Assembly: GCF_019916085.1 (NCBI RefSeq)
Contig: NZ_CP049834.1
Span: forward strand, 713,501 to 777,500
From: Aquirufa lenticrescens
Lineage (GTDB): Bacteria > Bacteroidota > Bacteroidia > Cytophagales > Spirosomataceae
Reading direction: 5' to 3'
DNA length: 64,000 nt
Shown: piece after piece, positions 1-64,000 of the stretch
Position numbering within the stretch: position 1 is the stretch's first letter
Layout: the number at the start of each line of letters is the position of its first letter
The notes under the pieces: generated by a model
The model's database searches: none
What the model was told of the DNA's origin: nothing
The model's input: the letters and a program-made list of their open reading frames with translations, nothing else
Position numbers and translations under genes: made by a program

Positions 1-1117
1 AAATATTTGATAAGCCGATTGTTTTAATGACTTCTACAGCTTGTTTGTAGTCCTCATCAAAAATAAGTTCAGCTCTTTCAATTGCCTTAAAGGTTGAGCT
101 CCATTGGGGTTTGTGGGGATTTTCAGGACTTAGAATTTCTGATGGCAACGTGTATACCAAATAATCAAATACATTGGAAACTGAGTAAAACTCATTCTTC
201 CGTTTATGTATTGAAACTTCAGATTTATCATTCAGAAACGAAAACAATGAACGTTCATTTTGGCCGTAACGCTGTAATGAATTGACTAATACTGTTGCAG
301 AAATCCAATCTAATGGGAATAGTGCTAAAGAAAGTTCTTCGGTAATTAAATTATTATAGCTAATTAGATTGGACTCTTTAATTAATGACAATAGGTCGTT
401 GTAATTGTCTTTATCACAATCTTTAAGATTAAAATCTTTTAGCTTATTACTTGCAAAGAATATTAGTTGTTCAACAGGTTCGTTGAATAACAAATCTGTA
501 AATCGTCCTTTAACTTTTTCCCATTCAAGTTGATCCTGACTATTTAAATTTTTTCCATAAGTAGCAAAGTTTTGATGTAAGGTAATGATGAAATAACTTT
601 CAGTTTCATCATTGTTAGCCCATTCTGCTATTTTTTGTAGAAGAAAAAGTTCTTCAAGTTGATTATTTTTAGCGGCGAATTCTAAAAATTTACCAAATTC
701 ATCAACCAGAATAACTAATCCTTTAGATTTATTCTTAGCTTTTAATAATCTCTTTTGTAATGCCTCAATTATTGCGCTATTGCTAATTTCTCCATCAATT
801 TTTAGCTCATTCGCTAGGGTTTGGGTAAAAGATACGGAGTCCCCAATAATTTTTATAAATTCAAATGCCTTGAATCCTTTTTTGTCGTCAAGAGTATTGA
901 AGAAAAGTTGTTCGCCATTTAAATTTCTTTCAAGAGCCCATAAAAAAGTAGATTTTCCGGTTCCGTAATTTCCAATTAAATTGAATGATTTAGAGGAACT
1001 ATTGGGTCTCAGGAATATTCTTTCGAATATTTCTTTAGTGTTTTCAGTTACTATATATTCAAGAGTTTTACCGCTATCTCTTAAAATATTTGTCGAAATA
1101 TTGTTACTAATTCTCAT
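1..1117 (-). CDS. P-loop ATPase, partial (C-terminus beyond window)
   Basis: The minus-strand frame is open from an ATG at 1117 to the window edge, giving about 372 visible residues. A Walker A motif (GNYGTGKST, residues 49-57) and a Walker B motif (LVILVDE, 134-140, followed by FGKFLE) mark a STAND/AAA-like ATPase. The start overlaps the end of the DUF4007 gene by 11 nt, so the two are probably translationally coupled. ATPases of this kind sit beside DUF4007 genes in defence-type islands as far as I recall; a DNA-defence role is inference from the neighbourhood. The protein cannot be named further because its C-terminal half is missing. Confidence 0.8.
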   Translation of the reverse strand, partial: MRISNNISTNILRDSGKTLEYIVTENTKEIFERIFLRPNSSSKSFNLIGNYGTGKSTFLWALERNLNGEQLFFNTLDDKKGFKAFEFIKIIGDSVSFTQTLANELKIDGEISNSAIIEALQKRLLKAKNKSKGLVILVDEFGKFLEFAAKNNQLEELFLLQKIAEWANNDETESYFIITLHQNFATYGKNLNSQDQLEWEKVKGRFTDLLFNEPVEQLIFFASNKLKDFNLKDCDKDNYNDLLSLIKESNLISYNNLITEELSLALFPLDWISATVLVNSLQRYGQNERSLFSFLNDKSEVSIHKRKNEFYSVSNVFDYLVYTLPSEILSPENPHKPQWSSTFKAIERAELIFDEDYKQAVEVIKTIGLSNI

Positions 1118-2042
1118 ATATAGAAGATAATAAATCTTGCTTGAAATCTGGTGTATTAGTTTTTATCTGCAATTGCTTGATACCAGCATCGTCTTTATAT
1201 ACAAATCTGTTGTCAAGGGTACATATTTGTGAAATCAAATTCTCAAGTGAATCTAAGGTAAGACACAAATATGAACCAAGAATTTTTCTGATTGAATCGA
1301 GATTTATTACCGTTTCATTTTCAAATGAGTCGCAGATAAAGTACATAAATAAGTAAGGTGAAATAGAGCTTTGCTCACCTAAATTAATCTTATAAACTAA
1401 TTCACCTGATTCGTTTCTTCTATTTGTTTTAGAAATCAAGTTTAGTTGTAATAATGGAGCATTAAAGTCATCTTCGACTGTTTTAATGTTTTTTATTGGA
1501 GCAACATAAGTTTTTAAAAATACATTGAAATCTGAAGAAAGGGTATTTTCTGAAACGGACTTAGTTCCATTTTGCTGAAGTCTTCTATTAATGTAGTTAA
1601 TGACTGACTTTTCGGAGAACTCTTGAGTTACCTTGTCCGCAAAGTAGTCTAAAAAAATAATTTTGAAGATTGAAGCATATTCATCCTTGCAAAGATGATA
1701 TTGCAAAAGCCATACTGAGCTTTCGTTCTCTAAAAAAATATCGTTTTCGATGATTTTTCGAGCAATGGGTGTTATTGCTCCGTCTGAATTAATCCACCCA
1801 AATGCCTTTAACCAATGGTGTATTGACTTTACCATATTTTTGCCGACACCAAGTTCGGTTATAGCAAATATGTCATCATTAAATGCATCAACTTCCTTTA
1901 TATCAAATAGTTGCACTCCTTTTGTCAGCCACTGTTCTTTACAATGAAATGTCTCGTGTCCTGAAAATCTTAAAAATTCTTTCACTTTAATTAATTCATT
2001 TTTTATTAAACGAAGATAATCAAAATGGAGAAGTTTATCCAT
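1107..2042 (-). CDS. DUF4007 family protein
   Basis: The 311-residue protein carries the family hallmark FSGHETFHCKEQW near its N-terminus, with the rest consistent with the roughly 290-residue family. The biochemical function of DUF4007 is not known to me. I recall the family near DNA phosphorothioation and other defence genes, but no dnd genes are visible in this window. The ATG at 2042 puts 22 residues ahead of FSGHETF; an in-frame GTG at 1985 would start only a few residues before the motif and is a credible alternative. The gene overlaps the downstream ATPase start by 11 nt, indicating an operon. Confidence 0.75.
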   Translation of the reverse strand: MDKLLHFDYLRLIKNELIKVKEFLRFSGHETFHCKEQWLTKGVQLFDIKEVDAFNDDIFAITELGVGKNMVKSIHHWLKAFGWINSDGAITPIARKIIENDIFLENESSVWLLQYHLCKDEYASIFKIIFLDYFADKVTQEFSEKSVINYINRRLQQNGTKSVSENTLSSDFNVFLKTYVAPIKNIKTVEDDFNAPLLQLNLISKTNRRNESGELVYKINLGEQSSISPYLFMYFICDSFENETVINLDSIRKILGSYLCLTLDSLENLISQICTLDNRFVYKDDAGIKQLQIKTNTPDFKQDLLSSIYEN

Positions 2043-2163
2043 TTGCTTAAGTCAATTAAAGAGGATTATCAGTACAATTATTTTTTTTAAAGGTTAACTA
2101 TTTGATTTATAGACGATTATTTGTTTTAGGTTGCGACTATTTAATTTGCCAAATGAGGTCAAT

Positions 2164-2544
2164 TTAGTAATCGATGTACTCATCATTAATTTCAAAATTG
2201 TTGGTAGATGTATTATTCAACTCTCCTAAATAATGAAATGAGTCAATATTTTCATATTCTTTTGTAGAAATAGATCCATTTTGAAGACCGATCATCAGAC
2301 CTATTATATATGAAAGGTGATTAATGTCCGACCCAGCGATAATGATAGGTTGATCTCTGGGTAGATCAAATCCGTCACACATCTTTTCTAACATTCCTTT
2401 AATAAAGTTGATTTCAGGTATAATACCTAATTCAACGATTGCTGGTACAAGGGCGTTTGGATCTTGTACTTTAAAATAAACAACTCTGTGGCCATTTCCA
2501 TTGATAACTTCGTCGCTTAATTCTATTGAACCAGGTAGTTTCAT
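2164..2544 (-). CDS. Hypothetical protein
   Basis: A 126-residue acidic protein without signal peptide, membrane segment or motif that I recognise. Its start overlaps the stop of the preceding small gene by 4 nt (ATGA type), which supports real co-translation. It lies upstream of and in the same direction as the DUF4007/ATPase pair, separated from them by about 120 bp, and may be co-transcribed. Function unknown. Confidence 0.5.
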   Translation of the reverse strand: MKLPGSIELSDEVINGNGHRVVYFKVQDPNALVPAIVELGIIPEINFIKGMLEKMCDGFDLPRDQPIIIAGSDINHLSYIIGLMIGLQNGSISTKEYENIDSFHYLGELNNTSTNNFEINDEYIDY

Positions 2545-2849
2545 TTTTTTAACTGATTTAATGGTTGTTCGTTTAGTTTGGAGATTAGGTTCTTGAATTG
2601 AATTTCTGAAATGATCAATTTCATTGGCTTTTCAACCTTGTTTTTGGGATTTAGCACTTTTAACATTTTCATATATTTCATTTTATTATAAATATTCCCA
2701 AACTCAATATTTTCGGATTTTTTGGAAAATTTTCTGCCGGATTTTTTGAAGAGTATTGACCCCCTAAATTCTCTTAACAGGTATTCCATATATAAGGCGG
2801 AATACGGGAGCACTTCCTGCACCTCCTTCCGGGGGGAGATCCCTGCCAA
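2541..2849 (-). CDS. Small hypothetical protein, start uncertain
   Basis: The frame allows 102 residues, but the N-terminal part (SPRKEVQEVLPYS) lies in a locally GC-richer patch next to the serine recombinase and may be untranslated. The C-terminal 27 residues beginning MKLIISEIQFKNLIS look like a typical small Bacteroidota ORF and could be the actual gene. It shares a 4-nt overlap with the next gene downstream. No function can be assigned. Confidence 0.35.
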   Translation of the reverse strand: MAGISPRKEVQEVLPYSALYMEYLLREFRGSILFKKSGRKFSKKSENIEFGNIYNKMKYMKMLKVLNPKNKVEKPMKLIISEIQFKNLISKLNEQPLNQLKK

Positions 2850-2941
2850 AGAACATTTGAAAAATATCCCTGATCAGTGCCAATCAGGAATGATCCTTAG
2901 CTAAAGTTGTGTGGCAAAATCCATATGGTTTCGTCATCTTT

Positions 2942-2972
2942 TGTATCAATCAAATTAGTGTATCAAACTAAT
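2942..2972. promoter_or_regulatory. Direct and inverted repeats upstream of serine recombinase
   Basis: TGTATCAA occurs at 2942-2949 and again at 2959-2966, 17 bp apart. The second copy sits in the 7-bp spacer of an inverted repeat ATTAGT (2954-2959) / ACTAAT (2967-2972). A second weak dyad (CCTGAT / ATCAGG) lies around 2868-2888. Such repeats about 80-100 bp before a resolvase/invertase gene fit a recombination (res-like) or autoregulatory site. This is inference from position only. Confidence 0.35.
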
Positions 2973-3051
2973 CTTACTAGAATGCTGCGCCATATTAAAT
3001 ATTGATCTACATTAGCCTTAGAACAATTCAAAGGATTTAAATGATACAGTT

Positions 3052-3702
3052 ATGGTAAATGCAGTGATTTACAGCCGAGTGTCAAGCGTAGGAAATCGAC
3101 AAGATACTGTGCGACAAACAAATGAACTTACCGAGTATGCGGCTCGAATGGGGTACAACCTTGTGGGAATTTATGAAGAGAAAATCAGTGGATTCAAAAA
3201 GAATGAGGATCGACCCATACTGTCACAGATGTTGAAGGATATTGATAGGGGTAAGATTGATAAGGTCCTTACTTGGGAGCTCTCGCGTATAGGCCGTAAT
3301 GTCATTCAGGGGCTTTCCTTTGTTGAAGAGCTAAACACGAGAAAGGTCTCACTTTTTATAAAGAACTACAACCTTGAAACCTTATATGAGGATAAGTCAA
3401 TTAATCCATTGACAATGTTTTTGGTTCAGATATTAGCAAGTATAGCCGCGATGGAGTCTGATGCAACCAAGTCCAGATTCCAGTCCGGCTACCGTAACTA
3501 CATAAACAATGGAGGGAAAGTTGGGAGAAAACCTGGTCATACAATCTCTGACGAAGATCTATTGAAGAAGTATTCGGAGGTTGTGAAGCTGTTAAAGCGT
3601 GGGTTAAGTTTAAGACAAGTCTCCAAACTGACAGAGAATACATCAACTACAACGGTGATGAAAGTGAAAGCAACTATCAAAAGATTACAGGAAATTTCAT
3701 AA
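3052..3702 (+). CDS. Serine recombinase (resolvase/invertase family)
   Basis: A 216-residue site-specific recombinase. The N-terminus reads YSRVSSVGNRQD: S11 fits the nucleophilic serine and R9 the active-site arginine. The WELSRIGRN block (residues 75-83) supplies the second arginine pair, and GRKPGH leads into a C-terminal HTH. Length fits the small resolvase/invertase group rather than the large integrases. It is flanked by repeats upstream and about 350 bp of empty AT-rich DNA downstream. It may resolve cointegrates or invert a segment of the accessory element; which one cannot be seen from this window. Confidence 0.9.
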   Translation: MVNAVIYSRVSSVGNRQDTVRQTNELTEYAARMGYNLVGIYEEKISGFKKNEDRPILSQMLKDIDRGKIDKVLTWELSRIGRNVIQGLSFVEELNTRKVSLFIKNYNLETLYEDKSINPLTMFLVQILASIAAMESDATKSRFQSGYRNYINNGGKVGRKPGHTISDEDLLKKYSEVVKLLKRGLSLRQVSKLTENTSTTTVMKVKATIKRLQEIS

Positions 3703-4056
3703 TTAAGGTCTCGCTTCATAAAAGGGTCAATACTAATGATAAAATCTCAAACTTTCTACACACTAATTTTACGATAAAAAGAATGGTTTAAATAGTTTAG
3801 AGGTTGTTTGTTCCACTTAATTATGTAATACATTTAGTTACTTTATTTAGTCTTCGATTACGGCAAAAAATGCTCAAATCTTAAGTATTTAGCAATTCCT
3901 TAGCATTGAACTCTTCCCATTTTAATTCCTTTTTCATATATTTTAACTGTACATAGTTGGAGAGTAACGGATTCAATTCAAGTACATAAGATATTGATTA
4001 CCCCCCTTATTGTTATTGTTGTCTGTTACCAACTAGCGATAGGGATTTTAAAATAA
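3703..4056. other. AT-rich intergenic stretch without recognisable feature
   Basis: No credible coding frame, terminator or RNA is seen. A loose inverted repeat (GTTGG...GTAAC near 3957, GTTACCAAC near 4023) and a run of T/C before 4057 are the only structures noticed. It probably holds the promoter of the primase-like gene, but no TAnnTTTG box is clear. Confidence 0.4.
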
Positions 4057-5322
4057 ATGTTTTCATTTTTTAATGGTGGAATCACAGTGATCTACCCAAA
4101 AAGACACATCGACTTACCAGCATTGGTAAGGTTGATTAAGAATAATCCTGATAAATCCAAAATCGAAAAGGTTCGAGAACTTAGAAGACATAATAAGGAT
4201 TATGGTCCACTAAAGAGATCCCTTTCTTATATCACTCCCAATTGTTTAGTAAAGATCCGAAACCTGAAAGAATCAGATTACAATTTATTCACACTATCAT
4301 CATATATATACTTTGATATTGACGATTATAGAAATGCTGAACAATTGAAAGAACGGTTTATTAAAGACTATGGACATATGGCCTCTCTTATATGTTTTTC
4401 CTGTAGTAAAGGAGGAATTTCTATTTTATTCAAGGTGTCAAATTGTATAAAGAATGAGAATGAATTCTTTATTGCTCGGCAATATATTATTGATAACATT
4501 ATGGTAAATGAGGATTACGATAAAAATACTAGTGATATTGCTCGTCCTTTGTTTATTTCTTTAGACCCTGAAGTATTTTTTAATTATGAGAATGAAATCG
4601 AGATTCCTGAATACTATTTTAAGAACAAAAATTTAATTAATAAAAAGTGCACAACTGGAGTATATAAAACACCTCTAACAATGGTACGTTCCAATTGCGC
4701 ACTTTTAGAAGACTTTAATCCTACTCCAATCAAGGAGGTATTAGAACAATTAATCTTTGAAACTCCTGTTACTCTTATCAATTCAATTGTTGAATTTAAA
4801 GAAATTGAATATGTTGAAATACGATATGGATATATCATAAAAGATGGATTTAAACATAAAACCTTCACGAATATCATTCATAAGTTGGTTTACTTGAATC
4901 CAAATTCAGAAAGACAAATCTTATTATCTTACCTCTATTATATAAACCAATCCAATACGGGTGATACACAAATGAATGAAAAAGAACTGATCCGATTGTT
5001 CGATTTTGTTTATAATGGGATAAAAGATCGAGGAAGATCGAATGTTAAGCCCAAATTAAAAAGGGTACACTACAATAAAGATTTAAGGTCAGAAATTGAT
5101 AAACGAAAGATATCTGGTTTAATCATTGGAGCTTTAAAACAAAATGCCAGCAAACTTAAAATTGAGAAAGCAATTAATGAAATTGAAAGCAAGGGTGCAA
5201 AGATATCCAACTCAAGTATTGCTAAACAATCTGGTTTAAATAGAGGTACAATAATAAAACACCGAAACACAGAGCTTATTGATTTAGATAAATTGATTCA
5301 AGAATTAAATCATTCAATATAA
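4057..5322 (+). CDS. BT4734/BF3469-like (VirE N-terminal/primase-type) mobile-element protein
   Basis: The 421-residue protein carries the pattern of the BT4734-like N-terminal domain common on Bacteroidota mobile elements: YIYFDIDDYRNAEQL, then a SKGGISILFKV strand pair, then DIARPLFISLDPEVFFN with the metal-site-like acidic residues. The C-terminal 60 residues (ISNSSIAKQSGLNRGTIIKH) look like a helix-turn-helix. These domains are regarded as primase-polymerase-like, so a role in element replication is likely but inferred. No helicase partner is visible next to it. The ATG at 4057 follows a short leader; a start at the later in-frame ATG would lose little. Confidence 0.7.
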   Translation: MFSFFNGGITVIYPKRHIDLPALVRLIKNNPDKSKIEKVRELRRHNKDYGPLKRSLSYITPNCLVKIRNLKESDYNLFTLSSYIYFDIDDYRNAEQLKERFIKDYGHMASLICFSCSKGGISILFKVSNCIKNENEFFIARQYIIDNIMVNEDYDKNTSDIARPLFISLDPEVFFNYENEIEIPEYYFKNKNLINKKCTTGVYKTPLTMVRSNCALLEDFNPTPIKEVLEQLIFETPVTLINSIVEFKEIEYVEIRYGYIIKDGFKHKTFTNIIHKLVYLNPNSERQILLSYLYYINQSNTGDTQMNEKELIRLFDFVYNGIKDRGRSNVKPKLKRVHYNKDLRSEIDKRKISGLIIGALKQNASKLKIEKAINEIESKGAKISNSSIAKQSGLNRGTIIKHRNTELIDLDKLIQELNHSI

Positions 5323-5419
5323 AACGATTTTAGTATTACATTTTGCTTTTCAACTTGTTTGAATTCGAATTTGCTTCAAGATTTTCTTCTTGCTAATTTA
5401 AACTCCAAATACAACTATT

Positions 5420-6541
5420 ATGGAGGTTTTTATTACTGGAACACCAGAAATCAATAACGATGAAATTGGTAGAGTCGTTGATTTTCTGAATTGTCAAAAA
5501 GGGCCTATAAATTTTATCGATTTAGAAGTTCTTTCAAAGGAATCATTAGAAAGTATAATTGAAGATTATAATCCTGATTATGGATTTCAGGTAGAATCTT
5601 TAAATAAAATAAGCAAGAGTTATCGATTTAAAAATGATTTGCACTTTAGTCAATACCTTGTTGTTCTCACCAGTTATAAGTTGGATTTTGAATACTACAA
5701 CACTGAAAAAAAGTGGTTTAGTTATTTTAGAGACAAGGATTTTTTCATAAGAACGAACGATTGGGAAACCTTTTCAAGAAATCTCCCTCATATAGCTATT
5801 GCTCATCAAACAGTTGAATGTCTATTTCAATCATTACAAGGTTATCCTTTGGGTCATTTTGATAACTATCATCTGAAGCCTATTGGATGTATTAATGATT
5901 TTTGTTCAAATGAAAATGATATTAGCATAAAATTTAACAGTGGTAGAATTTGCGATCAATGTGTTGAGTTGGCTTCTCAAAATGCTTCAATTGACGTCTT
6001 AATACAAATTAAAGAGATAATTGACCTAGTAAGAAATGAATTGTCTGATTTTAAATCGATATTATTAAGTCGTCAGATTCCAAGTCTGCGAGTAACTGAA
6101 AATCTAGAAATATTTATTGGTGATACGTTAATTCCTTTTGACCCTAAAAGAAAGATGTTTTATCTGTATATGCTTCTTCATAAAGATGAATATATCTCAA
6201 TCGAGTCTTTAAGGTCAAACTTAGATGGTTTAAAAACCTTATTTAATTTGTTGAAGCGAGGAACATCACTGAAACCAATTTTCACTCTTCTAAATTTGAT
6301 AACAGAAGATGATGGAAGACATTTTACTAAAGGCGACAAATCCAAAGCAGTAAAGAATGTTAAAGACCTAAGAAATGAAATTAGTAATATTTTGAGAGAA
6401 AATGTAAATGCTGAAATTGCCAGACTTTATTCAATCGATTCTATAGTGTTAAAAGGGCCTGTAGATAATTATTGCAGTATTTTTCACTCAAAGGAAGGTG
6501 TTGTAATTGATTTGCCAGGTCAATTATTAAATTATATCTGA
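5420..6541 (+). CDS. Unknown protein with zinc-ribbon-like Cys cluster
   Basis: A 373-residue protein. Its centre holds GCINDFCSNENDISIKF followed by GRICDQC, a C-x4-C ... C-x2-C arrangement typical of a structural zinc ribbon. I recall GCxxDxC...DI...G.IC..C signatures from peptidase-like and defence-associated proteins, but the HExxH of metallopeptidases is absent here. Residues from about 235 (IFIGDTLIPFDPKRKMFYLYMLLHKDEYISIESL) resemble a winged-helix domain. It may be a regulator or effector of the element. It ends in its own hairpin terminator, so it is probably monocistronic or the last gene of a unit with the primase-like gene. Confidence 0.6.
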   Translation: MEVFITGTPEINNDEIGRVVDFLNCQKGPINFIDLEVLSKESLESIIEDYNPDYGFQVESLNKISKSYRFKNDLHFSQYLVVLTSYKLDFEYYNTEKKWFSYFRDKDFFIRTNDWETFSRNLPHIAIAHQTVECLFQSLQGYPLGHFDNYHLKPIGCINDFCSNENDISIKFNSGRICDQCVELASQNASIDVLIQIKEIIDLVRNELSDFKSILLSRQIPSLRVTENLEIFIGDTLIPFDPKRKMFYLYMLLHKDEYISIESLRSNLDGLKTLFNLLKRGTSLKPIFTLLNLITEDDGRHFTKGDKSKAVKNVKDLRNEISNILRENVNAEIARLYSIDSIVLKGPVDNYCSIFHSKEGVVIDLPGQLLNYI

Positions 6542-6546
6542 AGAAA

Positions 6547-6582
6547 TAAGGCGCCTGTAAATTTATAATAAGGCGCCTTTAT
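6547..6582 (+). terminator. Hairpin terminator after zinc-ribbon gene
   Basis: AGGCGCC (6549-6555) pairs with GGCGCCT (6572-6578) across a 16-nt AT loop, followed by TT. It lies 7 nt after the stop codon at 6541. Confidence 0.6.
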
Positions 6583-6639
6583 AGCCCCTAATAGGCATTT
6601 TTCATCAATAATATTTGTATCGAACTTAAACGAACAAAT

Positions 6640-8310
6640 ATGAAAAATGTAGAAAAGTGCTCAATTGCCGGAAAATTTCAAACATTGAAAATTTCTGAAG
6701 TTTTCATCCCTCAAGAGATGAAAAATCTTTACGACTACACAAATCGTGAAATCGAAATTGAAACGATTAAAACGAGTATCGAAGAATTCGGACAATTACA
6801 ACCTGTCTTGTGTGTTAAAGAAAATGATAAATTATTTATCATCAATGGTGTTTTAAGATTTGAAGCATTAATTCGTTTAGAAAAAAATGAAATCGATGTA
6901 ATACTAGTTGATTTCAATTTTGAAGAGGAGTCTTTCTCTTTAGAAGATCTTATCATTCACTCACAGATTCAAAAGGTTAAAACTGCCAAAGAAAAATTGC
7001 GTGAATTTATCTCCATTCTTCGTATTGAATCTGGTGATTCTAACCCTTTACGTGATCGCAATCAACGATATAATTTCTTGTCTGATTCTTTAGGTAAAGG
7101 CTGGTCTCGCAGTAATGTGATCTTGATGATGAATGTAATCAAATGGACTATGGATAATGGTGATGGATTAAATATTGTAGATCAAGTGTTTGAAGAGAAA
7201 ATTTTGGTATCTCAGGCAGCCTTTGTTGTAGAATCATTAGCACGTGAGGATTACAATTATGAGAAAGAGGGAGAATCAAAAATTCTTGCAAAATATTTAC
7301 AAGGAGCTTTCAATAAGGATAAAGCACTTTCACTAATTGATACGTTTAATTATAAGCGCAACGAAGGATATACAGAAATTGATATTTACCCTATCAAATC
7401 AGAAAACTATGAAATTATTCACGGTAGTATTGAGGATGTAGAATTGTCTGAGGATATGGAAATTGACGTCGTATTCTCTAGTCCAATTTATTACAAACTT
7501 CGTAGATATGGCGATGATCCCAACGAAATGGGTTGGGAGGCAACTCCTAAGTTGTACGCAAAAAGACTTGTTGATACGTTAATGAAGCCTTATGCTCGAC
7601 TTAAGGAGTCAGGTAGTATGTTCATTAATTTAGGCGAAACATATGATAAAGGTCAATGTCTAGCTGTAATTGAACACGTTGTTTTGGAAATGGTTGAACG
7701 TGGAATGTTTTATGTTGATCGTGTAATATGGAAGAAAGACTCAAATAAACCTATTTCAAATCAAAATCATCGTTTTCAACCTAGCTATGAAGTAGTGCTT
7801 CATTTTGCTAAATCCAAGAACTTCTATTTTAATCGTTTCAAAATTAAAAAGGATATTACGAATTTCAATATCGCGCGAGGATGTAAAGATTATGGATGGG
7901 ACGGAGTGAATTATTATGTTCCAAACTTTTACAAACAACTTCGCAATATTTTGAGCGAAAATGAATTACACGATATTGTCACCGTTCAAACCAATTCCTC
8001 TAGAATTAAACACATTGAAGGCGAAGAATGGCACCCAGCTACATTTTCTCAAATGTTACCCGCAATCTTTTTGTCTACATTCTGTCCTAAACCAACAAAA
8101 GATTATACTCCATTGGTTTTCGATCCGTACAGTGGAATTGCAAGCACTGGTTCCACGTCATTGATGATGGGATATCGTTACTGCGGAGTTGAGCTTTATC
8201 AAAATAATGTTAATACTTCAAAGCGAGTTTTGGCAGAAAGCCTTAGTGAATATCATCCATTAGCGTTAGAGTATTTAGAATCTCAAAAAGAATATGAATT
8301 AGTCGCATAA
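6640..8310 (+). CDS. ParB-like domain fused to N4/N6 DNA methyltransferase
   Basis: A 556-residue fusion. Residues 10-130 form a ParB/sulfiredoxin-like domain (EEFGQLQPVLCV, then INGVLRFEAL with the G-x-x-R box at 70-73). Residues 255-525 form a beta-class methyltransferase: catalytic motif IV first (FSSPIYYKLRRYG, SPIY at 281-284), then HPATFSQMLP (465-474) and SAM-binding motif I (DPYSGIAST, 495-503) near the C-terminus. The usual S/D-P-P-Y is S-P-I-Y here, an unusual change at a catalytic residue. No restriction partner is adjacent, so it is likely an orphan element methyltransferase, possibly with altered activity or used for DNA marking/anti-restriction. Confidence 0.85.
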   Translation: MKNVEKCSIAGKFQTLKISEVFIPQEMKNLYDYTNREIEIETIKTSIEEFGQLQPVLCVKENDKLFIINGVLRFEALIRLEKNEIDVILVDFNFEEESFSLEDLIIHSQIQKVKTAKEKLREFISILRIESGDSNPLRDRNQRYNFLSDSLGKGWSRSNVILMMNVIKWTMDNGDGLNIVDQVFEEKILVSQAAFVVESLAREDYNYEKEGESKILAKYLQGAFNKDKALSLIDTFNYKRNEGYTEIDIYPIKSENYEIIHGSIEDVELSEDMEIDVVFSSPIYYKLRRYGDDPNEMGWEATPKLYAKRLVDTLMKPYARLKESGSMFINLGETYDKGQCLAVIEHVVLEMVERGMFYVDRVIWKKDSNKPISNQNHRFQPSYEVVLHFAKSKNFYFNRFKIKKDITNFNIARGCKDYGWDGVNYYVPNFYKQLRNILSENELHDIVTVQTNSSRIKHIEGEEWHPATFSQMLPAIFLSTFCPKPTKDYTPLVFDPYSGIASTGSTSLMMGYRYCGVELYQNNVNTSKRVLAESLSEYHPLALEYLESQKEYELVA

Positions 8311-8491
8311 AAGTCACAACATCACCGTGATTTAGATATTCAAAAGTACTTATGGAATATTGAAATCCTCATCAAAACGATGGGTAGGGGAAATTGTGTG
8401 TCAAAATATTAAAAACCTGTGGGTGTATAGGATATCGAACCTTCAAATTTTTATTTAAACTTTTTGGTGGAGAGTAACCATTTAAATTAAA

Positions 8492-8869
8492 ATGAAAAAG
8501 TTAATGTTTAAAAATGTTGTGTCAAAAAACAAGTTAGAATTGTTTTTAATTTCTAATAAGGAGTATGAATTTCAAAAAGTAATGGATTCTGAATCTCCGT
8601 TAATAACATATCTAATTGAGAGAAAATTTAATAGTGATGCCAGAAAACTAACTATTTTGAATTTTAATTACAACCCTAATAAGGATAGATATCATTTAAC
8701 AACATTGAAGGATTTTATTGAATTACAGGAGAATATTAATTGTCCTTCTAGATTGAAATTAAATGGTTCCAAACCTTATGGTTTGTGTTTATCGACCAAT
8801 AAACTAATAAAATGGTTAAATGATCCCAACAATGAATCCTTATGGTTTCCAGTAAATAACACCATCTAA
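8492..8869 (+). CDS. Hypothetical protein
   Basis: A 125-residue, lysine/asparagine-rich protein with no motif that I recognise, no signal peptide and no membrane segment. It sits between the methyltransferase and the excisionase-like gene and is followed by a hairpin. A 180-bp leader without other genes precedes it. Probably element-specific; function unknown. Confidence 0.5.
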   Translation: MKKLMFKNVVSKNKLELFLISNKEYEFQKVMDSESPLITYLIERKFNSDARKLTILNFNYNPNKDRYHLTTLKDFIELQENINCPSRLKLNGSKPYGLCLSTNKLIKWLNDPNNESLWFPVNNTI

Positions 8870-8886
8870 TTTGATAATTATATCAA

Positions 8887-8913
8887 AAGGGCGTATCCTA
8901 GCGCTACGTCCTT
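8887..8913 (+). terminator. Imperfect hairpin, possible terminator
   Basis: AAGGGCGTA (8887-8895) pairs with TACGTCCTT (8905-8913) with one G-T wobble, located between the stop at 8869 and the HTH gene at 8930. It lacks a long T tract, so it may be only an attenuating structure. Confidence 0.4.
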
Positions 8914-8929
8914 CTAAATCAGTTTTAAT

Positions 8930-9226
8930 ATGAAAATTCAAGAAAGACCAATCTACCAGTTAGATTCAGATCAACTAGAGTGGGTGTTGACGACTATGTT
9001 GGATAAAAAGTTTGATGAACTACTTCAACGAATCAATATGCCAGAGGTGATTTACACCCGTGATGAAGCAGCAAAGACTCTCGGTGTAAGACCAAATACA
9101 GTTAGCTCTTATATTGACCAAGGGTTATTAATTAATAAAGGTGTAGGTCGTAAGATTTTGATTTCCTCAAAGGAGATTGACCGTCTTTTAAACAAAAAAC
9201 AAGTATCATTTAATCAAGCAGCATAA
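8930..9226 (+). CDS. Excisionase-like helix-turn-helix protein
   Basis: 98 residues. The C-terminal half (IYTRDEAAKTLGVRPNTVSSYIDQGLL, then GRKILISSKEIDRLL) is a classic HTH_17/MerR-type winged helix as in excisionases of Bacteroidota elements. Its stop codon overlaps the integrase start by one base (TAATG), so the two are translationally coupled. The likely job is directing excision or regulating the integrase. Confidence 0.8.
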   Translation: MKIQERPIYQLDSDQLEWVLTTMLDKKFDELLQRINMPEVIYTRDEAAKTLGVRPNTVSSYIDQGLLINKGVGRKILISSKEIDRLLNKKQVSFNQAA

Positions 9227-10515
9227 TGGCAGTTACATTTTTTATTAAATCAAAAACTAAAGAAAAATCATCAGTTGGGGTATCAATCAACTTCGATGGA
9301 ATGGATCGTATCGTCTTAACCTTACCAAATCTACAGGTCAGCCCTAAAGAATGGGATAATGGAGGTATGAAGTTGACGAGAGGTAAACAAGAGAACTCAT
9401 ACATTCAGAGTGACCTCAATGAGTTCCAAAACAAGGTTGACAGATTCTATCGTGAATTCAGACGTGTAAATGAATCTAATCCAACCAAGGAGGATATCGT
9501 TACCTATTTGAAGTCTGATACAAAGTTGGAGGATTACTTCAAACCCAAGAACACCATTTTGATGATACCATTGATTTTGAAGACAATTAAGGAACGTGAG
9601 ACTGGAGTAGAATTAAACAATGGGAAACGTTTCGAACGTGGAACTATTGATAACTATGAGTCGTTGATTCGTGAATTCGAGCGTTTCCAAAAGTATCGCA
9701 AGAAGGGTATTACAAATGTTGAAATCGTGACACGCGAATTCATTTTAAGTTTTGAGAATTACCTTACAAATGTGATGAATTTGAAATTGAACACAGTTGG
9801 TGACCGTTTGAAGAATTTGAAGACATTCCTCTCATTATATTCCAAACGTGGATTTTTGCCACACAATCCATTTATTAAGTACAGTATCAAGATACCCAAA
9901 GAACCATCTACAAGTATTGCTTTGGACAATGATGAGTTGAAAGATATGTATGAGTTAAATCTTTCTGATAACCCTCACCGTGAACTTATTCGTGACCAGT
10001 TTTTAGTTCTCTGTTGGACAGGTCTTCGTATCTCAGACTTCTCACAGTTTAATTCATTTGAAAGAGGGGATGATGAAATTATTACCCTACATAATAAGAA
10101 GACTGGGTCAGAAATTCATATTCCTATCTTTCCAATGGCTAAGCGTATTTTGGACAAGTACAATGGTCGTTTCCCTAAGATGGTCAACGAGCAGACTATG
10201 AACGAGGAAATTAAGGAGATTGGAAAGTTGGTCCCTGGTCTTAATCGTTCAATTCAGATTAAGTATACAAAGGGTGGGATCGAGATTAAAGAGACTTTAA
10301 AACGTTACCAATTGTTAGTTCTTCATTGTGCTAGACGCACTTTGGCTACTAAATTGGTTATGGAATTAGGAATCGATTTGAAGACTGTGTGTTTGATTAC
10401 AGGGCATAAGTCAATTGTTACTTTAGAGATATACCTGAAACACAATAATAAGAATGCGTTGACTGGGGTGATTGAAAAAGTGAGAGAGCTTGAGCAAAGA
10501 TTGATTTCTGTTTAG
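9226..10515 (+). CDS. Tyrosine recombinase/integrase
   Basis: 429 residues with the three-part layout of Bacteroidota element integrases: an arm-binding N-terminal domain (residues 1-100), a SAM-like core-binding domain (about 110-215) and a catalytic domain. Catalytic residues visible are R268 (WTGLRIS), K291/K292 (NKKTG), H367 and R370 (LHCARRT), H394 (TGHKS) and the nucleophile Y403 (LEIYLK). All are intact, so the enzyme should be functional. It lies at the right end of the accessory gene run, about 900 bp from the 60-bp direct repeat, as expected for an integrase near its attachment site. Confidence 0.95.
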   Translation: MAVTFFIKSKTKEKSSVGVSINFDGMDRIVLTLPNLQVSPKEWDNGGMKLTRGKQENSYIQSDLNEFQNKVDRFYREFRRVNESNPTKEDIVTYLKSDTKLEDYFKPKNTILMIPLILKTIKERETGVELNNGKRFERGTIDNYESLIREFERFQKYRKKGITNVEIVTREFILSFENYLTNVMNLKLNTVGDRLKNLKTFLSLYSKRGFLPHNPFIKYSIKIPKEPSTSIALDNDELKDMYELNLSDNPHRELIRDQFLVLCWTGLRISDFSQFNSFERGDDEIITLHNKKTGSEIHIPIFPMAKRILDKYNGRFPKMVNEQTMNEEIKEIGKLVPGLNRSIQIKYTKGGIEIKETLKRYQLLVLHCARRTLATKLVMELGIDLKTVCLITGHKSIVTLEIYLKHNNKNALTGVIEKVRELEQRLISV

Positions 10516-10550
10516 TTATTGTTTATGTTTATTTTTAGTATATGTGTATT

Positions 10551-10579
10551 AAACCCTTCTGGTTCTAATGGAAGGGTTT
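10551..10579. terminator. Bidirectional terminator after integrase
   Basis: AAACCCTTC (10551-10559) and GAAGGGTTT (10571-10579) form a 9-bp stem with an 11-nt loop, flanked by A- and T-rich sequence. It overlaps the stop codon of the convergent unknown gene at 10565. Confidence 0.7.
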
Positions 10580-11323
10580 ATTGTTAATTAATTCTTTTAT
10601 CTCCCTAATCTCATTAAGTAATTCATATTGCATATACCTAAATTTCCTTGCCTCACTAAGAGGCTCATCTTCAAATTCTTTATTATTTATATTGGTGATT
10701 GAGTTTTCTGTTCTTTTTTTTGATGAATTCATTATTTTAGAATCTATCAATGTGATGATTTCATCTACAAGCTGAATCGATTCTGAGGAGATGAAATGTC
10801 TTTTTCTAAATAATATTGTTTTCTTGAATCTGTTTAATTCTTTTTCCAGTATACTTTTATCATCACTTTTCTCAAATTTATATGTTCTTGAAAAACGTAA
10901 TAGATTTGCGATTGAGCGACTTAAATTATCTTCTGGGAAAGAGTCACAATGGTTATCAAATGCCAAAAATATTTGGTCGCTTAATTCACCCATTTTTAGG
11001 AGTTTATAAAAGAAACTTTTTTGCCAGCCAAATATGTTTTTACCAATTTTTTCATTTGTCCATTTTTTATTTTGGGAATTCATCCATTCCTTACCTTCAT
11101 CTGACTTGAACCATTCAACTGTTTTTGCTACAATTTTTGACAGAATTATGGAGTTGTAATATTTCCGTTTTTGTGCATTTGGAGCATTGATAGAATTAAC
11201 CAAACCACTTATTTCGGAAAAGTCATTATTCAAGGTTATACTATCTTGAATTTCTTCAAAATTGAAATTTTCACCAGACTTTATTTTATCTAAAATCAGG
11301 TTAATAATCTGGTCTTTTTTCAT
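10565..11323 (-). CDS. Hypothetical protein at the element edge
   Basis: 252 residues, rich in Lys, Asn, Ile and Ser, with no recognisable domain. The C-terminal third (EPLSEARKFRYMQYELLNEIREIKELI) is predicted helical or coiled coil. It points away from the direct repeat toward the integrase and ends inside the integrase terminator. It may be a passenger gene of the element; function unknown. Confidence 0.55.
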   Translation of the reverse strand: MKKDQIINLILDKIKSGENFNFEEIQDSITLNNDFSEISGLVNSINAPNAQKRKYYNSIILSKIVAKTVEWFKSDEGKEWMNSQNKKWTNEKIGKNIFGWQKSFFYKLLKMGELSDQIFLAFDNHCDSFPEDNLSRSIANLLRFSRTYKFEKSDDKSILEKELNRFKKTILFRKRHFISSESIQLVDEIITLIDSKIMNSSKKRTENSITNINNKEFEDEPLSEARKFRYMQYELLNEIREIKELINNKPFH

Positions 11324-11422
11324 TGCTCTTAATCGGAACTAGTAAGTTTAATTGAAAATTAATGAAATTGATCGAGAATGTGGTTTTGTTTATTATAAAA
11401 TGAAATTGAAAACTCATCACTA

Positions 11423-11482
11423 GCTACCCACTCTGCTACTCCTGCCCTAAAATAAAATAAACCACCTCGTTTGAGGTGGTTT
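11423..11482. repeat. 60-bp direct repeat copy A (putative att site, contains terminator)
   Basis: 57 of 60 bases match the copy at 13155-13214. The right part is a strong hairpin (AAACCACCTC / GAGGTGGTTT, 10-bp stem, GTTT loop). The left part (CTACCCACT, CTGCTACTCCTGCC) is shared non-hairpin sequence. Because identity extends well beyond the hairpin, this is a duplicated segment and not two independent terminators. Its place between the integrase gene and the tRNA suggests an attachment-site duplication. Confidence 0.7.
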
Positions 11483-11500
11483 ATTAAGTAAAAGTTCGGG

Positions 11501-12265
11501 CTAAAACTCACTCCCATATTTTTGAATAAGTAATTTATTTAATTGCACACACTCCTTCCGTAATTCGATTAATTGCGCATTTATGTATTTGGTTGTGTTC
11601 ACAGGGGCAATGCCTAAATTAACCAATTCGTTTATATCATCCACTGATTTTAAATGAAGAGGTCGAACACTGTCAGGTACCTCAAATCTTCTAAAATTGA
11701 AGGTTTTAGTGTTCTTTAATTTTTGATTCATATTCATTTCCTGAACCGTAACGGCATCCAATACGGAATTCGTTTTCATCCGAAAGTAAGTTAAATTCAG
11801 GTCCATACTTTCTTGTAGTGTTTCGGTATTTGCCACTCGAATTTCAATTACTTGAAGTTGTTGGATGATTTCATCATCTTCTACTAGGCGTAATCCTCCA
11901 GCATTTTTTAATTGCTCTAAACCATTTTTGGAATGTTGAAAAAAGGTTCTCAATGCTAAGGTTTTTACTAAAAAATAGAATTTTGGTAAGTCATTTGATA
12001 CTCCCGTATCATATAATTTCGCCAATTCATCGCCATATTGTTGTTTTTGAACATTGAATGATATGACATTATCAATTTCTTTAATATCTCTTTCTAAATC
12101 TAAATGGATATTTTTCAAAAACTGAATCTCTCTATGTTTTTCAATTTGATGCTCTCTTAAATTCTCTGCAAAGAATCCTAAAGTTACCGCTGCAAAGAGC
12201 ATCAAAAATTCTGATATATATTCCTTCCACTTTTTAGGGTGATGCGAATGATGATGTACTTCCAT
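11501..12265 (-). CDS. Membrane-anchored protein of unknown function (MEVHHH-type)
   Basis: 254 residues. The N-terminus is His-rich (MEVHHHSHHPKKWKEY) and runs into one transmembrane segment (FLMLFAAVTLGFFAENL, about 20-36), followed by a long helical region. The same N-terminal pattern recurs in a widespread Bacteroidota family annotated as hypothetical (DUF6090-like, from memory). The orientation is probably inner-membrane anchored. It lies inside the two direct repeats with the lipoprotein gene and may be a passenger. Copy A ends 19 bp after its stop and serves as its terminator. Confidence 0.6.
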   Translation of the reverse strand: MEVHHHSHHPKKWKEYISEFLMLFAAVTLGFFAENLREHQIEKHREIQFLKNIHLDLERDIKEIDNVISFNVQKQQYGDELAKLYDTGVSNDLPKFYFLVKTLALRTFFQHSKNGLEQLKNAGGLRLVEDDEIIQQLQVIEIRVANTETLQESMDLNLTYFRMKTNSVLDAVTVQEMNMNQKLKNTKTFNFRRFEVPDSVRPLHLKSVDDINELVNLGIAPVNTTKYINAQLIELRKECVQLNKLLIQKYGSEF

Positions 12266-12364
12266 AGGTAATAAGTTAATGTTAAGTTGAATAGCTCGAA
12301 AATTAGTAAAAATATATGAGTTGGAGGAATTATATTAATTTTAGATTCAGAAACTTAAATTAGA

Positions 12365-13108
12365 ATGGATATGAAAATGAGCGTAGGTTTAATCTGCTTA
12401 TTATTTCTACAAATGAGTTGTTCGACAATTAAAAATGGAGAAAGCTGGAAAATGCGACCAGAAGATAAAACCATCGGATTGACACTTCTTTGGAATCTTC
12501 CTGAAGCAAAGATTCGGGAAATAGTACCTCCTAATCAAATTCCTCGAATTCAAAATGGTACTGGAGTCCTGATGCTTTTTTTGTGTAGTACAGACACTTA
12601 TTATATCGGGAAGAAGGAATACGGTCATTTGGGTGTCGCACATCTTATTGTCCCTTTAGAAAATGAGATTTCAATTCCAGAAACGATTGGGTTGAAAAAT
12701 CAAGCTATTATAAGAGGTTTAGATCAAAAAGGTTTTGGAGTACAATTTGGTGATGTTAGACTTCGGTTAGAAGAAAAGGGTGATTGGGTTGATGTGGAAG
12801 GCGATATTATTTTAGAGAAAGGTGAAATGCACTTTTCTGGTCGAGCCGAAAATAAGAAAGGGAATCAAGTTTCTTTAGCGAATACTACGTTAGTTGGAAA
12901 GAATTTGCAAGAAGACGTTTTGAGTGGGCCAGAGTTTTATCAACCCATTAGCTTTAAATCAATCACAGTAAATCAAAAAGGCGAGAATTGGATTCAAAAA
13001 TATGATTTAACTAGTGTACCCAATCGTATCTGGGTGAATGTGTATTTTGGAGTGGATTTTAAATACTTAAATCTTCGACCGAGTCGTATGAAATCTCATA
13101 CGCATTAG
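12365..13108 (+). CDS. Hypothetical lipoprotein
   Basis: 247 residues with a lipoprotein signal (MKMSVGLICLLFLQMSC, lipobox cysteine at about residue 19). The mature part has beta-rich sequence and no domain that I know. The start may be the ATG at 12365 or the third codon. It is divergent from the His-rich membrane protein across a 100-bp promoter region. It ends about 45 bp before repeat copy B, which supplies a terminator. Confidence 0.65.
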   Translation: MDMKMSVGLICLLFLQMSCSTIKNGESWKMRPEDKTIGLTLLWNLPEAKIREIVPPNQIPRIQNGTGVLMLFLCSTDTYYIGKKEYGHLGVAHLIVPLENEISIPETIGLKNQAIIRGLDQKGFGVQFGDVRLRLEEKGDWVDVEGDIILEKGEMHFSGRAENKKGNQVSLANTTLVGKNLQEDVLSGPEFYQPISFKSITVNQKGENWIQKYDLTSVPNRIWVNVYFGVDFKYLNLRPSRMKSHTH

Positions 13109-13154
13109 ACTTTGTTTAATTTAAAACAATCTGTCATCTGAAATCCCCTCTCGT

Positions 13155-13214
13155 GCTACCCACTTTGCTACTCCTGCCGTAAAATAAAAAAAACCACCTC
13201 GTTTGAGGTGGTTT
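13155..13214. repeat. 60-bp direct repeat copy B, adjacent to tRNA-Val
   Basis: Partner of 11423-11482, with three mismatches. Its hairpin (13191-13214) lies immediately downstream of the minus-strand tRNA-Val, so it is the natural tRNA terminator. The repeat ends 3 bp from the tRNA 3' end. Tyrosine integrases favour tRNA 3' regions, so this copy is the likely chromosomal attachment site. Confidence 0.7.
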
Positions 13215-13217
13215 CTG

Positions 13218-13292
13218 TGGTCCCACTAGGATTCGAACCTAGGACCCCCTGCTTGTAAGGCAGGTGCTCTGAACCAGCTGAGCTATAGGACC
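13218..13292 (-). tRNA. tRNA-Val (anticodon TAC)
   Basis: A 75-nt cloverleaf reads on the minus strand. The acceptor stem GGTCCTA pairs with TGGGACC (one G-T wobble), with discriminator A. The D-arm (GCTCAGCTGGTTCAGAGC), an anticodon stem CCTGC/GCAGG with loop CTTACAA (anticodon TAC) and the T-arm GTTCGAATC are all present. CCA is not fully encoded. Confidence 0.97.
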
Positions 13293-13391
13293 ATTTCGTT
13301 GAATTGGTTTGCAAATATCTTATTTTATTTTAAAATATGCAAGTCTGGGTTTGAAAAAAGTTGATAAATTTTGTCTCAGAGGCCCTTTTCT

Positions 13392-13422
13392 TTGATTATC
13401 TGCCTGAAACACACCATCTTTG
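13392..13422 (+). promoter_or_regulatory. Bacteroidota-type promoter for terC
   Basis: TTG (13392-13394), then 20 bp, then CATCTTTG (13415-13422), one base off the TAnnTTTG consensus. It places the transcript start around 13428 and supports translation from the ATG at 13441, not from the upstream in-frame TTG at 13420, which lies inside the -7 box. Confidence 0.5.
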
Positions 13423-13440
13423 CGGCAGAAAAATATTTTT

Positions 13441-14253
13441 ATGGAATCATTGCTTTCGGTAGATAGTATTGTCAGTTTATTGACATTGACGTTTTTGGAG
13501 ATCGTATTAGGGATCGATAATATCATCTTTATTTCGATTACGGCCTCCCGCTTACCTAAAGAGGAGCAGGGCAAGGCGCGCAATATCGGTCTTTTGCTGG
13601 CGATGGTTTTCCGCATTATCCTGTTGTTCGGGATCTCGGTCTTGATTTCGCTGCAGCAACCCTTCACGCACATCGACTATCCGTGGCTGAAGGCCGCACC
13701 GTCTGGCCAGGCGATCATCCTCTTTGTGGGTGGCTTGTTCCTACTCTATAAAGCGACGAATGAAATCTTCCAAAAGCTAGAAGGCGAGGAGCACGAAGTC
13801 TCCACCACAAAGAAAGCCGTTAATTCAGTGGCCAAAGTCGTAACCCAAATCGCCCTCATCAACCTCGTCTTCTCCATAGACTCCATCTTAACGGCCATAG
13901 GACTAACCGATTACATGCCGGTGATGATCATCGCCGTCGTCGTATCTGCCTTAATCATGATGGGATTCTCAGGCCCTGTAGGCCGCTTTGTGAACAATCA
14001 CCCGTCCTTACAGGTTTTGGGGCTATCCTTCTTAATCATGATCGGTTTCATGCTGATCGCAGAAGCGAGCCACGATTCTGAACTAACCATCCTAGGCAAC
14101 TCCATAGGCCAGATCCCTAAGGGCTACCTCTACTTCTCTATCGCATTCTCCCTATTCGTAGAATTCATCAACATCCAGATGCGCAAGCGCAGCACGAAGA
14201 AGGTGGAAATAAACGATATGAAGAACCAGGCGGAACGCGAGGGTATCATATAA
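13441..14253 (+). CDS. TerC family integral membrane protein
   Basis: 270 residues from the ATG at 13441, with about seven hydrophobic segments. The first contains the TerC signature FLEIVLGIDNIIFI, and a second FSIDSILTAIGL repeat carries the matching acidic residue in the later half. The family is linked to metal ion handling (manganese, tellurite resistance) at the membrane. Start choice rests on the promoter overlap and on alignment of MESLLSVDS with family N-termini. The gene ends in a strong terminator. Confidence 0.9.
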   Translation: MESLLSVDSIVSLLTLTFLEIVLGIDNIIFISITASRLPKEEQGKARNIGLLLAMVFRIILLFGISVLISLQQPFTHIDYPWLKAAPSGQAIILFVGGLFLLYKATNEIFQKLEGEEHEVSTTKKAVNSVAKVVTQIALINLVFSIDSILTAIGLTDYMPVMIIAVVVSALIMMGFSGPVGRFVNNHPSLQVLGLSFLIMIGFMLIAEASHDSELTILGNSIGQIPKGYLYFSIAFSLFVEFINIQMRKRSTKKVEINDMKNQAEREGII

Positions 14254-14255
14254 TT

Positions 14256-14279
14256 AAAAAGCCCCAGAAGGGGCTTTTT
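14256..14279. terminator. Terminator between terC and hepT
   Basis: AAAAAGCCCC (14256-14265) and GGGGCTTTTT (14270-14279) form a 10-bp stem, works in both directions and serves both convergent units. Confidence 0.85.
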
Positions 14280-14292
14280 AATTATATATAGT

Positions 14293-14631
14293 TTATTCAC
14301 CTGATAAGTCTTGAACCTCTTTTTGAAGAATGGGAAGGTGGTTGATAACAATCCCCCAGACAATTTCGTCAGAGACAGAATCGTAGCCATGAATGATTCT
14401 ATTTCTCGTGTCTACTATTTTGCGAGCATTGGTGATTTCAATAGTAGGATCTTTGGCCATAATTCTACTTAAAGCTTCTCCTATGATCTCAATATTTCTT
14501 TCAACCGCTCTTCTAGTGCGAATATCATTTCTGTAACTGGAATATTCTTTGGGGATATCAGTAAAAAAACTATCAATTTCCATGATAGAACTTAATATAT
14601 CGTATAGCCACGCCTTTATCTCAATATCCAT
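14293..14631 (-). CDS. hepT: HepT-like toxin (DUF86)
   Basis: 112 residues from the ATG at 14631. The HEPN RNase motif R-x4-H-x-Y is present as RNRIIHGY (R76, H81, Y83). HepT toxins are HEPN RNases neutralised by the partner MntA nucleotidyltransferase through AMPylation of the Tyr. The reading frame opens nine residues earlier, but MDIEIKAWLYDILSS matches normal family N-termini, and the start overlaps mntA by 11 nt as usual for the pair. Antitoxin first, toxin second. Confidence 0.9.
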   Translation of the reverse strand: MDIEIKAWLYDILSSIMEIDSFFTDIPKEYSSYRNDIRTRRAVERNIEIIGEALSRIMAKDPTIEITNARKIVDTRNRIIHGYDSVSDEIVWGIVINHLPILQKEVQDLSGE

Positions 14632-14923
14632 AAACAAGTTGCTTAGTTTGATTAACAACTTGTTTAAAATAAGGATTCTTGATGGCTTGCGCTTCTAGTA
14701 AATCAATGGGACGATTGAATATTTCTTGTAAGGAGAACTTGAAATCAAAATAATTGTCAGCGTATTCATTGACATCTACATTATCAAAATCGACGAGTAG
14801 ATCAATGTCACTATGAGAGTTGAATTGAGGCGTTAGAACAGAGCCAAAAGCATACAAGCTCTTTACCTTGTGATTCGCACAAAGGGCATTGATTTCATTT
14901 TTGTATGCTGTAAGCGTGTTCAT
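14621..14923 (-). CDS. mntA: MntA-like nucleotidyltransferase antitoxin
   Basis: 100 residues. The minimal nucleotidyltransferase signature G-S-x10-D-x-D is intact (G27, S28, D39, D41 in FGSVLTPQFNSHSDIDLL). MntA proteins transfer AMP to the HepT toxin and block it. Together with the overlapping hepT gene it forms a complete HepT-MntA module inserted between core genes. Confidence 0.9.
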   Translation of the reverse strand: MNTLTAYKNEINALCANHKVKSLYAFGSVLTPQFNSHSDIDLLVDFDNVDVNEYADNYFDFKFSLQEIFNRPIDLLEAQAIKNPYFKQVVNQTKQLVYGY

Positions 14924-14970
14924 AATTGGAATTAGAACGTAAACTTAACCTAAATCAATGCCGAAGCAAA

Positions 14971-15384
14971 CTATTTAATACTTTTCGCAATTGCTAGCAG
15001 CTCTTTTGCGCCACCCTGCGGCAGGCCTAAGACTTTCTTCTTCACCTTGCCTGAGGCATCTAAAAAGAAGACCGTAGGATAACCCTCTAATGGATACATA
15101 TTCGCTAAGGCTGGGCCTTCTCCCGCTTCCATGTCCACCCCGATAGATACGAAGTGTTCGTTAATGTAAGCGCCTAATTCTGGGTTAGGGAATACCTTTG
15201 ACTTTAATACCTTACAAGGACCACACCAAGTCGTATACGCATCGAACATGATGCCTTTGTTCTCTTTCTTGGCTTTGGCCATCGCCTGTCTGAAAGTTCC
15301 TTCGAAGAAACGTACACCAGCTGGCTCGTCTTGCGCAGTTGTGGTTAACGAGATGGCTAATAGGGCAATTAGTAGGTATTTCAT
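14971..15384 (-). CDS. Periplasmic thioredoxin-like protein
   Basis: 137 residues. A signal peptide (MKYLLIALLAISLTTTAQ) precedes a thioredoxin fold with active site WCGPCK (C54, C57) and the cis-proline segment EGYPTVFF. The short length and DUF255/thioredoxin_7-like start fit a secreted disulfide reductase. The target is unknown. Confidence 0.85.
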   Translation of the reverse strand: MKYLLIALLAISLTTTAQDEPAGVRFFEGTFRQAMAKAKKENKGIMFDAYTTWCGPCKVLKSKVFPNPELGAYINEHFVSIGVDMEAGEGPALANMYPLEGYPTVFFLDASGKVKKKVLGLPQGGAKELLAIAKSIK

Positions 15385-15398
15385 AACATTATTGTTTT

Positions 15399-15586
15399 AA
15401 AGAATAAAGCACAAAGCATAAAGAATAAAGATGGTTAAAAATGAGCCTTCGGCATCATTTTTAGACTTTAGTTATAAAAACACTTCTGAATTTATCCCCG
15501 TAGGGGATTCCAACTCTATGCTTTATTCTTTGTGCTTTATGCTTTAATTAAGTGCTTTATGCTTTAATTAATCCTACGGATTAATT
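15399..15586. repeat. Two inverted copies of AAAGCATAAAG-type repeat with mini-hairpins, anchored at dnaN stop
   Basis: On the minus strand the dnaN stop codon TAA (15581-15583) lies inside a 9-bp stem, 3-nt loop hairpin (15566-15586). It is followed by words AAAGCATAAAGCAC and AAAGAATAAAGCATAGAG and a second hairpin ATCCCC-TAC-GGGGAT (about 15493-15507). A related block in plus orientation starts at 15399 (AAAGAATAAAGCACAAAG, AAAGAATAAAGATGG) and leads to a GCC-TTC-GGC hairpin at 15445-15453. The segment 15488-15542 recurs at 48899-48953 with 49 of 55 identical bases. Confidence 0.8.
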
Positions 15587-16705
15587 GTATGAGTTCAACA
15601 TCACCGGCATCACTAACAACAAAATATCCTCATTCTCATCTTGATCCGATGGAATAATCAAACCAGCCTTGTTAGGCTCACTTAATTTGATGTCTACGAA
15701 TTTCGCAGATAAGTTGCTCAATAATTCAGAAACTAATTTCGCGTTGAAACCGATCTCCATGTCTTTTCCTGCGTAGTCGCAAGCAAGTACCTCGTTCGCT
15801 TCGTTTGAGTAATCCAAGTCCTCTGCTGAAAGCGTTAGCTTGTTAGCGGATAGCTTTAAGCGGATTTGGTGGGTTGTTTTGTTTGAGTAGATCGAGATAC
15901 GTTTTACGGAGCTCAAGAACTCTAAACGGTTGATCGTTAAGATCTCGTTGTTTTCTTTCGGGATCGCGTTCTCGTATTCTGGGAAGCGCTCGTCGATGAT
16001 GCGGCAGATAAGCGAGAAGCTTTGGAAGCTGAAGAAAGCGTTTGATGCGCTGAATTCAACCGTTACGTTCGTGTCGTCTGCAGGAAGAGTGGATTTCAAT
16101 AGGGCCAAAGCCTTCTTTGGCAAAATCAAACTACTCTGTGCATCCGGGCGAATGTCATTACGACGGTAACGCACAAGACGGTGACCATCAGTGGCTACGA
16201 AGTTCGTGTGATCGCCCATCATTTGGATTAAAACACCGGTCATCGCTGGACGCATATCGTCGTTTGAAACCGCTAATAAAGTATTTGCGATCGCTTCTCC
16301 TAAAACCATAGAGGTCAAAGAAATCGTTTGATTCTTCGCTACTTCTGGGATACGTGGGAAGTCGATTGGGTTTTCACCTGATAATTTGAAACGACCGTTT
16401 TGAGTCGAGATCTCTGCGCCAAAAGTCGCTTGATCCGCCGAAATCGTCACCGGTTGCTCTGGTAAGCTACGTAAAGTCTCTAACAATAATCGCGCTGGTA
16501 AAGCGATCGATCCGTTTTCGAATCCTTCCACTTCTAAACGCGTCGTCATCACCGTTTGTAAGTCTGATGCCGTTAAGATCAAGGTATTACCCTCTAATTC
16601 CACTAAGATGTTCTCTAAGATAGGAATGATAGGATTGCTAGCAACCACACCATTGATGGCTGATAATTGCTTTAAAAGGACATTAGAGGCTACAAGAAAC
16701 TTCAT
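15581..16705 (-). CDS. dnaN: DNA polymerase III beta subunit (sliding clamp)
   Basis: 374 residues, the normal clamp length, with three repeated clamp folds. Diagnostic segments are NPIIPILENILVE near residue 24-36, FVATDGHRLVRYR in the second domain, and VMPVML at the C-terminal tail. It loads onto primer ends and tethers Pol III to DNA. It is not beside dnaA here, as is usual for Bacteroidota. The gene is preceded by about 100 bp of AT-rich leader, and its 3' end runs into a repeat array. Confidence 0.98.
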   Translation of the reverse strand: MKFLVASNVLLKQLSAINGVVASNPIIPILENILVELEGNTLILTASDLQTVMTTRLEVEGFENGSIALPARLLLETLRSLPEQPVTISADQATFGAEISTQNGRFKLSGENPIDFPRIPEVAKNQTISLTSMVLGEAIANTLLAVSNDDMRPAMTGVLIQMMGDHTNFVATDGHRLVRYRRNDIRPDAQSSLILPKKALALLKSTLPADDTNVTVEFSASNAFFSFQSFSLICRIIDERFPEYENAIPKENNEILTINRLEFLSSVKRISIYSNKTTHQIRLKLSANKLTLSAEDLDYSNEANEVLACDYAGKDMEIGFNAKLVSELLSNLSAKFVDIKLSEPNKAGLIIPSDQDENEDILLLVMPVMLNSYN

Positions 16706-16812
16706 TATATATTAGCTTTATGATACGTGTAAAAGGGTTTTCGACAGGATGCCGTTCAAACCTTGAAGTTAAAATAATTTAAGCTTTCTACCAAAGCTTT
16801 TGGCATATGTAT

Positions 16813-18471
16813 TTAGCGATTGTATTTGCGCTTTCGGTAAAAGACCACACCTAAACTTAATAGTGTGGCAAAAAGAAGCGGCACCGCAATGTTAATCACT
16901 TGGTAGAAGGTGCCGTCTGCTTGGATTTTGGCCTTATCTAAAGGTCGAAGCTGGATCGATTTAGACCGCGCTAACAGCGGCGAATTCTCCTCGATTAAAT
17001 ACGTAAACGCGTTCAACAGAAAGTCCTTGTTCGCGAAGGTATTCTTCATAAACGGGTCAAAACCCAGCGGCAGCGCCTGCTGCGACTGATAATCCACCCC
17101 ATTCAAGGCCACATCGCCATCGCCCACGACTAGAATCGCGGATTCTATATCGCTGGAAGCCACGAAGTTCGTGTCTTGCGTTAAGTTGGTATAAGCAGAC
17201 TCGAATTTGCCCTCCACTAGATACGCCGCCGTCTGAACCCCTGCATTATAAGCCGCTGGGTCAAAATCCTTGCCCGCAGAACTAAACGACAGCAGGGAAG
17301 GGGCTTTCGCCACCTGCGTATACTGACTGGTGCGCAATAAAGGCGTCTTGCGCAATGCAACGCCTGAAATCGTATCGATCGTGGAAACGAAACGACCATA
17401 GACCGCATCCAGATTTTTCGTGATCAAGTTCTTGGGATTTCCATTCAACAACGGGAAAGATGGCCAAGGCATCAGCTGGATGTTTGGCTTATTGCCCATA
17501 TTTCCCACCTTCAGAGGAATCATCCCAGAAAGCTGCGCGTCCTTCACCAGGTTCGCGTTGATGCGAAGACCATAATGGAATAGGATGTTTTCTAAACCGG
17601 TTTTGCGCGGGCTAATGGCTAAACCTTGATTTTCCAGCGTATCGATTTTCACGCCATCCACCAGGAACAAGGCCTTACCGCCTTTGACGATAAACTGATC
17701 GATTTTATAGGCGTCTGATTCGCTGAATTCACGGGTCGGATTCAAGACGCAGATCGCATCCAAGCCGTCCAAGGTAGGAGAGGCCGCTAAGTCCACTGGA
17801 AATAGGTCATATTTGCGTTTTAAGCTATTCACCAGATCAATCTGTGCAATCGCCGGGGTAGATGAATATTCAACGAAGAAGCCGATCTTCTTGCGCTCTT
17901 GGGGTAACAAAGTTTGGATCGCCTGAACGATCTCAAATTCTAATCCCTCAATCGACTGATTGATGATCTCCTCAGGCCCCGCTAATTTATTTCCTTTTAA
18001 TAAAAGCACCCCCGTTTTTAACGCCCCTTTCGAGATAACAAGTCCTGGAAACACGAGTTGTTGCACCTGCTTGCCATTGTCCTTATGGACTAAATTAGTA
18101 GGAGGGATGCCTAAGGAATCCAGCTGACGTGTCAAAGAAGCCCGCGCCTCTTCCGTAGGGTATTCATCGTAGACATCGATCACTTCCACTTCCATCTTCG
18201 CGCTGGCGCTAGACTGCATATCGGCGAGCAGGTCCAACGTTTCTTTTTGGAGACGTTTAAAACCTCCCGGCAAATCATCCCCACCTAAATACAGCTGAAT
18301 GCGGATGGGCGCATCGATGCTATTCAAAACGATCTCACTCGACTCACTCAGCGTGTACTTGCCGTCCTCGCTCAGGTCAAAACGTCCGCGCACAAAAGGG
18401 CTCAATGCCATCAGAAGGACTCCAATGCCGATGAGGTAATAAGCGCTAAAACGTTTTAGGTGCGTCTTCAT
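16813..18471 (-). CDS. gldG: Gliding-motility ABC transporter component GldG
   Basis: About 552 residues from the ATG at 18471 (MKTHLKRFSAYYLIGIGVLLMAL). It has an N-terminal membrane segment, a large extracytoplasmic region of the ABC_transp_aux type (FDLSEDGKYTLSESS), and a C-terminal membrane segment (VPLLFATLLSLGVVFYRKRK). An upstream in-frame ATG at 18495 sits within a terminator hairpin and is rejected. GldG normally follows gldF, but the upstream neighbour here is a PpiD-like gene, so the GldAFG genes are dispersed: gldA is at 61.2 kb and gldF is not in the window. Confidence 0.85.
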   Translation of the reverse strand: MKTHLKRFSAYYLIGIGVLLMALSPFVRGRFDLSEDGKYTLSESSEIVLNSIDAPIRIQLYLGGDDLPGGFKRLQKETLDLLADMQSSASAKMEVEVIDVYDEYPTEEARASLTRQLDSLGIPPTNLVHKDNGKQVQQLVFPGLVISKGALKTGVLLLKGNKLAGPEEIINQSIEGLEFEIVQAIQTLLPQERKKIGFFVEYSSTPAIAQIDLVNSLKRKYDLFPVDLAASPTLDGLDAICVLNPTREFSESDAYKIDQFIVKGGKALFLVDGVKIDTLENQGLAISPRKTGLENILFHYGLRINANLVKDAQLSGMIPLKVGNMGNKPNIQLMPWPSFPLLNGNPKNLITKNLDAVYGRFVSTIDTISGVALRKTPLLRTSQYTQVAKAPSLLSFSSAGKDFDPAAYNAGVQTAAYLVEGKFESAYTNLTQDTNFVASSDIESAILVVGDGDVALNGVDYQSQQALPLGFDPFMKNTFANKDFLLNAFTYLIEENSPLLARSKSIQLRPLDKAKIQADGTFYQVINIAVPLLFATLLSLGVVFYRKRKYNR

Positions 18472-18485
18472 GTAGGGGGTAAACA

Positions 18486-18515
18486 AGAAAAGCATCCCTT
18501 GCAGAATGCTTTTCT
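18486..18515 (-). terminator. Terminator between ppiD-like gene and gldG
   Basis: AGAAAAGCAT (18486-18495) pairs with ATGCTTTTCT (18506-18515), a 10-bp stem with 10-nt loop in the 60-bp gap. Confidence 0.7.
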
Positions 18516-18533
18516 AATCGAAATTTCTAAATC

Positions 18534-20651
18534 CTAGTAGAACTTGTAGCGCTTGTCTACGATGTTCGCATTTTCTTTAATGGCTTCGTTAATGTAGAAT
18601 GAAGAACGTTGTGTGTTCATCATTTGGATTTGGTTCTTGTAAGAAGAGTAATCCGCTAAAGCTGGAGCAGGAGCACCGCCTAATTTCTCAGCGATAAACA
18701 CCCCATTATCTCCTACGAATACCTTCGAACGCTTACCGTTTTTCAAACCAGCGATACGACCTAAAGCAATCGCATCAGGACCCGCCGTGTTTAACATACC
18801 GCTAGCTAACGTAATATCTTGAACCGTTTCTACTAAAGCACCCGCGCCATACGCTTGTGCGATTTGCTCTAATGAACCTTTCTTGTTCTCTAATTTCTTA
18901 GCGATCATTTCGCCTTTCAATTGATTGCGAACTAAAGCCGTTAATTCTAAACGGAAGTCTTCTACTTTCACATTCTCTTTTTCAGACTTGCCTGTCACAT
19001 AAGCCACGATGTATTGAGAATCTTGCTCAAATACTTTCTTAGAACCATCGCCTACCGCTGTGTTATCATCAAATGCCCAACGTACGATTTCGCGTGCATT
19101 CGACAAGTTATTCACCGCAGAAGCATTTTCTGTCAAACGCTCAGCACGCATCATAATCAAGTTGCGTTCTTTTTTCAATGCCACTTCGAACGAAGCTAAG
19201 TTGCCATTTGCATTCGCAAACGCATCAGCCGTCGTGAACACTTTGTCCATCGTCGCTTGAGAAGGGGCAATCGTTTTGTTGATCGCTGCTAACTTGTAGC
19301 TCGTGTTTGTTTTTGCATCCGTTACTTTCACCACGTGGAAACCGAATTCTGTTTCTACAATACCTGGCATTAAACCAGCACCATTGAAACCGAATAACGC
19401 TTTCTCGAATGACTTCGCCATTCCGCCGTTGTTTTTGAAGTATCCTAAGTCACCACCTTGTTGTGCAGTGCCGTCCATGCCGTTCATTTGGGCCAAAGTC
19501 TCGAAGCTCGCGCCTCCTTTGATTTGTGCCAAAATTCCTTCCGCACGTGTTCTCGCTTGCGCCTTCGCTGAATCCGACTTGTTCGCTGGTGCGATCAAGA
19601 TGTGGCTAGCACGCATCGTGAATAAGGTATCTTTCTTCACACCACCGTATTTGTAGATCGAATACGATAAGCCGTTTTTGAAAGGACCATAGATACCACC
19701 TACTTGGAAGGTACCTAATTGCTCTTTCACACCTTCCGGAATTTCTGAATAAGAAACTAAATACGGAGTACGCACATCCGAGTTTAACATCGCGAACGCT
19801 GAATCGTTTTGCGCTACCGCTAAATCCTTCGCTAACTTCTTGATTTGGTTGTAAAACTCTACGGTATCTTGTTTCGTAGGAATCACTGGGAACGTCACGT
19901 ATTGGATAGAACGCGTGTTCGTTCCTTTGAACTCATCTTTGTGCTTCGCTAAATACTCCTCTAATTGAGAATCTTGCACCTTAATGCTTGAATCTGGGAT
20001 AGAGAAGAAAGGAACGAATAAGAATTTCGAATTGAACTTCGCTGTTTGCGCTTGGTATTCTTTCGCTGCATCAGCTTGAGTCACGTAGTTAGACATACGC
20101 ATCAAGTTCTCGTATTTTGCACGGATACGATCTTGAGAGATAGATTTCTCAAAACGATCCCACGCTTGTTGTTGCTCTACTGGCAATGTTTTCAAGTTCT
20201 TTAAGAACTGAACCACGAAAGTCTTGTCGAATTGACCCGTTTGAGGGTTAGTGAATTGCTGACGAACAGATGGGTGGATGTTATTTCCTTGCACCATGTC
20301 GATTAATTCTTCATCAGAAACCTTAATTCCTAACGCATCGAATTCCTTCTTGTAAGCGATGTCTAAGATTAATTGGTTCCAAACTTGATCGCGAATCATG
20401 CTCGCCTCTTGCTCAGATGGACCTTTACCCGTTTGGGCTGTGTAATTCTGAGTAGCTTCTTCTACTTTCTTTTGGAAATCTTGGATCATGATGCTCTCTC
20501 CAGCGATTACACCTACTTCTTGCGAGTTAGACCCGAACAAAGAGGATTTACCTTGGAAAATATCACTTCCTACTAGGAACAACACTAAACTGATAGCAAT
20601 CGCCGCCGCCGCTACTCCAGACTTCTCTCTAATTTTTGTAATTAATGCCAT
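18534..20651 (-). CDS. PpiD-like peptidylprolyl isomerase/periplasmic foldase
   Basis: 705 residues. One N-terminal membrane anchor (AAAAIAISLVLFLVGSDIF) is followed by a SurA_N_3 chaperone region and a parvulin (PpiC) domain around residues 350-455 (TMRASHILI, GGDLGYFKNNGGM, GFHVVKV). A second, degenerate rotamase-like part follows. It assists folding of exported outer-membrane proteins. It is large for E. coli PpiD (about 620) but typical for Bacteroidota. Monocistronic by the flanking terminator. Confidence 0.9.
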   Translation of the reverse strand: MALITKIREKSGVAAAAIAISLVLFLVGSDIFQGKSSLFGSNSQEVGVIAGESIMIQDFQKKVEEATQNYTAQTGKGPSEQEASMIRDQVWNQLILDIAYKKEFDALGIKVSDEELIDMVQGNNIHPSVRQQFTNPQTGQFDKTFVVQFLKNLKTLPVEQQQAWDRFEKSISQDRIRAKYENLMRMSNYVTQADAAKEYQAQTAKFNSKFLFVPFFSIPDSSIKVQDSQLEEYLAKHKDEFKGTNTRSIQYVTFPVIPTKQDTVEFYNQIKKLAKDLAVAQNDSAFAMLNSDVRTPYLVSYSEIPEGVKEQLGTFQVGGIYGPFKNGLSYSIYKYGGVKKDTLFTMRASHILIAPANKSDSAKAQARTRAEGILAQIKGGASFETLAQMNGMDGTAQQGGDLGYFKNNGGMAKSFEKALFGFNGAGLMPGIVETEFGFHVVKVTDAKTNTSYKLAAINKTIAPSQATMDKVFTTADAFANANGNLASFEVALKKERNLIMMRAERLTENASAVNNLSNAREIVRWAFDDNTAVGDGSKKVFEQDSQYIVAYVTGKSEKENVKVEDFRLELTALVRNQLKGEMIAKKLENKKGSLEQIAQAYGAGALVETVQDITLASGMLNTAGPDAIALGRIAGLKNGKRSKVFVGDNGVFIAEKLGGAPAPALADYSSYKNQIQMMNTQRSSFYINEAIKENANIVDKRYKFY

Positions 20652-20746
20652 TATAAGGATAAATAATTGTTTTTACTCTTTATTTTGCTCTTGTGTTTTG
20701 AACAAAGAAACGCAAAATAATCACATTTCTAGTTCAAAAGCAAGGG

Positions 20747-21871
20747 TTAATTTGCTAAAACCGTTTTTAAACTTTGTAAAAATTGATCCGCAATTTTTTG
20801 ATCGATCGCTAAGCTCGGCAAAAGACGCAAGGTATGTTTCCCAGAATAACCGCAGAAGATGTGTTCTTTAAATAATAAAGCATCTCTCACGGTCCCCACA
20901 GGCTGCTCCACCTCAATCCCAATCATCAATCCGCGACCTCTCACCTCGGTAATTCCATTAATGCCTTTTAGCTCTTTTTGAATATAGTCACCCACTTTCG
21001 AAGCATTCTCGATCAACTTTTCTTCTTGAATCACATCCAGCACCACATTCGCCGCCGTACAAGCCAGGTGATTCCCTCCAAAAGTCGTCCCCAACAATCC
21101 ATAACTCGCCTGAATATGCGGCGCGATTAACACCCCACCGATAGGGAAGCCGTTGCCCATACCTTTGGCAGTCGTCATCATATCCGGATGAATCCCCGCA
21201 AACTGGTGCGAGAAAAACTGCCCAGAACGGCCATAGCCACACTGCACCGAGTCCAAAATCAATTGCGCTCCCGTCTCATCACAACGCTTTCTCAACGCCT
21301 GCAAGAACGCATCGCTCGCCACCTGAATACCTCCCACACCTTGAATTCCTTCCACAATCACCGCCGCCGTTTCTTCCGTAATCCCCGCTTCCAATCCCTC
21401 AATGCCATTAAAGGGCAAGAAGCTCACATGCGACGTATCATTTACAGGCGCCACAATGCTCGGATTATCCGTCACCGCCACAGCCCCAGCCGTTCTCCCG
21501 TGGAAAGCCTTCGAAAACGCCACCACCTTCTTACGACCCGTATGAAACGACGCTAATTTCAAGGCGTTCTCATTCGATTCCGCCCCTGAATTCGTTAAAA
21601 ACAAAGTATAATTTTCGTATCCAGACACGCGACCCAGCTTCTCCGCCAGCTCTTGCTGTCCTGAAATGATGATCGAATTCGAGTAAAAGCCAATGTTGTT
21701 TAGCTGCTCCGTCATTCGCTTCACGTAAGTTGGATGCGAGTGTCCAATGGAAATCACCGCGTGACCACCATATAAATCCAGGTATTCCTGGCCGTTTTTG
21801 TCCCACACCGTACTTCCTTTGGCTTTTACAAGCTCGATGTCGTAGAGGGGGTATACGTTGAATAAGTTCAT
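20747..21871 (-). CDS. argD: Acetylornithine/succinylornithine aminotransferase
   Basis: 374 residues of a class-III PLP aminotransferase. K236 in TTAKGMGNG is the Schiff-base lysine, and NSGAESNENALK and HGRTAGAVAVT are family blocks. The PLP-ring aspartate block reads LILDSVQCG, with Ser where many family members have Glu after the Asp. It is downstream of argC in the GNAT-argG-argC-argD run. Bacteroidota often make arginine through N-succinyl intermediates, so the substrate may be succinylated; that is inference. The start codon sits 4 nt from a hairpin-TTAGTC array. Confidence 0.93.
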   Translation of the reverse strand: MNLFNVYPLYDIELVKAKGSTVWDKNGQEYLDLYGGHAVISIGHSHPTYVKRMTEQLNNIGFYSNSIIISGQQELAEKLGRVSGYENYTLFLTNSGAESNENALKLASFHTGRKKVVAFSKAFHGRTAGAVAVTDNPSIVAPVNDTSHVSFLPFNGIEGLEAGITEETAAVIVEGIQGVGGIQVASDAFLQALRKRCDETGAQLILDSVQCGYGRSGQFFSHQFAGIHPDMMTTAKGMGNGFPIGGVLIAPHIQASYGLLGTTFGGNHLACTAANVVLDVIQEEKLIENASKVGDYIQKELKGINGITEVRGRGLMIGIEVEQPVGTVRDALLFKEHIFCGYSGKHTLRLLPSLAIDQKIADQFLQSLKTVLAN

Positions 21872-21875
21872 AATA

Positions 21876-21935
21876 TTAGTCGCTGCTTCGCAGCTTTAGT
21901 CGTCACTTTGTGACTTAGTCGACTTCGTCTTAGTC
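21876..21935. repeat. Hairpin-TTAGTC array upstream of argD
   Basis: Read on the plus strand: TTAGTC (21876), hairpin GCTGC-TTC-GCAGC, TTTAGTC, hairpin GTCAC-TTT-GTGAC, TTAGTC, hairpin GAC-TTC-GTC, TTAGTC (ending 21935). Three perfect stems with 3-nt loops alternate with a constant spacer. Here the spacer strand is antisense to both argC and argD, unlike the other arrays in this window. Confidence 0.85.
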
Positions 21936-21944
21936 CGGAGGGAA

Positions 21945-21999
21945 CATTTACCATTCACCACTTACCATTTAACATTCATTTACCATTCACCATTTTTTA
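21945..21999. repeat. ATGGTGAATGGTAAATG-type direct repeats starting at argC stop
   Basis: On the minus strand, directly after the argC stop TAA (21997-21999), the words ATGGTGAATGGTAAATG, ATGTTAAATGGTAAGTGG and GTGAATGGTAAATG follow each other. They lead into the hairpin-TTAGTC array. It is low-complexity imperfect tandem repetition of about 7-8 nt words. Confidence 0.65.
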
Positions 22000-22938
22000 A
22001 AAGCCCACAGCTTTTAATTTCAATCCAGCATCTTCCTGCCACCCCAGCATCAAGTTCATATTCTGAACTGCTTGGCCGGAGGCTCCTTTAATCAAGTTGT
22101 CGATCACGGAGCTGATGAGGATTTGGCCCTCATGGACCTGTAAATGAAGAAAACACTTGTTCGTATTCACCACTTGTTTCACATCGACCGCTTGTGGGCT
22201 GAGGAAAACGAAGGGAGAATTCGCGTAGAATTCTTCGTATAGTTTTTCGGCCTGTTCCTGCGTCCCGCTATAAGGCGTGTACATATTCGCCATGATCCCG
22301 CGCGAAAAATTGCCGCGGTAAGGGATAAAATGGATGGCCTTCTTTGTACCCAAAGTCTGTTTAATTTCTGCCAAATGCTGGTGCGTAAACGTCTTGTACA
22401 CACTCACATTGTTATTTCTCCAGGAGAAATGGCTAGTAGGTGAAAGCGATTGACCCGCGCCTGTCGAACCGGTGATGGCTGAAACGTGCACGTCTTCGGT
22501 AATTAATCCAGCGGCCGCTAGAGGCAAAAGGGCTAATTCGATGGAAGTGGCGAAGCAACCAGGGTTTGCGATTTTGGTCGCGGACTTGATCTTTTCTTTT
22601 TGGAATTCGGCTAAACCATAGACGAAGCCTTCGGATTCATCGCGGAAGTCGGTGCTTAAATCGATGATTTTCGTGTGCCAAGGAATGTCGTTCGCGGCTA
22701 GGAATTTCTTCGATTCGCCGTGCCCGGAACATAAAAAGAGGACGTCTACAGGTGTAAGGTCTTTGGAAAAGCGTAAATGCGTAGAGCCCAATAAATCCGT
22801 GTGCACATCCGAGATCAATTTTCCCGCTTGTGAATTCGATAAAATACAGGTCAAATGCACATCTGGGTGATTCACTAAGATTCTTAGTAATTCGCCTCCA
22901 GTGTAGCCTGCGGCCCCTACGATTCCGATCTTTGCCAT
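21997..22938 (-). CDS. argC: N-acyl-gamma-glutamyl-phosphate reductase
   Basis: 313 residues. The Rossmann motif GIVGAAGYTGGELLR is at the N-terminus, and the catalytic cysteine C128 lies in ANPGCFATS. The HFIPYRGNFSRGI block marks the family. It reduces N-acyl-glutamyl-phosphate to the semialdehyde in arginine synthesis. Only one base separates it from the upstream argG, so they are co-transcribed. The length fits the type-1 short form. Confidence 0.96.
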   Translation of the reverse strand: MAKIGIVGAAGYTGGELLRILVNHPDVHLTCILSNSQAGKLISDVHTDLLGSTHLRFSKDLTPVDVLFLCSGHGESKKFLAANDIPWHTKIIDLSTDFRDESEGFVYGLAEFQKEKIKSATKIANPGCFATSIELALLPLAAAGLITEDVHVSAITGSTGAGQSLSPTSHFSWRNNNVSVYKTFTHQHLAEIKQTLGTKKAIHFIPYRGNFSRGIMANMYTPYSGTQEQAEKLYEEFYANSPFVFLSPQAVDVKQVVNTNKCFLHLQVHEGQILISSVIDNLIKGASGQAVQNMNLMLGWQEDAGLKLKAVGF

Positions 22939-22939
22939 C

Positions 22940-24133
22940 TTATTGTTCGTTAACTTTCCGGTGGATCATCGTTTGGTTCGATGCGATTTTAGAGAATCCT
23001 CTCACATCGTCACCCGTCCACGCTTTGTTCATTTCTCCGTACGCCCCAAAAACAGACGACATCAAATCATATTTCGATTCCATTCCCGTCACCATAAATT
23101 GGTAGGGAGATAGAGTCACATACACCGTTCCCGTCACATTGCCTTGCGTATCCGCTAAGAAGGTTTCGAAATTACGCATCACAGGCTCTAGGAATTGACC
23201 TTCGTGCAATAGCGTTCCGTACATATCACCGATGTTTTGTTTCCAATACAATTGGTGCTTCGTTAACACGTGTTTCTCTAATAAATGGTGTGCTTTAATA
23301 ATGATCAAAGGCGCCGGAGCCTCAAAGCCCACACGTCCCTTAATCCCAATGATCGTGTCACCCACGTGGATGTCACGACCGATCGCGAAAGCACCTGCTC
23401 TTTCCGTCAACTCACGGATCGCAGCCACAGTCGATGGGAATTTCTTACCATCTAAACCGACTAATTGACCCGCTTCGAATTGCAAGCTGATTTTCTCAGG
23501 AGCAGTCTTGGTTAATTGCGTAGGCCAAGCCTCTTCTGGTAAATAACCGTCTGAAGTCAAGGTCTCTTTTCCACCCACGGATGTGCCCCAAAGGCCTTTA
23601 TTGATTGAATAGGTCGACTTGTGCCACTCTTGCACCACGCCTTTCGATTTTAAGAATTCGATTTCTGCCTCTCTTGATAATTGCAAGTCGCGGATGGGCG
23701 TGATCACCTCGCACTCCGGTGCTAGGATTCTGAACACCACATCGAAACGAACTTGGTCGTTACCCGCGCCTGTACTTCCGTGCGCGATGGCTTTGGCTCC
23801 TATTTTGGCAGCATATTTAGCGACAGCCGTAGCTTGAAAAACGCGTTCAGCAGATACTGAAAGGGGATACGTATTGTTTTTTAAGACGTTTCCGTACACT
23901 AAATACTTCAAACAATCCTGGTAGTATTCCTCCACCACGTCTAACGTCACGTGCGAAGTCACACCCAGCGAATAGGCTTTCTCCTCAATCGTTTTCAACT
24001 CCGCTGGAGAGAATCCACCCGTGTCCACCAGGGCCGAGTGCACTTCCATGCCGCGCTCTTCCGTTAAATATTTCACACAAAAGGAGGTGTCTAAACCACC
24101 ACTAAACGCTAGAATTACTTTAGGCTTGCTCAT
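22940..24133 (-). CDS. argG: Argininosuccinate synthase
   Basis: 397 residues. The N-type ATP pyrophosphatase loop AFSGGLDTSFC is at residues 9-19, and HGSTGAGNDQVRFD carries the citrulline/aspartate contacts. It joins citrulline and aspartate using ATP. It follows the GNAT gene by 7 bp and precedes argC by 1 bp in a tight operon. Confidence 0.97.
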   Translation of the reverse strand: MSKPKVILAFSGGLDTSFCVKYLTEERGMEVHSALVDTGGFSPAELKTIEEKAYSLGVTSHVTLDVVEEYYQDCLKYLVYGNVLKNNTYPLSVSAERVFQATAVAKYAAKIGAKAIAHGSTGAGNDQVRFDVVFRILAPECEVITPIRDLQLSREAEIEFLKSKGVVQEWHKSTYSINKGLWGTSVGGKETLTSDGYLPEEAWPTQLTKTAPEKISLQFEAGQLVGLDGKKFPSTVAAIRELTERAGAFAIGRDIHVGDTIIGIKGRVGFEAPAPLIIIKAHHLLEKHVLTKHQLYWKQNIGDMYGTLLHEGQFLEPVMRNFETFLADTQGNVTGTVYVTLSPYQFMVTGMESKYDLMSSVFGAYGEMNKAWTGDDVRGFSKIASNQTMIHRKVNEQ

Positions 24134-24140
24134 ACTTGAT

Positions 24141-24803
24141 CTATTTCGCCTTCTTTTTAAAAGGCATTAATAATTTTTCTTTAAACTTCTTAAGACGCGT
24201 GAAATCGGCGATATTCTTCAAGAATAACCATTTTTCGTCTTTCTCTTCTGTTGTTTTCTTATCCGGATTCTCTGGATCATAAATCATTCCAGTGCACAAA
24301 CAGATCTTACGTTCTGTTCTCGTCAGGATGTCAAAATTCACACAAGACTCACAACCTTTCCAGAAATTATCATCCACTGGCAACTCCGCAAAAGTCGTAG
24401 GCTCATAGCCTAAGTCAGAGTTAATCTTCATCACTGCTAGGGACGTCGTAATACCGATGATTTTAGCGTCTGGATACCGGGTACGCGATAACTCAAAGGC
24501 GCGTTCCTTTACGGCTTTTGCTACCCCAAACTGGCGGTAACTCGGTTTTACAATCAAGCCAGAGTTCGCGACAAACTTCCCGTGTTGCCAGGTTTCGATG
24601 TAACAAAAACCCACAAAAGAGCCATCTACATCATCGGTTGCGATGATCGCTTTGCCTTCTGACATTTTTTCTTGAAGGTATTCTGGGGTACGCTTGGCAA
24701 TTCCGGTTCCGCGGGCTTTGGCTGATTCAGCCATCTCGTGGCAGATGGATTCGGCTAGGGCGAAATGTTGTTCGCTAGCCACTTGAACGGTATATTTATT
24801 CAT
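24141..24803 (-). CDS. GNAT acetyltransferase of the arginine cluster (putative N-acylglutamate synthase)
   Basis: 220 residues. A GNAT fold is visible (GFCYIETW, then VKPSYRQFGVAKAVKERAFELSR as the acyl-CoA loop). The C-terminal part has a cysteine-rich patch (GCESC, then KICLCTGM) that could bind metal, and a basic tail. It is first in the operon before argG. In Bacteroidota a stand-alone GNAT in this position is the likely first enzyme of arginine synthesis, replacing classic ArgA; this is inference from context. Confidence 0.75.
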   Translation of the reverse strand: MNKYTVQVASEQHFALAESICHEMAESAKARGTGIAKRTPEYLQEKMSEGKAIIATDDVDGSFVGFCYIETWQHGKFVANSGLIVKPSYRQFGVAKAVKERAFELSRTRYPDAKIIGITTSLAVMKINSDLGYEPTTFAELPVDDNFWKGCESCVNFDILTRTERKICLCTGMIYDPENPDKKTTEEKDEKWLFLKNIADFTRLKKFKEKLLMPFKKKAK

Positions 24804-25026
24804 TTAAGAACGTAAAAAAGAATGAAACAAATTATACAAACACCTGCAGGGTATCAGACCCGGAAGATGAATCGTCTCCTTCGTCGAAGAGGAGAGGTAG
24901 AGTAATAATTTGAATTAGTAAACGTCATTCTTTAGTTTTGCCAAAGCTTTGTCAAGTGACAAATGCATTTAAGGGTCGAATTTCGTGAAATCTTCGTTTA
25001 AATCCCAATAATCAAGTAATTATTTC

Positions 25027-25635
25027 ATGGAAGCCTCTACACCACTCACCGCCGAAACCCTAGTCTATGCCTACGCATCGGGTATGTTTCCCATGGCGGA
25101 AGAGACCGGAGAGATTTTTTGGTATAGCCCAGACCCCAGAGCGATCATTCCCATCCAAAGTTATAAGCCTGCCAAATCACTGAGGCCCATCATCAACCAA
25201 AAGCGCTTCGAAATCCGCATAGACACCTGTTTCGAGCAAGTCATGCGCAATTGTGCCTTGCCCCGTCCCACGGAGGAAGAAACCTGGATTTCCGAAGAAT
25301 TAATCGCAGCCTACACGGAATTACACCAAATGGGATTAGCCCATTCAGTGGAGGCCTGGCAAGAAGATAAACTAGTGGGAGGTCTGTATGGCGTTTCTTT
25401 AGGAGCCGTATTTTTTGGCGAATCCATGTTCTCCTTTGTCTCTAATTCCTCTAAAGTAGCCTTTCATTATTTGATCCAAATCCTGCGCGAACAAAACTAC
25501 CAATTGCTGGATTCGCAATTCATGAACGACAATGTCTTGCGTTACGGCGCCATCAATATTCCTCGCTCAGCCTATATAAAAAGACTCGCCAAAGCGCTAA
25601 AAAGCACCTGCGACTTTCAGAAACCCACAATTTAA
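25027..25635 (+). CDS. aat: Leucyl/phenylalanyl-tRNA-protein transferase
   Basis: 202 residues. Typical blocks are AYASGMFPM, WYSPDPRAIIP, then GGLYGVSLGAVFFGESMFS and the final DSQFMNDNVLRYGAINIPR. It attaches Leu/Phe to N-terminal Arg/Lys of proteins, tagging them for the ClpS/ClpAP N-end rule pathway. It is 13 bp upstream of proB and likely co-transcribed. Confidence 0.95.
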   Translation: MEASTPLTAETLVYAYASGMFPMAEETGEIFWYSPDPRAIIPIQSYKPAKSLRPIINQKRFEIRIDTCFEQVMRNCALPRPTEEETWISEELIAAYTELHQMGLAHSVEAWQEDKLVGGLYGVSLGAVFFGESMFSFVSNSSKVAFHYLIQILREQNYQLLDSQFMNDNVLRYGAINIPRSAYIKRLAKALKSTCDFQKPTI

Positions 25636-25648
25636 CGTAAATTGCGGC

Positions 25649-26677
25649 ATGTCTAGGCCCATTCTTGTCATCAAATTCGGTTCATCATCTATCACCCATA
25701 AAAATGGGGAGGTGAATGAGCAGACTTTGGAAAAGATCGCAGCCCAGGTTTCTAGCCTCGCAAAGGACTACCACATCGTCCTCGTCTCCTCCGGAGCCGT
25801 AGCCGCAGGAAAAGCCTTTTTGACGAATTACAAAGGCACGCTTTCAGAACGAAAAGCAGCCGCAGCGATCGGAAACCCGATCCTCATTGCAAAATACAAC
25901 CAGTATTTCTCAAAATACGGCATCGCCATCGCCCAATCGCTTTGCGAACGCCACCACTTTTCAAACCGCGAATCTTTCCTGCAATTAAAGGAAACCTACA
26001 CGGAACTTTGGAAAAGCAACGTCATTCCCATCGCAAACGAAAATGACGTCGTCTCTAACACCGAACTTAAATTCTCCGACAACGACGAACTCGCGACCTT
26101 GATTGCGACCGGATTTGGCGCAGAAAAACTCTTAATATCTACTTCCGTAGGCGGACTCTTAGACGCGAATGGCGAAATCATCCGCCATGTCCCTAAGATC
26201 GACGCCTCCACTTTATCCGTCGTTTCATCCGACACCTCATCCACCGGTTTAGGCGGCATGATCTCGAAACTCACCTTCACTCGCCTTGCCATGCGCTTAG
26301 GTATCAAGGTCGTGATCTTCGGACTAGAAAATGCAGGCGGAATCGTAGACGCATTACACGAAAAAATAGGCACGGTCTTCGAAGCAGGTAAAGCCAGCTT
26401 AACCGCCCGCCAAAAATGGCTCGCCGCCGGCAGCCTCATCACCGGCAAAGTCGTCCTCGACAAAGGCGCCGTTAAAGCCATCACCTCCCGCAAAAGCCTT
26501 CTATCCGTGGGCATCACTGAAATCCTCGGCGATTTCATGAAAGGCGAGGTCATCGAGTTATTGGATTCCACTAAAACTCCATTTGCCATTGCCCGGGCTA
26601 GATGCTCGAAGGCGGAGCTGGAGGAGGCTGGAAAAGGGGTGGAGGTGGCTAACGCGGACGATATAGTTTTGATTTAG
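25649..26677 (+). CDS. proB: Glutamate 5-kinase
   Basis: 342 residues. An amino-acid kinase domain (VIKFGSSSI, LVSSGAVAAGK, NENDVVSN, FSDNDELA, TGLGGMISKL) is followed by a PUA domain (residues 260-342). It phosphorylates glutamate in proline synthesis. proA is not adjacent. The stop codon TAG lies inside the first TTTAGTC of a hairpin array. Confidence 0.96.
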   Translation: MSRPILVIKFGSSSITHKNGEVNEQTLEKIAAQVSSLAKDYHIVLVSSGAVAAGKAFLTNYKGTLSERKAAAAIGNPILIAKYNQYFSKYGIAIAQSLCERHHFSNRESFLQLKETYTELWKSNVIPIANENDVVSNTELKFSDNDELATLIATGFGAEKLLISTSVGGLLDANGEIIRHVPKIDASTLSVVSSDTSSTGLGGMISKLTFTRLAMRLGIKVVIFGLENAGGIVDALHEKIGTVFEAGKASLTARQKWLAAGSLITGKVVLDKGAVKAITSRKSLLSVGITEILGDFMKGEVIELLDSTKTPFAIARARCSKAELEEAGKGVEVANADDIVLI

Positions 26678-26772
26678 TCACGACTTCGTCGTTTAGTCAC
26701 CACTTCGTGGCTTAGTCATCGCGATGCGATTCAGTCACGACTTCGTCGTTTAGTCGTCCTGCGGACTTAGTC
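26673..26772 (+). repeat. Hairpin-TTAGTC array starting at the proB stop codon
   Basis: Six spacers (TTTAGTC, TTTAGTC, TTAGTC, TCAGTC, TTTAGTC, TTAGTC) separate five hairpins: CGAC-TTC-GTCG, CCAC-TTC-GTGG, ATCGC-GAT-GCGAT, CGAC-TTC-GTCG and GTCC-TGC-GGAC. Stems are perfect although their sequences differ. The first spacer, 26673-26679, contains the proB stop TAG (26675-26677). Confidence 0.9.
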
Positions 26773-26795
26773 ATTGCATGTTATAAAATAAAAAA

Positions 26796-26823
26796 GTCCG
26801 AAAAGATTGATTTCTCTCCGGAC
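26796..26823. terminator. Weak hairpin between proB and secA arrays
   Basis: GTCCG (26796-26800) and CGGAC (26819-26823), preceded by an A tract and followed by CCCTTT, lie between the two oppositely oriented arrays. It may terminate both convergent units. Confidence 0.4.
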
Positions 26824-26828
26824 CCTTT

Positions 26829-26906
26829 GACTAAGGCGCTTTGCGCCGACTAAATCGCGTAGCGATGACTAAGACGAAGTCGCCAAAGGCGCTTTGCGCC
26901 GACTAA
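26829..26906 (-). repeat. Hairpin-TTAGTC array starting at the secA stop codon
   Basis: On the minus strand: TTAGTC (26906-26901) containing the secA stop TAG, hairpin GGCGC-AAA-GCGCC, a degenerate spacer TTTGGC, hairpin GAC-TTC-GTC, TTAGTC, hairpin ATCGC-TAC-GCGAT, TTAGTC, hairpin GGCGC-AAA-GCGCC, TTAGTC. It is in sense orientation to secA and opposed to the proB array 56 bp away. Confidence 0.9.
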
Positions 26907-29900
26907 GCTATAACCACCGCTCTACCGCTCTCCACATCCTGTTCTACCGTCTTGTACTTCACATCTTCTTTGATGCTTCCGTCAGCGTATTGAACAGTCA
27001 CGCGTTGATTGCGGTCTGCTATTTTGATGGCTTGGCGAGGTGCCGCACGTTCTACTGAAGGAGTAGACGGATCGTGGTATTCCTCTTGTGCGCCAGCTAG
27101 GCCACCTAATAAAGAGGAGATTGCATCGTCTTTGCTCATTTGCAATTTAGGTGCTTTCTCTTTCGGTGCTTTGGCAGTCGATTGATTCGTTTGTTGAACC
27201 GCTGGAATTTCTGCTTTGATCACAAAGCTGATGGTATCCATGTTCACGCGGGCTACGAAACGCTGGAACAAGTTCACCGATTCGAATTTGTAGATCAATA
27301 AAGGATCTTTTTGTTCGAATACGGCATTTTGAACGGATTGTTTCAAATCATCCATCTCGCGTAAATGCTCTTTCCACTCTTGATCGATCAGCGATAAAGT
27401 GATGAATTTCTCCATCTCTTTCACCACCTCTTTACCTTGAGTTGAAATCGTTTTGTCTGCATCTACGACGATGCCTGTCGTCATTTGGCCATTGCTAATC
27501 GGCACTTGAATGCCAGAATAACCGTGTTGTTTCGCTTCTTGCGCGACCTGAATGACTTGAGAGGCGATGACCTCGTTTTTCGACTTATAATGTTGCTCTG
27601 CCGCTAGGAATAATTGTTCCGTTCTTTGGTCATTATTCAATTTATTGAACGCTGATGCATCGAATGGAGGCTCCATTCCTAATAGTTCGATCGTTTTCAA
27701 TTCGAAATCATCGTAGCTTGTAAACTGCGTCGAAATATCGCGGCAAACGTCGAACAAGATGTTGACGATATCCAATGATAGTCGCTCGCCTAAAAGGGCG
27801 TTTTGACGACGTTTGTAGATGGCGTTACGTTGGTAGTTCATCACGTCATCATATTCTAATAGACGTTTACGAATGCCAAAGTTATTCTCTTCCACCTTCT
27901 TCTGCGCTCTTTCAATCGACGACGTAATCATCGAGTGTTGAATCACTTCGCCTTCTTCCATTCCCAGACGGTCCATCACTTTCGCGATACGGTCTGATCC
28001 GAAAAGACGCATCAAGTTATCCTCTAAGGAAACAAAGAACTGTGACGAACCCACATCCCCTTGACGACCCGCACGACCACGTAACTGTCGATCGACGCGA
28101 CGTGATTCGTGGCGTTCCGTACCGATGATCGCAAGACCACCAGCGGCTTTAGATTCTACACTTAATTTAATATCGGTACCACGACCCGCCATGTTCGTAG
28201 CGATCGTAACCTTGCCTGACTGACCTGCTTCTGCGACGATTTCCGCCTCGCGAGCGTGTTGTTTGGCATTCAATACATTGTGTTGAATCTTGCGAATCGT
28301 TAACAAACGGCTTAATAATTCTGAGTTCTCCACCGAAGTCGTACCTACGAGGACTGGTCGTCCGCTCGCTACTAATTCTTGAATCTCTTCCGCCACCGCG
28401 TTATATTTCTCGCGCACCGTACGGTACACTTTATCCTCATGATCCTTACGTTGAATCACGCGATTAGTAGGAATCGAAACGACATCTAGTTTGTAAATGG
28501 TCCAAAACTCGCCCGCTTCCGTCTCCGCCGTTCCCGTCATACCCCCTAATTTGTGGTACATACGGAAATAGTTTTGGAGGGTAACCGTGGCATAGGTTTG
28601 GGACGCATCCTCTACATTCACGCCTTCTTTCGCCTCAATCGCCTGATGCAAACCGTCCGAATAACGGCGGCCTTCCATCACACGACCCGTCTGCTCATCC
28701 ACGATCTTCACCTTGCCATCTACTAAGATGTATTCCGTATCCTTCTCGAATAGGGTATAGGCCTTTAATAATTGGCTCACGGTGTGAATACGGGATGCTT
28801 TTTCGTTGTATTCTTGGATCAATTGCTCCTTCGCGCCTAAACGGTCAGCGTCAGACAGCTCCTTGTTTTGCTCTATCTTGTTTAAGTCGATAGACAAATC
28901 TGGTAGTACGAAGAAGTTCGGATTCTCGGTGTTGCCACTCATGAATTCCAAACCCTTTTCGGTCATCTCCACCTGGTTGTTCTTCTCCTCGATTGTGAAC
29001 AATAACGGTGCTACCGCCTCTGGCATCAATTTTTGGTTGTCTGCTAGGAACGTGCTTTCCGTCTCGTTCATCAATTGCTTCATTCCGTTTTCAGAAAGGA
29101 ACTTGATCAATGGCTTCGACTTAGGTAAACCTTTGTAGGCACGGTATAGGGCTAAACCACCCTCTTTCTTATCACCAGCGGCAATCAATTTCTTCGCTTC
29201 CACTAAGAAGTTTTGAACGATCTGCTTCTGCGCTTCTACTAATTTGTGAATACGTGGTTGGAAGGTTTCGAACTCTTGTTCGTCACCTCTTGGAATCGGT
29301 CCTGAAATAATCAATGGCGTTCTCGCGTCATCGATTAACACGGAATCGACCTCATCGACCATTGCGAAATGATGTGGTCTTTGGACTTGATCTTCTAAAC
29401 TACGCGCCATGTTATCGCGCAAATAATCAAAGCCAAATTCATTATTCGTACCATAGGTAATGTCCGCCATATAAGCGGCACGACGCTCTTCCGTATTCGG
29501 TTCGTGTTTATCGATGCAATCCACTTTTAAGCCGTGGAATTCAAACAATGGCGCGTTCCATTCGGAGTCACGTTTCGCTAAGTAATCATTCACCGTTACT
29601 AAGTGAACCCCGCGACCCGCTAAGGCATTTAAATAGGTAGGAAGGGTAGAAACGAGTGTTTTTCCTTCACCCGTACCCATTTCAGAAATCTTTCCTTGGT
29701 GTAATACGATACCCCCGATTAGCTGCACATCGTAGTGCACCATATCCCAGGTAATCTCATTTCCAGCGGCTAACCATTGATTTTTCCAAATCGCTATCTC
29801 GCCTTCAATCACCACATTCTTCTTCTTAGAAGCGATGAATTTATCTTCTACCGTAGCAGCAACCACTAATTGCTTATTCTCTGTGAAACGACGCGCCGTT

Positions 29901-30256
29901 TCCTTCACCACCGCGAAGGCTTCTGGCAAGATTTCCATCAATACCACCTCTAAACGTGAATTACGCTCTAGTTGAAGGGCATCGATTTCTTGGAAAAAAC
30001 GGTCTTTCGCATCCACATCCTCCGTTTCTTCAGCAGAGGTATGTAGGGAAGTAATTTGATTATCTATATCGGATAAGAAAGCGGCGATGCGCGATTTGAA
30101 CTCCGCCGTTTTACCGCGTAATTCGTCATCGGACAAGCTGGCTAACTTAGCGTACTCGTTTTTTATATTCTCAACGATAGGCATCAACGCTTTAATGTCG
30201 CGCTCTGATTTCGTGCCAAAAATTTTCGTTACCGATTTACTGATGAATGAAATCAT
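26903..30256 (-). CDS. secA: Preprotein translocase ATPase SecA
   Basis: 1117 residues. Walker A MGTGEGKT is at 193-200, the DEAD-type MVDEVDSVLIDDARTPL follows, and the motor motif GRGTDIKL and arginine fingers HESRRVDRQLRGRAGRQGD are intact. The length, about 200 longer than E. coli SecA, is usual in Bacteroidota. The C-terminus (QDVESGRAVVIA) lacks the Cys-rich zinc finger used for SecB and ribosome binding in many SecAs. It drives export through SecYEG. The stop codon is part of a repeat array. Confidence 0.98.
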   Translation of the reverse strand: MISFISKSVTKIFGTKSERDIKALMPIVENIKNEYAKLASLSDDELRGKTAEFKSRIAAFLSDIDNQITSLHTSAEETEDVDAKDRFFQEIDALQLERNSRLEVVLMEILPEAFAVVKETARRFTENKQLVVAATVEDKFIASKKKNVVIEGEIAIWKNQWLAAGNEITWDMVHYDVQLIGGIVLHQGKISEMGTGEGKTLVSTLPTYLNALAGRGVHLVTVNDYLAKRDSEWNAPLFEFHGLKVDCIDKHEPNTEERRAAYMADITYGTNNEFGFDYLRDNMARSLEDQVQRPHHFAMVDEVDSVLIDDARTPLIISGPIPRGDEQEFETFQPRIHKLVEAQKQIVQNFLVEAKKLIAAGDKKEGGLALYRAYKGLPKSKPLIKFLSENGMKQLMNETESTFLADNQKLMPEAVAPLLFTIEEKNNQVEMTEKGLEFMSGNTENPNFFVLPDLSIDLNKIEQNKELSDADRLGAKEQLIQEYNEKASRIHTVSQLLKAYTLFEKDTEYILVDGKVKIVDEQTGRVMEGRRYSDGLHQAIEAKEGVNVEDASQTYATVTLQNYFRMYHKLGGMTGTAETEAGEFWTIYKLDVVSIPTNRVIQRKDHEDKVYRTVREKYNAVAEEIQELVASGRPVLVGTTSVENSELLSRLLTIRKIQHNVLNAKQHAREAEIVAEAGQSGKVTIATNMAGRGTDIKLSVESKAAGGLAIIGTERHESRRVDRQLRGRAGRQGDVGSSQFFVSLEDNLMRLFGSDRIAKVMDRLGMEEGEVIQHSMITSSIERAQKKVEENNFGIRKRLLEYDDVMNYQRNAIYKRRQNALLGERLSLDIVNILFDVCRDISTQFTSYDDFELKTIELLGMEPPFDASAFNKLNNDQRTEQLFLAAEQHYKSKNEVIASQVIQVAQEAKQHGYSGIQVPISNGQMTTGIVVDADKTISTQGKEVVKEMEKFITLSLIDQEWKEHLREMDDLKQSVQNAVFEQKDPLLIYKFESVNLFQRFVARVNMDTISFVIKAEIPAVQQTNQSTAKAPKEKAPKLQMSKDDAISSLLGGLAGAQEEYHDPSTPSVERAAPRQAIKIADRNQRVTVQYADGSIKEDVKYKTVEQDVESGRAVVIA

Positions 30257-30408
30257 TATAATATTCTGTGCTTGTTAGGCGTTTGGAAAAATGAAAAGGC
30301 AATTTACCAATTTGAATTTTTATCCTTACTATAATCGATAAATTAATCCGAAAAAATGTTAGAATCCAATCAAAATTAGTTGATTTGTAAATTAATCTCC
30401 TCAACAAA

Positions 30409-30882
30409 ATGTCAGACGTTCCAGTTCCATCGCGCAGAGCTCCCCGCAAAAAATTAAAAATGCCCCTTTTCGGAGGAATGGGTGGTGGCACATCGGCAAA
30501 TAAGGATGATTTTTTTGGCAAAAACTTTGGCTCTATTCTCATCGCTATGACGGGAATGGCCTTCGCGGCACAGATTTTCTTGCCTAATATTTGGTCCGAA
30601 AAAGTATACAACGAAGCGGACGAAATCACCGAAATGGCCTGGAACGGAACAATCCGCAAGAAATATACCGACGCAAAACACAAAAGCGAGATACATTATT
30701 ACCTAGTAATCAAAGGGGAAAAAGGTAAAAAGCAAATCGTGGACCTAGTCGAAGCGGATCCCGTTTTCTTTGATCAAATCGCCGTTCCTCAGCGCGTGAC
30801 CAAAGCCGCGAATTCATTGGATGTCCTCGTCCAACGTTTTACTAAACCGGATACCACTTTACGAATTAAATTTATCGAATAA
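30409..30882 (+). CDS. Hypothetical membrane-anchored protein
   Basis: 157 residues. A basic, proline/glycine-rich N-terminus (PSRRAPRKKLKMPLFGGMGGG) precedes one hydrophobic segment (GSILIAMTGMAFAAQIFL), with a mostly extracytoplasmic C-terminal domain. I do not recognise the family. It is divergent from secA, and the DUF1800 gene starts 1 bp after its stop, so the two are likely co-transcribed. Confidence 0.65.
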   Translation: MSDVPVPSRRAPRKKLKMPLFGGMGGGTSANKDDFFGKNFGSILIAMTGMAFAAQIFLPNIWSEKVYNEADEITEMAWNGTIRKKYTDAKHKSEIHYYLVIKGEKGKKQIVDLVEADPVFFDQIAVPQRVTKAANSLDVLVQRFTKPDTTLRIKFIE

Positions 30883-30883
30883 G

Positions 30884-32254
30884 ATGCCAGTGTGGAACGC
30901 AACCAATGTGGGTCATTTACTGAATAGAACACTCTTTGGGTATTCTAAGAATGACCTGTCTGTAGCCCAGGGCTATGGTTCATTGGCTGATTTAGTGGAT
31001 TTAGCCCTTTTATATGATAATCCAGTGCCAGCTGCTCCTAATACGTGGGTGAATACGACGCCGGCAGCCTCCCAAACCACGTCAGGCGAAACAGGTACTT
31101 GGTACCGTGAATTCAATTATTGGTGGTTTAAATTGATGTTCAAAGAAGGTTTGAATATGCAGGAGAAAATGGTACTTTTCTTGCACAATCACTTCGCAAA
31201 TGAGCGCGATAAGGTCGTGTATTCTCAAAACATGTATGCCCAAAATGCCCTGTTCAGAAAATATGCCTTTGGGAATTTCAAGCAACTGGTAAAAGAGATC
31301 TCCATCGATCCTGCCATGCTCATTTATTTAGATGGTCATAACTCCCGAGGTTCAGCGCCTAATGAAAACTATGCGAGAGAGCTCCTCGAGCTATTCACCA
31401 TGGGCATTGGAAACTATACCGAGACGGATATTAAACAGGCTGCTAAAGTCTTGTCTGGATGGCAAGTAAGTGGTTTGAAAGCGAATTTTGTGTCCACTCG
31501 CTGGTACACTGAAGCCTCGGTCACCGTTCTAGGAAAGACCGTTAAATTCGATGTGAACTCATTAATTGATCATATTTTTGACCAAAAAGCCACGGCGGAA
31601 TTTATCTGTAGAAAACTTTACAAGGAATTCGTTTACTACAAACCGAACGAGACGTTCATCTCTCAAATGGCTACCGTTTTACGAGCGGCTAATTATGAAA
31701 TAAAGCCCCTGCTTAAGTTTTTATTAACCTCTGAGGAGTTTTACAAGACTGCCTATATTGGAAGCAAGATCAAGAATCCGACGGAATTGATGGTGGGTGC
31801 CTCGAAGTTGTTGGAATTACCTACACCGGACTATATTAATATGTATGAGATGTCCAAAGTCCTACAAATGCAGCTCTTCCAACCACCCGATGTGGCAGGT
31901 TGGCCGGGACAGCGGGAATGGATTTCCACTACGACGTATTCCTACCGCGGTGGTTTTACGGATTCATTGCTTACAGGAAAGCGCTATAATGGCGTGGCCG
32001 TTACAGGTAAACTAGTGCCGGTGACCTATGCTCAATCCTTTACAAATTCAGAAAAGGCAGTAGAATTCGTAGATGACGTCTGTTTCTTATTTTTAGCTTT
32101 TCCGCCTACCATAAAAAAGAAGGCATTTTTATTAGAAACCCTATTAGCTGGAACGATCGTGAAAAATTACTCCACCTACACACCTGGGGTGAATGTAAAT
32201 TTGCAGCAATTTTTCAAAGCAGTGATGCGATTACCTGAATTTCAACTGTGCTAA
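30884..32254 (+). CDS. DUF1800 family protein
   Basis: 456 residues from the ATG at 30884 (MPVWNATNVGHLLNRTLFGY). DUF1800 blocks are clear: HNHFANERDKV, NENYARELLELFTMGIGNYTETDIKQAAKVLSGW, and PPDVAGWPGQREWI. The frame opens further upstream within the preceding gene, but family N-termini start at the chosen site. It overlaps the DUF1501 gene, its regular partner. The pair is thought to be exported; the biochemical role is not established. Confidence 0.9.
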   Translation: MPVWNATNVGHLLNRTLFGYSKNDLSVAQGYGSLADLVDLALLYDNPVPAAPNTWVNTTPAASQTTSGETGTWYREFNYWWFKLMFKEGLNMQEKMVLFLHNHFANERDKVVYSQNMYAQNALFRKYAFGNFKQLVKEISIDPAMLIYLDGHNSRGSAPNENYARELLELFTMGIGNYTETDIKQAAKVLSGWQVSGLKANFVSTRWYTEASVTVLGKTVKFDVNSLIDHIFDQKATAEFICRKLYKEFVYYKPNETFISQMATVLRAANYEIKPLLKFLLTSEEFYKTAYIGSKIKNPTELMVGASKLLELPTPDYINMYEMSKVLQMQLFQPPDVAGWPGQREWISTTTYSYRGGFTDSLLTGKRYNGVAVTGKLVPVTYAQSFTNSEKAVEFVDDVCFLFLAFPPTIKKKAFLLETLLAGTIVKNYSTYTPGVNVNLQQFFKAVMRLPEFQLC

Positions 32255-32256
32255 AA

Positions 32257-33795
32257 ATGAAGAAGGAACTAACACGGTCTGAGTTTTTACGGCAAATGGC
32301 GCTTCTTTCGGGAGGCGTCGGATTAGGTATTGCTGGAATTCCAGGTCAAGCCTACGCACAATTGCCTGCCAGTTTAATGGCTTCAGTTCCGGAGGGAAAC
32401 GTGTTAGTTATTATTCAGCTGGCTGGGGGAAATGATGGATTAAATACAGTGATTCCGGCAGAGAATGACACGTATTTTGCTAAACGACCGGACATCGCCA
32501 TTAAAAAAGTCGATGCCCTTGCCCTTAAAAATGGGATGTATTTACATCCATCCATGACGGGAATAAAATCCTTATATGATCAAGGGAATGTAGCTATCGT
32601 CCAAAGCGTCGGCTACGCTAACCCTAATCGCTCCCACTTCCGAGCTACCGACATCTGGAATACTGGATCGGACGCGAATGTGGTTTGGGAGGAAGGATGG
32701 GCCGCTCGTTATTTGGCAGAAAAATACCCTTCTTATCCGATTTCGATGCCATCTCAACCGATGGCCATCCAATTAGGTTCGGTAGAATCCCTCTTATTTC
32801 AGTCCGATATAGGAAGGTATGGTACTGTTTTTGAAGACCCCAACCTGTTTTATCAACTCGTCTCAGGCACCTTGTCTGATGATGAAATTCCACCAGCTAC
32901 CTTAGCCGGTGATGAATTAGCCTTTTTAAAGCAAGTTTCAAGTGCCTCGCTCCAATATTCCACCGTTATTCGGGATCGAGCCCTTAAAGGAGCTAATTCG
33001 GTCACCTATCCAGCCACTAACCTGGCTAAACAATTAGGTATCGTAGCGAAATTGATCTCAGGCGGATTAGAAACCCCAGTGTATTTGTGTACAATAGGAG
33101 GATTTGACACACACGCGAATCAATTGAATCAACACGCGAATCTGTGGAAACAGATATCGGATGCGGTAACCGCCTTTCAGAAAGATTTAAAAACGCAGAA
33201 CAAGGCAGACAAGGTGACTCTGATGACCTTCTCGGAATTTGGTCGGAGAGTAAACCAAAACGGCACTACCGGAACCGACCACGGAACGGCGGCGCCGCTA
33301 TTTGTGATCGGGAATACGGTGCGCGGAGGCTTGATTGGCGATAATCCAAATCTGGTGAATCTGGATTCCAACGGCGATTTAAAAGCAAATTTTGATTACC
33401 GTCAGGTCTATTCTACCATCTTGTCAGATCATTTAGGCTTATCCACCACGAGTAGCGCTGGTATATTTAAAAAGTCTTTTGATCGCTTACCTATCTTCTT
33501 GAATTCGCCGCTTATCGCTGAGGCAGGTGTTAAAGTTACCTTACTCGATCCTGCACCTAATCCGGCCTCCGGACAGGTTCGCATTCAATTTGCGGCCTTC
33601 GAAGCAATGCGCGTGGAACTTGCCTTGTTTGATATGCAAGGTCAAAAAATAGGATCGATTTATGCCGGTGAAGTGCAAAGTGGAACCTACACGTACCCTA
33701 TTGATGTAACGCATTTCCCAGCAGGCACGTATTTAGTCAGCTTAGCTGCCTCTACGGGTGCAAGAATTACCAAGCGATTAATCATAGTAAATTAG
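32257..33795 (+). CDS. DUF1501 family protein with type IX secretion sorting domain
   Basis: About 512 residues from ATG 32257 (MKKELTRSEFLRQMALLSGG). DUF1501 (sulfatase-like fold) runs to about residue 420: IIQLAGGNDGLNTVIP, then GGFDTHANQLNQHANLW and TFSEFGRRVNQNGTTGTDHGTA. The last 85 residues (LLDPAPNPASGQVRIQF ... GTYLVSLAASTGARITKRLIIVN) are a T9SS type-A sorting domain. The signal region lacks the twin arginine usual for DUF1501 (TRSEFLRQ). So it is probably exported by Sec, then through T9SS to the surface. Confidence 0.9.
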   Translation: MKKELTRSEFLRQMALLSGGVGLGIAGIPGQAYAQLPASLMASVPEGNVLVIIQLAGGNDGLNTVIPAENDTYFAKRPDIAIKKVDALALKNGMYLHPSMTGIKSLYDQGNVAIVQSVGYANPNRSHFRATDIWNTGSDANVVWEEGWAARYLAEKYPSYPISMPSQPMAIQLGSVESLLFQSDIGRYGTVFEDPNLFYQLVSGTLSDDEIPPATLAGDELAFLKQVSSASLQYSTVIRDRALKGANSVTYPATNLAKQLGIVAKLISGGLETPVYLCTIGGFDTHANQLNQHANLWKQISDAVTAFQKDLKTQNKADKVTLMTFSEFGRRVNQNGTTGTDHGTAAPLFVIGNTVRGGLIGDNPNLVNLDSNGDLKANFDYRQVYSTILSDHLGLSTTSSAGIFKKSFDRLPIFLNSPLIAEAGVKVTLLDPAPNPASGQVRIQFAAFEAMRVELALFDMQGQKIGSIYAGEVQSGTYTYPIDVTHFPAGTYLVSLAASTGARITKRLIIVN

Positions 33796-33806
33796 ATTCA
33801 GATGCT

Positions 33807-33814
33807 TATCTTTG
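33807..33814 (+). promoter_or_regulatory. -7 box for DUF6089 gene
   Basis: TATCTTTG fits TAnnTTTG and ends 7 nt before the ATG at 33822, so the mRNA may start at or near the start codon. No clear -33 TTG. Confidence 0.4.
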
Positions 33815-33821
33815 TAGATTG

Positions 33822-34514
33822 ATGAAAAAGAACCTCTATTTATTGCTTTTATTATCGTTGTTTAGCTTGTCCGCAAGCGCGCAACGCTGGTCATACGGTG
33901 CTGGTTTAGGAGGCTCCCTCTATCACGGAACTTGGGCGAACTGGCATACCTTACCTAATGACAAGGAGATTGCCATGACGCGTCCAGCCTTGAATCTACA
34001 GGTGCGCTATCAAAATAGTCCCACTTTCGCTTACCGTCTTCAAGCCGTGTTTACGGATTTGAAAGGAGGCACAGGGAACCGCGTTTCGCCGGTAACGGTG
34101 GCGCTTCCGGTGACTAATTTTGCGACCTCTATCTTTGGTTTAGATGGTTTAGTGGAATATAATTTCTTGAATTACCAAAACTCGGTTAGACGTGTAAACA
34201 ACTGGACTCCGTATTTCTATGCGGGTGTTTCAACGGTTTTTGCCAAAGTAGCCGGTACCCAAGATGGGGTAGGTTTTAAGACCAATACGAAAATGAATTA
34301 TGCCTTGCCTTTTGGGGTAGGGGTGAAATACCAATTATCACCTAGCTGGGGCATTCAGTTTGATTTAGGTGCAAGAAAGACGTTTACGGATGCACTGGAT
34401 AGACCTTTGTCTGACGGGGAAGCGTCGTTTAACCTGACGAAAGGAGATCAGTTTTTGAATTCTTCTTTGACCGTTACCTACACGATTCAATCTGTTTTTT
34501 GTCCCACCTATTAA
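33822..34514 (+). CDS. DUF6089-type outer-membrane beta-barrel protein
   Basis: 230 residues. A signal peptide (MKKNLYLLLLLSLFSLSASAQ) is followed by beta-barrel strands with aromatic girdles (GAGLGGSLYHGTW, WTPYFYAGVSTVF, GVGVKYQLSPSWGIQFDLGARKTF). This family often precedes uppS and bamA in Bacteroidota, which matches the order here. Function unknown; likely an outer-membrane component of envelope assembly. Confidence 0.8.
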   Translation: MKKNLYLLLLLSLFSLSASAQRWSYGAGLGGSLYHGTWANWHTLPNDKEIAMTRPALNLQVRYQNSPTFAYRLQAVFTDLKGGTGNRVSPVTVALPVTNFATSIFGLDGLVEYNFLNYQNSVRRVNNWTPYFYAGVSTVFAKVAGTQDGVGFKTNTKMNYALPFGVGVKYQLSPSWGIQFDLGARKTFTDALDRPLSDGEASFNLTKGDQFLNSSLTVTYTIQSVFCPTY

Positions 34515-34524
34515 CAAGTTTTAA

Positions 34525-34555
34525 TTGGATAGGGTGGCCAATATGACTACATTTG
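34525..34555 (+). promoter_or_regulatory. Consensus Bacteroidota promoter for uppS operon
   Basis: TTG (34525-34527), 20-bp spacer and TACATTTG (34548-34555) match the -33/-7 consensus closely. The -7 box ends 7 nt before the TTG start of uppS, so transcription likely begins at the start codon (leaderless mRNA). It would drive uppS-bamA-ompH-ompH. Confidence 0.6.
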
Positions 34556-34562
34556 CCCCTTA

Positions 34563-35327
34563 TTGATTACAAATCCATCGTTGAAATTGAAAGAGTTAAT
34601 TGATCTACATAATGTTCCTGTACATATCGCCGTTATTATGGATGGTAATGGACGATGGGCTAAGCAGCAAGGGATAATGGATCGGGTTTTTGGACATCGA
34701 TCTGCTCTGAAAGCGGTACGGGAGACCATTGAAGGATGTGGAGAATTAGGAGTAAAGTTTTTAACCTTGTATGCCTTCTCTACAGAGAATTGGAACCGTC
34801 CTAAAGCTGAAGTAACGGCGCTAATGGCGCTTTTAGTGAGTGCGATTAAGGACGAATTACCTGGAATGATCCAGAAGGATATTCGCTTAAAGGCGATCGG
34901 GGATTTAAGTAAATTACCGGCCTCATCTCGCGCTGAACTAGAAATGGCGATGGAGAAAACGGCAAATAATAAGGGTTTGACCCTGAATTTAGCACTTTCC
35001 TATTCTGGTAAATGGGATATCGTGCAAGCGACGCAGCAAATAGCGGAGAAAGTGAAAAGTGGCGAATTAAACGCAGCTTCGATTGATGCTGATACGATAA
35101 ATGAGTACTTGTCTACGGCGGGAATGCCTGATCCTGATTTAATGATCAGAACGGGAGGGGACCACCGGATTAGTAATTTTATGCTGTGGCAATTAGCCTA
35201 TGCAGAGTTGTATATTTTTGAAGATTTGTTTTGGCCTGATTTTAGAAAAGAACATCTAAATGAAGCGATTATAGACTTTCAAATGCGTGAGAGACGTTTT
35301 GGAAAGATAAGTGAACAATTAAATTAA
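34563..35327 (+). CDS. uppS: Isoprenyl (undecaprenyl diphosphate) synthase
   Basis: 254 residues. Family motifs are HIAVIMDGNGRWAKQQ (catalytic Asp and P-loop), TLYAFSTENWNRP, DLMIRTGGDHRISNFMLWQLAYAEL and the final RERRFG. It makes the C55 lipid carrier for wall and LPS synthesis. There is no ATG upstream of the conserved MDGNGRW, so translation must begin at a non-ATG codon. TTG at 34563, directly after a consensus promoter, is chosen; TTG at 34581 or 34587 is possible. Confidence 0.93.
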   Translation: MITNPSLKLKELIDLHNVPVHIAVIMDGNGRWAKQQGIMDRVFGHRSALKAVRETIEGCGELGVKFLTLYAFSTENWNRPKAEVTALMALLVSAIKDELPGMIQKDIRLKAIGDLSKLPASSRAELEMAMEKTANNKGLTLNLALSYSGKWDIVQATQQIAEKVKSGELNAASIDADTINEYLSTAGMPDPDLMIRTGGDHRISNFMLWQLAYAELYIFEDLFWPDFRKEHLNEAIIDFQMRERRFGKISEQLN

Positions 35328-35343
35328 GGGCTGAGGCCCCCGT

Positions 35344-37995
35344 ATGAAAAAATCAATTGCCATCCGATTAAAGAATAACCGTAGCGCCTTTTTTGGCCTA
35401 CTCATATGTATCCTAGGAGCCTATTCTGCTTCTGCCCAAATTCTGGGTGGAACGCGTTCCATCAGCTCCGCACTTCCTTCTACTACCTTTTCGTATGCAG
35501 ATCCGAAGGAATACACCATTGCAGATATTCAAGTAACGGGTTCTCAGTTTTACGATGGAACCTCCATGATTAACATCTCGGGCCTTCAGGTAGGGGATAA
35601 AATCAAGGTGCCAGGGGATGCAATCGGTGCGGCGATTCGTAAGATTATGAACCAAGGAATTTTAGATGAGGTGCAAATCTATGCCACGAAAGCGGAAGAA
35701 GAAAAGATCTGGTTAACCATCGAATTAAAGGAACGTCCTCGTTTATTCTCTATTCAATATACGGGAATCAGAAAGGGAGAGCAAGAAGCGTTGAATGAGA
35801 AAATGAAGACTTACAAAGGGAAGATCATCACGGAAACCCTGCGTAAAAATCTAGAGTTAACGATTCGTAAATACTACCAAGAGAAAGGTCGCTTAAATGC
35901 AAAAACGAAGTCCACGATCAAGACGGATACAATGCGCGGTAACAACGCTATTTTGCAAATCGTAGTAGATAAAGGGGAGAAAGTTAAAGTCAATAAAATC
36001 ATCATCAATGGGATCGACGAAAGTCAACGTTCGTTGATTTTGCGCAAGATTAAAAATACAAAGCAGAAGCGTTTTGGCCGTGTTTTCAAGCCTTCTAAGT
36101 TTGTACCTAAGAAATGGGATGAGGATAAAGAAAAGCTGTTAGCTGCGATGAATAAATTAGGCTTCCGTGATTTTCAATTGAAATCTGATTCCATCGGTAA
36201 CTTCAATAAGGAGTCGATTAACCTGGTTTTGAACATTGAACAAGGACGCAAATACTATTACAGAAGCATTCGATTTGAAGGTAACTTCATTTATCCTGAC
36301 TCCGTTTTACATGACGTGTTAGGAGTTAAGAAAGGGGATGTCTACAATACGGAAGAATTAGACAAGAAAATGAACTCTAATCCAGGTGAGGATTTAAGTT
36401 CGGTGTATATGGATAATGGTTATTTGTACTATCGTGCAGAGCCTGTTGAAACAGCGATTGAAGGAGATTCGATTGATTTGACCATTCGTATTTCAGAAGG
36501 AAAACAAGCCACGATTAACAAGGTGACCTTGAATGGTAATACAAAGACATCTGATCACGTGGTGATGCGGGAGATTCGTACCTTACCTGGTCAGAAATTT
36601 AATAAGTCTGCCATTATTCGTACGGTACGTGAACTTTCCACTATCGGTTATTTCAATCCAGAAAAGATTAGCCCTAATCCAGTTCCTCGTCCAGACGGTA
36701 CGGTAGATATCGAATACAATGTGGAAGAAAAAGCGTCCGATCAGATTGAGCTATCTGGAGGTTGGGGCGGTTACATTGGTTTTGTGGGTACGCTAGGTGT
36801 TGTCTTCAATAACTTCTCTGCTAAGAATATTTTCAATACAAAATCGTATCATCCATTGCCTGCAGGTGACGGCCAAAAACTAGCTGTTCGTTTCCAAGCA
36901 AACGGTGCGTCTTTCCAAAACTACTCTTTAACCTTTACAGAACCTTGGTTAGGAGGAAAGAAACCTAATTCCCTATCCATCTCCTTGAATAGCAGTATTT
37001 CTTATCCATATAAATTCCGTCAAACAGGCTATAACGGCTATGGAGGTGGTGGTCTAGGTGGCTATGGTGGTGGCTACGGTGGATATGGCAGTGGTTTTGG
37101 TGGCTACGGTGGCGGCCTAGGTGGCTATGGTGGTTACGGAAGTTACTCCGTGCCTGATTCCCTTGTCGATGCTCACTTTAACGTAACGAGTTTGTCTATT
37201 AGTTTAGGAAAACGATTGAAATGGCCTGATGATTACTTCTCATTAAGTCACTCGTTAGCTTTCTCTCGTTTTGATGTGGATCGTTACTATACTTGGGCCT
37301 ATCCTCAAGGTATTTCAACGTCAGTGACGTTTATGACGAACTTCTCCCGAAATAGTATTGATAATCCTACGTTCCCTCGTTCTGGATCAAGCTTTTCGTT
37401 ATCAGGTACCTTAACGCCACCTTTCAGTATGTTAGGCCTAAATAAAGATAATCTCTTGATTGAGTACCATAAGTGGATGATGGATGCGAGTTGGTTTAGT
37501 CCTTTAGTGGGTAAATTTATCTTGCATACACGTGCTCACTTAGGATTCTTAGGTTCGTACGGAGGAAAAGAGACGACGCGTTTTGAACGCTTTGACTTAG
37601 GTGGTTCAGGTATGGTGCAAGGATTCTCCTTTAACCGTGATATCGTAGGATTAAGAGGCTATAAAGACCGTGTCATTGGACCATCTGGTTCTTATGGAAA
37701 TGGTGGGGTTGCCTACAATAAATTTGTGATGGAAGTGCGTTACCCTGTATCGTTGAATCCATCGGCTACGATCTTCTTGTTAGGTTTTGCGGAGGGTGGA
37801 AATAACTTCTCTTCTTTAGGAGAATACAATCCATTTAATCTGTACAAATCTGCTGGTTTTGGCGCACGTATCTTTATGCCTGCTTTCGGTATGATTGGAA
37901 TTGACTATGGTATGGGCTTTGATAAGCCACGTCCAGGTGATTCGGATTTTGGTCGTCAGGCCTTTACTTTCTCGATTGGTCAACAACTTAGATAG
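35344..37995 (+). CDS. bamA: Outer-membrane assembly factor BamA
   Basis: 883 residues. A signal sequence is followed by five POTRA-type repeats (about residues 50-450; e.g. YTIADIQVTGSQFYDG, ATINKVTLNGNTKTSDHVVMREIRTLPGQKF) and the 16-strand barrel. The barrel carries the substrate-exit motif GLRGYKDRVIGP (VRGF/Y-like) and ends SIGQQLR. Residues about 562-601 are an unusual Gly/Tyr-rich tract (YGGYGSGFGGYGG) between early barrel strands, probably in a surface loop. It is 16 bp after uppS and 4 bp before ompH: one envelope operon. Confidence 0.95.
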   Translation: MKKSIAIRLKNNRSAFFGLLICILGAYSASAQILGGTRSISSALPSTTFSYADPKEYTIADIQVTGSQFYDGTSMINISGLQVGDKIKVPGDAIGAAIRKIMNQGILDEVQIYATKAEEEKIWLTIELKERPRLFSIQYTGIRKGEQEALNEKMKTYKGKIITETLRKNLELTIRKYYQEKGRLNAKTKSTIKTDTMRGNNAILQIVVDKGEKVKVNKIIINGIDESQRSLILRKIKNTKQKRFGRVFKPSKFVPKKWDEDKEKLLAAMNKLGFRDFQLKSDSIGNFNKESINLVLNIEQGRKYYYRSIRFEGNFIYPDSVLHDVLGVKKGDVYNTEELDKKMNSNPGEDLSSVYMDNGYLYYRAEPVETAIEGDSIDLTIRISEGKQATINKVTLNGNTKTSDHVVMREIRTLPGQKFNKSAIIRTVRELSTIGYFNPEKISPNPVPRPDGTVDIEYNVEEKASDQIELSGGWGGYIGFVGTLGVVFNNFSAKNIFNTKSYHPLPAGDGQKLAVRFQANGASFQNYSLTFTEPWLGGKKPNSLSISLNSSISYPYKFRQTGYNGYGGGGLGGYGGGYGGYGSGFGGYGGGLGGYGGYGSYSVPDSLVDAHFNVTSLSISLGKRLKWPDDYFSLSHSLAFSRFDVDRYYTWAYPQGISTSVTFMTNFSRNSIDNPTFPRSGSSFSLSGTLTPPFSMLGLNKDNLLIEYHKWMMDASWFSPLVGKFILHTRAHLGFLGSYGGKETTRFERFDLGGSGMVQGFSFNRDIVGLRGYKDRVIGPSGSYGNGGVAYNKFVMEVRYPVSLNPSATIFLLGFAEGGNNFSSLGEYNPFNLYKSAGFGARIFMPAFGMIGIDYGMGFDKPRPGDSDFGRQAFTFSIGQQLR

Positions 37996-37999
37996 GACG

Positions 38000-38581
38000 A
38001 TGCGTTTTTGGATGGCATTTCTGGGAATTCTGTTGTTTGCAAGCACTAGCTTCGCACAGAAGTTCGGTTATGTAGATACGGAATTTATCACGTCGAAGAT
38101 GCCGGAGTATGCCAAAGCGCAGCAGCAAATTGACCAGAATACAAGGACTTGGTTAGCGGAGGTTGAAAAGAAAAAAGAAGAAGTAGAAAAGTTAGAGAAA
38201 GAATATAAACTGGAAGAGCTATTGTTAACAGAAGACCTGAAGCAACAGCGATTGTCAGCGATTCAAGCGAAGAGCAAAGAAGCGAAGGCTTTTGAGAACC
38301 AAGTATTCGGAGCAGAAGGTGAGTTGTTTAAGTTAAAACAAGCGGCTTACAAATCGATATTAGATCAAATATCAAAAGCGATAGAGAAGGTAGTAAGAGC
38401 AAAACGTTTGGATTTCATTTTTGATAAGGCAAACGACGGATTGGTTTTATTGTACACAAATCCGGTTCATGACTATTCTGACTATGTTTTAGAGGAATTA
38501 GGTCTAGAGTTAGACCCTAATTTGGTAGAAAAAACAAAGAAAGAGGAGGCCCAAGAGCCGAAAAGTCCTAAAAAGAATTAA
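38000..38581 (+). CDS. OmpH/Skp family periplasmic chaperone 1
   Basis: 193 residues from the ATG at 38000 (MRFWMAFLGILLFASTSFAQ signal peptide). The start QKFGYVDTEFITSKMPEYAKAQQQI and the long charged coiled coil (VEKKKEEVEKLEKEYKLEELL) match OmpH/Skp. The C-terminal extension is Lys/Glu-rich. It should bind unfolded outer-membrane proteins for BamA. It starts 4 bp after bamA. The frame is open farther upstream inside bamA, but the signal peptide fixes the start. Confidence 0.92.
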   Translation: MRFWMAFLGILLFASTSFAQKFGYVDTEFITSKMPEYAKAQQQIDQNTRTWLAEVEKKKEEVEKLEKEYKLEELLLTEDLKQQRLSAIQAKSKEAKAFENQVFGAEGELFKLKQAAYKSILDQISKAIEKVVRAKRLDFIFDKANDGLVLLYTNPVHDYSDYVLEELGLELDPNLVEKTKKEEAQEPKSPKKN

Positions 38582-38628
38582 TTTTACCCTATAATAATAC
38601 AGAGAACACAAACAAATTATTAATACAC

Positions 38629-39237
38629 ATGAAAAACAAGTTTATTTTGGCCGCAGGCCTACTTTTCGGATTAGCTGCTTTGCCTGCTACGGCTCAAGTA
38701 AAAATCGGATTCATCTACCAAGAGAAAATCTATAGCCAAATGCCTGAGGCTAAGCAAGTAGAGGAAGATTTGAAGAACACAGAGAAGCAATACCAAACAT
38801 TGATTCAAGCGAAAATCAAAGATTTCCAAGATAAGGCTGCTGTTTACGAGAAAATGCCAGCAAATACGTCTGACATCATCAAGCAAGACAAAGAAAAGGA
38901 ATTACAGAACTTGCAAACTTCGATCCAAGAGTTCCAACAAAATGCGCAAACTTCTATCCAAAAGAAGCAAGCGCAATTGTTACAACCGATCGTTAAGAAG
39001 ATTGAAGAGAACATGCACGCAGTAGCGAATGAGAATGCTTATACATTCGTATTCAATAATTACGAGCCAGGAACAGGTGCTAACCCAGTGTTATTGCACT
39101 TCCCAGCGGAGGCAGATATTTCTGACTTAGTATTAAAGAAAATGGGAATTACTCCACGTCCAGCAGGTGCACCAGCTCCAGCGGCAGCGGCTCCAGTAGC
39201 AGCTCCAGCAGCGAAGCCAGCAGCTCCTAAGAAGTAA
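38629..39237 (+). CDS. OmpH/Skp family periplasmic chaperone 2
   Basis: 202 residues. A signal peptide (MKNKFILAAGLLFGLAALPATAQ) precedes VKIGFIYQEKIYSQMPEAKQVEEDL and a coiled coil, i.e. the same family as the preceding gene. The final 30 residues are an Ala/Pro-rich tail (PAPAAAAPVAAPAAKPAAPKK). It is a tandem paralogue, 47 bp downstream, last in the uppS-bamA operon, and is followed by a strong terminator. Confidence 0.92.
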   Translation: MKNKFILAAGLLFGLAALPATAQVKIGFIYQEKIYSQMPEAKQVEEDLKNTEKQYQTLIQAKIKDFQDKAAVYEKMPANTSDIIKQDKEKELQNLQTSIQEFQQNAQTSIQKKQAQLLQPIVKKIEENMHAVANENAYTFVFNNYEPGTGANPVLLHFPAEADISDLVLKKMGITPRPAGAPAPAAAAPVAAPAAKPAAPKK

Positions 39238-39255
39238 TTCTTTACGTTATTGAAG

Positions 39256-39287
39256 AAAGCCTGATCGGAAACGATTGGGCTTTTTTT
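39256..39287. terminator. Terminator of the uppS-bamA-ompH operon
   Basis: AAAGCCTGATCG (39256-39267), GAAA loop, CGATTGGGCTTT (39272-39283), with two G-T wobbles, then a T tract. It also abuts the stop of the convergent TauE gene. Confidence 0.75.
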
Positions 39288-40017
39288 ATGCCCTAAAATA
39301 GTGGATTGTTTGCAGGATCGAAATAGCGCCGATCACACCTAAGACAACATAGTGGAAATATTTCTCCGGTATAAAGTCCAAAATCTTTTTGCCCAGATAA
39401 GAGCCTACAATAGCAATGACGATTAAAAATGGGATGAGAATGAGGTGTTCTTGTGTAAAATAACCTTGCAAAATATAGACAATAGCTCTACTCGAATCCA
39501 CCCCTAAATCAATGAGGGCTGAAGTAGCAATGAAGATATCTTTTTCTAGGCCAAAAGCCGCCAGTGTAATTCCTCTGATCGCTCCCCCTGTGCCTATCAA
39601 ACCCGCCATAAAGCCAGAAATTACTCCACCTGTATAGAGATTAAAATTCGTTTGCTTGATCTTTTTTCCGGCACCCGAAATCAGGAACAGCGTCAATGCG
39701 AGGATAATCAGGTTCATACTCAGTTCGATTTCCTTCTGGGGTATGATGGAGGTAAGGTAGGCTCCTAGTACGACGAATGCCACAGCGGGTATGCCCAGTT
39801 TAAGGGCGATGTTTTTATGGATCCCTTTTTGGAACAGAAAAATCTTCGATAAGTTACTGAACACATGGAAGACCGCTGTGATGCCTAAGACTAGCTTAAA
39901 ATCAATAAAAACGGAGGCTAACGGCACGAATAGGATAGAGGAGCCAAATCCACTGATGGTTCCAATAATCTCCGCTAACAAGGCTAATAAAAAGAAGAGA
40001 TAGAAGCCTTGGTTCAT
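39286..40017 (-). CDS. TauE/SafE family anion permease
   Basis: 243 residues with about seven to eight membrane segments. TauE/SafE-type blocks are GTISGFGSSILFVPLAS at the N-terminus and SGFMAGLIGTGGAIRGI in the second repeat. The family exports sulfite/organosulfonates or related anions; the substrate here is unknown. It is last in a minus-strand run with lspA (5 bp away) and proline dehydrogenase. Confidence 0.85.
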   Translation of the reverse strand: MNQGFYLFFLLALLAEIIGTISGFGSSILFVPLASVFIDFKLVLGITAVFHVFSNLSKIFLFQKGIHKNIALKLGIPAVAFVVLGAYLTSIIPQKEIELSMNLIILALTLFLISGAGKKIKQTNFNLYTGGVISGFMAGLIGTGGAIRGITLAAFGLEKDIFIATSALIDLGVDSSRAIVYILQGYFTQEHLILIPFLIVIAIVGSYLGKKILDFIPEKYFHYVVLGVIGAISILQTIHYFRA

Positions 40018-40021
40018 TTTG

Positions 40022-40597
40022 TTATTCCTTGATTAGAAACTTGTTTTGGAAAAACAAGATAGCCATTACCCCACAAAATATGGCCGCATCTGCGAAATTA
40101 AAGATGGGTGTGGAATAATAAGATCCTCCCCAAAGTGGAATCCAAGAAGGTAACGTTCCCTCATAAAAGTCAGCAAAGAACATATCAATCACTTGGCCAT
40201 GGAACCAGCTCATCGGTGCTCCGGCAGGCGCATTATTAAACCAAACTCCGTAGAAAACAGAATCAATTAAGTTGCCAATAGCGCCTCCTAAAATCAAGGC
40301 GACAGAAATCAATAAGCCCGTAGGACTGTTTTTGACAGTCAAAGAATGCAGGTAATAACCAATTCCGAACATAGCCACAATGCGGAAGCTAGTCAGCATA
40401 AGCTTACCCCAGATAGAGCCTATCTGAATCCCAAATGCCATCCCTGGATTTAAGGTATAATGTAATTTGAAGAAATCTCCGATAAGTGCTATTTGGCCAA
40501 AATATCCTGGCTCCATCCAAGTGTGAACGGCTATTTTAATCCCCTGATCGAGGGCAATAATCAAGATGCTTAATAAGAAATAGCGGTAGTTTTTCAT
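40022..40597 (-). CDS. lspA: Lipoprotein signal peptidase (signal peptidase II)
   Basis: 191 residues with four membrane segments. Active-site blocks are GGAIGNLIDSVFYG and FNFADAAIFCG with both catalytic aspartates present. It cleaves prolipoproteins after lipidation. Its start overlaps the upstream proline dehydrogenase stop by 4 nt (ATGA). Slightly longer than enterobacterial LspA, as in other Bacteroidota. Confidence 0.95.
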   Translation of the reverse strand: MKNYRYFLLSILIIALDQGIKIAVHTWMEPGYFGQIALIGDFFKLHYTLNPGMAFGIQIGSIWGKLMLTSFRIVAMFGIGYYLHSLTVKNSPTGLLISVALILGGAIGNLIDSVFYGVWFNNAPAGAPMSWFHGQVIDMFFADFYEGTLPSWIPLWGGSYYSTPIFNFADAAIFCGVMAILFFQNKFLIKE

Positions 40598-41814
40598 GCG
40601 TTGTTTCGGCGGTTTACTTCTTTTTGTAATAGGGCAAATTCACGGGAAGTTTGACCTGCAATCGAACTGTTTTCCTCTGCACGTCTAAATAAGTAAGGCA
40701 TAACGGCGTCCACAGGTCCATAAGGCACGTATTTAGCCACATTATATCCTGAGGCTGCTAAATTATAGGAGATGTTGTCTGACATCCCCAGTAATTGGGC
40801 AAAATAGATATTCGGATGATTGCTCGGGATTTGTAAGGCATTCATGGCATCACACAAACGCAGACAGCTCGCCTCATTGTGAGTTCCCATGCAGAAATGT
40901 ACGCGCTCCACGTGTTTTAAGCATAATTCAACGCCTAAATCATAATCGCGATCCGTATCTTCCTTGCACACGTGAAGCGGCTCAGAATACTCATCCTCGT
41001 GTGCTTTTTGGCGTTCTTTTTCTAGATAAGCTCCGCGCACTAATTTCACTCCTAAATAATACTTCTTTTCCTCTGCCGTCGCAATGGCCTCCGTTAAATT
41101 CGCAAGCATATCGTGGCGGTACATTTGGAAAGTATTGTAGATGATGGCTGTTTTATGATTGTATTTCGCCATCATTTCATAGGTCAGCTGGTCGATGGTT
41201 GTTTGGATCCAGCTCTCCTCTGCATCGATGAAAAGGCGAACGTTTAGCTCATAAGCTAACGCACAAATTTCGTTTAATATTTCTTTACTGTGATCAAATA
41301 ATTCTTGCTCCTCTTCGGTGAATTCTGATTCGGTTTGTGCTTTTTCCAAAAGCTCTGATTGGAAGATTCCTGTCACTTTGAAAACAGCGAAGGGAATAGC
41401 CGGATTTTGAGCAGATTTACGGATGGTTTTTAGGATTTCTTCTTTCGTTTTTTGGAAGGATTTTTCGCTTTCTTCTCCTTCTACCGAGTAATCCAAAATA
41501 GTCCCAATTTTAGCTTTTTCTAACTCTTGAATCGTTGATTCACAGCCATCTATGGTTTCTCCACCACAAAATTGCGCGAAAATCGTGCTTTTTATGACTT
41601 TTTTAATCGGAAAATGTAAGAAAAGGAATAATTTGATGAAAAAAGTGCCTAAATTTACAAGCCAATTTTGGTTCATTGTGGCGAAAATCCAATAGGACTT
41701 CTTCAACTGAAAATTGTCTTTCGAAGCGAAGGCTATTTTAGTATCCTCAAAAGATAAACTAGTAGAGGATGGTGTTGATGATTTTTTTGTCATTTGTGCG
41801 AAAAATTGTTGCAA
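40594..41814 (-). CDS. Proline dehydrogenase
   Basis: 406 residues. A PRODH (beta/alpha)8 barrel is visible: FAVFKVTGIF, RLFIDAEESW, YLGVKLVRGAYLEKER, HFCMGTHN and the C-terminal YVPYGPVDAVMPYLFRRAEENSS typical of FAD-site residues. It oxidises proline to pyrroline-5-carboxylate. It is a stand-alone enzyme, not a PutA fusion. First gene of the run with lspA and tauE. An N-terminal Ser/Thr-rich start (MTKKSSTPSS) at codon 8 is an alternative initiation site. Confidence 0.92.
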   Translation of the reverse strand: MQQFFAQMTKKSSTPSSTSLSFEDTKIAFASKDNFQLKKSYWIFATMNQNWLVNLGTFFIKLFLFLHFPIKKVIKSTIFAQFCGGETIDGCESTIQELEKAKIGTILDYSVEGEESEKSFQKTKEEILKTIRKSAQNPAIPFAVFKVTGIFQSELLEKAQTESEFTEEEQELFDHSKEILNEICALAYELNVRLFIDAEESWIQTTIDQLTYEMMAKYNHKTAIIYNTFQMYRHDMLANLTEAIATAEEKKYYLGVKLVRGAYLEKERQKAHEDEYSEPLHVCKEDTDRDYDLGVELCLKHVERVHFCMGTHNEASCLRLCDAMNALQIPSNHPNIYFAQLLGMSDNISYNLAASGYNVAKYVPYGPVDAVMPYLFRRAEENSSIAGQTSREFALLQKEVNRRNNA

Positions 41815-41899
41815 ATATAAGTGAATTATTATCGATTGCTTAAGAAATAAATAAACAAATCAATAGGGGGCGCAAGTCCTCGTTAACCGTCAGATTATT

Positions 41900-42994
41900 A
41901 TGAATGCCAATTTAGACATTGTACCGATGCAGGACTGGATTCAGACGAACGGCAAACCCTTGATCATCGCGGGTCCCTGTTCAGCTGAGACAGAAGAGCA
42001 AGTATTAGAAACCGCTCGCCGTATCAAAGCGGAGGGTTATGCTCACATTATGAGAGCGGGTGTTTGGAAACCTCGTACACGTCCAGGCAGTTTTGAAGGG
42101 ATGGGAGAACCAGCTTTGAAATGGTTAGTAGAAGCAAAGAAAGAAACAGGATTACCTTTAGCGATTGAAGTAGCTACACCAGAGCACATCGAATTAGCCT
42201 TGAAATACGGCGTTGATGTTTTATGGATCGGTGCTCGTACAACGGTTAACCCTTTTAACGTACAAGATTTAGCGGATGCTTTGAAAGGAGTAGACGTTCC
42301 TGTATTAGTAAAGAATCCAGTGAATCCAGATTTAGCTCTTTGGGTAGGTGCTTTTGAGCGTCTTCAAGGATCAGGCATCAAGAAATTAGGTGCTATTCAC
42401 CGTGGTTTCTCGAATGCACAAGAAACAAAGTACCGTAACTCACCTATGTGGGCGATGGCAGTAGAATTAAAGCGTTTGTTCCCTCAAATGCCTTTAATCG
42501 GTGATCCATCTCACATGGCTGGAAAGCGTGCTTTATTGATGGAATTGTCTCAACGTATTTTGGATTTGAACTACGATGGTATGATCATCGAAACGCACCG
42601 CGATCCAGATGCAGCTTGGTCAGATGCTTCACAACAAGTGACTCCTGAGAAATTAGGCGAAATGTTACGTGACCTAGAAGTTCGCAACGCGAGCTACGGC
42701 GCTGACTTCTCTGATGAATTAGCAGGTCTTCGTGAGAAAATCGACAACATCGACCGCGAATTGTTAGAAGTTCTTGCTGCTCGTATGTCAGTTGTAGAGA
42801 AATTAGGTGAATACAAGCGTGATAACAACGTAGCGGTATTGCAATTAGATCGTTGGAAGCAATTACACAACGACCGTGCAAACCAAGCGAAAGGTTTAGC
42901 TTTATATCCAGAATTCGTAGAAGAACTATTCAAATTAGTTCACTTGGAGTCTATCCGTAAGCAAACGGAAGTGATGAATAATGCAGCGGTTTAA
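41900..42994 (+). CDS. DAHP synthase - chorismate mutase fusion
   Basis: 364 residues. Residues 1-265 are a type-I-beta DAHP synthase (IAGPCSAET, RAGVWKPRTRPGSFEG, GARTTVNPF, LVKNPVNPD, IHRGFS, GDPSHMAGKR). Residues about 275-355 are an AroQ chorismate mutase (LREKIDNIDRELLEVLAARMSVVEKLGEYKR). It links the first shikimate step to the prephenate branch, and the mutase domain usually mediates feedback control. aroB is 3.6 kb away but not linked. The stop codon lies in a 9-bp hairpin that begins a repeat array. Confidence 0.95.
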   Translation: MNANLDIVPMQDWIQTNGKPLIIAGPCSAETEEQVLETARRIKAEGYAHIMRAGVWKPRTRPGSFEGMGEPALKWLVEAKKETGLPLAIEVATPEHIELALKYGVDVLWIGARTTVNPFNVQDLADALKGVDVPVLVKNPVNPDLALWVGAFERLQGSGIKKLGAIHRGFSNAQETKYRNSPMWAMAVELKRLFPQMPLIGDPSHMAGKRALLMELSQRILDLNYDGMIIETHRDPDAAWSDASQQVTPEKLGEMLRDLEVRNASYGADFSDELAGLREKIDNIDRELLEVLAARMSVVEKLGEYKRDNNVAVLQLDRWKQLHNDRANQAKGLALYPEFVEELFKLVHLESIRKQTEVMNNAAV

Positions 42995-43072
42995 TCGCGG
43001 AGCGATTAAATAGTCGTCACTTTGTGACGTAGTCATCGCTACGCGATTTAGTCGCGACTGCGTCGCTTAGTC
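42990..43072 (+). repeat. Hairpin-TTAGTC array starting at the DAHP synthase stop codon
   Basis: The stop TAA (42992-42994) lies in TTTAATC, a variant of the spacer that also forms hairpin TTTAATCGC-GGA-GCGATTAAA. Then TAGTC, GTCAC-TTT-GTGAC, gTAGTC, ATCGC-TAC-GCGAT, TTAGTC, GCGAC-TGC-GTCGC and TTAGTC follow, ending at 43072. All four stems are perfect. Confidence 0.9.
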
Positions 43073-43089
43073 CTAAGAAATATTTTGAG

Positions 43090-43121
43090 AATAGCCCTGG
43101 TTCATCTGGGGCTATTTTTAT
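43090..43121 (+). terminator. Terminator of DAHP synthase transcript
   Basis: AATAGCCC (43090-43097) pairs with GGGCTATT (43109-43116), then TTTATTT. It follows the first hairpin array. Confidence 0.7.
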
Positions 43122-43130
43122 TTAAAGTCA

Positions 43131-43193
43131 TTAGGTCGCCGCAAGCGGCTTAGTCGTCATTGCATGACTTAGTCATCGCTACGCGATTTAGTC
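43131..43193 (+). repeat. Second plus-oriented hairpin-TTAGTC array
   Basis: TTAGGTC, hairpin GCCGC-AA-GCGGC, TTAGTC, GTCAT-TGC-ATGAC, TTAGTC, ATCGC-TAC-GCGAT, TTAGTC. It lies beyond the terminator, so it would only be transcribed by read-through. Confidence 0.85.
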
Positions 43194-43225
43194 AAAAAAT
43201 ATTTTGAAATTTGAACACGGACAAA

Positions 43226-43328
43226 GACGAAGTCGACTAAGTTGCGAAGAAACGACTAAGCGACAACGTCGCGACTGAGTCACGCGGTGACGACTAAGTC
43301 CGTAGGACGACTCAACTACGGCGACTAA
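43226..43328 (-). repeat. Hairpin-TTAGTC array at the EamA permease stop codon
   Basis: On the minus strand: GTTAGTC (inside the last permease codons), TTGAGTC containing the stop TGA (43314-43312), GTCC-TAC-GGAC, TTAGTC, GTCAC-CGC-GTGAC, TCAGTC, GCGAC-GTT-GTCGC, TTAGTC, an imperfect GTTTC-TTC-GCAAC, TTAGTC, GAC-TTC-GTC, TTTGTC. It faces the plus-oriented arrays of the convergent gene. Confidence 0.9.
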
Positions 43329-44199
43329 CAGCGTACCCCGCCCAAACAATCAGCCCCATTCCTAGAAACGTCAACACGTCCGGTAACCCGTGGCCTAATA
43401 CTACTTCGATGATGATGGAGAAGATAACCGCGCTGTTCCCCACTACGCCTACAATACTGGCTTTTTCGTTCAATAGCGCCTGCGTGGTAAAGTATTGAAC
43501 GCCTAAGGCTAAAAGTCCCATCACTAAAGCCCAGATCCATTCCGCTAGAGAAGGCTGCACCCAAACACCCGTCACAAAACTATTTTCAAAACCACCTAGC
43601 GTTCCCGTTAGAAGGGAAATAGTCGAAGCGATTAATCCTGCCCCCATAAAAGAAACAACGACCCAGCGGGAATCGTAATATTTTTGTGCCTCTTTGATTG
43701 CTAAATAGCCAAGGGCCGTTCCCATCGCATAGATGATTCCGGTACTATGATGCCAAAGCGATCCCCCACTGCCGGGTTGAAAAATGAGCAAGATGCCGAA
43801 GAAGCCGATCAATAGAAATAATACTTGTTTGCTGGAAAGTCCTTCATTTGGCAATAAAAAGAAGCTAAAAACAGCGATGAAGAGCGGGAATGCCTGTCCA
43901 TAAGTGTTCGTTAAGGACAAGCCGAGGTGTTCCAGCGTGTAGAAGAGGCAATACAAGGTGAAGGCCCCCAAAAGTCCGCGTAGGATAATGAAATAGAGTT
44001 TACCACCCGCTTGAACGGCCGGTTTTCGGTATAGGCTCGTTAATAAGAAGGGTAATCCTACAGCGCTTCGGAAAAAGACAAGTTGAATGGAGCTGAAAGT
44101 GTGGCTCATTTCTTTGGCGATCGCAGACATAATCGCGAAGCAAAGCGAGGAGAGCAACATGAAAAAGACTCCTTTATTGGAGTAAATTCGTTTCAACAT
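43312..44199 (-). CDS. EamA/DMT family transporter
   Basis: 295 residues with ten membrane segments in two EamA repeats (MLLSSLCFAIMSAIAKE..., then GIIYAMGTALGYLAIKEAQK). Substrate unknown; the family exports metabolites or amino acids. The last six codons (AVSRRS) are encoded by repeat sequence containing GTTAGTC, so the C-terminus has probably been rewritten by the array. It is divergent from ridA. Confidence 0.88.
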   Translation of the reverse strand: MLKRIYSNKGVFFMLLSSLCFAIMSAIAKEMSHTFSSIQLVFFRSAVGLPFLLTSLYRKPAVQAGGKLYFIILRGLLGAFTLYCLFYTLEHLGLSLTNTYGQAFPLFIAVFSFFLLPNEGLSSKQVLFLLIGFFGILLIFQPGSGGSLWHHSTGIIYAMGTALGYLAIKEAQKYYDSRWVVVSFMGAGLIASTISLLTGTLGGFENSFVTGVWVQPSLAEWIWALVMGLLALGVQYFTTQALLNEKASIVGVVGNSAVIFSIIIEVVLGHGLPDVLTFLGMGLIVWAGYAVSRRS

Positions 44200-44259
44200 C
44201 TAGATATAAATTTCGAGGATTAGCTCAAATTTTGGTAACTTGCATTTCATTTCAAAGGT

Positions 44260-44631
44260 ATGACAAAAAAAATAATTTTATCTCCTGAAGCACCTGCTCC
44301 CATCGGACCTTATTCCCAGGCAGTTGAGGTGAACAACACCCTTTATGTGTCTGGTCAGATCGCATTGTCCGTTTTTGAGGCAGGTGGATCGATCGAAGAA
44401 GAGACGAATCAAGTGATGTTGAATTTGCAACATATTTTGACGGCGGCGGGCTATACGTTCGATCACGTGGTGAAATGTTCCATTTTCGTGAAGGATATGG
44501 GTCATTTTGGCCAAATCAATGAAGTCTACGGTCGTTATTTCGTTCAAAATCCTCCCGCTAGAGAGACGGTAGAGGTGGCACGCTTGCCCAAGGATGTGCG
44601 TGTGGAGATTTCGTGTATTGCCTATAAATAA
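44260..44631 (+). CDS. ridA: RidA family enamine/imine deaminase
   Basis: 123 residues. Family signatures APIGPYSQAVEVNNTLYVSGQ, the substrate arginine in PPARETVEVARLPKDVRVEISCIA, all intact. It hydrolyses reactive 2-aminoacrylate-type intermediates. It is five bp upstream of gltX and likely co-transcribed. Confidence 0.95.
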   Translation: MTKKIILSPEAPAPIGPYSQAVEVNNTLYVSGQIALSVFEAGGSIEEETNQVMLNLQHILTAAGYTFDHVVKCSIFVKDMGHFGQINEVYGRYFVQNPPARETVEVARLPKDVRVEISCIAYK

Positions 44632-44636
44632 TAACT

Positions 44637-46139
44637 ATGTCTGATTCAGTACGTGTTCGCTTTGCGCCCAGTCCTACGGGACCACTCCACATTGGAGGGG
44701 TAAGAACCGCTTTATATAATTACCTGTTTGCCCGCAAAATGGGGGGTAAATTCTTGTTGCGTATCGAAGATACCGACCAAGCACGTTTTGTGCCTGGAGC
44801 GGAAAACTATATTTTAGAGAGCTTAGCTTGGTTAGGCATCAGCCCAGACGAAGGAGTAGGGGTGGGTGGACCACACGAACCCTACCGCCAAAGCGAACGC
44901 AAAGACCTCTACAAGGCCTATGCAGATCAATTATTAGCAGATGGAAAAGCATATTATGCTTTTGACACCTCTGAAGATTTAGATGCGATGCGCGCTAGTT
45001 TTGAGAGTCAAGGTTCTGCCTTTCAATACAATTCATTAACCCGTGTGAAGTTGAAAAATTCGATTGCGTTGGCTCCGGCTGAGGTGGAGGAATTGATTGC
45101 TTCTGGGACCCCTTACGTGATTCGCTTGAAAGTTCCAGCGAAAGGCGAGGTGCGTTTCCAAGACAGTATTCGCGATTGGGTGCACGTGCACACGTCTAGC
45201 ATCGATGACAAAGTCTTGATGAAGTCGGACGGAATGCCTACCTACCACTTAGCGAACGTGGTGGATGATCACATTATGGAAATAACCCACGTGATTCGGG
45301 GTGAAGAATGGCTGCCATCAGCGCCATTGCATATTTTATTGTACCAAGCTTTTGGCTGGAAAGCGCCTCAGTTTGCCCATTTGCCTCTTTTATTAAAGCC
45401 AGAGGGAAATGGTAAGCTGTCCAAAAGAGACGCGGATTTAGGTGGTTTCCCGGTATTCCCCATGGAATGGACGGATCCAGCGACAGGTGCGGTATCTAAA
45501 GGATTTAAGCAAGAAGGCTACCTAAAAGAAGCAACCTTGAACTTTTTAGCTTTCTTAGGTTGGAATCCAGGGACTGAGCAAGAGATGTTTAGTTTGACAG
45601 AACTAGCGGATGCCTTTTCTTTAGAACGAATCAACAAAGCAGGTGCGAAGTTTGATGTGAAAAAAGCTCAATGGTTCAATGAGCAATATATTAAGCAACA
45701 GGATCCAGCAGCTTTAGCGGCAGATTATTTGCCTAACTTACCTGCAGACCAAGGTTTGGCCTTTGTACAGCTGTTCTTAGATCGCATTACGTTCCCACAA
45801 GAATTAGCGGTAAAAGTGGCAGAGTTTCAAGCTCGTCCAGCGATTTACGATGAAGCGGTTTTAGCTTCGAAGTGGAATGCAGACGCGTTGAGCGGATTGC
45901 AATTTATTGCACAAGCTTTACCAGGTGTGGATTCGTGGGAGCCAGAAGGTATCAAGCACGCGATTCACGAGGTTTTAGAGGCGAATGGCATTAAGATGGG
46001 TAAAGTGATGCAGATTTTGCGCGTGGCTTTGAGTGGAAATGGAGCAGGTCCAGATTTGATGATTTCGATGCAATTATGGGGTAAAGCGGAGGTGATCGAG
46101 CGATTGTCCAAAGCTTTGGCGAAATTCCCTGCACTATAA
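44637..46139 (+). CDS. gltX: Glutamyl-tRNA synthetase
   Basis: 500 residues, class I. The HIGH motif occurs as PTGPLHIGGVRTALYN, and the KMSKS equivalent as KLSKRDADL. The anticodon-binding C-terminal half ends FPAL. It charges tRNA-Glu, and probably also tRNA-Gln because gatC follows in the same operon, indicating the amidotransferase route for Gln-tRNA or Asn-tRNA. Confidence 0.97.
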   Translation: MSDSVRVRFAPSPTGPLHIGGVRTALYNYLFARKMGGKFLLRIEDTDQARFVPGAENYILESLAWLGISPDEGVGVGGPHEPYRQSERKDLYKAYADQLLADGKAYYAFDTSEDLDAMRASFESQGSAFQYNSLTRVKLKNSIALAPAEVEELIASGTPYVIRLKVPAKGEVRFQDSIRDWVHVHTSSIDDKVLMKSDGMPTYHLANVVDDHIMEITHVIRGEEWLPSAPLHILLYQAFGWKAPQFAHLPLLLKPEGNGKLSKRDADLGGFPVFPMEWTDPATGAVSKGFKQEGYLKEATLNFLAFLGWNPGTEQEMFSLTELADAFSLERINKAGAKFDVKKAQWFNEQYIKQQDPAALAADYLPNLPADQGLAFVQLFLDRITFPQELAVKVAEFQARPAIYDEAVLASKWNADALSGLQFIAQALPGVDSWEPEGIKHAIHEVLEANGIKMGKVMQILRVALSGNGAGPDLMISMQLWGKAEVIERLSKALAKFPAL

Positions 46140-46145
46140 AAGAAC

Positions 46146-46328
46146 ATGGCCAAAAAGGACAAAAAAAAGGAATTACCCACTGTTCATCCTGAATTAGCGG
46201 GATTTGAAATGAATATCGATTCATTAGGGACCATTACGTCCACTTTAGATCGAGATCGTTTAAACGCCTTTTTGGACAAGCATATGCCCGAGGATAAAAA
46301 ATTAAAACCGAAAGAAAATGAAGGTTAG
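46146..46328 (+). CDS. Small conserved hypothetical protein between gltX and gatC
   Basis: 60 residues, strongly charged ends (MAKKDKKKELPTVHPELAGFEM ... KKLKPKENEG). It is 6 bp after gltX and overlaps gatC by 11 nt, so it is almost certainly translated. I do not recognise a named family; the start pattern 'KxHPELxGF' appears in small Bacteroidota proteins as I recall. Function unknown. Confidence 0.7.
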   Translation: MAKKDKKKELPTVHPELAGFEMNIDSLGTITSTLDRDRLNAFLDKHMPEDKKLKPKENEG

Positions 46329-46605
46329 TCAAGAGGATGTGAAGAAAATCGCGCATTTGGCTCGATTAGAGATGCCCGAATCCAAGCTAGGGGAGATGCA
46401 AGATTCGATTAATAAGGTGTTAGTCTGGATGGAAGCCCTTAATTCGGTGGATACGTCTTCTGTGGAGCCTTTGGTCCATATGACATCTGCTTTAAACCAT
46501 TTCCGCGAAGATGAGGGTAAAGTGACTTTGGATCGTGCCAAAGCCCTTGCCTTAGGTCCTGACACTAATGATACCTATTTCAAGGTGCCCCAAGTTATCG
46601 AATAG
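46318..46605 (+). CDS. gatC: Asp/Glu-tRNA(Asn/Gln) amidotransferase subunit C
   Basis: 95 residues. GatC signatures: VKKIAHLARLEMPESKL near the start and PLVHMTSALNHFREDE, then TYFKVPQVIE at the end. It stabilises GatA/GatB, which are not in this window. Last gene of the ridA-gltX operon, converging on aroB with only 11 bp between stops. Confidence 0.93.
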   Translation: MKVSQEDVKKIAHLARLEMPESKLGEMQDSINKVLVWMEALNSVDTSSVEPLVHMTSALNHFREDEGKVTLDRAKALALGPDTNDTYFKVPQVIE

Positions 46606-46616
46606 CAATCGAATAA

Positions 46617-47645
46617 TTAGCCTATATAGTATTCAATGGCCTTTTTCATTTCTGATTTGCTCACCGGAATGTCATAGCCACAATCGCCAATACCCGTTAA
46701 CAACGAGAAGCGAACTTCTCCGCCTTTGTTCTTCTTATCCTGTAGCGTTAAGGCAATAATAGCAGGAATTTCAGAGGCCTTCAATTCCACTTTACCATAG
46801 GTTTCAAATAAGTATACTTCGATATCCCCTAGTTCCTCCGCGCTGATCAATCCGCGTTGAAAGGCCACAAAGGCCTCCATAATCATTCCCACAGCAATGG
46901 CCTCACCATGCAAAATCTTGCGCTTCCCTTGATCTAACAAGAATGTTTCCACGGCATGACCTAAGGTATGTCCCCAATTCAAGATTTTTCGTAATCCTTT
47001 TTCGGTCGGGTCTTCAGCCACCACTGCCTTTTTAATTTCAACGGAATGTTCTATGAGATTGGCAAAATCAACTTCCGAGAAATCGATATGGCTTATTTGC
47101 TCCCATTTCTCCGCATCGCGAATCAAGCAATGTTTGATGATTTCGGCATAACCTGAAAGCTTTTGCTTTTGTGGAAGACTCTTGATGAAGTCTGGGTCAA
47201 TTAACACCGTTTTAGGTAAATTGAACACCCCAATATGGTTCTTCAAACCTTGAAAATCTACTCCTAATTTTCCGCCCACACTCGCATCTACTTGTGCTAA
47301 TAGCGTCGTAGGAATCTGAATAAAGTCGATTCCTCGTTTATAAGTAGAAGCACAGAATCCTCCCAAATCACCGATTACCCCACCACCTAAATTAATCAAT
47401 AGGCCGTGGCGATCCATATTCGCCTTTGTCATCGCTTCCCATACTTTTTCGCAGGTAGCTAAATGCTTGTTATTCTCTCCAGACTTAATCTGAATCTTGA
47501 TAAAGCCCTTGGGTAAATACGCTTGAATGAGCGGAAGGCAATGCTTCGATGTTTGCTCGTCCACGAGAACCGCTATTTGCAAATAGGCATTTTGGCTTAA
47601 AAAAGCCGGCAAAGAATTTGAAATAGCTGCGATTTCTACTGACAT
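46617..47645 (-). CDS. aroB: 3-dehydroquinate synthase
   Basis: 342 residues. The NAD-binding and metal-site blocks are present: INLGGGVIGDLGGFCAS, PTTLLAQVDASVGGKLGVD, GYAEIIKHCLI, LNWGHTLGHAVE, HGEAIAVGM. Second step of the shikimate pathway. It is divergent from pdhB. A TAATTTTG box on its strand (47671-47678) lies about 25 nt before the start codon. Confidence 0.96.
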   Translation of the reverse strand: MSVEIAAISNSLPAFLSQNAYLQIAVLVDEQTSKHCLPLIQAYLPKGFIKIQIKSGENNKHLATCEKVWEAMTKANMDRHGLLINLGGGVIGDLGGFCASTYKRGIDFIQIPTTLLAQVDASVGGKLGVDFQGLKNHIGVFNLPKTVLIDPDFIKSLPQKQKLSGYAEIIKHCLIRDAEKWEQISHIDFSEVDFANLIEHSVEIKKAVVAEDPTEKGLRKILNWGHTLGHAVETFLLDQGKRKILHGEAIAVGMIMEAFVAFQRGLISAEELGDIEVYLFETYGKVELKASEIPAIIALTLQDKKNKGGEVRFSLLTGIGDCGYDIPVSKSEMKKAIEYYIG

Positions 47646-47686
47646 AGGATTTTTTCTTCAATGGATTCCTCAAAATTACCATGATT

Positions 47687-47719
47687 TTGTGAAAATGGAC
47701 TATTTTTTGCCTAATTTTG
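47687..47719 (+). promoter_or_regulatory. Promoter of pdhB
   Basis: TAATTTTG (47712-47719) fits the -7 consensus, with a TTG 22 bp upstream (47687-47689; the spacer is a little long). It supports the ATG at 47757 and not the in-frame TTG at 47727 as start. Confidence 0.45.
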
Positions 47720-47756
47720 TACCCGCTTGTTAATCCCACAAGATTTACATTTTTTT

Positions 47757-48740
47757 ATGAGAGAAATTCAGTTTAGAGAAGCCTTACGTGAGGCGATGTC
47801 AGAGGAAATGCGTCGTGATGCATCTGTTTTTTTAATGGGTGAGGAAGTGGCGGAATACAATGGAGCCTACAAAGTTTCCCAAGGAATGTTAGACGAATTC
47901 GGTCCTGAACGCGTTATTGATACGCCGATTGCTGAATTAGGTTTTGGTGGTATTGCTGTTGGTGCTTCTGCGAATGGCCTTCGTCCTATCGTTGAATTTA
48001 TGACCTTTAACTTCTCTTTAGTAGCGATTGACCAAATCATCAACTCAGCTGCTAAATTGATGTCTATGTCCGGTGGACAATATTCTTGCCCTATCGTTTT
48101 CCGTGGACCTACGGGAAATGCAGGCCAATTATCCTCTCAACACTCCTCTAACTTTGAGAACTGGTATGCAAACACACCAGGCTTAAAAGTAGTGGTTCCT
48201 TCGAATCCTGCAGACGCAAAAGGTTTAATGAAATCAGCGATTCGTGATAACGACCCGGTGATCTTCATGGAATCGGAAGTAATGTACGGTGACAAAGGTC
48301 TAGTACCAGATGGAGAATATTTAATCCCAATCGGTAAAGCAAACATTGTAAAGCCAGGTTCAGCAGTAACTGTCGTAACTTTTGGTAAAATGCTTTCTCG
48401 TGTGGTGATGCCAGCAGTTGAGGAATTAGAGAAGCAAGGAATCTCTTGCGAAGTAATCGACTTACGTTCGGTTCGCCCTATTGATTATATCACCGTGGTA
48501 GAATCAGTGAAGAAAACGAATCGTTGCGTTGTCGTAGAAGAAGCGAATCCATTATCGGCTATCTCATCTGAGATCGCTTACCACTTACAACGTTGGGCAT
48601 TTGATTACTTAGATGCACCAGTAGTTCGTGTGAACTCACGTGACTTGCCACTTCCATACGCACCTACCTTGATCGAAGAAATTCTACCAAGCATCGAGCG
48701 TACAATCCAAGCGGTTAAAACAGTAACCTATAAGAAGTAA
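47757..48740 (+). CDS. pdhB: Pyruvate dehydrogenase E1 component beta subunit
   Basis: 327 residues from ATG 47757 (MREIQFREALREAMSEEM). The transketolase pyrimidine domain shows FLMGEEVAEYNGAYKVSQG and DTPIAELGFGGIAVGA; the C-terminal domain ends VVEEANPLSAISSEIAYHLQ...PYAPTLIEE. The alpha subunit and E2/E3 are not adjacent. A branched-chain oxoacid dehydrogenase beta subunit is the alternative, but the sequence details match PDH beta better. Ends in a strong terminator. Confidence 0.9.
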   Translation: MREIQFREALREAMSEEMRRDASVFLMGEEVAEYNGAYKVSQGMLDEFGPERVIDTPIAELGFGGIAVGASANGLRPIVEFMTFNFSLVAIDQIINSAAKLMSMSGGQYSCPIVFRGPTGNAGQLSSQHSSNFENWYANTPGLKVVVPSNPADAKGLMKSAIRDNDPVIFMESEVMYGDKGLVPDGEYLIPIGKANIVKPGSAVTVVTFGKMLSRVVMPAVEELEKQGISCEVIDLRSVRPIDYITVVESVKKTNRCVVVEEANPLSAISSEIAYHLQRWAFDYLDAPVVRVNSRDLPLPYAPTLIEEILPSIERTIQAVKTVTYKK

Positions 48741-48753
48741 TCTTATTCACAGT

Positions 48754-48800
48754 GCATAAAAAAAGCCAGCGTTTCGTAAGAAGCGCTGGCTTTTTTATGC
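48754..48800. terminator. Bidirectional terminator pdhB/degQ
   Basis: A long stem: GCATAAAAAAAGCCAGCG on the left and CGCTGGCTTTTTTATGC on the right, with a small internal loop. Serves pdhB on plus and degQ on minus. Confidence 0.85.
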
Positions 48801-49004
48801 AGTAGTCAGTAATCAGTATCCAGTGGTCGCTGGTAGCGACTGATAAAAGTTCAAAGTTGGTATCGCCGGTGGCGATTCTTTTGTGAAGTATTTTTCTAGA
48901 ATTCATCCGCGAAGCGGATGCCATCTCTATGCTTTATTCTTTGTGCTTTATGCTCTACTCTCTACTCTCTACTCTACTGACTACTGTTTACTGGTTACTG
49001 GTTA
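48800..49004 (-). repeat. Composite 3' repeat region of degQ
   Basis: On the minus strand from the degQ stop TAA (49004): CCAGTAACCAGTAAACAG, CAGTAGTCAGTAG, three AGTAGAG words, AAAGCACAAAGAATAAAGC, hairpin ATCCGC-TTC-GCGGAT, hairpin ATCGCC-ACC-GGCGAT, hairpin GTCGCT-ACC-AGCGAC, then the terminator. CAGTAGTCAGTA near the stop is complementary to 48800-48811, so the whole 3' region can close a 12-bp long-range stem. The part 48899-48953 matches the dnaN 3' region (49 of 55). Confidence 0.8.
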
Positions 49005-50486
49005 CAACACGTAGATAAACCTCGATCCATCCACATCCACGCCTTCTAGCTTGATGCGGCCTTTTCTAGATTCTAAAGCCTCCACCGCCTCTTTAGGAGA
49101 ATTGATTACCTTATCATTGATCTTAGTGATGACAGAACCTTTCGCAAGGCCATACATTTCAAGACGACCATCTGGCAATACTTCGGCGATTTTTACACCT
49201 GAACTTACCCCAAATTTCTTCATTTCAGCAGGAGTCAAGCTCGCAAACTTAGCACCTAAGAATTCTGATTTCGCTGATTCAGGAGAATTGTCGCCTTTTA
49301 CGATTTCGGTGTTACCGTCTTTGTTCTTCAACGTTACCTTGAATTCTTTTGTAGCACCATCGCGGTTAACCGTTACTTGAATAGCCTCACCTGGACGCTT
49401 GCGGCTAACGATCTCCATTAATTTCGCAGATGATTTAGTCTCTACTCCGTCGATCTTCACGATTACGTCGTTGATTTTGATTCCTGCATCTTTCGCAGCT
49501 GAGTTTTCAGAGAAACCGCCTACGTACACGCCAGCACTTGTTTTAAGGTCTTTTTCGTCCGCTAATTTGGCATTCACTTCTGAAATTTGAACTCCTAAGA
49601 AACCGCGTTGAACGTTACCGTATTTGATTAAGTCGCCTGACACTTTCTTCACGATGCTCACAGGAACGGCGAAAGAGTAGCCGGCAAATTGACCTGTACG
49701 AGAGTAGATCGCGGTGTTGATACCGATTAATTCACCTTTTAAGTTCACCAAAGCCCCTCCTGAGTTACCTGGGTTAACCGCCGCATCCGTTTGGATGAAG
49801 GACTCTAATGGATTCACGTCTGGGCTATCACGGTCGATGATGTTTTGGCGACCTTTGGCAGAAACGATTCCTGCCGTAACCGTTGACTCTAAATTAAAGG
49901 GATTACCCACGGCTAATACCCACTCACCCACACGTAGCGCGTCAGAATCGCCAAAAGTCAAGAAGGGCAAATTCGTTTCCTTGATTTGGATAACCGCTAA
50001 ATCCGACGATGGGTCAGTAGAAATAACTTTCGCTTTATATTCGCGCTTATCATTTAAGATAACTGTTACCTCAGAAGCTTCCGCCACCACGTGGTTGTTC
50101 GTTACAATGTAGCCGTCTGCTGAGATGATTACCCCAGAACCAGACGCTTCTTGCGGTTGTTGCTGTTGTCTACGGCCACCACCACCGAATGGATCTCCAA
50201 ATCCGAAGAAATCATCGAAAGGGCTCGAGAATTGTTGTTGTCTTTGACGCGTTTCCATTTTCGTCTTGATATGCACCACTGCCGGAGTCGTTTTCTCTGC
50301 AGCATAGGTGAATTCCCCCGGATTTCCAGGTACGTTTTGATTGGATACGGAAGTAGTGAAAGCGGAGGGTGCATCCGAGAATCCGGACGAGTTTCCTAAA
50401 TTAAAAAGAGAATAGGCACCTAAAGTGACTCCACTGGACATTAATGCAATGATCGCATACGACTTAAGCTGATTATTCATTTCCAT
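49002..50486 (-). CDS. Do-like serine protease (DegQ/HtrA)
   Basis: 494 residues. An N-terminal membrane/signal anchor is followed by a trypsin-like domain with triad H132 (TNNHVV), D162 (SSDLAV) and S242 (GNSGGAL), then two PDZ domains (about 275-370 and 395-485). The linker has a Gln-rich stretch (RRQQQQPQEA). It degrades or refolds misfolded periplasmic proteins. It is divergent from lysS, and its 3' end runs into a long repeat region. Confidence 0.95.
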   Translation of the reverse strand: MEMNNQLKSYAIIALMSSGVTLGAYSLFNLGNSSGFSDAPSAFTTSVSNQNVPGNPGEFTYAAEKTTPAVVHIKTKMETRQRQQQFSSPFDDFFGFGDPFGGGGRRQQQQPQEASGSGVIISADGYIVTNNHVVAEASEVTVILNDKREYKAKVISTDPSSDLAVIQIKETNLPFLTFGDSDALRVGEWVLAVGNPFNLESTVTAGIVSAKGRQNIIDRDSPDVNPLESFIQTDAAVNPGNSGGALVNLKGELIGINTAIYSRTGQFAGYSFAVPVSIVKKVSGDLIKYGNVQRGFLGVQISEVNAKLADEKDLKTSAGVYVGGFSENSAAKDAGIKINDVIVKIDGVETKSSAKLMEIVSRKRPGEAIQVTVNRDGATKEFKVTLKNKDGNTEIVKGDNSPESAKSEFLGAKFASLTPAEMKKFGVSSGVKIAEVLPDGRLEMYGLAKGSVITKINDKVINSPKEAVEALESRKGRIKLEGVDVDGSRFIYVL

Positions 50487-50591
50487 TTGGCTTTTATAAA
50501 TTTAAAATTTGTAGTGCGAATTTAAATGAAAATTAGGCTCGAACAACTCCATTAACAAGTTTTAAGAGTTTTAAATCCCAAAGGAAATGGC

Positions 50592-50599
50592 TAATTTTG
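50592..50599 (+). promoter_or_regulatory. -7 box for lysS
   Basis: TAATTTTG lies 26 nt before the ATG at 50626. No clear TTG at -33, so the assignment is tentative. Confidence 0.35.
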
Positions 50600-50625
50600 T
50601 GGTTCATTCGTAAAAACACGTTCAA

Positions 50626-52341
50626 ATGATTTTAAGTGAGCAAGAATTATTGAGGAGACAAAAGCGCCAAGAATTATTGGCGATGGGAATTGATCCTTAT
50701 CCTGCACAGGAATACCCGGTGAATGTTTATTCTGATCAGATTTTGGCAGAATTCAAGCCGGAGTCTGGAAATTTCCAAGACGTCGTATTAGCAGGTCGCT
50801 TGATGGGCTTCCGTATTATGGGCAATGCCTCTTTTGCGGAACTTCAGGACGCGAATGGCCGTATTCAATTGTACTTCCGCCGCGACGACCTTTGTCCAGG
50901 CGAGGATAAAACCTTGTACAATACGGTATTTAAAAAGTTACTAGACATCGGTGACATCATCGGTGTAAAAGGATATGTGTTTACGACGCAGATGGGCGAA
51001 ATCTCTGTTCACGTGCGTGAGTTTACGATTCTCTCCAAAGCCTTAAAGCCACTTCCTGTCGTTAAAGAAGCAGATGGCCAAACCTACGACGCCTTTTCTG
51101 ACCCAGAAATGCGCTACAGACAGCGTTACGTAGATTTGATCGTTAATCCATCCGTAAAAGACATCTTCATCAAGCGTGCCAAGATTATCTCTACGATGCG
51201 TGCGATGTTTGACGAACGTGGTTGGTTAGAGGTGGAAACACCGGTATTGCAAGCGGTACACGGCGGAGCCTCGGCTCGTCCGTTCAAGACGCACCACAAT
51301 ACCTTAGATATGCCTCTTTATTTGCGTATCGCGAATGAATTGTATTTAAAGCGTCTGATTGTAGGTGGTTTTGATGGCGTATATGAGTTCGGTAAAATGT
51401 TCCGTAATGAAGGAATGGACCGCACGCACAACCCAGAATTTACCTCCTTGGAATTCTATGTAGCTTACAAGGATTACAATTGGATGATGAACTTAACGGA
51501 GTTAATCTTCGAAACAGTGGCGAATCGCCTGCACGGTAAAACCAAAATCGCAGTAGGGGAGAACGAAATCGAATTTGCGGGACCTTATCCTCGTTTAACG
51601 ATCTCTGGTGCTATCTTGCAGTATTCAGGAGTAGATGTGGATGCCTTGTCAGAAGACGAATTGCGCGCGAAGTGTGTCGAGTTCGGAATGGAAGTAGATA
51701 AAGGAATGGGCAAAGGAAAGCTAATCGACGAGTTATTCGGCGAGAAAGTAGAAGCAAACTTGATTCAGCCTACCTTCATCACCGATTACCCTGTGGAGAT
51801 GTCGCCATTAACGAAGAAGCACCGTTCGAAAGAAGGTTTAGTAGAGCGTTTTGAGTTATTCGTCAACGGAAAAGAAATCGCGAATGCCTACTCTGAATTA
51901 AATGACCCAATCGATCAAAAAGAACGTTTCGAAGATCAATTAGCTTTAGCGGAGCGCGGAGACGACGAAGCGATGGCGATGGATCACGATTTCATTCGGT
52001 CCCTTGAATACGCTATGCCTCCTACCTCTGGTATAGGTATCGGTATTGACCGCTTAACGATGTTGATGACAAATCAATCGTCTATTCAGGAAGTGTTATT
52101 CTTCCCTCAAATGCGTCCAGAAGTAATGAAGGAAGTTGATTCGGAATCAGCTTTCGCGGAAAGAGGTATTTCAGAAGTGTGGATCCCAGCTTTACAAAAG
52201 ATGGGTATCTTGACTTTAGAAGCCTTAGATGCAGCAAATCCTAACAAAGTATTTAATGACCTAGGTGGAATGCGTAAGAAATTGAAGATTGATGCGGCAA
52301 TGCCGACGAAGGACGAAGTGACAGCTTGGATTCAAGGATAA
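50626..52341 (+). CDS. lysS: Lysyl-tRNA synthetase, class II
   Basis: 571 residues. An OB-fold anticodon-binding domain (VVLAGRLMGFRIMGNASFAELQD) precedes a class II core (RYVDLIVNP, motif 2 FRNEGMDRTHNPEFT, motif 3 GIGIGIDRLTM). The C-terminal 60 residues (ISEVWIPALQKMGILTLEALDAANPNKV...) are an extra helical domain seen in Bacteroidota LysS. Monocistronic, with a strong terminator. Confidence 0.97.
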   Translation: MILSEQELLRRQKRQELLAMGIDPYPAQEYPVNVYSDQILAEFKPESGNFQDVVLAGRLMGFRIMGNASFAELQDANGRIQLYFRRDDLCPGEDKTLYNTVFKKLLDIGDIIGVKGYVFTTQMGEISVHVREFTILSKALKPLPVVKEADGQTYDAFSDPEMRYRQRYVDLIVNPSVKDIFIKRAKIISTMRAMFDERGWLEVETPVLQAVHGGASARPFKTHHNTLDMPLYLRIANELYLKRLIVGGFDGVYEFGKMFRNEGMDRTHNPEFTSLEFYVAYKDYNWMMNLTELIFETVANRLHGKTKIAVGENEIEFAGPYPRLTISGAILQYSGVDVDALSEDELRAKCVEFGMEVDKGMGKGKLIDELFGEKVEANLIQPTFITDYPVEMSPLTKKHRSKEGLVERFELFVNGKEIANAYSELNDPIDQKERFEDQLALAERGDDEAMAMDHDFIRSLEYAMPPTSGIGIGIDRLTMLMTNQSSIQEVLFFPQMRPEVMKEVDSESAFAERGISEVWIPALQKMGILTLEALDAANPNKVFNDLGGMRKKLKIDAAMPTKDEVTAWIQG

Positions 52342-52360
52342 TCACTTCACCTATATGCAT

Positions 52361-52392
52361 AAAAAAAGCCTTCTGTTAAGAAGGCTTTTTTT
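52361..52392. terminator. Terminator after lysS
   Basis: AAAAAAAGCCTTCT, short loop, AGAAGGCTTTTTTT; a strong stem with a long T tract. Confidence 0.85.
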
Positions 52393-52492
52393 ATTTCTCT
52401 TTAACTAGAGATCAATGTTGCAATTTTATAGGTAAACCTACATATATATTGTAAAATACTGATTTGCTCTAATCAAAAAAACGAAAGAAAAA

Positions 52493-52687
52493 TTAGATTT
52501 TCTTTACGTTGATAGCGTTTGCGCCACGCTTTCCGTCAGTAACTTCATAAGATACTGAATCATTTTCGCGGATAGTAACACCTGAAAGGCCAGTTACGTG
52601 TACGAAAATGTCTTCACCTGTTTGATCGTCAACGATGAATCCGAAACCTTTCGTCTCGTTGAAAAATTTTACTTTACCAGTTTGCAT
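52493..52687 (-). CDS. Cold-shock domain protein
   Basis: 64 residues from the ATG at 52687 (MQTGKVKFFNETKGFGFI). RNA-binding motifs RNP1 (KGFGFI) and RNP2 (DIFVHV) are intact. It acts as an RNA chaperone. The frame extends 16 codons upstream, but family proteins start at MQTGKVKFF. The roughly 80-bp AT-rich leader between 52688 and 52770 might act in cold regulation; not shown. Confidence 0.93.
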   Translation of the reverse strand: MQTGKVKFFNETKGFGFIVDDQTGEDIFVHVTGLSGVTIRENDSVSYEVTDGKRGANAINVKKI

Positions 52688-52871
52688 AAAAAAAATGTTA
52701 AAAATATTAATGCCATCCAGACGAAAGTCTTTCAAGCTCTCAAATGTAGAAAGAAAACAATTGCATGCAAGACTTTTTAAATAAATATTCGATTATTTTA
52801 AAATATAATTATAATATTCAAATATTATATATAACTATTCTAATTAAGGGTCAATTGCATTTATTTTTGAC

Positions 52872-52879
52872 TAAATTTG
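52872..52879 (+). promoter_or_regulatory. -7 box for pspC-like gene
   Basis: TAAATTTG ends 19 nt before the ATG at 52899; no convincing -33 TTG at normal spacing. Confidence 0.35.
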
Positions 52880-52898
52880 TCTGTTCAATTAGTAACCT

Positions 52899-53120
52899 AT
52901 GGAAAAGCTTAAATTTTTTGTTGAGAATCAGGCATTTGGCGTTTGTACTCGCTTAGGAGAGAAGTTGAATATTTCCACGAGTAGCATTCGATTGTACTTT
53001 ATCTACACCTCGTTTATCACGATGGGATCCCCGGTGATTATTTATTTGATTTTAGCTTTTTGGATGAATATCCGTCGCTATTTACGTCAACGTAATAACC
53101 CAAGTGTCTGGGATATCTAA
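52899..53120 (+). CDS. PspC domain membrane protein
   Basis: 73 residues. The PspC pattern GVCTRLGEKLNISTSSIRLYFIYTSF is followed by one membrane segment (PVIIYLILAFW). PspC proteins sense envelope stress in phage-shock systems; Bacteroidota have many short versions of uncertain role. Its stop overlaps the convergent glycosyltransferase stop by 3-4 nt, so no terminator lies between them. Confidence 0.85.
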   Translation: MEKLKFFVENQAFGVCTRLGEKLNISTSSIRLYFIYTSFITMGSPVIIYLILAFWMNIRRYLRQRNNPSVWDI

Positions 53121-54109
53121 AATTTGATTTGATTGAATTTCTTTTTGCCTCGAATGAAATAGTCTGCTAGAATGTTTCCAGTATAACTGTTGATCCAGTT
53201 TTTCTGAACAGTGGACGATTTTGGTTCGAAGAATAAATAGCGATAAAAGCCATAATGGGCCTTTAATATGGCTAAAAAGGAGCCTAGCTTTCCTTCTGTT
53301 AGAAATTTTATACCCGCAATTCCATCCAAAATCATCCGAATGAAAATAGTCGAGAAGCGTTTAGAAGGCTCTAAATTTTTATAGAGTAAAATTAAGTTGT
53401 TGCGGAAATTCAGGTAGGTTTTGAAAGGGTTCTCTTTATGCAATGTTCCGCCTCCTACATGCAATACTTCACTTTCTGCTATAGCTGCTACCTTATAACC
53501 AGCTCTTTGCATTCTCCAGCAAAGATCAATTTCCTCCATGTGGGCAAACAAATAGGCGTCTAATCCTCCTACTAAATTAAAAACGGAAGCGCGAACCATC
53601 AAACAAGCACCAGTGGCCCAGTTTACAATAGATGTTTTATATTGTCCTTCGTTTTTTTCAAGCGTATCGAATAGGCGCCCGCGGCAGAAAGGGTATCCAT
53701 AAGCATCCCAAAATCCACCCGCGGCTCCTGCGTATTCAAAATACTCCGGTTTTTGATAGTCTAGTAGAAATGGCTGTGCCGCAGCAACTAAAGGATTGGC
53801 TTCGAAGTAGGCCACTAAAGGTTGTAACCAATTCTTGCGTGGCGCAATATCAGAATTCATCAGCACGAAATAGTCCGCTTTTATTTGGCCTAATGCAAAA
53901 TTATAGCCGCCCGCATAGCCGAGATTTTCAGCCCAAGAAAGCACGGAAACACTGGGAAAATCAGAGGCTAATAAGGCCAAAGAATCGTCTGAAGAGCCAT
54001 TGTCTGCTACATAAATCGCCGCATCCTGGGTATTCTCAAGGACAATAGGCAAGAAGTCGGCTAAGAATTTCCGACCATTGTAATTTAAAATAACGACGGC
54101 GACAGACAT
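53117..54109 (-). CDS. Glycosyltransferase family 2
   Basis: 330 residues from the ATG at 54109 (MSVAVVILNYNGRKFLADFLP). GT-A features are VADNGSSDDSLALL, the DXD-like MNSDIAPRK, and HMEEIDLCWRMQRAGYKV. Close to rhamnosyltransferase-like GT2 enzymes of surface polysaccharide synthesis. The open frame extends 39 codons upstream but overlaps the -7 box and the divergent permease gene, so that start is rejected. Confidence 0.9.
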   Translation of the reverse strand: MSVAVVILNYNGRKFLADFLPIVLENTQDAAIYVADNGSSDDSLALLASDFPSVSVLSWAENLGYAGGYNFALGQIKADYFVLMNSDIAPRKNWLQPLVAYFEANPLVAAAQPFLLDYQKPEYFEYAGAAGGFWDAYGYPFCRGRLFDTLEKNEGQYKTSIVNWATGACLMVRASVFNLVGGLDAYLFAHMEEIDLCWRMQRAGYKVAAIAESEVLHVGGGTLHKENPFKTYLNFRNNLILLYKNLEPSKRFSTIFIRMILDGIAGIKFLTEGKLGSFLAILKAHYGFYRYLFFEPKSSTVQKNWINSYTGNILADYFIRGKKKFNQIKF

Positions 54110-54113
54110 AGTG

Positions 54114-54121
54114 CAAAGGTA
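54114..54121 (-). promoter_or_regulatory. -7 box of glycosyltransferase gene, next to the start codon
   Basis: TACCTTTG on the minus strand ends 4 nt before the ATG at 54109, which suggests a leaderless mRNA. No -33 TTG is evident. On the other strand TATTTTTG (54161-54168) could serve the divergent permease. Confidence 0.4.
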
Positions 54122-54194
54122 ATCGAAATCAATCAAATTAGAATTTCTTTCAGAAAGATGTATTTTTGTCACTTCATTAACAATCCAATACCGT

Positions 54195-55919
54195 ATGTGG
54201 TCAAGTTTTTTTCGCAAGAAATCCATCGATAAAATTATTTCAGATCAATTAGAGATTGAAAGCATTGAGGGGAACTCGATGGATCGAAATCTGGGAGTGC
54301 GCGATTTGACCTTTATGGGTGTGGCAGCTATCATTGGCGCCAGTATCTTCTCAGCTATTGGTCAGGCTTCTGCGAATGGCGGTCCAGCGGTATCGATGTT
54401 ATTCGTGTTTACGGCGATGGCCTGTATGTTTACGGCCTTCTGTTATGCGCGTTTTGCGGCTACCGTACCTATTTCTGGTAGCGCCTATACCTATGCTTAT
54501 ACGAGTTTGGGGGAGATTGTAGCCTGGATTTTGGGTTGGAATTTGCTGTTAGAATATGCCATTTCGAACGTTGCAGTGGCCATTTCGTGGTCTAAATATT
54601 TTGTAGATTTGTTAGAAGGCTTGGGAGTGCATGTGCCAGAGTTTATGACGATGGATTATTTGTCTGCAAAAAGAGCTTTTACTGAAACGACTTCAGTCTT
54701 AGCATCCGGCGAGAAATTTGAAACTTTATCTGTTAATCTCCGAGAAGGTTATACGGCCTACCAATCGGCTCCTACCATATTCGGCTGGCATTTTGTGGCT
54801 AACATTCCGGCACTTTTGATCACGGTAGCCATTACTTATTTGGTCTACATTGGAATTAAAGAATCAAAAAATACGAACAATATCCTCGTGATATTGAAGC
54901 TATTGGTCATCATGATCGTAGTGGGAGTGGGTGCTTTTTATGTGCAGGTAGAGAACTGGACGCCTTTTGCGCCTAATGGAATTTCAGGGGTATTGAAAAG
55001 TGTGGCGGCCGTTTGTTTTGCCTATATCGGGTTTGATTCTATTTCTACCACCGCAGAAGAGTGCAAGAACCCGCAACGGGATATTCCCAAAGCGATGATG
55101 TATGCCTTAATCATTTGTACAGTCCTATACGTTTTAGTTACTTTGGTCTTAACGGGTATTGTGCCATCTGAAAATTTAGCTGGAATTGAGGATCCTTTGG
55201 CCTTTATGTTTATGCAAGTCGGCTTGCCAGGAGTCGCCGGAATCGTAGCGGCGAGTGCGGTCATTGCCTTAACCTCTGCTTTGCTTGTCTATCAATTAGG
55301 TCAGCCACGTATTTGGATGACGATGTCACGTGATGGGTTATTGCCAAAAGCCTTTTCTCGCATTCACCCCAAATACCGAACCCCATCTTTTTCCACGATT
55401 ATGACGGGTGTTTTAGTAGGTGTTCCTGCCTTGTTCGCAAACTTAGAGGAGGTGATCAATTTAAGTAGTATCGGAACGCTGTTCGCTTTCGTATTAGTTT
55501 GTGGAGGGGTTTTAGTGTTAGATCTTGATCCAGAAAATCAAAAGAAGTCTAAATTCAAAATCCCTTACATCAACTCAAGTTATTATGTGGGTTTATCACT
55601 TATTATAGCGATTGGGCTTATTTCGTATTCAGGCGTAAATCTAGGTGAATGGTTACAAGGATTGTATACTGGTGAAGCAAAGGCGGATCACTTTATTATG
55701 TTCGGGTTCTTCCTCATCTGGTCTGTGATGGCCTTCTTTAGTGTGACCCAAAAGTTGTCTTTAATTCCTGTCTTGGGATTATTAGTTAACCTGTATCTGA
55801 TGACTCAAATGGGTTCGACGAACTGGGAGCGTTTTATGTACTGGTGCTTGGCGGGGGTGTTGATTTATTTTGGGTATAGTTATCGGAAGTCGAAGTTGAA
55901 TGTTAATAATAGAGCATAG
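54195..55919 (+). CDS. APC family amino-acid permease
   Basis: 574 residues with about 12-13 membrane segments. APC signatures: GVAAIIGASIFSAIGQASANGGPAVSM (first segment with the helix break) and FAYIGFDSISTTAEECKNPQRDIPKAM. Cationic amino acid transporter-like. An insertion between segments 3 and 4 (residues 160-195) is longer than usual. The final codons and stop (AATAGAGCATAG) belong to a TAGAG-type repeat. Confidence 0.9.
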   Translation: MWSSFFRKKSIDKIISDQLEIESIEGNSMDRNLGVRDLTFMGVAAIIGASIFSAIGQASANGGPAVSMLFVFTAMACMFTAFCYARFAATVPISGSAYTYAYTSLGEIVAWILGWNLLLEYAISNVAVAISWSKYFVDLLEGLGVHVPEFMTMDYLSAKRAFTETTSVLASGEKFETLSVNLREGYTAYQSAPTIFGWHFVANIPALLITVAITYLVYIGIKESKNTNNILVILKLLVIMIVVGVGAFYVQVENWTPFAPNGISGVLKSVAAVCFAYIGFDSISTTAEECKNPQRDIPKAMMYALIICTVLYVLVTLVLTGIVPSENLAGIEDPLAFMFMQVGLPGVAGIVAASAVIALTSALLVYQLGQPRIWMTMSRDGLLPKAFSRIHPKYRTPSFSTIMTGVLVGVPALFANLEEVINLSSIGTLFAFVLVCGGVLVLDLDPENQKKSKFKIPYINSSYYVGLSLIIAIGLISYSGVNLGEWLQGLYTGEAKADHFIMFGFFLIWSVMAFFSVTQKLSLIPVLGLLVNLYLMTQMGSTNWERFMYWCLAGVLIYFGYSYRKSKLNVNNRA

Positions 55920-56048
55920 ATTATAGAGTAGAGAGTATAGACGGTTTTACTTCGGACTCTTTTCCTTCGGACTTAAACAAAAAAGGGAGCATTTGCTCCC
56001 TTTTTTGTTACCATATCTCTGCTCTATACTCTCTTATCTCTAATCTCG
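55908..56048. repeat. Inverted TAGAG-type repeats flanking a terminator, at two stop codons
   Basis: On plus, the permease stop TAG (55917-55919) is part of AATAGAGCATAG, and TATAGAGTAGAGAGTATAG follows. On minus, the zinc peptidase stop TAG is followed by AGATAAGAGAGTATAGAGC. AGAGAGTATAG on plus is complementary to CTATACTCTCT near 56023. Between them are two TTCGGACT words (with TCC-TTC-GGA hairpin) and a strong terminator at 55979-56006 (AAAAAAGGGAGC / GCTCCCTTTTTT). Confidence 0.75.
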
Positions 56049-56720
56049 ATTTCTTCCACCCAACAAATTCAAATAATAAAGCAACTGCGCTAACATACCT
56101 AACGCGGCGACTACATAGGTCATCGCGGCCCACCAAAGCGCATCTTTCGACATCGCATATTCGGTAGGTGTTACGATTCCTTTTTCTTTGATCCAATTCA
56201 AGGCTCTATTCGAAGCATCGAATTCAACCGGTAGCGTAACGAAGCTAAATAGGGTAGCCATCGCAAATAGGGCCACTCCAACAGCTAGCAGGGTGCTATT
56301 TCCAGTCGAGTACAAGACCATCATTCCAATCATCAATAAGATGGGCATGAATCCATTGGCGATACTAAGCATGGGAACCATCGAGCTGCGGAATTGTAAG
56401 AAAGCGTAGGCTCTCGCATGTTGAACCGCATGACCGCATTCGTGGGCAGCCACAGCCGCTGCGGCCGCATTTCTACCATGGTACACATCCGCACTCAAAT
56501 TAACCGTTCTATCTGCCGGATTATAGTGATCTGTTAATTGGCCTTCTACTGAAATGATGCGGACATCTGAGATGCCGTGGTCAGCGAGCATTTGCTGAGC
56601 GATTTCTTGGCCGGACAAATTACTCTGTAATGGGGTTTGAGAATAGGTTTTAAACTTTGATTTTAGTCGCCATGAAATAAGCATACCTGCGACTCCGAAA
56701 ATGATGGCAATGAAATACAT
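56040..56720 (-). CDS. Zinc metallopeptidase (YugP/Zn_peptidase_2 family)
   Basis: 226 residues. An N-terminal membrane segment is followed by the metal site AAHECGHAVQHA (H93, E94, H97) and two or three further membrane segments. Family function is not well defined; membrane-bound protease likely. It is 4 bp downstream of rfaE2 and shares an operon with it and the flippase-like gene. Confidence 0.9.
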   Translation of the reverse strand: MYFIAIIFGVAGMLISWRLKSKFKTYSQTPLQSNLSGQEIAQQMLADHGISDVRIISVEGQLTDHYNPADRTVNLSADVYHGRNAAAAAVAAHECGHAVQHARAYAFLQFRSSMVPMLSIANGFMPILLMIGMMVLYSTGNSTLLAVGVALFAMATLFSFVTLPVEFDASNRALNWIKEKGIVTPTEYAMSKDALWWAAMTYVVAALGMLAQLLYYLNLLGGRNRD

Positions 56721-56724
56721 AGTT

Positions 56725-57210
56725 TTATTGTTTAAGTTTTTGAATGATTTTAGTAGTGGAATAATCGGGCACTAACGCAATGGTTTTTACTTCGCCGCCG
56801 GCTGCCATCACTTCTTTGGCCCCCACAATCGTCTCAATGGTATAATCATTACCCTTTACGAGCACGTCTGGACTGAGGGATTGAATGAGTTCTAAAGGCG
56901 TGGGCTCCCCAAAAATAATGACCATCGAAACAAAGCCCAACGCAGCGATCAATCGGGCTCTAGCATATTCAGCATTCACCGGTCTTTCGACTCCTTTCTC
57001 TAGGGTACGAACCGAGGCATCTGAGTTAACGGCTACGATCATTTGAGTGCCAAATTCACTAGACTTTTCCAAATAATCCACGTGGCCTAAATGCAAAATA
57101 TCGAAACATCCGTTCGTAAAAACGACTTTATCTCCGTTTGCTTTCCATTTTTTGCGGAGTTCGATTCCTTGGGCTAATGTGACAATTTTATGTTCAGATC
57201 TGTTTGACAC
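56725..57210 (-). CDS. rfaE2: D-glycero-beta-D-manno-heptose 1-phosphate adenylyltransferase
   Basis: 161 residues of the stand-alone RfaE domain II. Nucleotidyltransferase motif TNGCFDILHLGHVDYLE (HxGH) and LVKGNDYTIETIVGA are typical. It activates heptose-1-P for LPS core synthesis. There is no in-frame ATG near the N-terminus; a GTG at 57210 inside the last codons of the upstream flippase-like gene is the likely start (17-nt overlap), a sign of coupling. Confidence 0.92.
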   Translation of the reverse strand: MSNRSEHKIVTLAQGIELRKKWKANGDKVVFTNGCFDILHLGHVDYLEKSSEFGTQMIVAVNSDASVRTLEKGVERPVNAEYARARLIAALGFVSMVIIFGEPTPLELIQSLSPDVLVKGNDYTIETIVGAKEVMAAGGEVKTIALVPDYSTTKIIQKLKQ

Positions 57211-58177
57211 GTGCGCTAATTTTGGGTAAAAATAAGGTTAAAATAAAACTAAATCCACCCAATAACAACAGGGTAATCATTTGAGTTCCGTGAAAAAAGG
57301 TAGCTAACATAAAGCCATCTTTATAAGCAAGTGAATAGAATACAAAAGCTGAGGCCACTAAACTGTGGTAAGCGCCAATTCCCCCTTGCGTAGGTGTGGC
57401 CATTCCAAAGGTGCCCATCACTAAAACGGTTAATGCCGCACTTATGCCTAGGTTTTCGCTGATGGGAAATGCTAGAAACAAGGTGTAGGTACTTAAATAA
57501 TAGCACAACCAAATGCCTACACTGTAAACGATAAATTTGCCAGGTTGAGCTAAGTGGCGAATACTTCCAATGCCAGCGACCCATCCTAAAATCATTTTGC
57601 CCACTTTGGAATCTGCTCCTGCTTTTTGGAGAAAATCTTTAAACTTCCATAACACTCCTAAGCCGATTAAGCCTAGAATAGATGCCGTGATAATTAAGGT
57701 GCCGGATGGTAAATGCAAGGTAGGGAACAAGCTGTTTTGTAAGGGTTCCCACTCCACTAGAAAGGTGATCCCCACTAACACAATTAGGCTCAATAGATCC
57801 ACAATTCTTTCAGTGATTACGGTGCCAAAAGATTCTTCAAAGGGGATTTCTGCCGTTTTTTGCAAAGACCCGCAACGAGAAACTTCACCTAAGCGGGGTA
57901 CTAGAAAATTCGCAAAATAACCGATTAATACGGCTGAAAATGTGCGTAAAGTACCCGGCTGATAGTTCATGGCGCCCAATAATTGCTCCCAACGCAGAGC
58001 ACGCAAAAGGTGCGACAGGATCGATATGACCACGGAAACGGCCACCCAATTGTAGTCGGCTTGCTGGAAGGCAGTTAGGATGTCATTCCAGTGCAACTGG
58101 CTTTTGGAAAAGGCCCAATACAGTAATCCTACAGCCAATAAACTAGAAATAAGGTATTTTATAATGGATTTCAGCAT
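57194..58177 (-). CDS. Lysylphosphatidylglycerol synthase-like TM (flippase) protein
   Basis: 327 residues with eight or so membrane segments. Signature stretches LLRALRWEQLLGAM, FANFLVPRLGEVSRCG and PTQGGIGAYHSLV match the UPF0104/LPG_synthase_TM family. The partner catalytic domain of MprF is missing, as in most Bacteroidota members. Likely moves a lipid intermediate across the membrane; neighbouring rfaE2 hints at an envelope glycolipid. First gene of its operon. Confidence 0.85.
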   Translation of the reverse strand: MLKSIIKYLISSLLAVGLLYWAFSKSQLHWNDILTAFQQADYNWVAVSVVISILSHLLRALRWEQLLGAMNYQPGTLRTFSAVLIGYFANFLVPRLGEVSRCGSLQKTAEIPFEESFGTVITERIVDLLSLIVLVGITFLVEWEPLQNSLFPTLHLPSGTLIITASILGLIGLGVLWKFKDFLQKAGADSKVGKMILGWVAGIGSIRHLAQPGKFIVYSVGIWLCYYLSTYTLFLAFPISENLGISAALTVLVMGTFGMATPTQGGIGAYHSLVASAFVFYSLAYKDGFMLATFFHGTQMITLLLLGGFSFILTLFLPKISARVKQI

Positions 58178-58251
58178 CTGGTTCTTCTTTCAACAGGCAA
58201 TTTAAAGACCTTTCATTGTATATTGATGGTGGTAATCCGATTATTTTTTTG

Positions 58252-58259
58252 TACTTTTG
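58252..58259 (+). promoter_or_regulatory. -7 box upstream of starch-synthase-like gene
   Basis: TACTTTTG, 43 nt before the ATG at 58303. The leader between contains a small hairpin GGGG-taatttt-CCCC (about 58271-58285). Confidence 0.35.
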
Positions 58260-58302
58260 TAATGTTTTTTGGGGTAATTTTCCCCTAAGTAATCAATTTA
58301 GA

Positions 58303-59112
58303 ATGGCCAAATTACGTATTCTTTACGTTTCAAGTGAGGTAGATCCTTTTCAAAACACGTCAAAAATTGCTGATTTCGTACGCGCTCTTCCTACTGCTAT
58401 GCAGGAGAGAGGGATGGAAATTAGAATTTTAGTGCCACGATTCGGTTCGATCAATGAGCGTAAAAACCGATTGCACGAAGTGGTTCGTCTTTCAGGTATT
58501 ACCATTCCAATGGGTGAGGAAGAAAAGCCTTTGACCATTAAAGTAGCGAGTATTCCGGCTGCGAAATTACAAGTATACTTCATCGATAACGAAGATTATT
58601 ACCAACGTAAATATGTGTTAACTGACAAGGAAGGCGCATTTTATCCAGACAATCACGAGCGTGCTATTTTCTTCTGCAAAGGGGCTTTAGAGACGGTTGT
58701 GAAGTTAGGTTGGGCTCCAGATATCATTCACTGTAATGATTGGATGTCTAGTTTAGTGCCTTTGTATATCTCGACTCATTACCAAAATCACCCGATCTAC
58801 AAGGATTCGAAAACTATTTTCTCTCCACACAATTCTGCCTTTGATTTTACGTTTGAATCAGACGATTTGATCGAAAAAGTGAAGATCGGAGATTTAGACG
58901 AAGCACATTTAGGTAGCTTAGCAGGTGGAAATTACGAAGCATTTATCAAGATAGGTGCAGAGTATGCAGACAAAATAGTTTCTTTAGTAAATGCGGATAA
59001 CAGCCGTATTCAAACGATTATTGATGAATATCAACATAAAACCTCTCAAAACATTGCCGACAATGACCTCGATTTCTTCGAAAAAACGTACTTGGAAATG
59101 TCCGGCAATTAA
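58303..59112 (+). CDS. Glycogen/starch synthase-like protein, catalytic N-domain only
   Basis: 269 residues from ATG 58303 (MAKLRILYVSSEVDPFQNTSK). It matches the N-terminal half of GT5 synthases (ALPTAMQERGMEIRILVPRFGSINERKNRLHEV, DNHERAIFFCKGALE, DIIHCNDWMSSLVPLY). The C-terminal nucleotide-sugar half (KTGGL-to-E motif region) is missing, and the KTGGL loop reads FQNTSK. This short form precedes DUF4270 genes in many Bacteroidota. It may be a non-catalytic paralogue. It overlaps DUF4270 by about 50 nt. Confidence 0.85.
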   Translation: MAKLRILYVSSEVDPFQNTSKIADFVRALPTAMQERGMEIRILVPRFGSINERKNRLHEVVRLSGITIPMGEEEKPLTIKVASIPAAKLQVYFIDNEDYYQRKYVLTDKEGAFYPDNHERAIFFCKGALETVVKLGWAPDIIHCNDWMSSLVPLYISTHYQNHPIYKDSKTIFSPHNSAFDFTFESDDLIEKVKIGDLDEAHLGSLAGGNYEAFIKIGAEYADKIVSLVNADNSRIQTIIDEYQHKTSQNIADNDLDFFEKTYLEMSGN

Positions 59113-60433
59113 ATGGGTAGGAATTCTTTCCTTATTCCTTGCTTCTTGTGATACACCTAAAGAAATTGGAGACGATTTATTTAGTGTGGAAGTAGGTTTG
59201 AATTACTCAGATACAATCACGATTAAATCGTCGACTGTACTGATTGATTCGATCTATACAGGGTCGCCTAATACGTTATTAGTTGGGTCTTACAATCATC
59301 CGGTGCTAGGTTTATCGGAATCAGCTGTTTATACCCAGGTATCTAGTATCGATACTCTTTTTGCAAAAGCTACGTCAGTTTACGATTCATTAACCTTGCG
59401 TTTGGCTTATTCTGGCTACCAAGGAGATACAACAAAAACGCAAACACTAAGCATATACCGTTTATTAGATAGCTTAAATAGGGGGACGGATTATTTTGCG
59501 AGTTCTTCTGTTCGTTCAGATGCAGCTTTGTTAGGTAGACATACCTTTGCCCCTCGTCCTATTCGAACGAAAGCGATGAATGGTGATTCTGTTCGCTATG
59601 ACACCTTGCGTTTTCGGATGTCGGATACCTTTGGTCGTGAATTATTGAGTAAATATGCAGAAACAACGGTTGCTGCGGGTGGTAAAGGGTTTAGAGATTA
59701 TTTTCCGGGTATGTTGTTTAAATCTTCTGGTTCCACTTCTGGAGCTATGATTGGTTTCAACCCAGGCTATTCTCGTATGACCTTGTATTTCCATAATCCG
59801 GGTGATACGACTAAGTATTATATGGATTATTATTTCAGCTTATCGAATGCGCTTTACCCTGAATTATTAGCTCGTTTTAACCAGATTAAGTCGACCAAAA
59901 CAGGAGCTTTAGCCGCCCTTCAAAACCCAGGAAATATCGTTTCTTCAACCGCAACTAGTGGTATCACCTATATCCAGGCGGGTACAGGAGTAGCCACTAA
60001 GGTAGAATTTCCGTATTTGCTTAATTTAAAAGGTAATCGAAATGTGGCTGTGAATAAGGCTGAATTAGTGTTAACTGCTGCTGATAATATCGATCTTCAA
60101 CAAACAATTGGGCAATTGTCTATCGTAGAAACAAATTCGACTAATCGAACGCTTCGGAATAGTTATGGTTTGAAGTATTTGCTTTCTGAAGGTGGTACGA
60201 GTGTGATTACCTCAGCAATCGATCCTAGTTCGAAGTCGTATACTTTTAATGTGACTACAGCCATTCAATCGCTATTAGTGGGTAAACAAGCCAATACAGG
60301 CTGGCTGATTACTCCAGCATTAACTGCTAACTCCGCTGGTAATACGAGAATCATCAATGAAAGTACGCGTTTTGTACCTCTTCAGGCGATGAAAGCTCGT
60401 TTGAAGATCTATTATTCTTATATTGCCAAATAA
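59063..60433 (+). CDS. DUF4270 family lipoprotein
   Basis: About 456 residues from ATG 59063 (MTSISSKKRTWKCPAIKWVGILSLFLASC, lipobox cysteine near residue 29). The start CDTPKEIGDDLF is the DUF4270 signature. Beta-rich extracytoplasmic protein of unknown function. The first about 50 nt overlap the preceding gene in another frame, so translation is probably coupled. Longer upstream starts lie fully within the previous gene and are less likely. Confidence 0.88.
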   Translation: MTSISSKKRTWKCPAIKWVGILSLFLASCDTPKEIGDDLFSVEVGLNYSDTITIKSSTVLIDSIYTGSPNTLLVGSYNHPVLGLSESAVYTQVSSIDTLFAKATSVYDSLTLRLAYSGYQGDTTKTQTLSIYRLLDSLNRGTDYFASSSVRSDAALLGRHTFAPRPIRTKAMNGDSVRYDTLRFRMSDTFGRELLSKYAETTVAAGGKGFRDYFPGMLFKSSGSTSGAMIGFNPGYSRMTLYFHNPGDTTKYYMDYYFSLSNALYPELLARFNQIKSTKTGALAALQNPGNIVSSTATSGITYIQAGTGVATKVEFPYLLNLKGNRNVAVNKAELVLTAADNIDLQQTIGQLSIVETNSTNRTLRNSYGLKYLLSEGGTSVITSAIDPSSKSYTFNVTTAIQSLLVGKQANTGWLITPALTANSAGNTRIINESTRFVPLQAMKARLKIYYSYIAK

Positions 60434-60445
60434 ACTCCGGCAAAT

Positions 60446-61225
60446 ATGGCGAATCTACGGGTAAGCTTAGTTCAAACCGATTTAGTTTGGGATGATCCTG
60501 CCGCTAATTGTGCGCAGATAGAGGAGAAATTATCCGACTTAGCCGGTAAAACAGACGTAATTGTTCTACCTGAAATGTTTGCCACCGGCTTTTCAATGAC
60601 GCCTACTGGCGCTGAAATAGGCAAGGGTCCCGCACTTCAGTGGATGCAATTGCAAGCAAATCGCTTAGGGGCTTTGGTCATAGGTTCCCTTAAGGTAAAA
60701 CAACAAAATGCTTTCTTTAATCGGCTTTATGCCGTTCAGCCTGATGGTGCTTTCACCTCGTATGACAAGCGCCATTTGTTTCGAATGGGAGCAGAGCACG
60801 AGTTTTATCAATCAGGTGACAAGCAGGTAATTGTTTCCTACAAGGGTTGGAACTTAGCCTTATTTATTTGCTATGATCTTCGGTTTCCTGTTTGGTCACG
60901 CAATGTGGGAATGGCCTATGATGCGGCCATTTATGTAGCGAATTGGCCTGCTCCGCGTGCTAATGCTTGGAGAACGTTGTTGCAAGCAAGAGCCATTGAG
61001 AACCTGTCTTATGTGATAGGAGTGAACCGGGTTGGAATAGATGCGAATGCCCTAGATTATGTGGGGGATTCTTTGCTAGTTGATTTTAAAGGAGCTCTTC
61101 AGCTCGATTTAGCATCGCAGGATCAAATTTTGACGTGTGAATTATCGGCAACTGAATTAGTAGAATTTAGGGCGAAATTCCCTGCGCATTTAGATGCAGA
61201 TTCGTTTAACTTGTCTTCTCTTTAA
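60446..61225 (+). CDS. Nitrilase-superfamily amidase (omega-amidase-like)
   Basis: 259 residues. The catalytic triad of the superfamily is E43 (LPEMFATGF), K108 (DKRHLF) and C142 (ICYDLRFP). The RMGAEHEFY segment matches omega-amidase (YafV/Nit2-like) proteins, which hydrolyse alpha-ketoglutaramate. It starts 12 bp after DUF4270. Its stop overlaps the convergent gldA end by 20 nt. Confidence 0.92.
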   Translation: MANLRVSLVQTDLVWDDPAANCAQIEEKLSDLAGKTDVIVLPEMFATGFSMTPTGAEIGKGPALQWMQLQANRLGALVIGSLKVKQQNAFFNRLYAVQPDGAFTSYDKRHLFRMGAEHEFYQSGDKQVIVSYKGWNLALFICYDLRFPVWSRNVGMAYDAAIYVANWPAPRANAWRTLLQARAIENLSYVIGVNRVGIDANALDYVGDSLLVDFKGALQLDLASQDQILTCELSATELVEFRAKFPAHLDADSFNLSSL

Positions 61226-61895
61226 AGAATTGCTCTAAATCCTTGATTTCCTTCATAGAGCTATCGCTCACTAGTTTACCTTGGTTAATTAATAAAACAC
61301 GGTCACAAATAGCTTCTACCTCAGATAGAATATGGCTGGAGAATAAAATGATGCGGTCTTTTTGCAGACTTTTGATTAAGTCGCGAATTTCATCGCGTTG
61401 GTTCGGATCTAAGCCACTTGTCGGTTCATCTAAGATTAGTAATTTCGGGTCATGTAAGATGGCTAGAGCAATGCCTACGCGTTGTTGATATCCTTTAGAA
61501 AGTTCTTGTATTTTCTTATGTGCCTCTTTTTCAAGTCCAACCCACTCGATGACTTCTTGAATTCGCTTGTCCAGATGCTGGAGTTGGTGGATGTTTCCGA
61601 TAAAGGCCAAAAACTCCCGCACATACATTTCTGGATACAGTGGGTTGTTTTCAGCTAAATAACCAATCTGCTTTTTGAGGGCAATTTCTTGTTCTTGCGG
61701 ATCATTTCCGTCGATGGTAACGGAACCTGATGATGGCTGGATAAGTCCTAAAAGCATTTTCAAGGTCGTCGATTTTCCTGCGCCGTTGGGTCCTAGAAAT
61801 CCCACGATTTGGCCTACTTCTAAACGGAAATTTAGGTCTTGGACGGCGGGTTGATTTCCGTAGCTTTTAGAAAGATTTTTTACCTCGATGAACAT
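61206..61895 (-). CDS. gldA: ABC transporter ATP-binding protein GldA-like
   Basis: 229 residues from ATG 61895 (MFIEVKNLSKSYG). Walker A GPNGAGKST, signature LSKGYQQRVG and Walker B LLILDEPTSGLDP are intact, and PLYPEMYVREFLAFI is typical of GldA. It would power the GldFG gliding/secretion transporter; gldG is 43 kb away. GldA is commonly about 300 residues, so this one ends early (ELEQFFKEKTS), lacking the C-terminal regulatory part. The in-frame TTG at 61913 overlaps the -7 box and is rejected. Confidence 0.75.
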   Translation of the reverse strand: MFIEVKNLSKSYGNQPAVQDLNFRLEVGQIVGFLGPNGAGKSTTLKMLLGLIQPSSGSVTIDGNDPQEQEIALKKQIGYLAENNPLYPEMYVREFLAFIGNIHQLQHLDKRIQEVIEWVGLEKEAHKKIQELSKGYQQRVGIALAILHDPKLLILDEPTSGLDPNQRDEIRDLIKSLQKDRIILFSSHILSEVEAICDRVLLINQGKLVSDSSMKEIKDLEQFFKEKTS

Positions 61896-61900
61896 ATTAA

Positions 61901-61908
61901 CAAAGGTA
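61901..61908 (-). promoter_or_regulatory. -7 box of gldA, next to the start codon
   Basis: TACCTTTG on the minus strand ends 5 nt before the ATG at 61895, pointing to a leaderless transcript. Divergently, TAACTTTG (61932-61939) precedes ribBA by 25 nt. Confidence 0.4.
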
Positions 61909-61964
61909 GTCAAAAAGGGAATTATTTCGTGTAACTTTGTGTTTCTGATTCAAATGCCTACAAA

Positions 61965-63176
61965 ATGCTAGATAAAATTCGCTTAGATCGTATAGAAGAT
62001 GCCTTGGAAGATATTCGTCAAGGTAAAATAATTATAGTCGCAGACGATGAAGATCGGGAGAACGAAGGCGATATGATTTGTGCCTCAGAAGCGATCACGC
62101 CTGAAATAGTCAATTTTATGATCAAGGAGGCGCGCGGTTTGATGTGTGTTTCTTTAACAGATGAGCGTTGCCAGGCATTGGGTCTAGAGATGATGGTGAA
62201 TCAGAATACGACCTCCCATGAGACGCCGTTCACCGTTTCAGTCGATTTACTAGGCAATGGTTGCACCACAGGTATTTCAGCTCAGGATCGGGCCAAAACC
62301 ATACAAGCACTAGTGGATCCCGCTACTCAGCCAACCGACTTAGGAAGACCTGGCCATATTTTTCCTTTAAAATCGCGTTCAGAAGGCGTTTTACGTCGCA
62401 CAGGACATACGGAAGCTTCGATGGATTTTGCTCGTCTAGCGGGCTTTAAACCCTCAGGTGTATTGATCGAAATCTTGAACGAAGATGGCAGTATGGCGCG
62501 TTTGCCTGACTTAAGGGTCATCGCTGATAAGTTTGATTTGAAATTAGTGACGATTAAAGATTTGATCGAATACCGTTTGGCGAAAGAGTCTCTGATTAAA
62601 AGAGAAATCGGTGTGAATATGCCTACGGAATGGGGATCTTTTGAATTAGTGGCTTTCAAACAAATCAATACAGGAGATACCCATTTAGCCTTGATTAAAG
62701 GAAGTTGGGAGAAAAACGAACCTGTAATGGTGCGTGTACATAGTTCTTGTGTGACGGGAGATATTTTTGGTTCTTGCCGCTGCGATTGCGGAGAACAATT
62801 GCACGCTGCGATGGAAATGGTGGAAAAAGAAGGGAAAGGCGTGATTTTATATATGTTCCAAGAAGGCCGCGGAATCGGTCTAATCAATAAGTTGAAAGCG
62901 TATAAATTGCAGGAGCAAGGCCGAGATACAGTAGAAGCGAATCTAGAACTTGGCTTTGCAATGGATGAGCGTGACTACGGCGTAGGTGCCCAAATTTTAC
63001 GCGACCTAGGCGTCCAAAAGATTCGATTAATCTCTAATAATCCGAAGAAAAGAGCGGGCCTAATGGGCTACGGATTAGAAATCGTTGATTCGATCGGAAT
63101 TGAGATTCCTGCAAATCCACATAATAAGAAGTACTTGGAAACGAAAAGAGATAAAATGGGGCACGCGATTCGCTAG
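61965..63176 (+). CDS. ribBA: Bifunctional DHBP synthase / GTP cyclohydrolase II
   Basis: 403 residues. RibB domain (1-205): [43 protein letters not shown]. RibA domain (210-403): the zinc cysteines in [20 protein letters not shown] and [16 protein letters not shown]. Both active sites appear intact. It supplies the two precursors of riboflavin. The stop codon lies in the loop of a terminator hairpin. Confidence 0.97.
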
Positions 63177-63187
63177 AATCACGTGCC
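63160..63187 (+). terminator. Terminator overlapping the ribBA stop codon
   Basis: GGCACG-c-GATT (63160-63170) pairs with AATC-a-CGTGCC (63177-63187); loop CGCTAG holds the stop TAG (63174-63176). A T-rich tract follows. Confidence 0.7.
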
Positions 63188-63194
63188 TATTATT

Positions 63195-64000
63195 TTATTG
63201 ATTCCCTAGGATGATCGGGGCACTTTTGCCACCCATAATGATCACTTTTGCGTTAGGGGATTTTGCTAATTCTTTCTGGGCAATAATCGACTCATATTGC
63301 AATTGCTTGTCGCTTAGACCTGTCGATAAAATCTTCTGGTAATCCGCGATACCCTGCGCTTCTACGCGCTTTCTCTCTGCTTCTTGCTTCTCTTTCTGTA
63401 ACACGAATTGCATCTTTTGCGCATCTTGTTCCGCATTGATTTTTGACTCAATAGTGGTCTTAACTGAGGTAGGAAGGTTGATGTTGCGAATCAACAATTG
63501 CTCTAATACTAAACCTCTTTTCTTGAAATTCTTCTCAATGTCTGAGTATATGCGTTGTTGGAATTCATTGCGCTTCAAAGAGTAAAGGGCCACTGCATCG
63601 TAATAAACCGCATTGTCGCGAATCATCGTACGCGTAATAGGACGAACTACTTTGTCTTTGTAATCTTCACCTATCTCCCGTAACACGCGTGGTGCTTCCG
63701 ATGGAATGATGCGAAATAGAACCGTCAAATCGACCACCACTTCTAATCCGTCTGCTGTTAATACCCGGATGGCATCATCACCGGCTTTGTCTCCTTCGTC
63801 GTGGACGCTGGACATGGTGTAGTTTTGGGTTTTGGCATCAAATACCACCACTTTTGCTAAGGGATTTACCACATTAAGTCCGCTATTTAAGGTGGAGGTT
63901 TGTACTTTACCAAAGACACTTTGGACCCCTACTTCGCCTGCGTCTACTTGTACAACAGCTGAACTGGTTAGTCCCAGAATGGCAAAAACGGCTCCTACGA
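63195..64000 (-). CDS. Prohibitin/SPFH domain protein, partial (N-terminus beyond window)
   Basis: The frame is open through the window edge, so the N-terminus is cut; a hydrophobic stretch (VGAVFAILGLTSSAVVQV) is visible at the break. The SPFH domain (VDAGEVGVQSVFGKV, VDLTVLFRIIPSEAPRVLREIG) is followed by a coiled coil (KMQFVLQKEKQEAERKRVEAQGIADYQ) and a C-terminal IIMGGKSAPIILGNQ typical of prohibitins. Forms ring-like membrane scaffolds. An internal GTG at 63872 is not the real start. Confidence 0.9.
   Translation of the reverse strand, partial: VGAVFAILGLTSSAVVQVDAGEVGVQSVFGKVQTSTLNSGLNVVNPLAKVVVFDAKTQNYTMSSVHDEGDKAGDDAIRVLTADGLEVVVDLTVLFRIIPSEAPRVLREIGEDYKDKVVRPITRTMIRDNAVYYDAVALYSLKRNEFQQRIYSDIEKNFKKRGLVLEQLLIRNINLPTSVKTTIESKINAEQDAQKMQFVLQKEKQEAERKRVEAQGIADYQKILSTGLSDKQLQYESIIAQKELAKSPNAKVIIMGGKSAPIILGNQ

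Follow-up and report, generated by a model that had tools for sequence, protein, structure and literature searches.

What are the strings of very small hairpins that face each other between proB and secA in Aquirufa lenticrescens, how do their stems stay paired, and do they serve the genes that they follow? We analysed a window of 64,000 nucleotides (positions 713501-777500 of the 2,505,188-base single-contig genome; window G+C content 41%), together with related genomes. The two genes, named from the reading in the initial annotation, converge: proB (25649-26677, + strand) ends at 26677 and secA (26903-30256, − strand) at 26903. Behind each gene stands an array that points toward the other. 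The array behind proB (26674-26772, + strand) consists of six spacers, five TTAGTC and one TCAGTC, alternating with five hairpins: ACGAC-TTC-GTCGT, ACCAC-TTC-GTGGC (with an outer A.C mismatch), ATCGC-GAT-GCGAT, ACGAC-TTC-GTCGT, and GTCC-TGC-GGAC. The array behind secA (− strand, read from 26906 to 26829) contains GGCGC-AAA-GCGCC, an irregular stretch including GAC-TTC-GTC, ATCGC-TAC-GCGAT, and GGCGC-AAA-GCGCC again.

Most of what the initial annotation had said of this locus was confirmed by the sequence. It had described facing arrays of TTAGTC plus hairpin at the two stop codons, with both TAG stops being the TAG of the first spacer, and this is the case for proB (26675-26677) as well as for secA (26905-26903). 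Its spacer, TTAGTC with variants TTTAGTC and TCAGTC, has the constant core claimed, but more variants exist (TGAGTC, TAAGTC, TTGGTC, CTAGTC, and AAAGAGTC). Most stems are indeed perfect, 4-5 bp long and closed by a 3-nt loop, but some are mismatched, as is ACCAC-TTC-GTGGC, and 3-bp stems also occur. The weak terminator placed between the arrays is better described as a predicted intrinsic terminator in the secA direction (26791-26828, − strand), with a 16-bp stem ending in a T run; by eye, its core is nearly identical in genomes G021, G027, and G014.

Arrays were also found at two further sites in the window, and elsewhere in the genome. At 21876-21935 (+ strand), three hairpins occupy the gap between an argC-like gene (21997-22938, − strand) and an argD-like gene (20747-21871, − strand), antisense to both. 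Degenerate 7-bp repeats (ATTYACC-like on the + strand) adjoin this array at approximately 21945-21992, after the argC-like stop. The third site (43010-43328) includes an array (43010-43072, + strand) behind a DAHP synthase-like gene (41900-42994, + strand), a second forward array (43150-43193, + strand) past a terminator-like hairpin, and a facing array (43220-43328, − strand) behind an EamA-like transporter gene (43312-44199, − strand). The names of these four genes were taken from their translations. A search of the window against Rfam 15 at the gathering score matched none of the arrays, the sole match being a tRNA at 13218-13292.

The pattern is more than chance. TTAGTC alone was mildly enriched in the window (40 versus 30.2 expected, 3 of 100 shuffles being as high), and the pattern TTAGTCN{8,14}TTAGTC occurred 79 times in the genome versus six times for the reversed pattern. 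The initial annotation had reasoned that genome-wide counts matching a shuffled model would mean chance or simple-repeat decay; the pattern survived, with the reversed pattern rather than a shuffled genome as the control. When array-bearing stretches were reversed, 53 and 99 candidates turned up, all unit lengths taken together, and none of them was perfect. Together with the covariation described below, these controls reject chance and simple-repeat decay.

Each unit comprises TTAGTC and a hairpin of 3, 4, or 5 bp with a 3-nt loop, so that inserts are mostly 9, 11, or 13 nt long and unit periods are 15, 17, and 19 bp. Perfect inserts predominated in stretches of the own genome (21 of 29 for 9 nt, six of 12 for 11 nt, 67 of 82 for 13 nt) and at the other array-bearing loci (97 of 111, 47 of 57, and 292 of 329, respectively), all of these stretches having been chosen because they bear the pattern and orthologous arrays of different species each being counted separately. 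Loci L051-L115 and L117-L136 were likewise picked for the pattern and thus do not provide presence rates. Among the own-genome 13-nt inserts, 67 of 82 paired at five of five positions and 11 at four of five. When spacers were defined so as to retain every 13-base unit, 390 of 436 inserts were perfect, 39 had one mismatch, five had two, and two had five. A total of 16 different perfect 5-bp stems were present in the own genome and 24 at the other loci. Of the 137 distinct units, 125 had C-G as the innermost pair and 130 had G-C or A-T as the outermost one; the three pairs in between varied, with preferences.

That structure is kept while stem sequence changes, as the initial annotation had proposed, was supported by covariation. 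The alignment comprised 52 of the 137 distinct units, all from the own genome; the two of 436 inserts that had more than two mismatches had been removed beforehand. Of 260 cells, 94 were changed on both sides, two on one side, and nine were unpaired (96.5% paired). Each of the five stem pairs showed at least one two-sided change, the innermost just one. The covariation score was 0.840 versus 0.302 in shuffles, none of 500 being as high; two other measures, counting pairs or types, stood out less, being reached by 17 and 18 of 500 shuffles. The sequence changes of perfect stems are naturally recorded in these arrays. With two-sided changes abundant and one-sided ones nearly absent, the arrays bear on the choice between template switching and stepwise compensation in stem evolution.

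Under selection on RNA, G.U pairs are the usual intermediates and are classically favoured. The 39 single mismatches comprised 20 A.C, eight G.T, and 11 others, and those between convergent genes included 17 A.C and four G.T. This lack of a wobble preference counts against plain RNA-level selection and points to a DNA-level process that matches both arms at once. Template switching is able to create and maintain perfect hairpins (PMC8794818). The arrays could be a functionless DNA-level product of template switching and block duplication, persisting behind stop codons, where insertions would be harmless; the near absence of one-sided changes and the unfavoured G.T mismatches fit such an origin. 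The near-constant spacer and the stem preferences would be unexpected under free drift.

The order of units within arrays bears on this origin from both sides. Directly adjacent units (gap of at most 8 nt) shared a stem in only two of 470 cases, against 33.1 expected from within-run shuffles (minimum 15 in 5000) and 39.6 from across-run shuffles (minimum 24 in 1000). A looser count gave nine of 537 versus 47.5 expected, seven of the nine vanishing at a gap of at most 8 nt. By genome set, the looser count showed clear depletion in the own genome, JAIXWQ, CAJCBY, CAMDSI, and SEWZ and none in DLPD (four of 79 versus 5.0 expected), and four further sets were too small. Equal stems were common at lag 2 (32 of 291), and tandem blocks of two, three, and four units occurred 16, four, and six times; the arrays thus copy blocks yet avoid equal neighbours. 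The blocks are what a functionless product of duplication should contain, but the avoidance calls for a force that removes equal neighbours and spares longer tandem blocks, and loss by simple slippage should affect both alike. The persistence of 38-bp tandem blocks speaks against simple slippage by 19 bp as the source of the rule.

Neighbours with an equal stem and a different loop were also rare (three versus 12.4 expected), while neighbours differing by one stem pair were not avoided (10 versus 11.6 expected). Cross-pairing between neighbours with different stems was slightly less than in shuffles (−5.27 versus −5.51, sd 0.076). With RNA energies, equal neighbours fused into one hairpin were better than separate ones by 3.3-5.3 kcal/mol in all nine units tried; with DNA energies the two forms were about equal, the separate one being better by up to 0.8 kcal/mol. 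We know of no REP family with a comparable rule, which provides a quantitative, testable constraint.

Array placement was assessed using gene calls from a simple script rather than a standard gene finder. Of 208 arrays found, 152 had at least two units. The upstream gene was read in the same direction as the array in 108 cases, 80 of which lay in convergent gaps. A further 30 arrays were antisense to both neighbours, such as the one in the arg operon (21876-21935), seven lay between divergent genes, and seven were unclassified for orientation. The sense orientation noted initially for the arrays at proB and secA therefore holds for 108 of 152, with 30 running against both neighbours. A stop codon lay within the first spacer in 32 of the 108 sense arrays. 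A terminator-like site occurred within 200 nt after 51 of the 108 sense arrays, compared to 28 of 108 random 200-nt windows; such a site preceded 12, and 52 had one on neither side. The units themselves are followed by TTAGTC or a variant and not by the T run of an intrinsic terminator.

Neighbouring arrays within 350 bases of each other, single-unit arrays included, formed 43 facing, five back-to-back, and 15 same-direction pairs. All five back-to-back and five of the 43 facing pairs were overlapping detections; after their removal, 38 pairs faced each other and none stood back to back, which agrees with the facing layout reported initially. This strict geometry would suit a single long hairpin, made of two facing arrays and serving as a bidirectional terminator, and the whole proB-secA array region does fold at −96.9 kcal/mol (z −7.3) with the arms pairing with each other. 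By itself, the proB array folded only mildly better than shuffles (z −1.78, eight of 200 as good), and the predicted fold minima were not simple strings of separate hairpins. However, facing partners are not co-adapted. The nine own-genome facing pairs shared stems no more than other pairs did (12 of 174 versus 338 of 4476), and across all carriers the 35 true facing pairs paired worse than swapped ones (mean duplex energy −72.6 versus −77.0), the true mean being weaker than all 60 swaps. In addition, 92 of 145 sites, single-unit arrays included, had a single array only. We therefore regard the long hairpin, although predicted by folding, as very unlikely. Arms that are not selected to pair are consistent with a functionless origin.

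The reading that we favour, tentatively, is that the arrays are REP-like 3'-end elements whose stems are kept perfect by template switching and whose hairpins are under selection to fold separately, and that the string shields mRNA and insulates convergent neighbours. Arrays usually begin at or soon after a stop codon and, in about half of the sense cases, are followed by a terminator-like site, so they should be transcribed; in the transcript, micro-hairpins would follow one another in a string, with single-stranded UUAGUC linkers between them. Both the perfect stems and the multi-base stem changes would come from template switching as DNA is replicated, and arrays would lengthen by copying blocks of at least two units. 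Units with a stem equal to their neighbour's would be lost, because both would fuse into one longer hairpin. The string may then shield mRNA 3' ends and insulate the convergent neighbours from each other.

Several observations count against this 3'-end reading. Wobble pairs are not favoured on the presumed mRNA strand, and 30 of the 152 arrays are antisense. Nor is there avoidance between neighbours whose stems are one pair apart, even though most of the cross-pairing would still be expected of them. Our scan placed no terminator-like site on either side of 52 of the 108 sense arrays, and fused and separate forms are about equal in DNA energy. The mild fold of the proB array, the predicted minima other than simple strings, and the two less extreme covariation measures weigh in the same direction. 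We consider a functionless mutational product nearly as likely as a shielding and insulating 3'-end string.

The arrays are restricted to part of the genus. The spacer-pair pattern was counted 26-105 times in ten Aquirufa genomes, 0-7 times in the other 28, and 0-8 times in 61 genomes from elsewhere in the family and order. A covariance model matched those same ten of the 38 Aquirufa genomes. Among 291 genomes drawn from the order, with stricter filters, it matched only the window's own genome, the other nine carriers evidently being absent from that draw. One 25-base unit form, searched against contigs of 84,980 species (own records possibly excluded), matched 65 stretches, every one of them from a record named Aquirufa antheringensis, Cytophagaceae bacterium, or, in the case of a single MAG, Spirosoma fluviale. 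The one match on a viral contig, inside an ORF of this phage-like sequence, had a hairpin with imperfect pairing; the 350 bases examined contained no other unit, and the match was taken as chance. Nine of the ten carriers form a clade in a midpoint-rooted, 24-taxon tree of two loci from which G027 was left out. We infer that the arrays belong to the A. antheringensis branch of Aquirufa.

Within this branch the arrays turn over. At the secA-proB locus an array was present in G000, G021, G027, G014, and G007 and absent in G019, G012, G002, and G023, with one decayed unit retained in G019 and G030 unreadable. At the DAHP synthase-EamA locus an array was present in G000, G021, and G007, and absent in G012, G019, G030, G002, G014, and the covered part of G023, with G027 unreadable. 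The sister pairs G000/G019 and G007/G023 differ in their version of the DAHP-EamA region, with gene identities of 94.0% and 96.7%. The version common to G000 and G007 was 92.5% identical over 319 aligned bases, with differences mostly near the far end, whereas the gene was 89.4% identical. The secA-proB version of G019 and G023 was similarly closer than its gene (92.5% versus 89.8%), while that of G000 and G007 was less alike than its gene (84.9% versus 88.7%); clear outliers were two of 19 comparisons, of pairs that we chose. At two loci (L205 versus L210/L207; L138 versus L145), the sharing of intergenic versions thus conflicts with the species tree. Exchange between species or long-kept alleles would explain this sharing. 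That relatives carry unrelated repeats or none at the same loci fits a product without function.

Array-free Aquirufa have repeats of another kind. Tandem arrays with a 7-bp unit, intergenic and in some cases facing, were present in stretches of the array-free G022, G011, and G015 and absent from those of G028. Between the DAHP and EamA genes, by eye, seven of 20 array-free genomes (G003, G037, G011, G022, G035, G031, and G010) had facing purine-rich 7-bp repeats, eleven had no 7-bp repeats, G006 was cut off, and G008 was unreadable; the locus was not shown for eight genomes of the genus. In the own window, G022, and G015, both direct and inverted repeats were concentrated in convergent gaps; in G011 this held for direct repeats only. 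The hairpin arrays therefore seem to represent, in one branch, a more widespread habit of the genus. Individual intergenic examples in array-free Aquirufa are GGGTTAG ×25, AATGTAG facing CATTCTA, and AGAGGTA facing CTTACCT (L194:5114-5609, L194:16358-16458, and L185:6608-7352). After the DAHP synthase-like gene in L207, L208, and L204, facing heptamer arms flank a core of 6-3-6 micro-hairpins (ATCGCC-TGC-GGCGAT, ATCCGC-GAA-GCGGAT, and variants); by eye, portions of the core recur at secA in G019 and G023. This core may be a small mobile element.

A further version of an RNA-level role, which we hold to be rather doubtful, is that selection acts on the difference between neighbours in a string of mutually different hairpins, each folding independently and leaving the UUAGUC linkers single-stranded as putative, repeated landing sites for an RNA-binding protein, and that versions of the string circulate between species as intergenic alleles beside unrelated facing heptamers.

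Alternatively, the units could act as hairpins or cruciforms in DNA, binding a nucleoid protein or gyrase or blocking collisions, and be tolerated because Aquirufa lacks SbcCD. Their nearly strict Watson-Crick stems fit this idea. SbcD (TIGR00619) matched none of the 38 Aquirufa genomes, whereas 28 of 39 other genomes of the family scored over the cut-off and 32 had any match. For SbcC (TIGR00618), none of 38 Aquirufa genomes scored over the cut-off, which is weak evidence because just one of 14 controls did. Array-free Aquirufa, however, likewise have no SbcD match. In samples of 80-100 kb, the SbcD-negative G108, G057, and G055 showed little or no intergenic excess of inverted repeats, and the SbcD-positive G100, G041, G053, and G038 did show an excess; this comparison left out five G104 pieces and L249, which were too short, and the G028 stretches. 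Loss of SbcCD as a general cause of intergenic inverted repeats is contradicted by these relatives, and we consider a DNA-level element improbable. In L254-L258 (G100, another genus of the family, SbcD present), inverted repeats take up a very large share of the convergent gaps (0.615, in only 449 bases).

We found no paper in the open-licence PMC literature that names the array element, and the main text of an Aquirufa paper (PMC10821818) contains no word starting with "repeat", "palindrom", or "intergenic". Among known systems, CRISPR resembles the arrays in alternating a constant with a variable element; here, by layout alone, the constant part is 6 bp and the variable part 9-13 bp and self-complementary. 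The initial view that CRISPR and attC do not fit was borne out on unit layout alone. In the mitochondria of algae and fungi, hairpin repeats (double-hairpin elements) are likewise small variable palindromes across intergenic DNA, but organellar, and we know of no fixed spacer or neighbour rule in them. Heptamer direct repeats occur in Beggiatoaceae, Cyanobacteria, and Bacteroidetes, those of the Beggiatoaceae genome mostly just upstream of start codons (PMC4679880). The Aquirufa arrays share with them a lineage-specific, intergenic, tandem arrangement, and the 7-bp arrays of certain array-free Aquirufa, several of them facing, are a further likeness within the genus, whereas the heptamers are plain direct repeats without a variable perfect hairpin (PMC4679880) and the array periods are 15, 17, and 19 bp instead of 7 bp.

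The closest likeness is to REP, BIME, and REPIN elements. REPs combine an extragenic palindrome with an unpaired GTAG/CGTC tag, occur as facing pairs and prefer convergent gaps, and most families prefer heterodimers (PMC3733652). The Aquirufa arrays are similarly extragenic, lie behind genes in facing pairs with a tag beside the palindrome, and have a neighbour rule that recalls the heterodimer preference. They differ in having units of 15-19 bp with the tag TTAGTC, not palindromes of 20-40 bp with a GTAG/CGTC tag, and in forming head-to-tail strings, with diverse stems and as many as 13 units. The likeness would suit a mobile family moved by a RAYT (Y1) transposase, but stems are not conserved as a family sequence, and RAYT, sought through PF01797 alone (E ≤ 0.001), matched in none of the ten carriers versus 12 of 28 non-carriers; PF01797 scored over the cut-off in 10 of 38 Aquirufa genomes. 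The arrays are therefore not a standard REP system, and mobility by RAYT, unsupported for PF01797, seems to us the least likely explanation. The initial statement that REP does not fit was nevertheless too strong: location, facing pairs, and tag are REP-like, while the diverse stems, the avoidance of equal neighbours, and the absence of any RAYT match are not. The element separates a REP-like layout from RAYT transposition.
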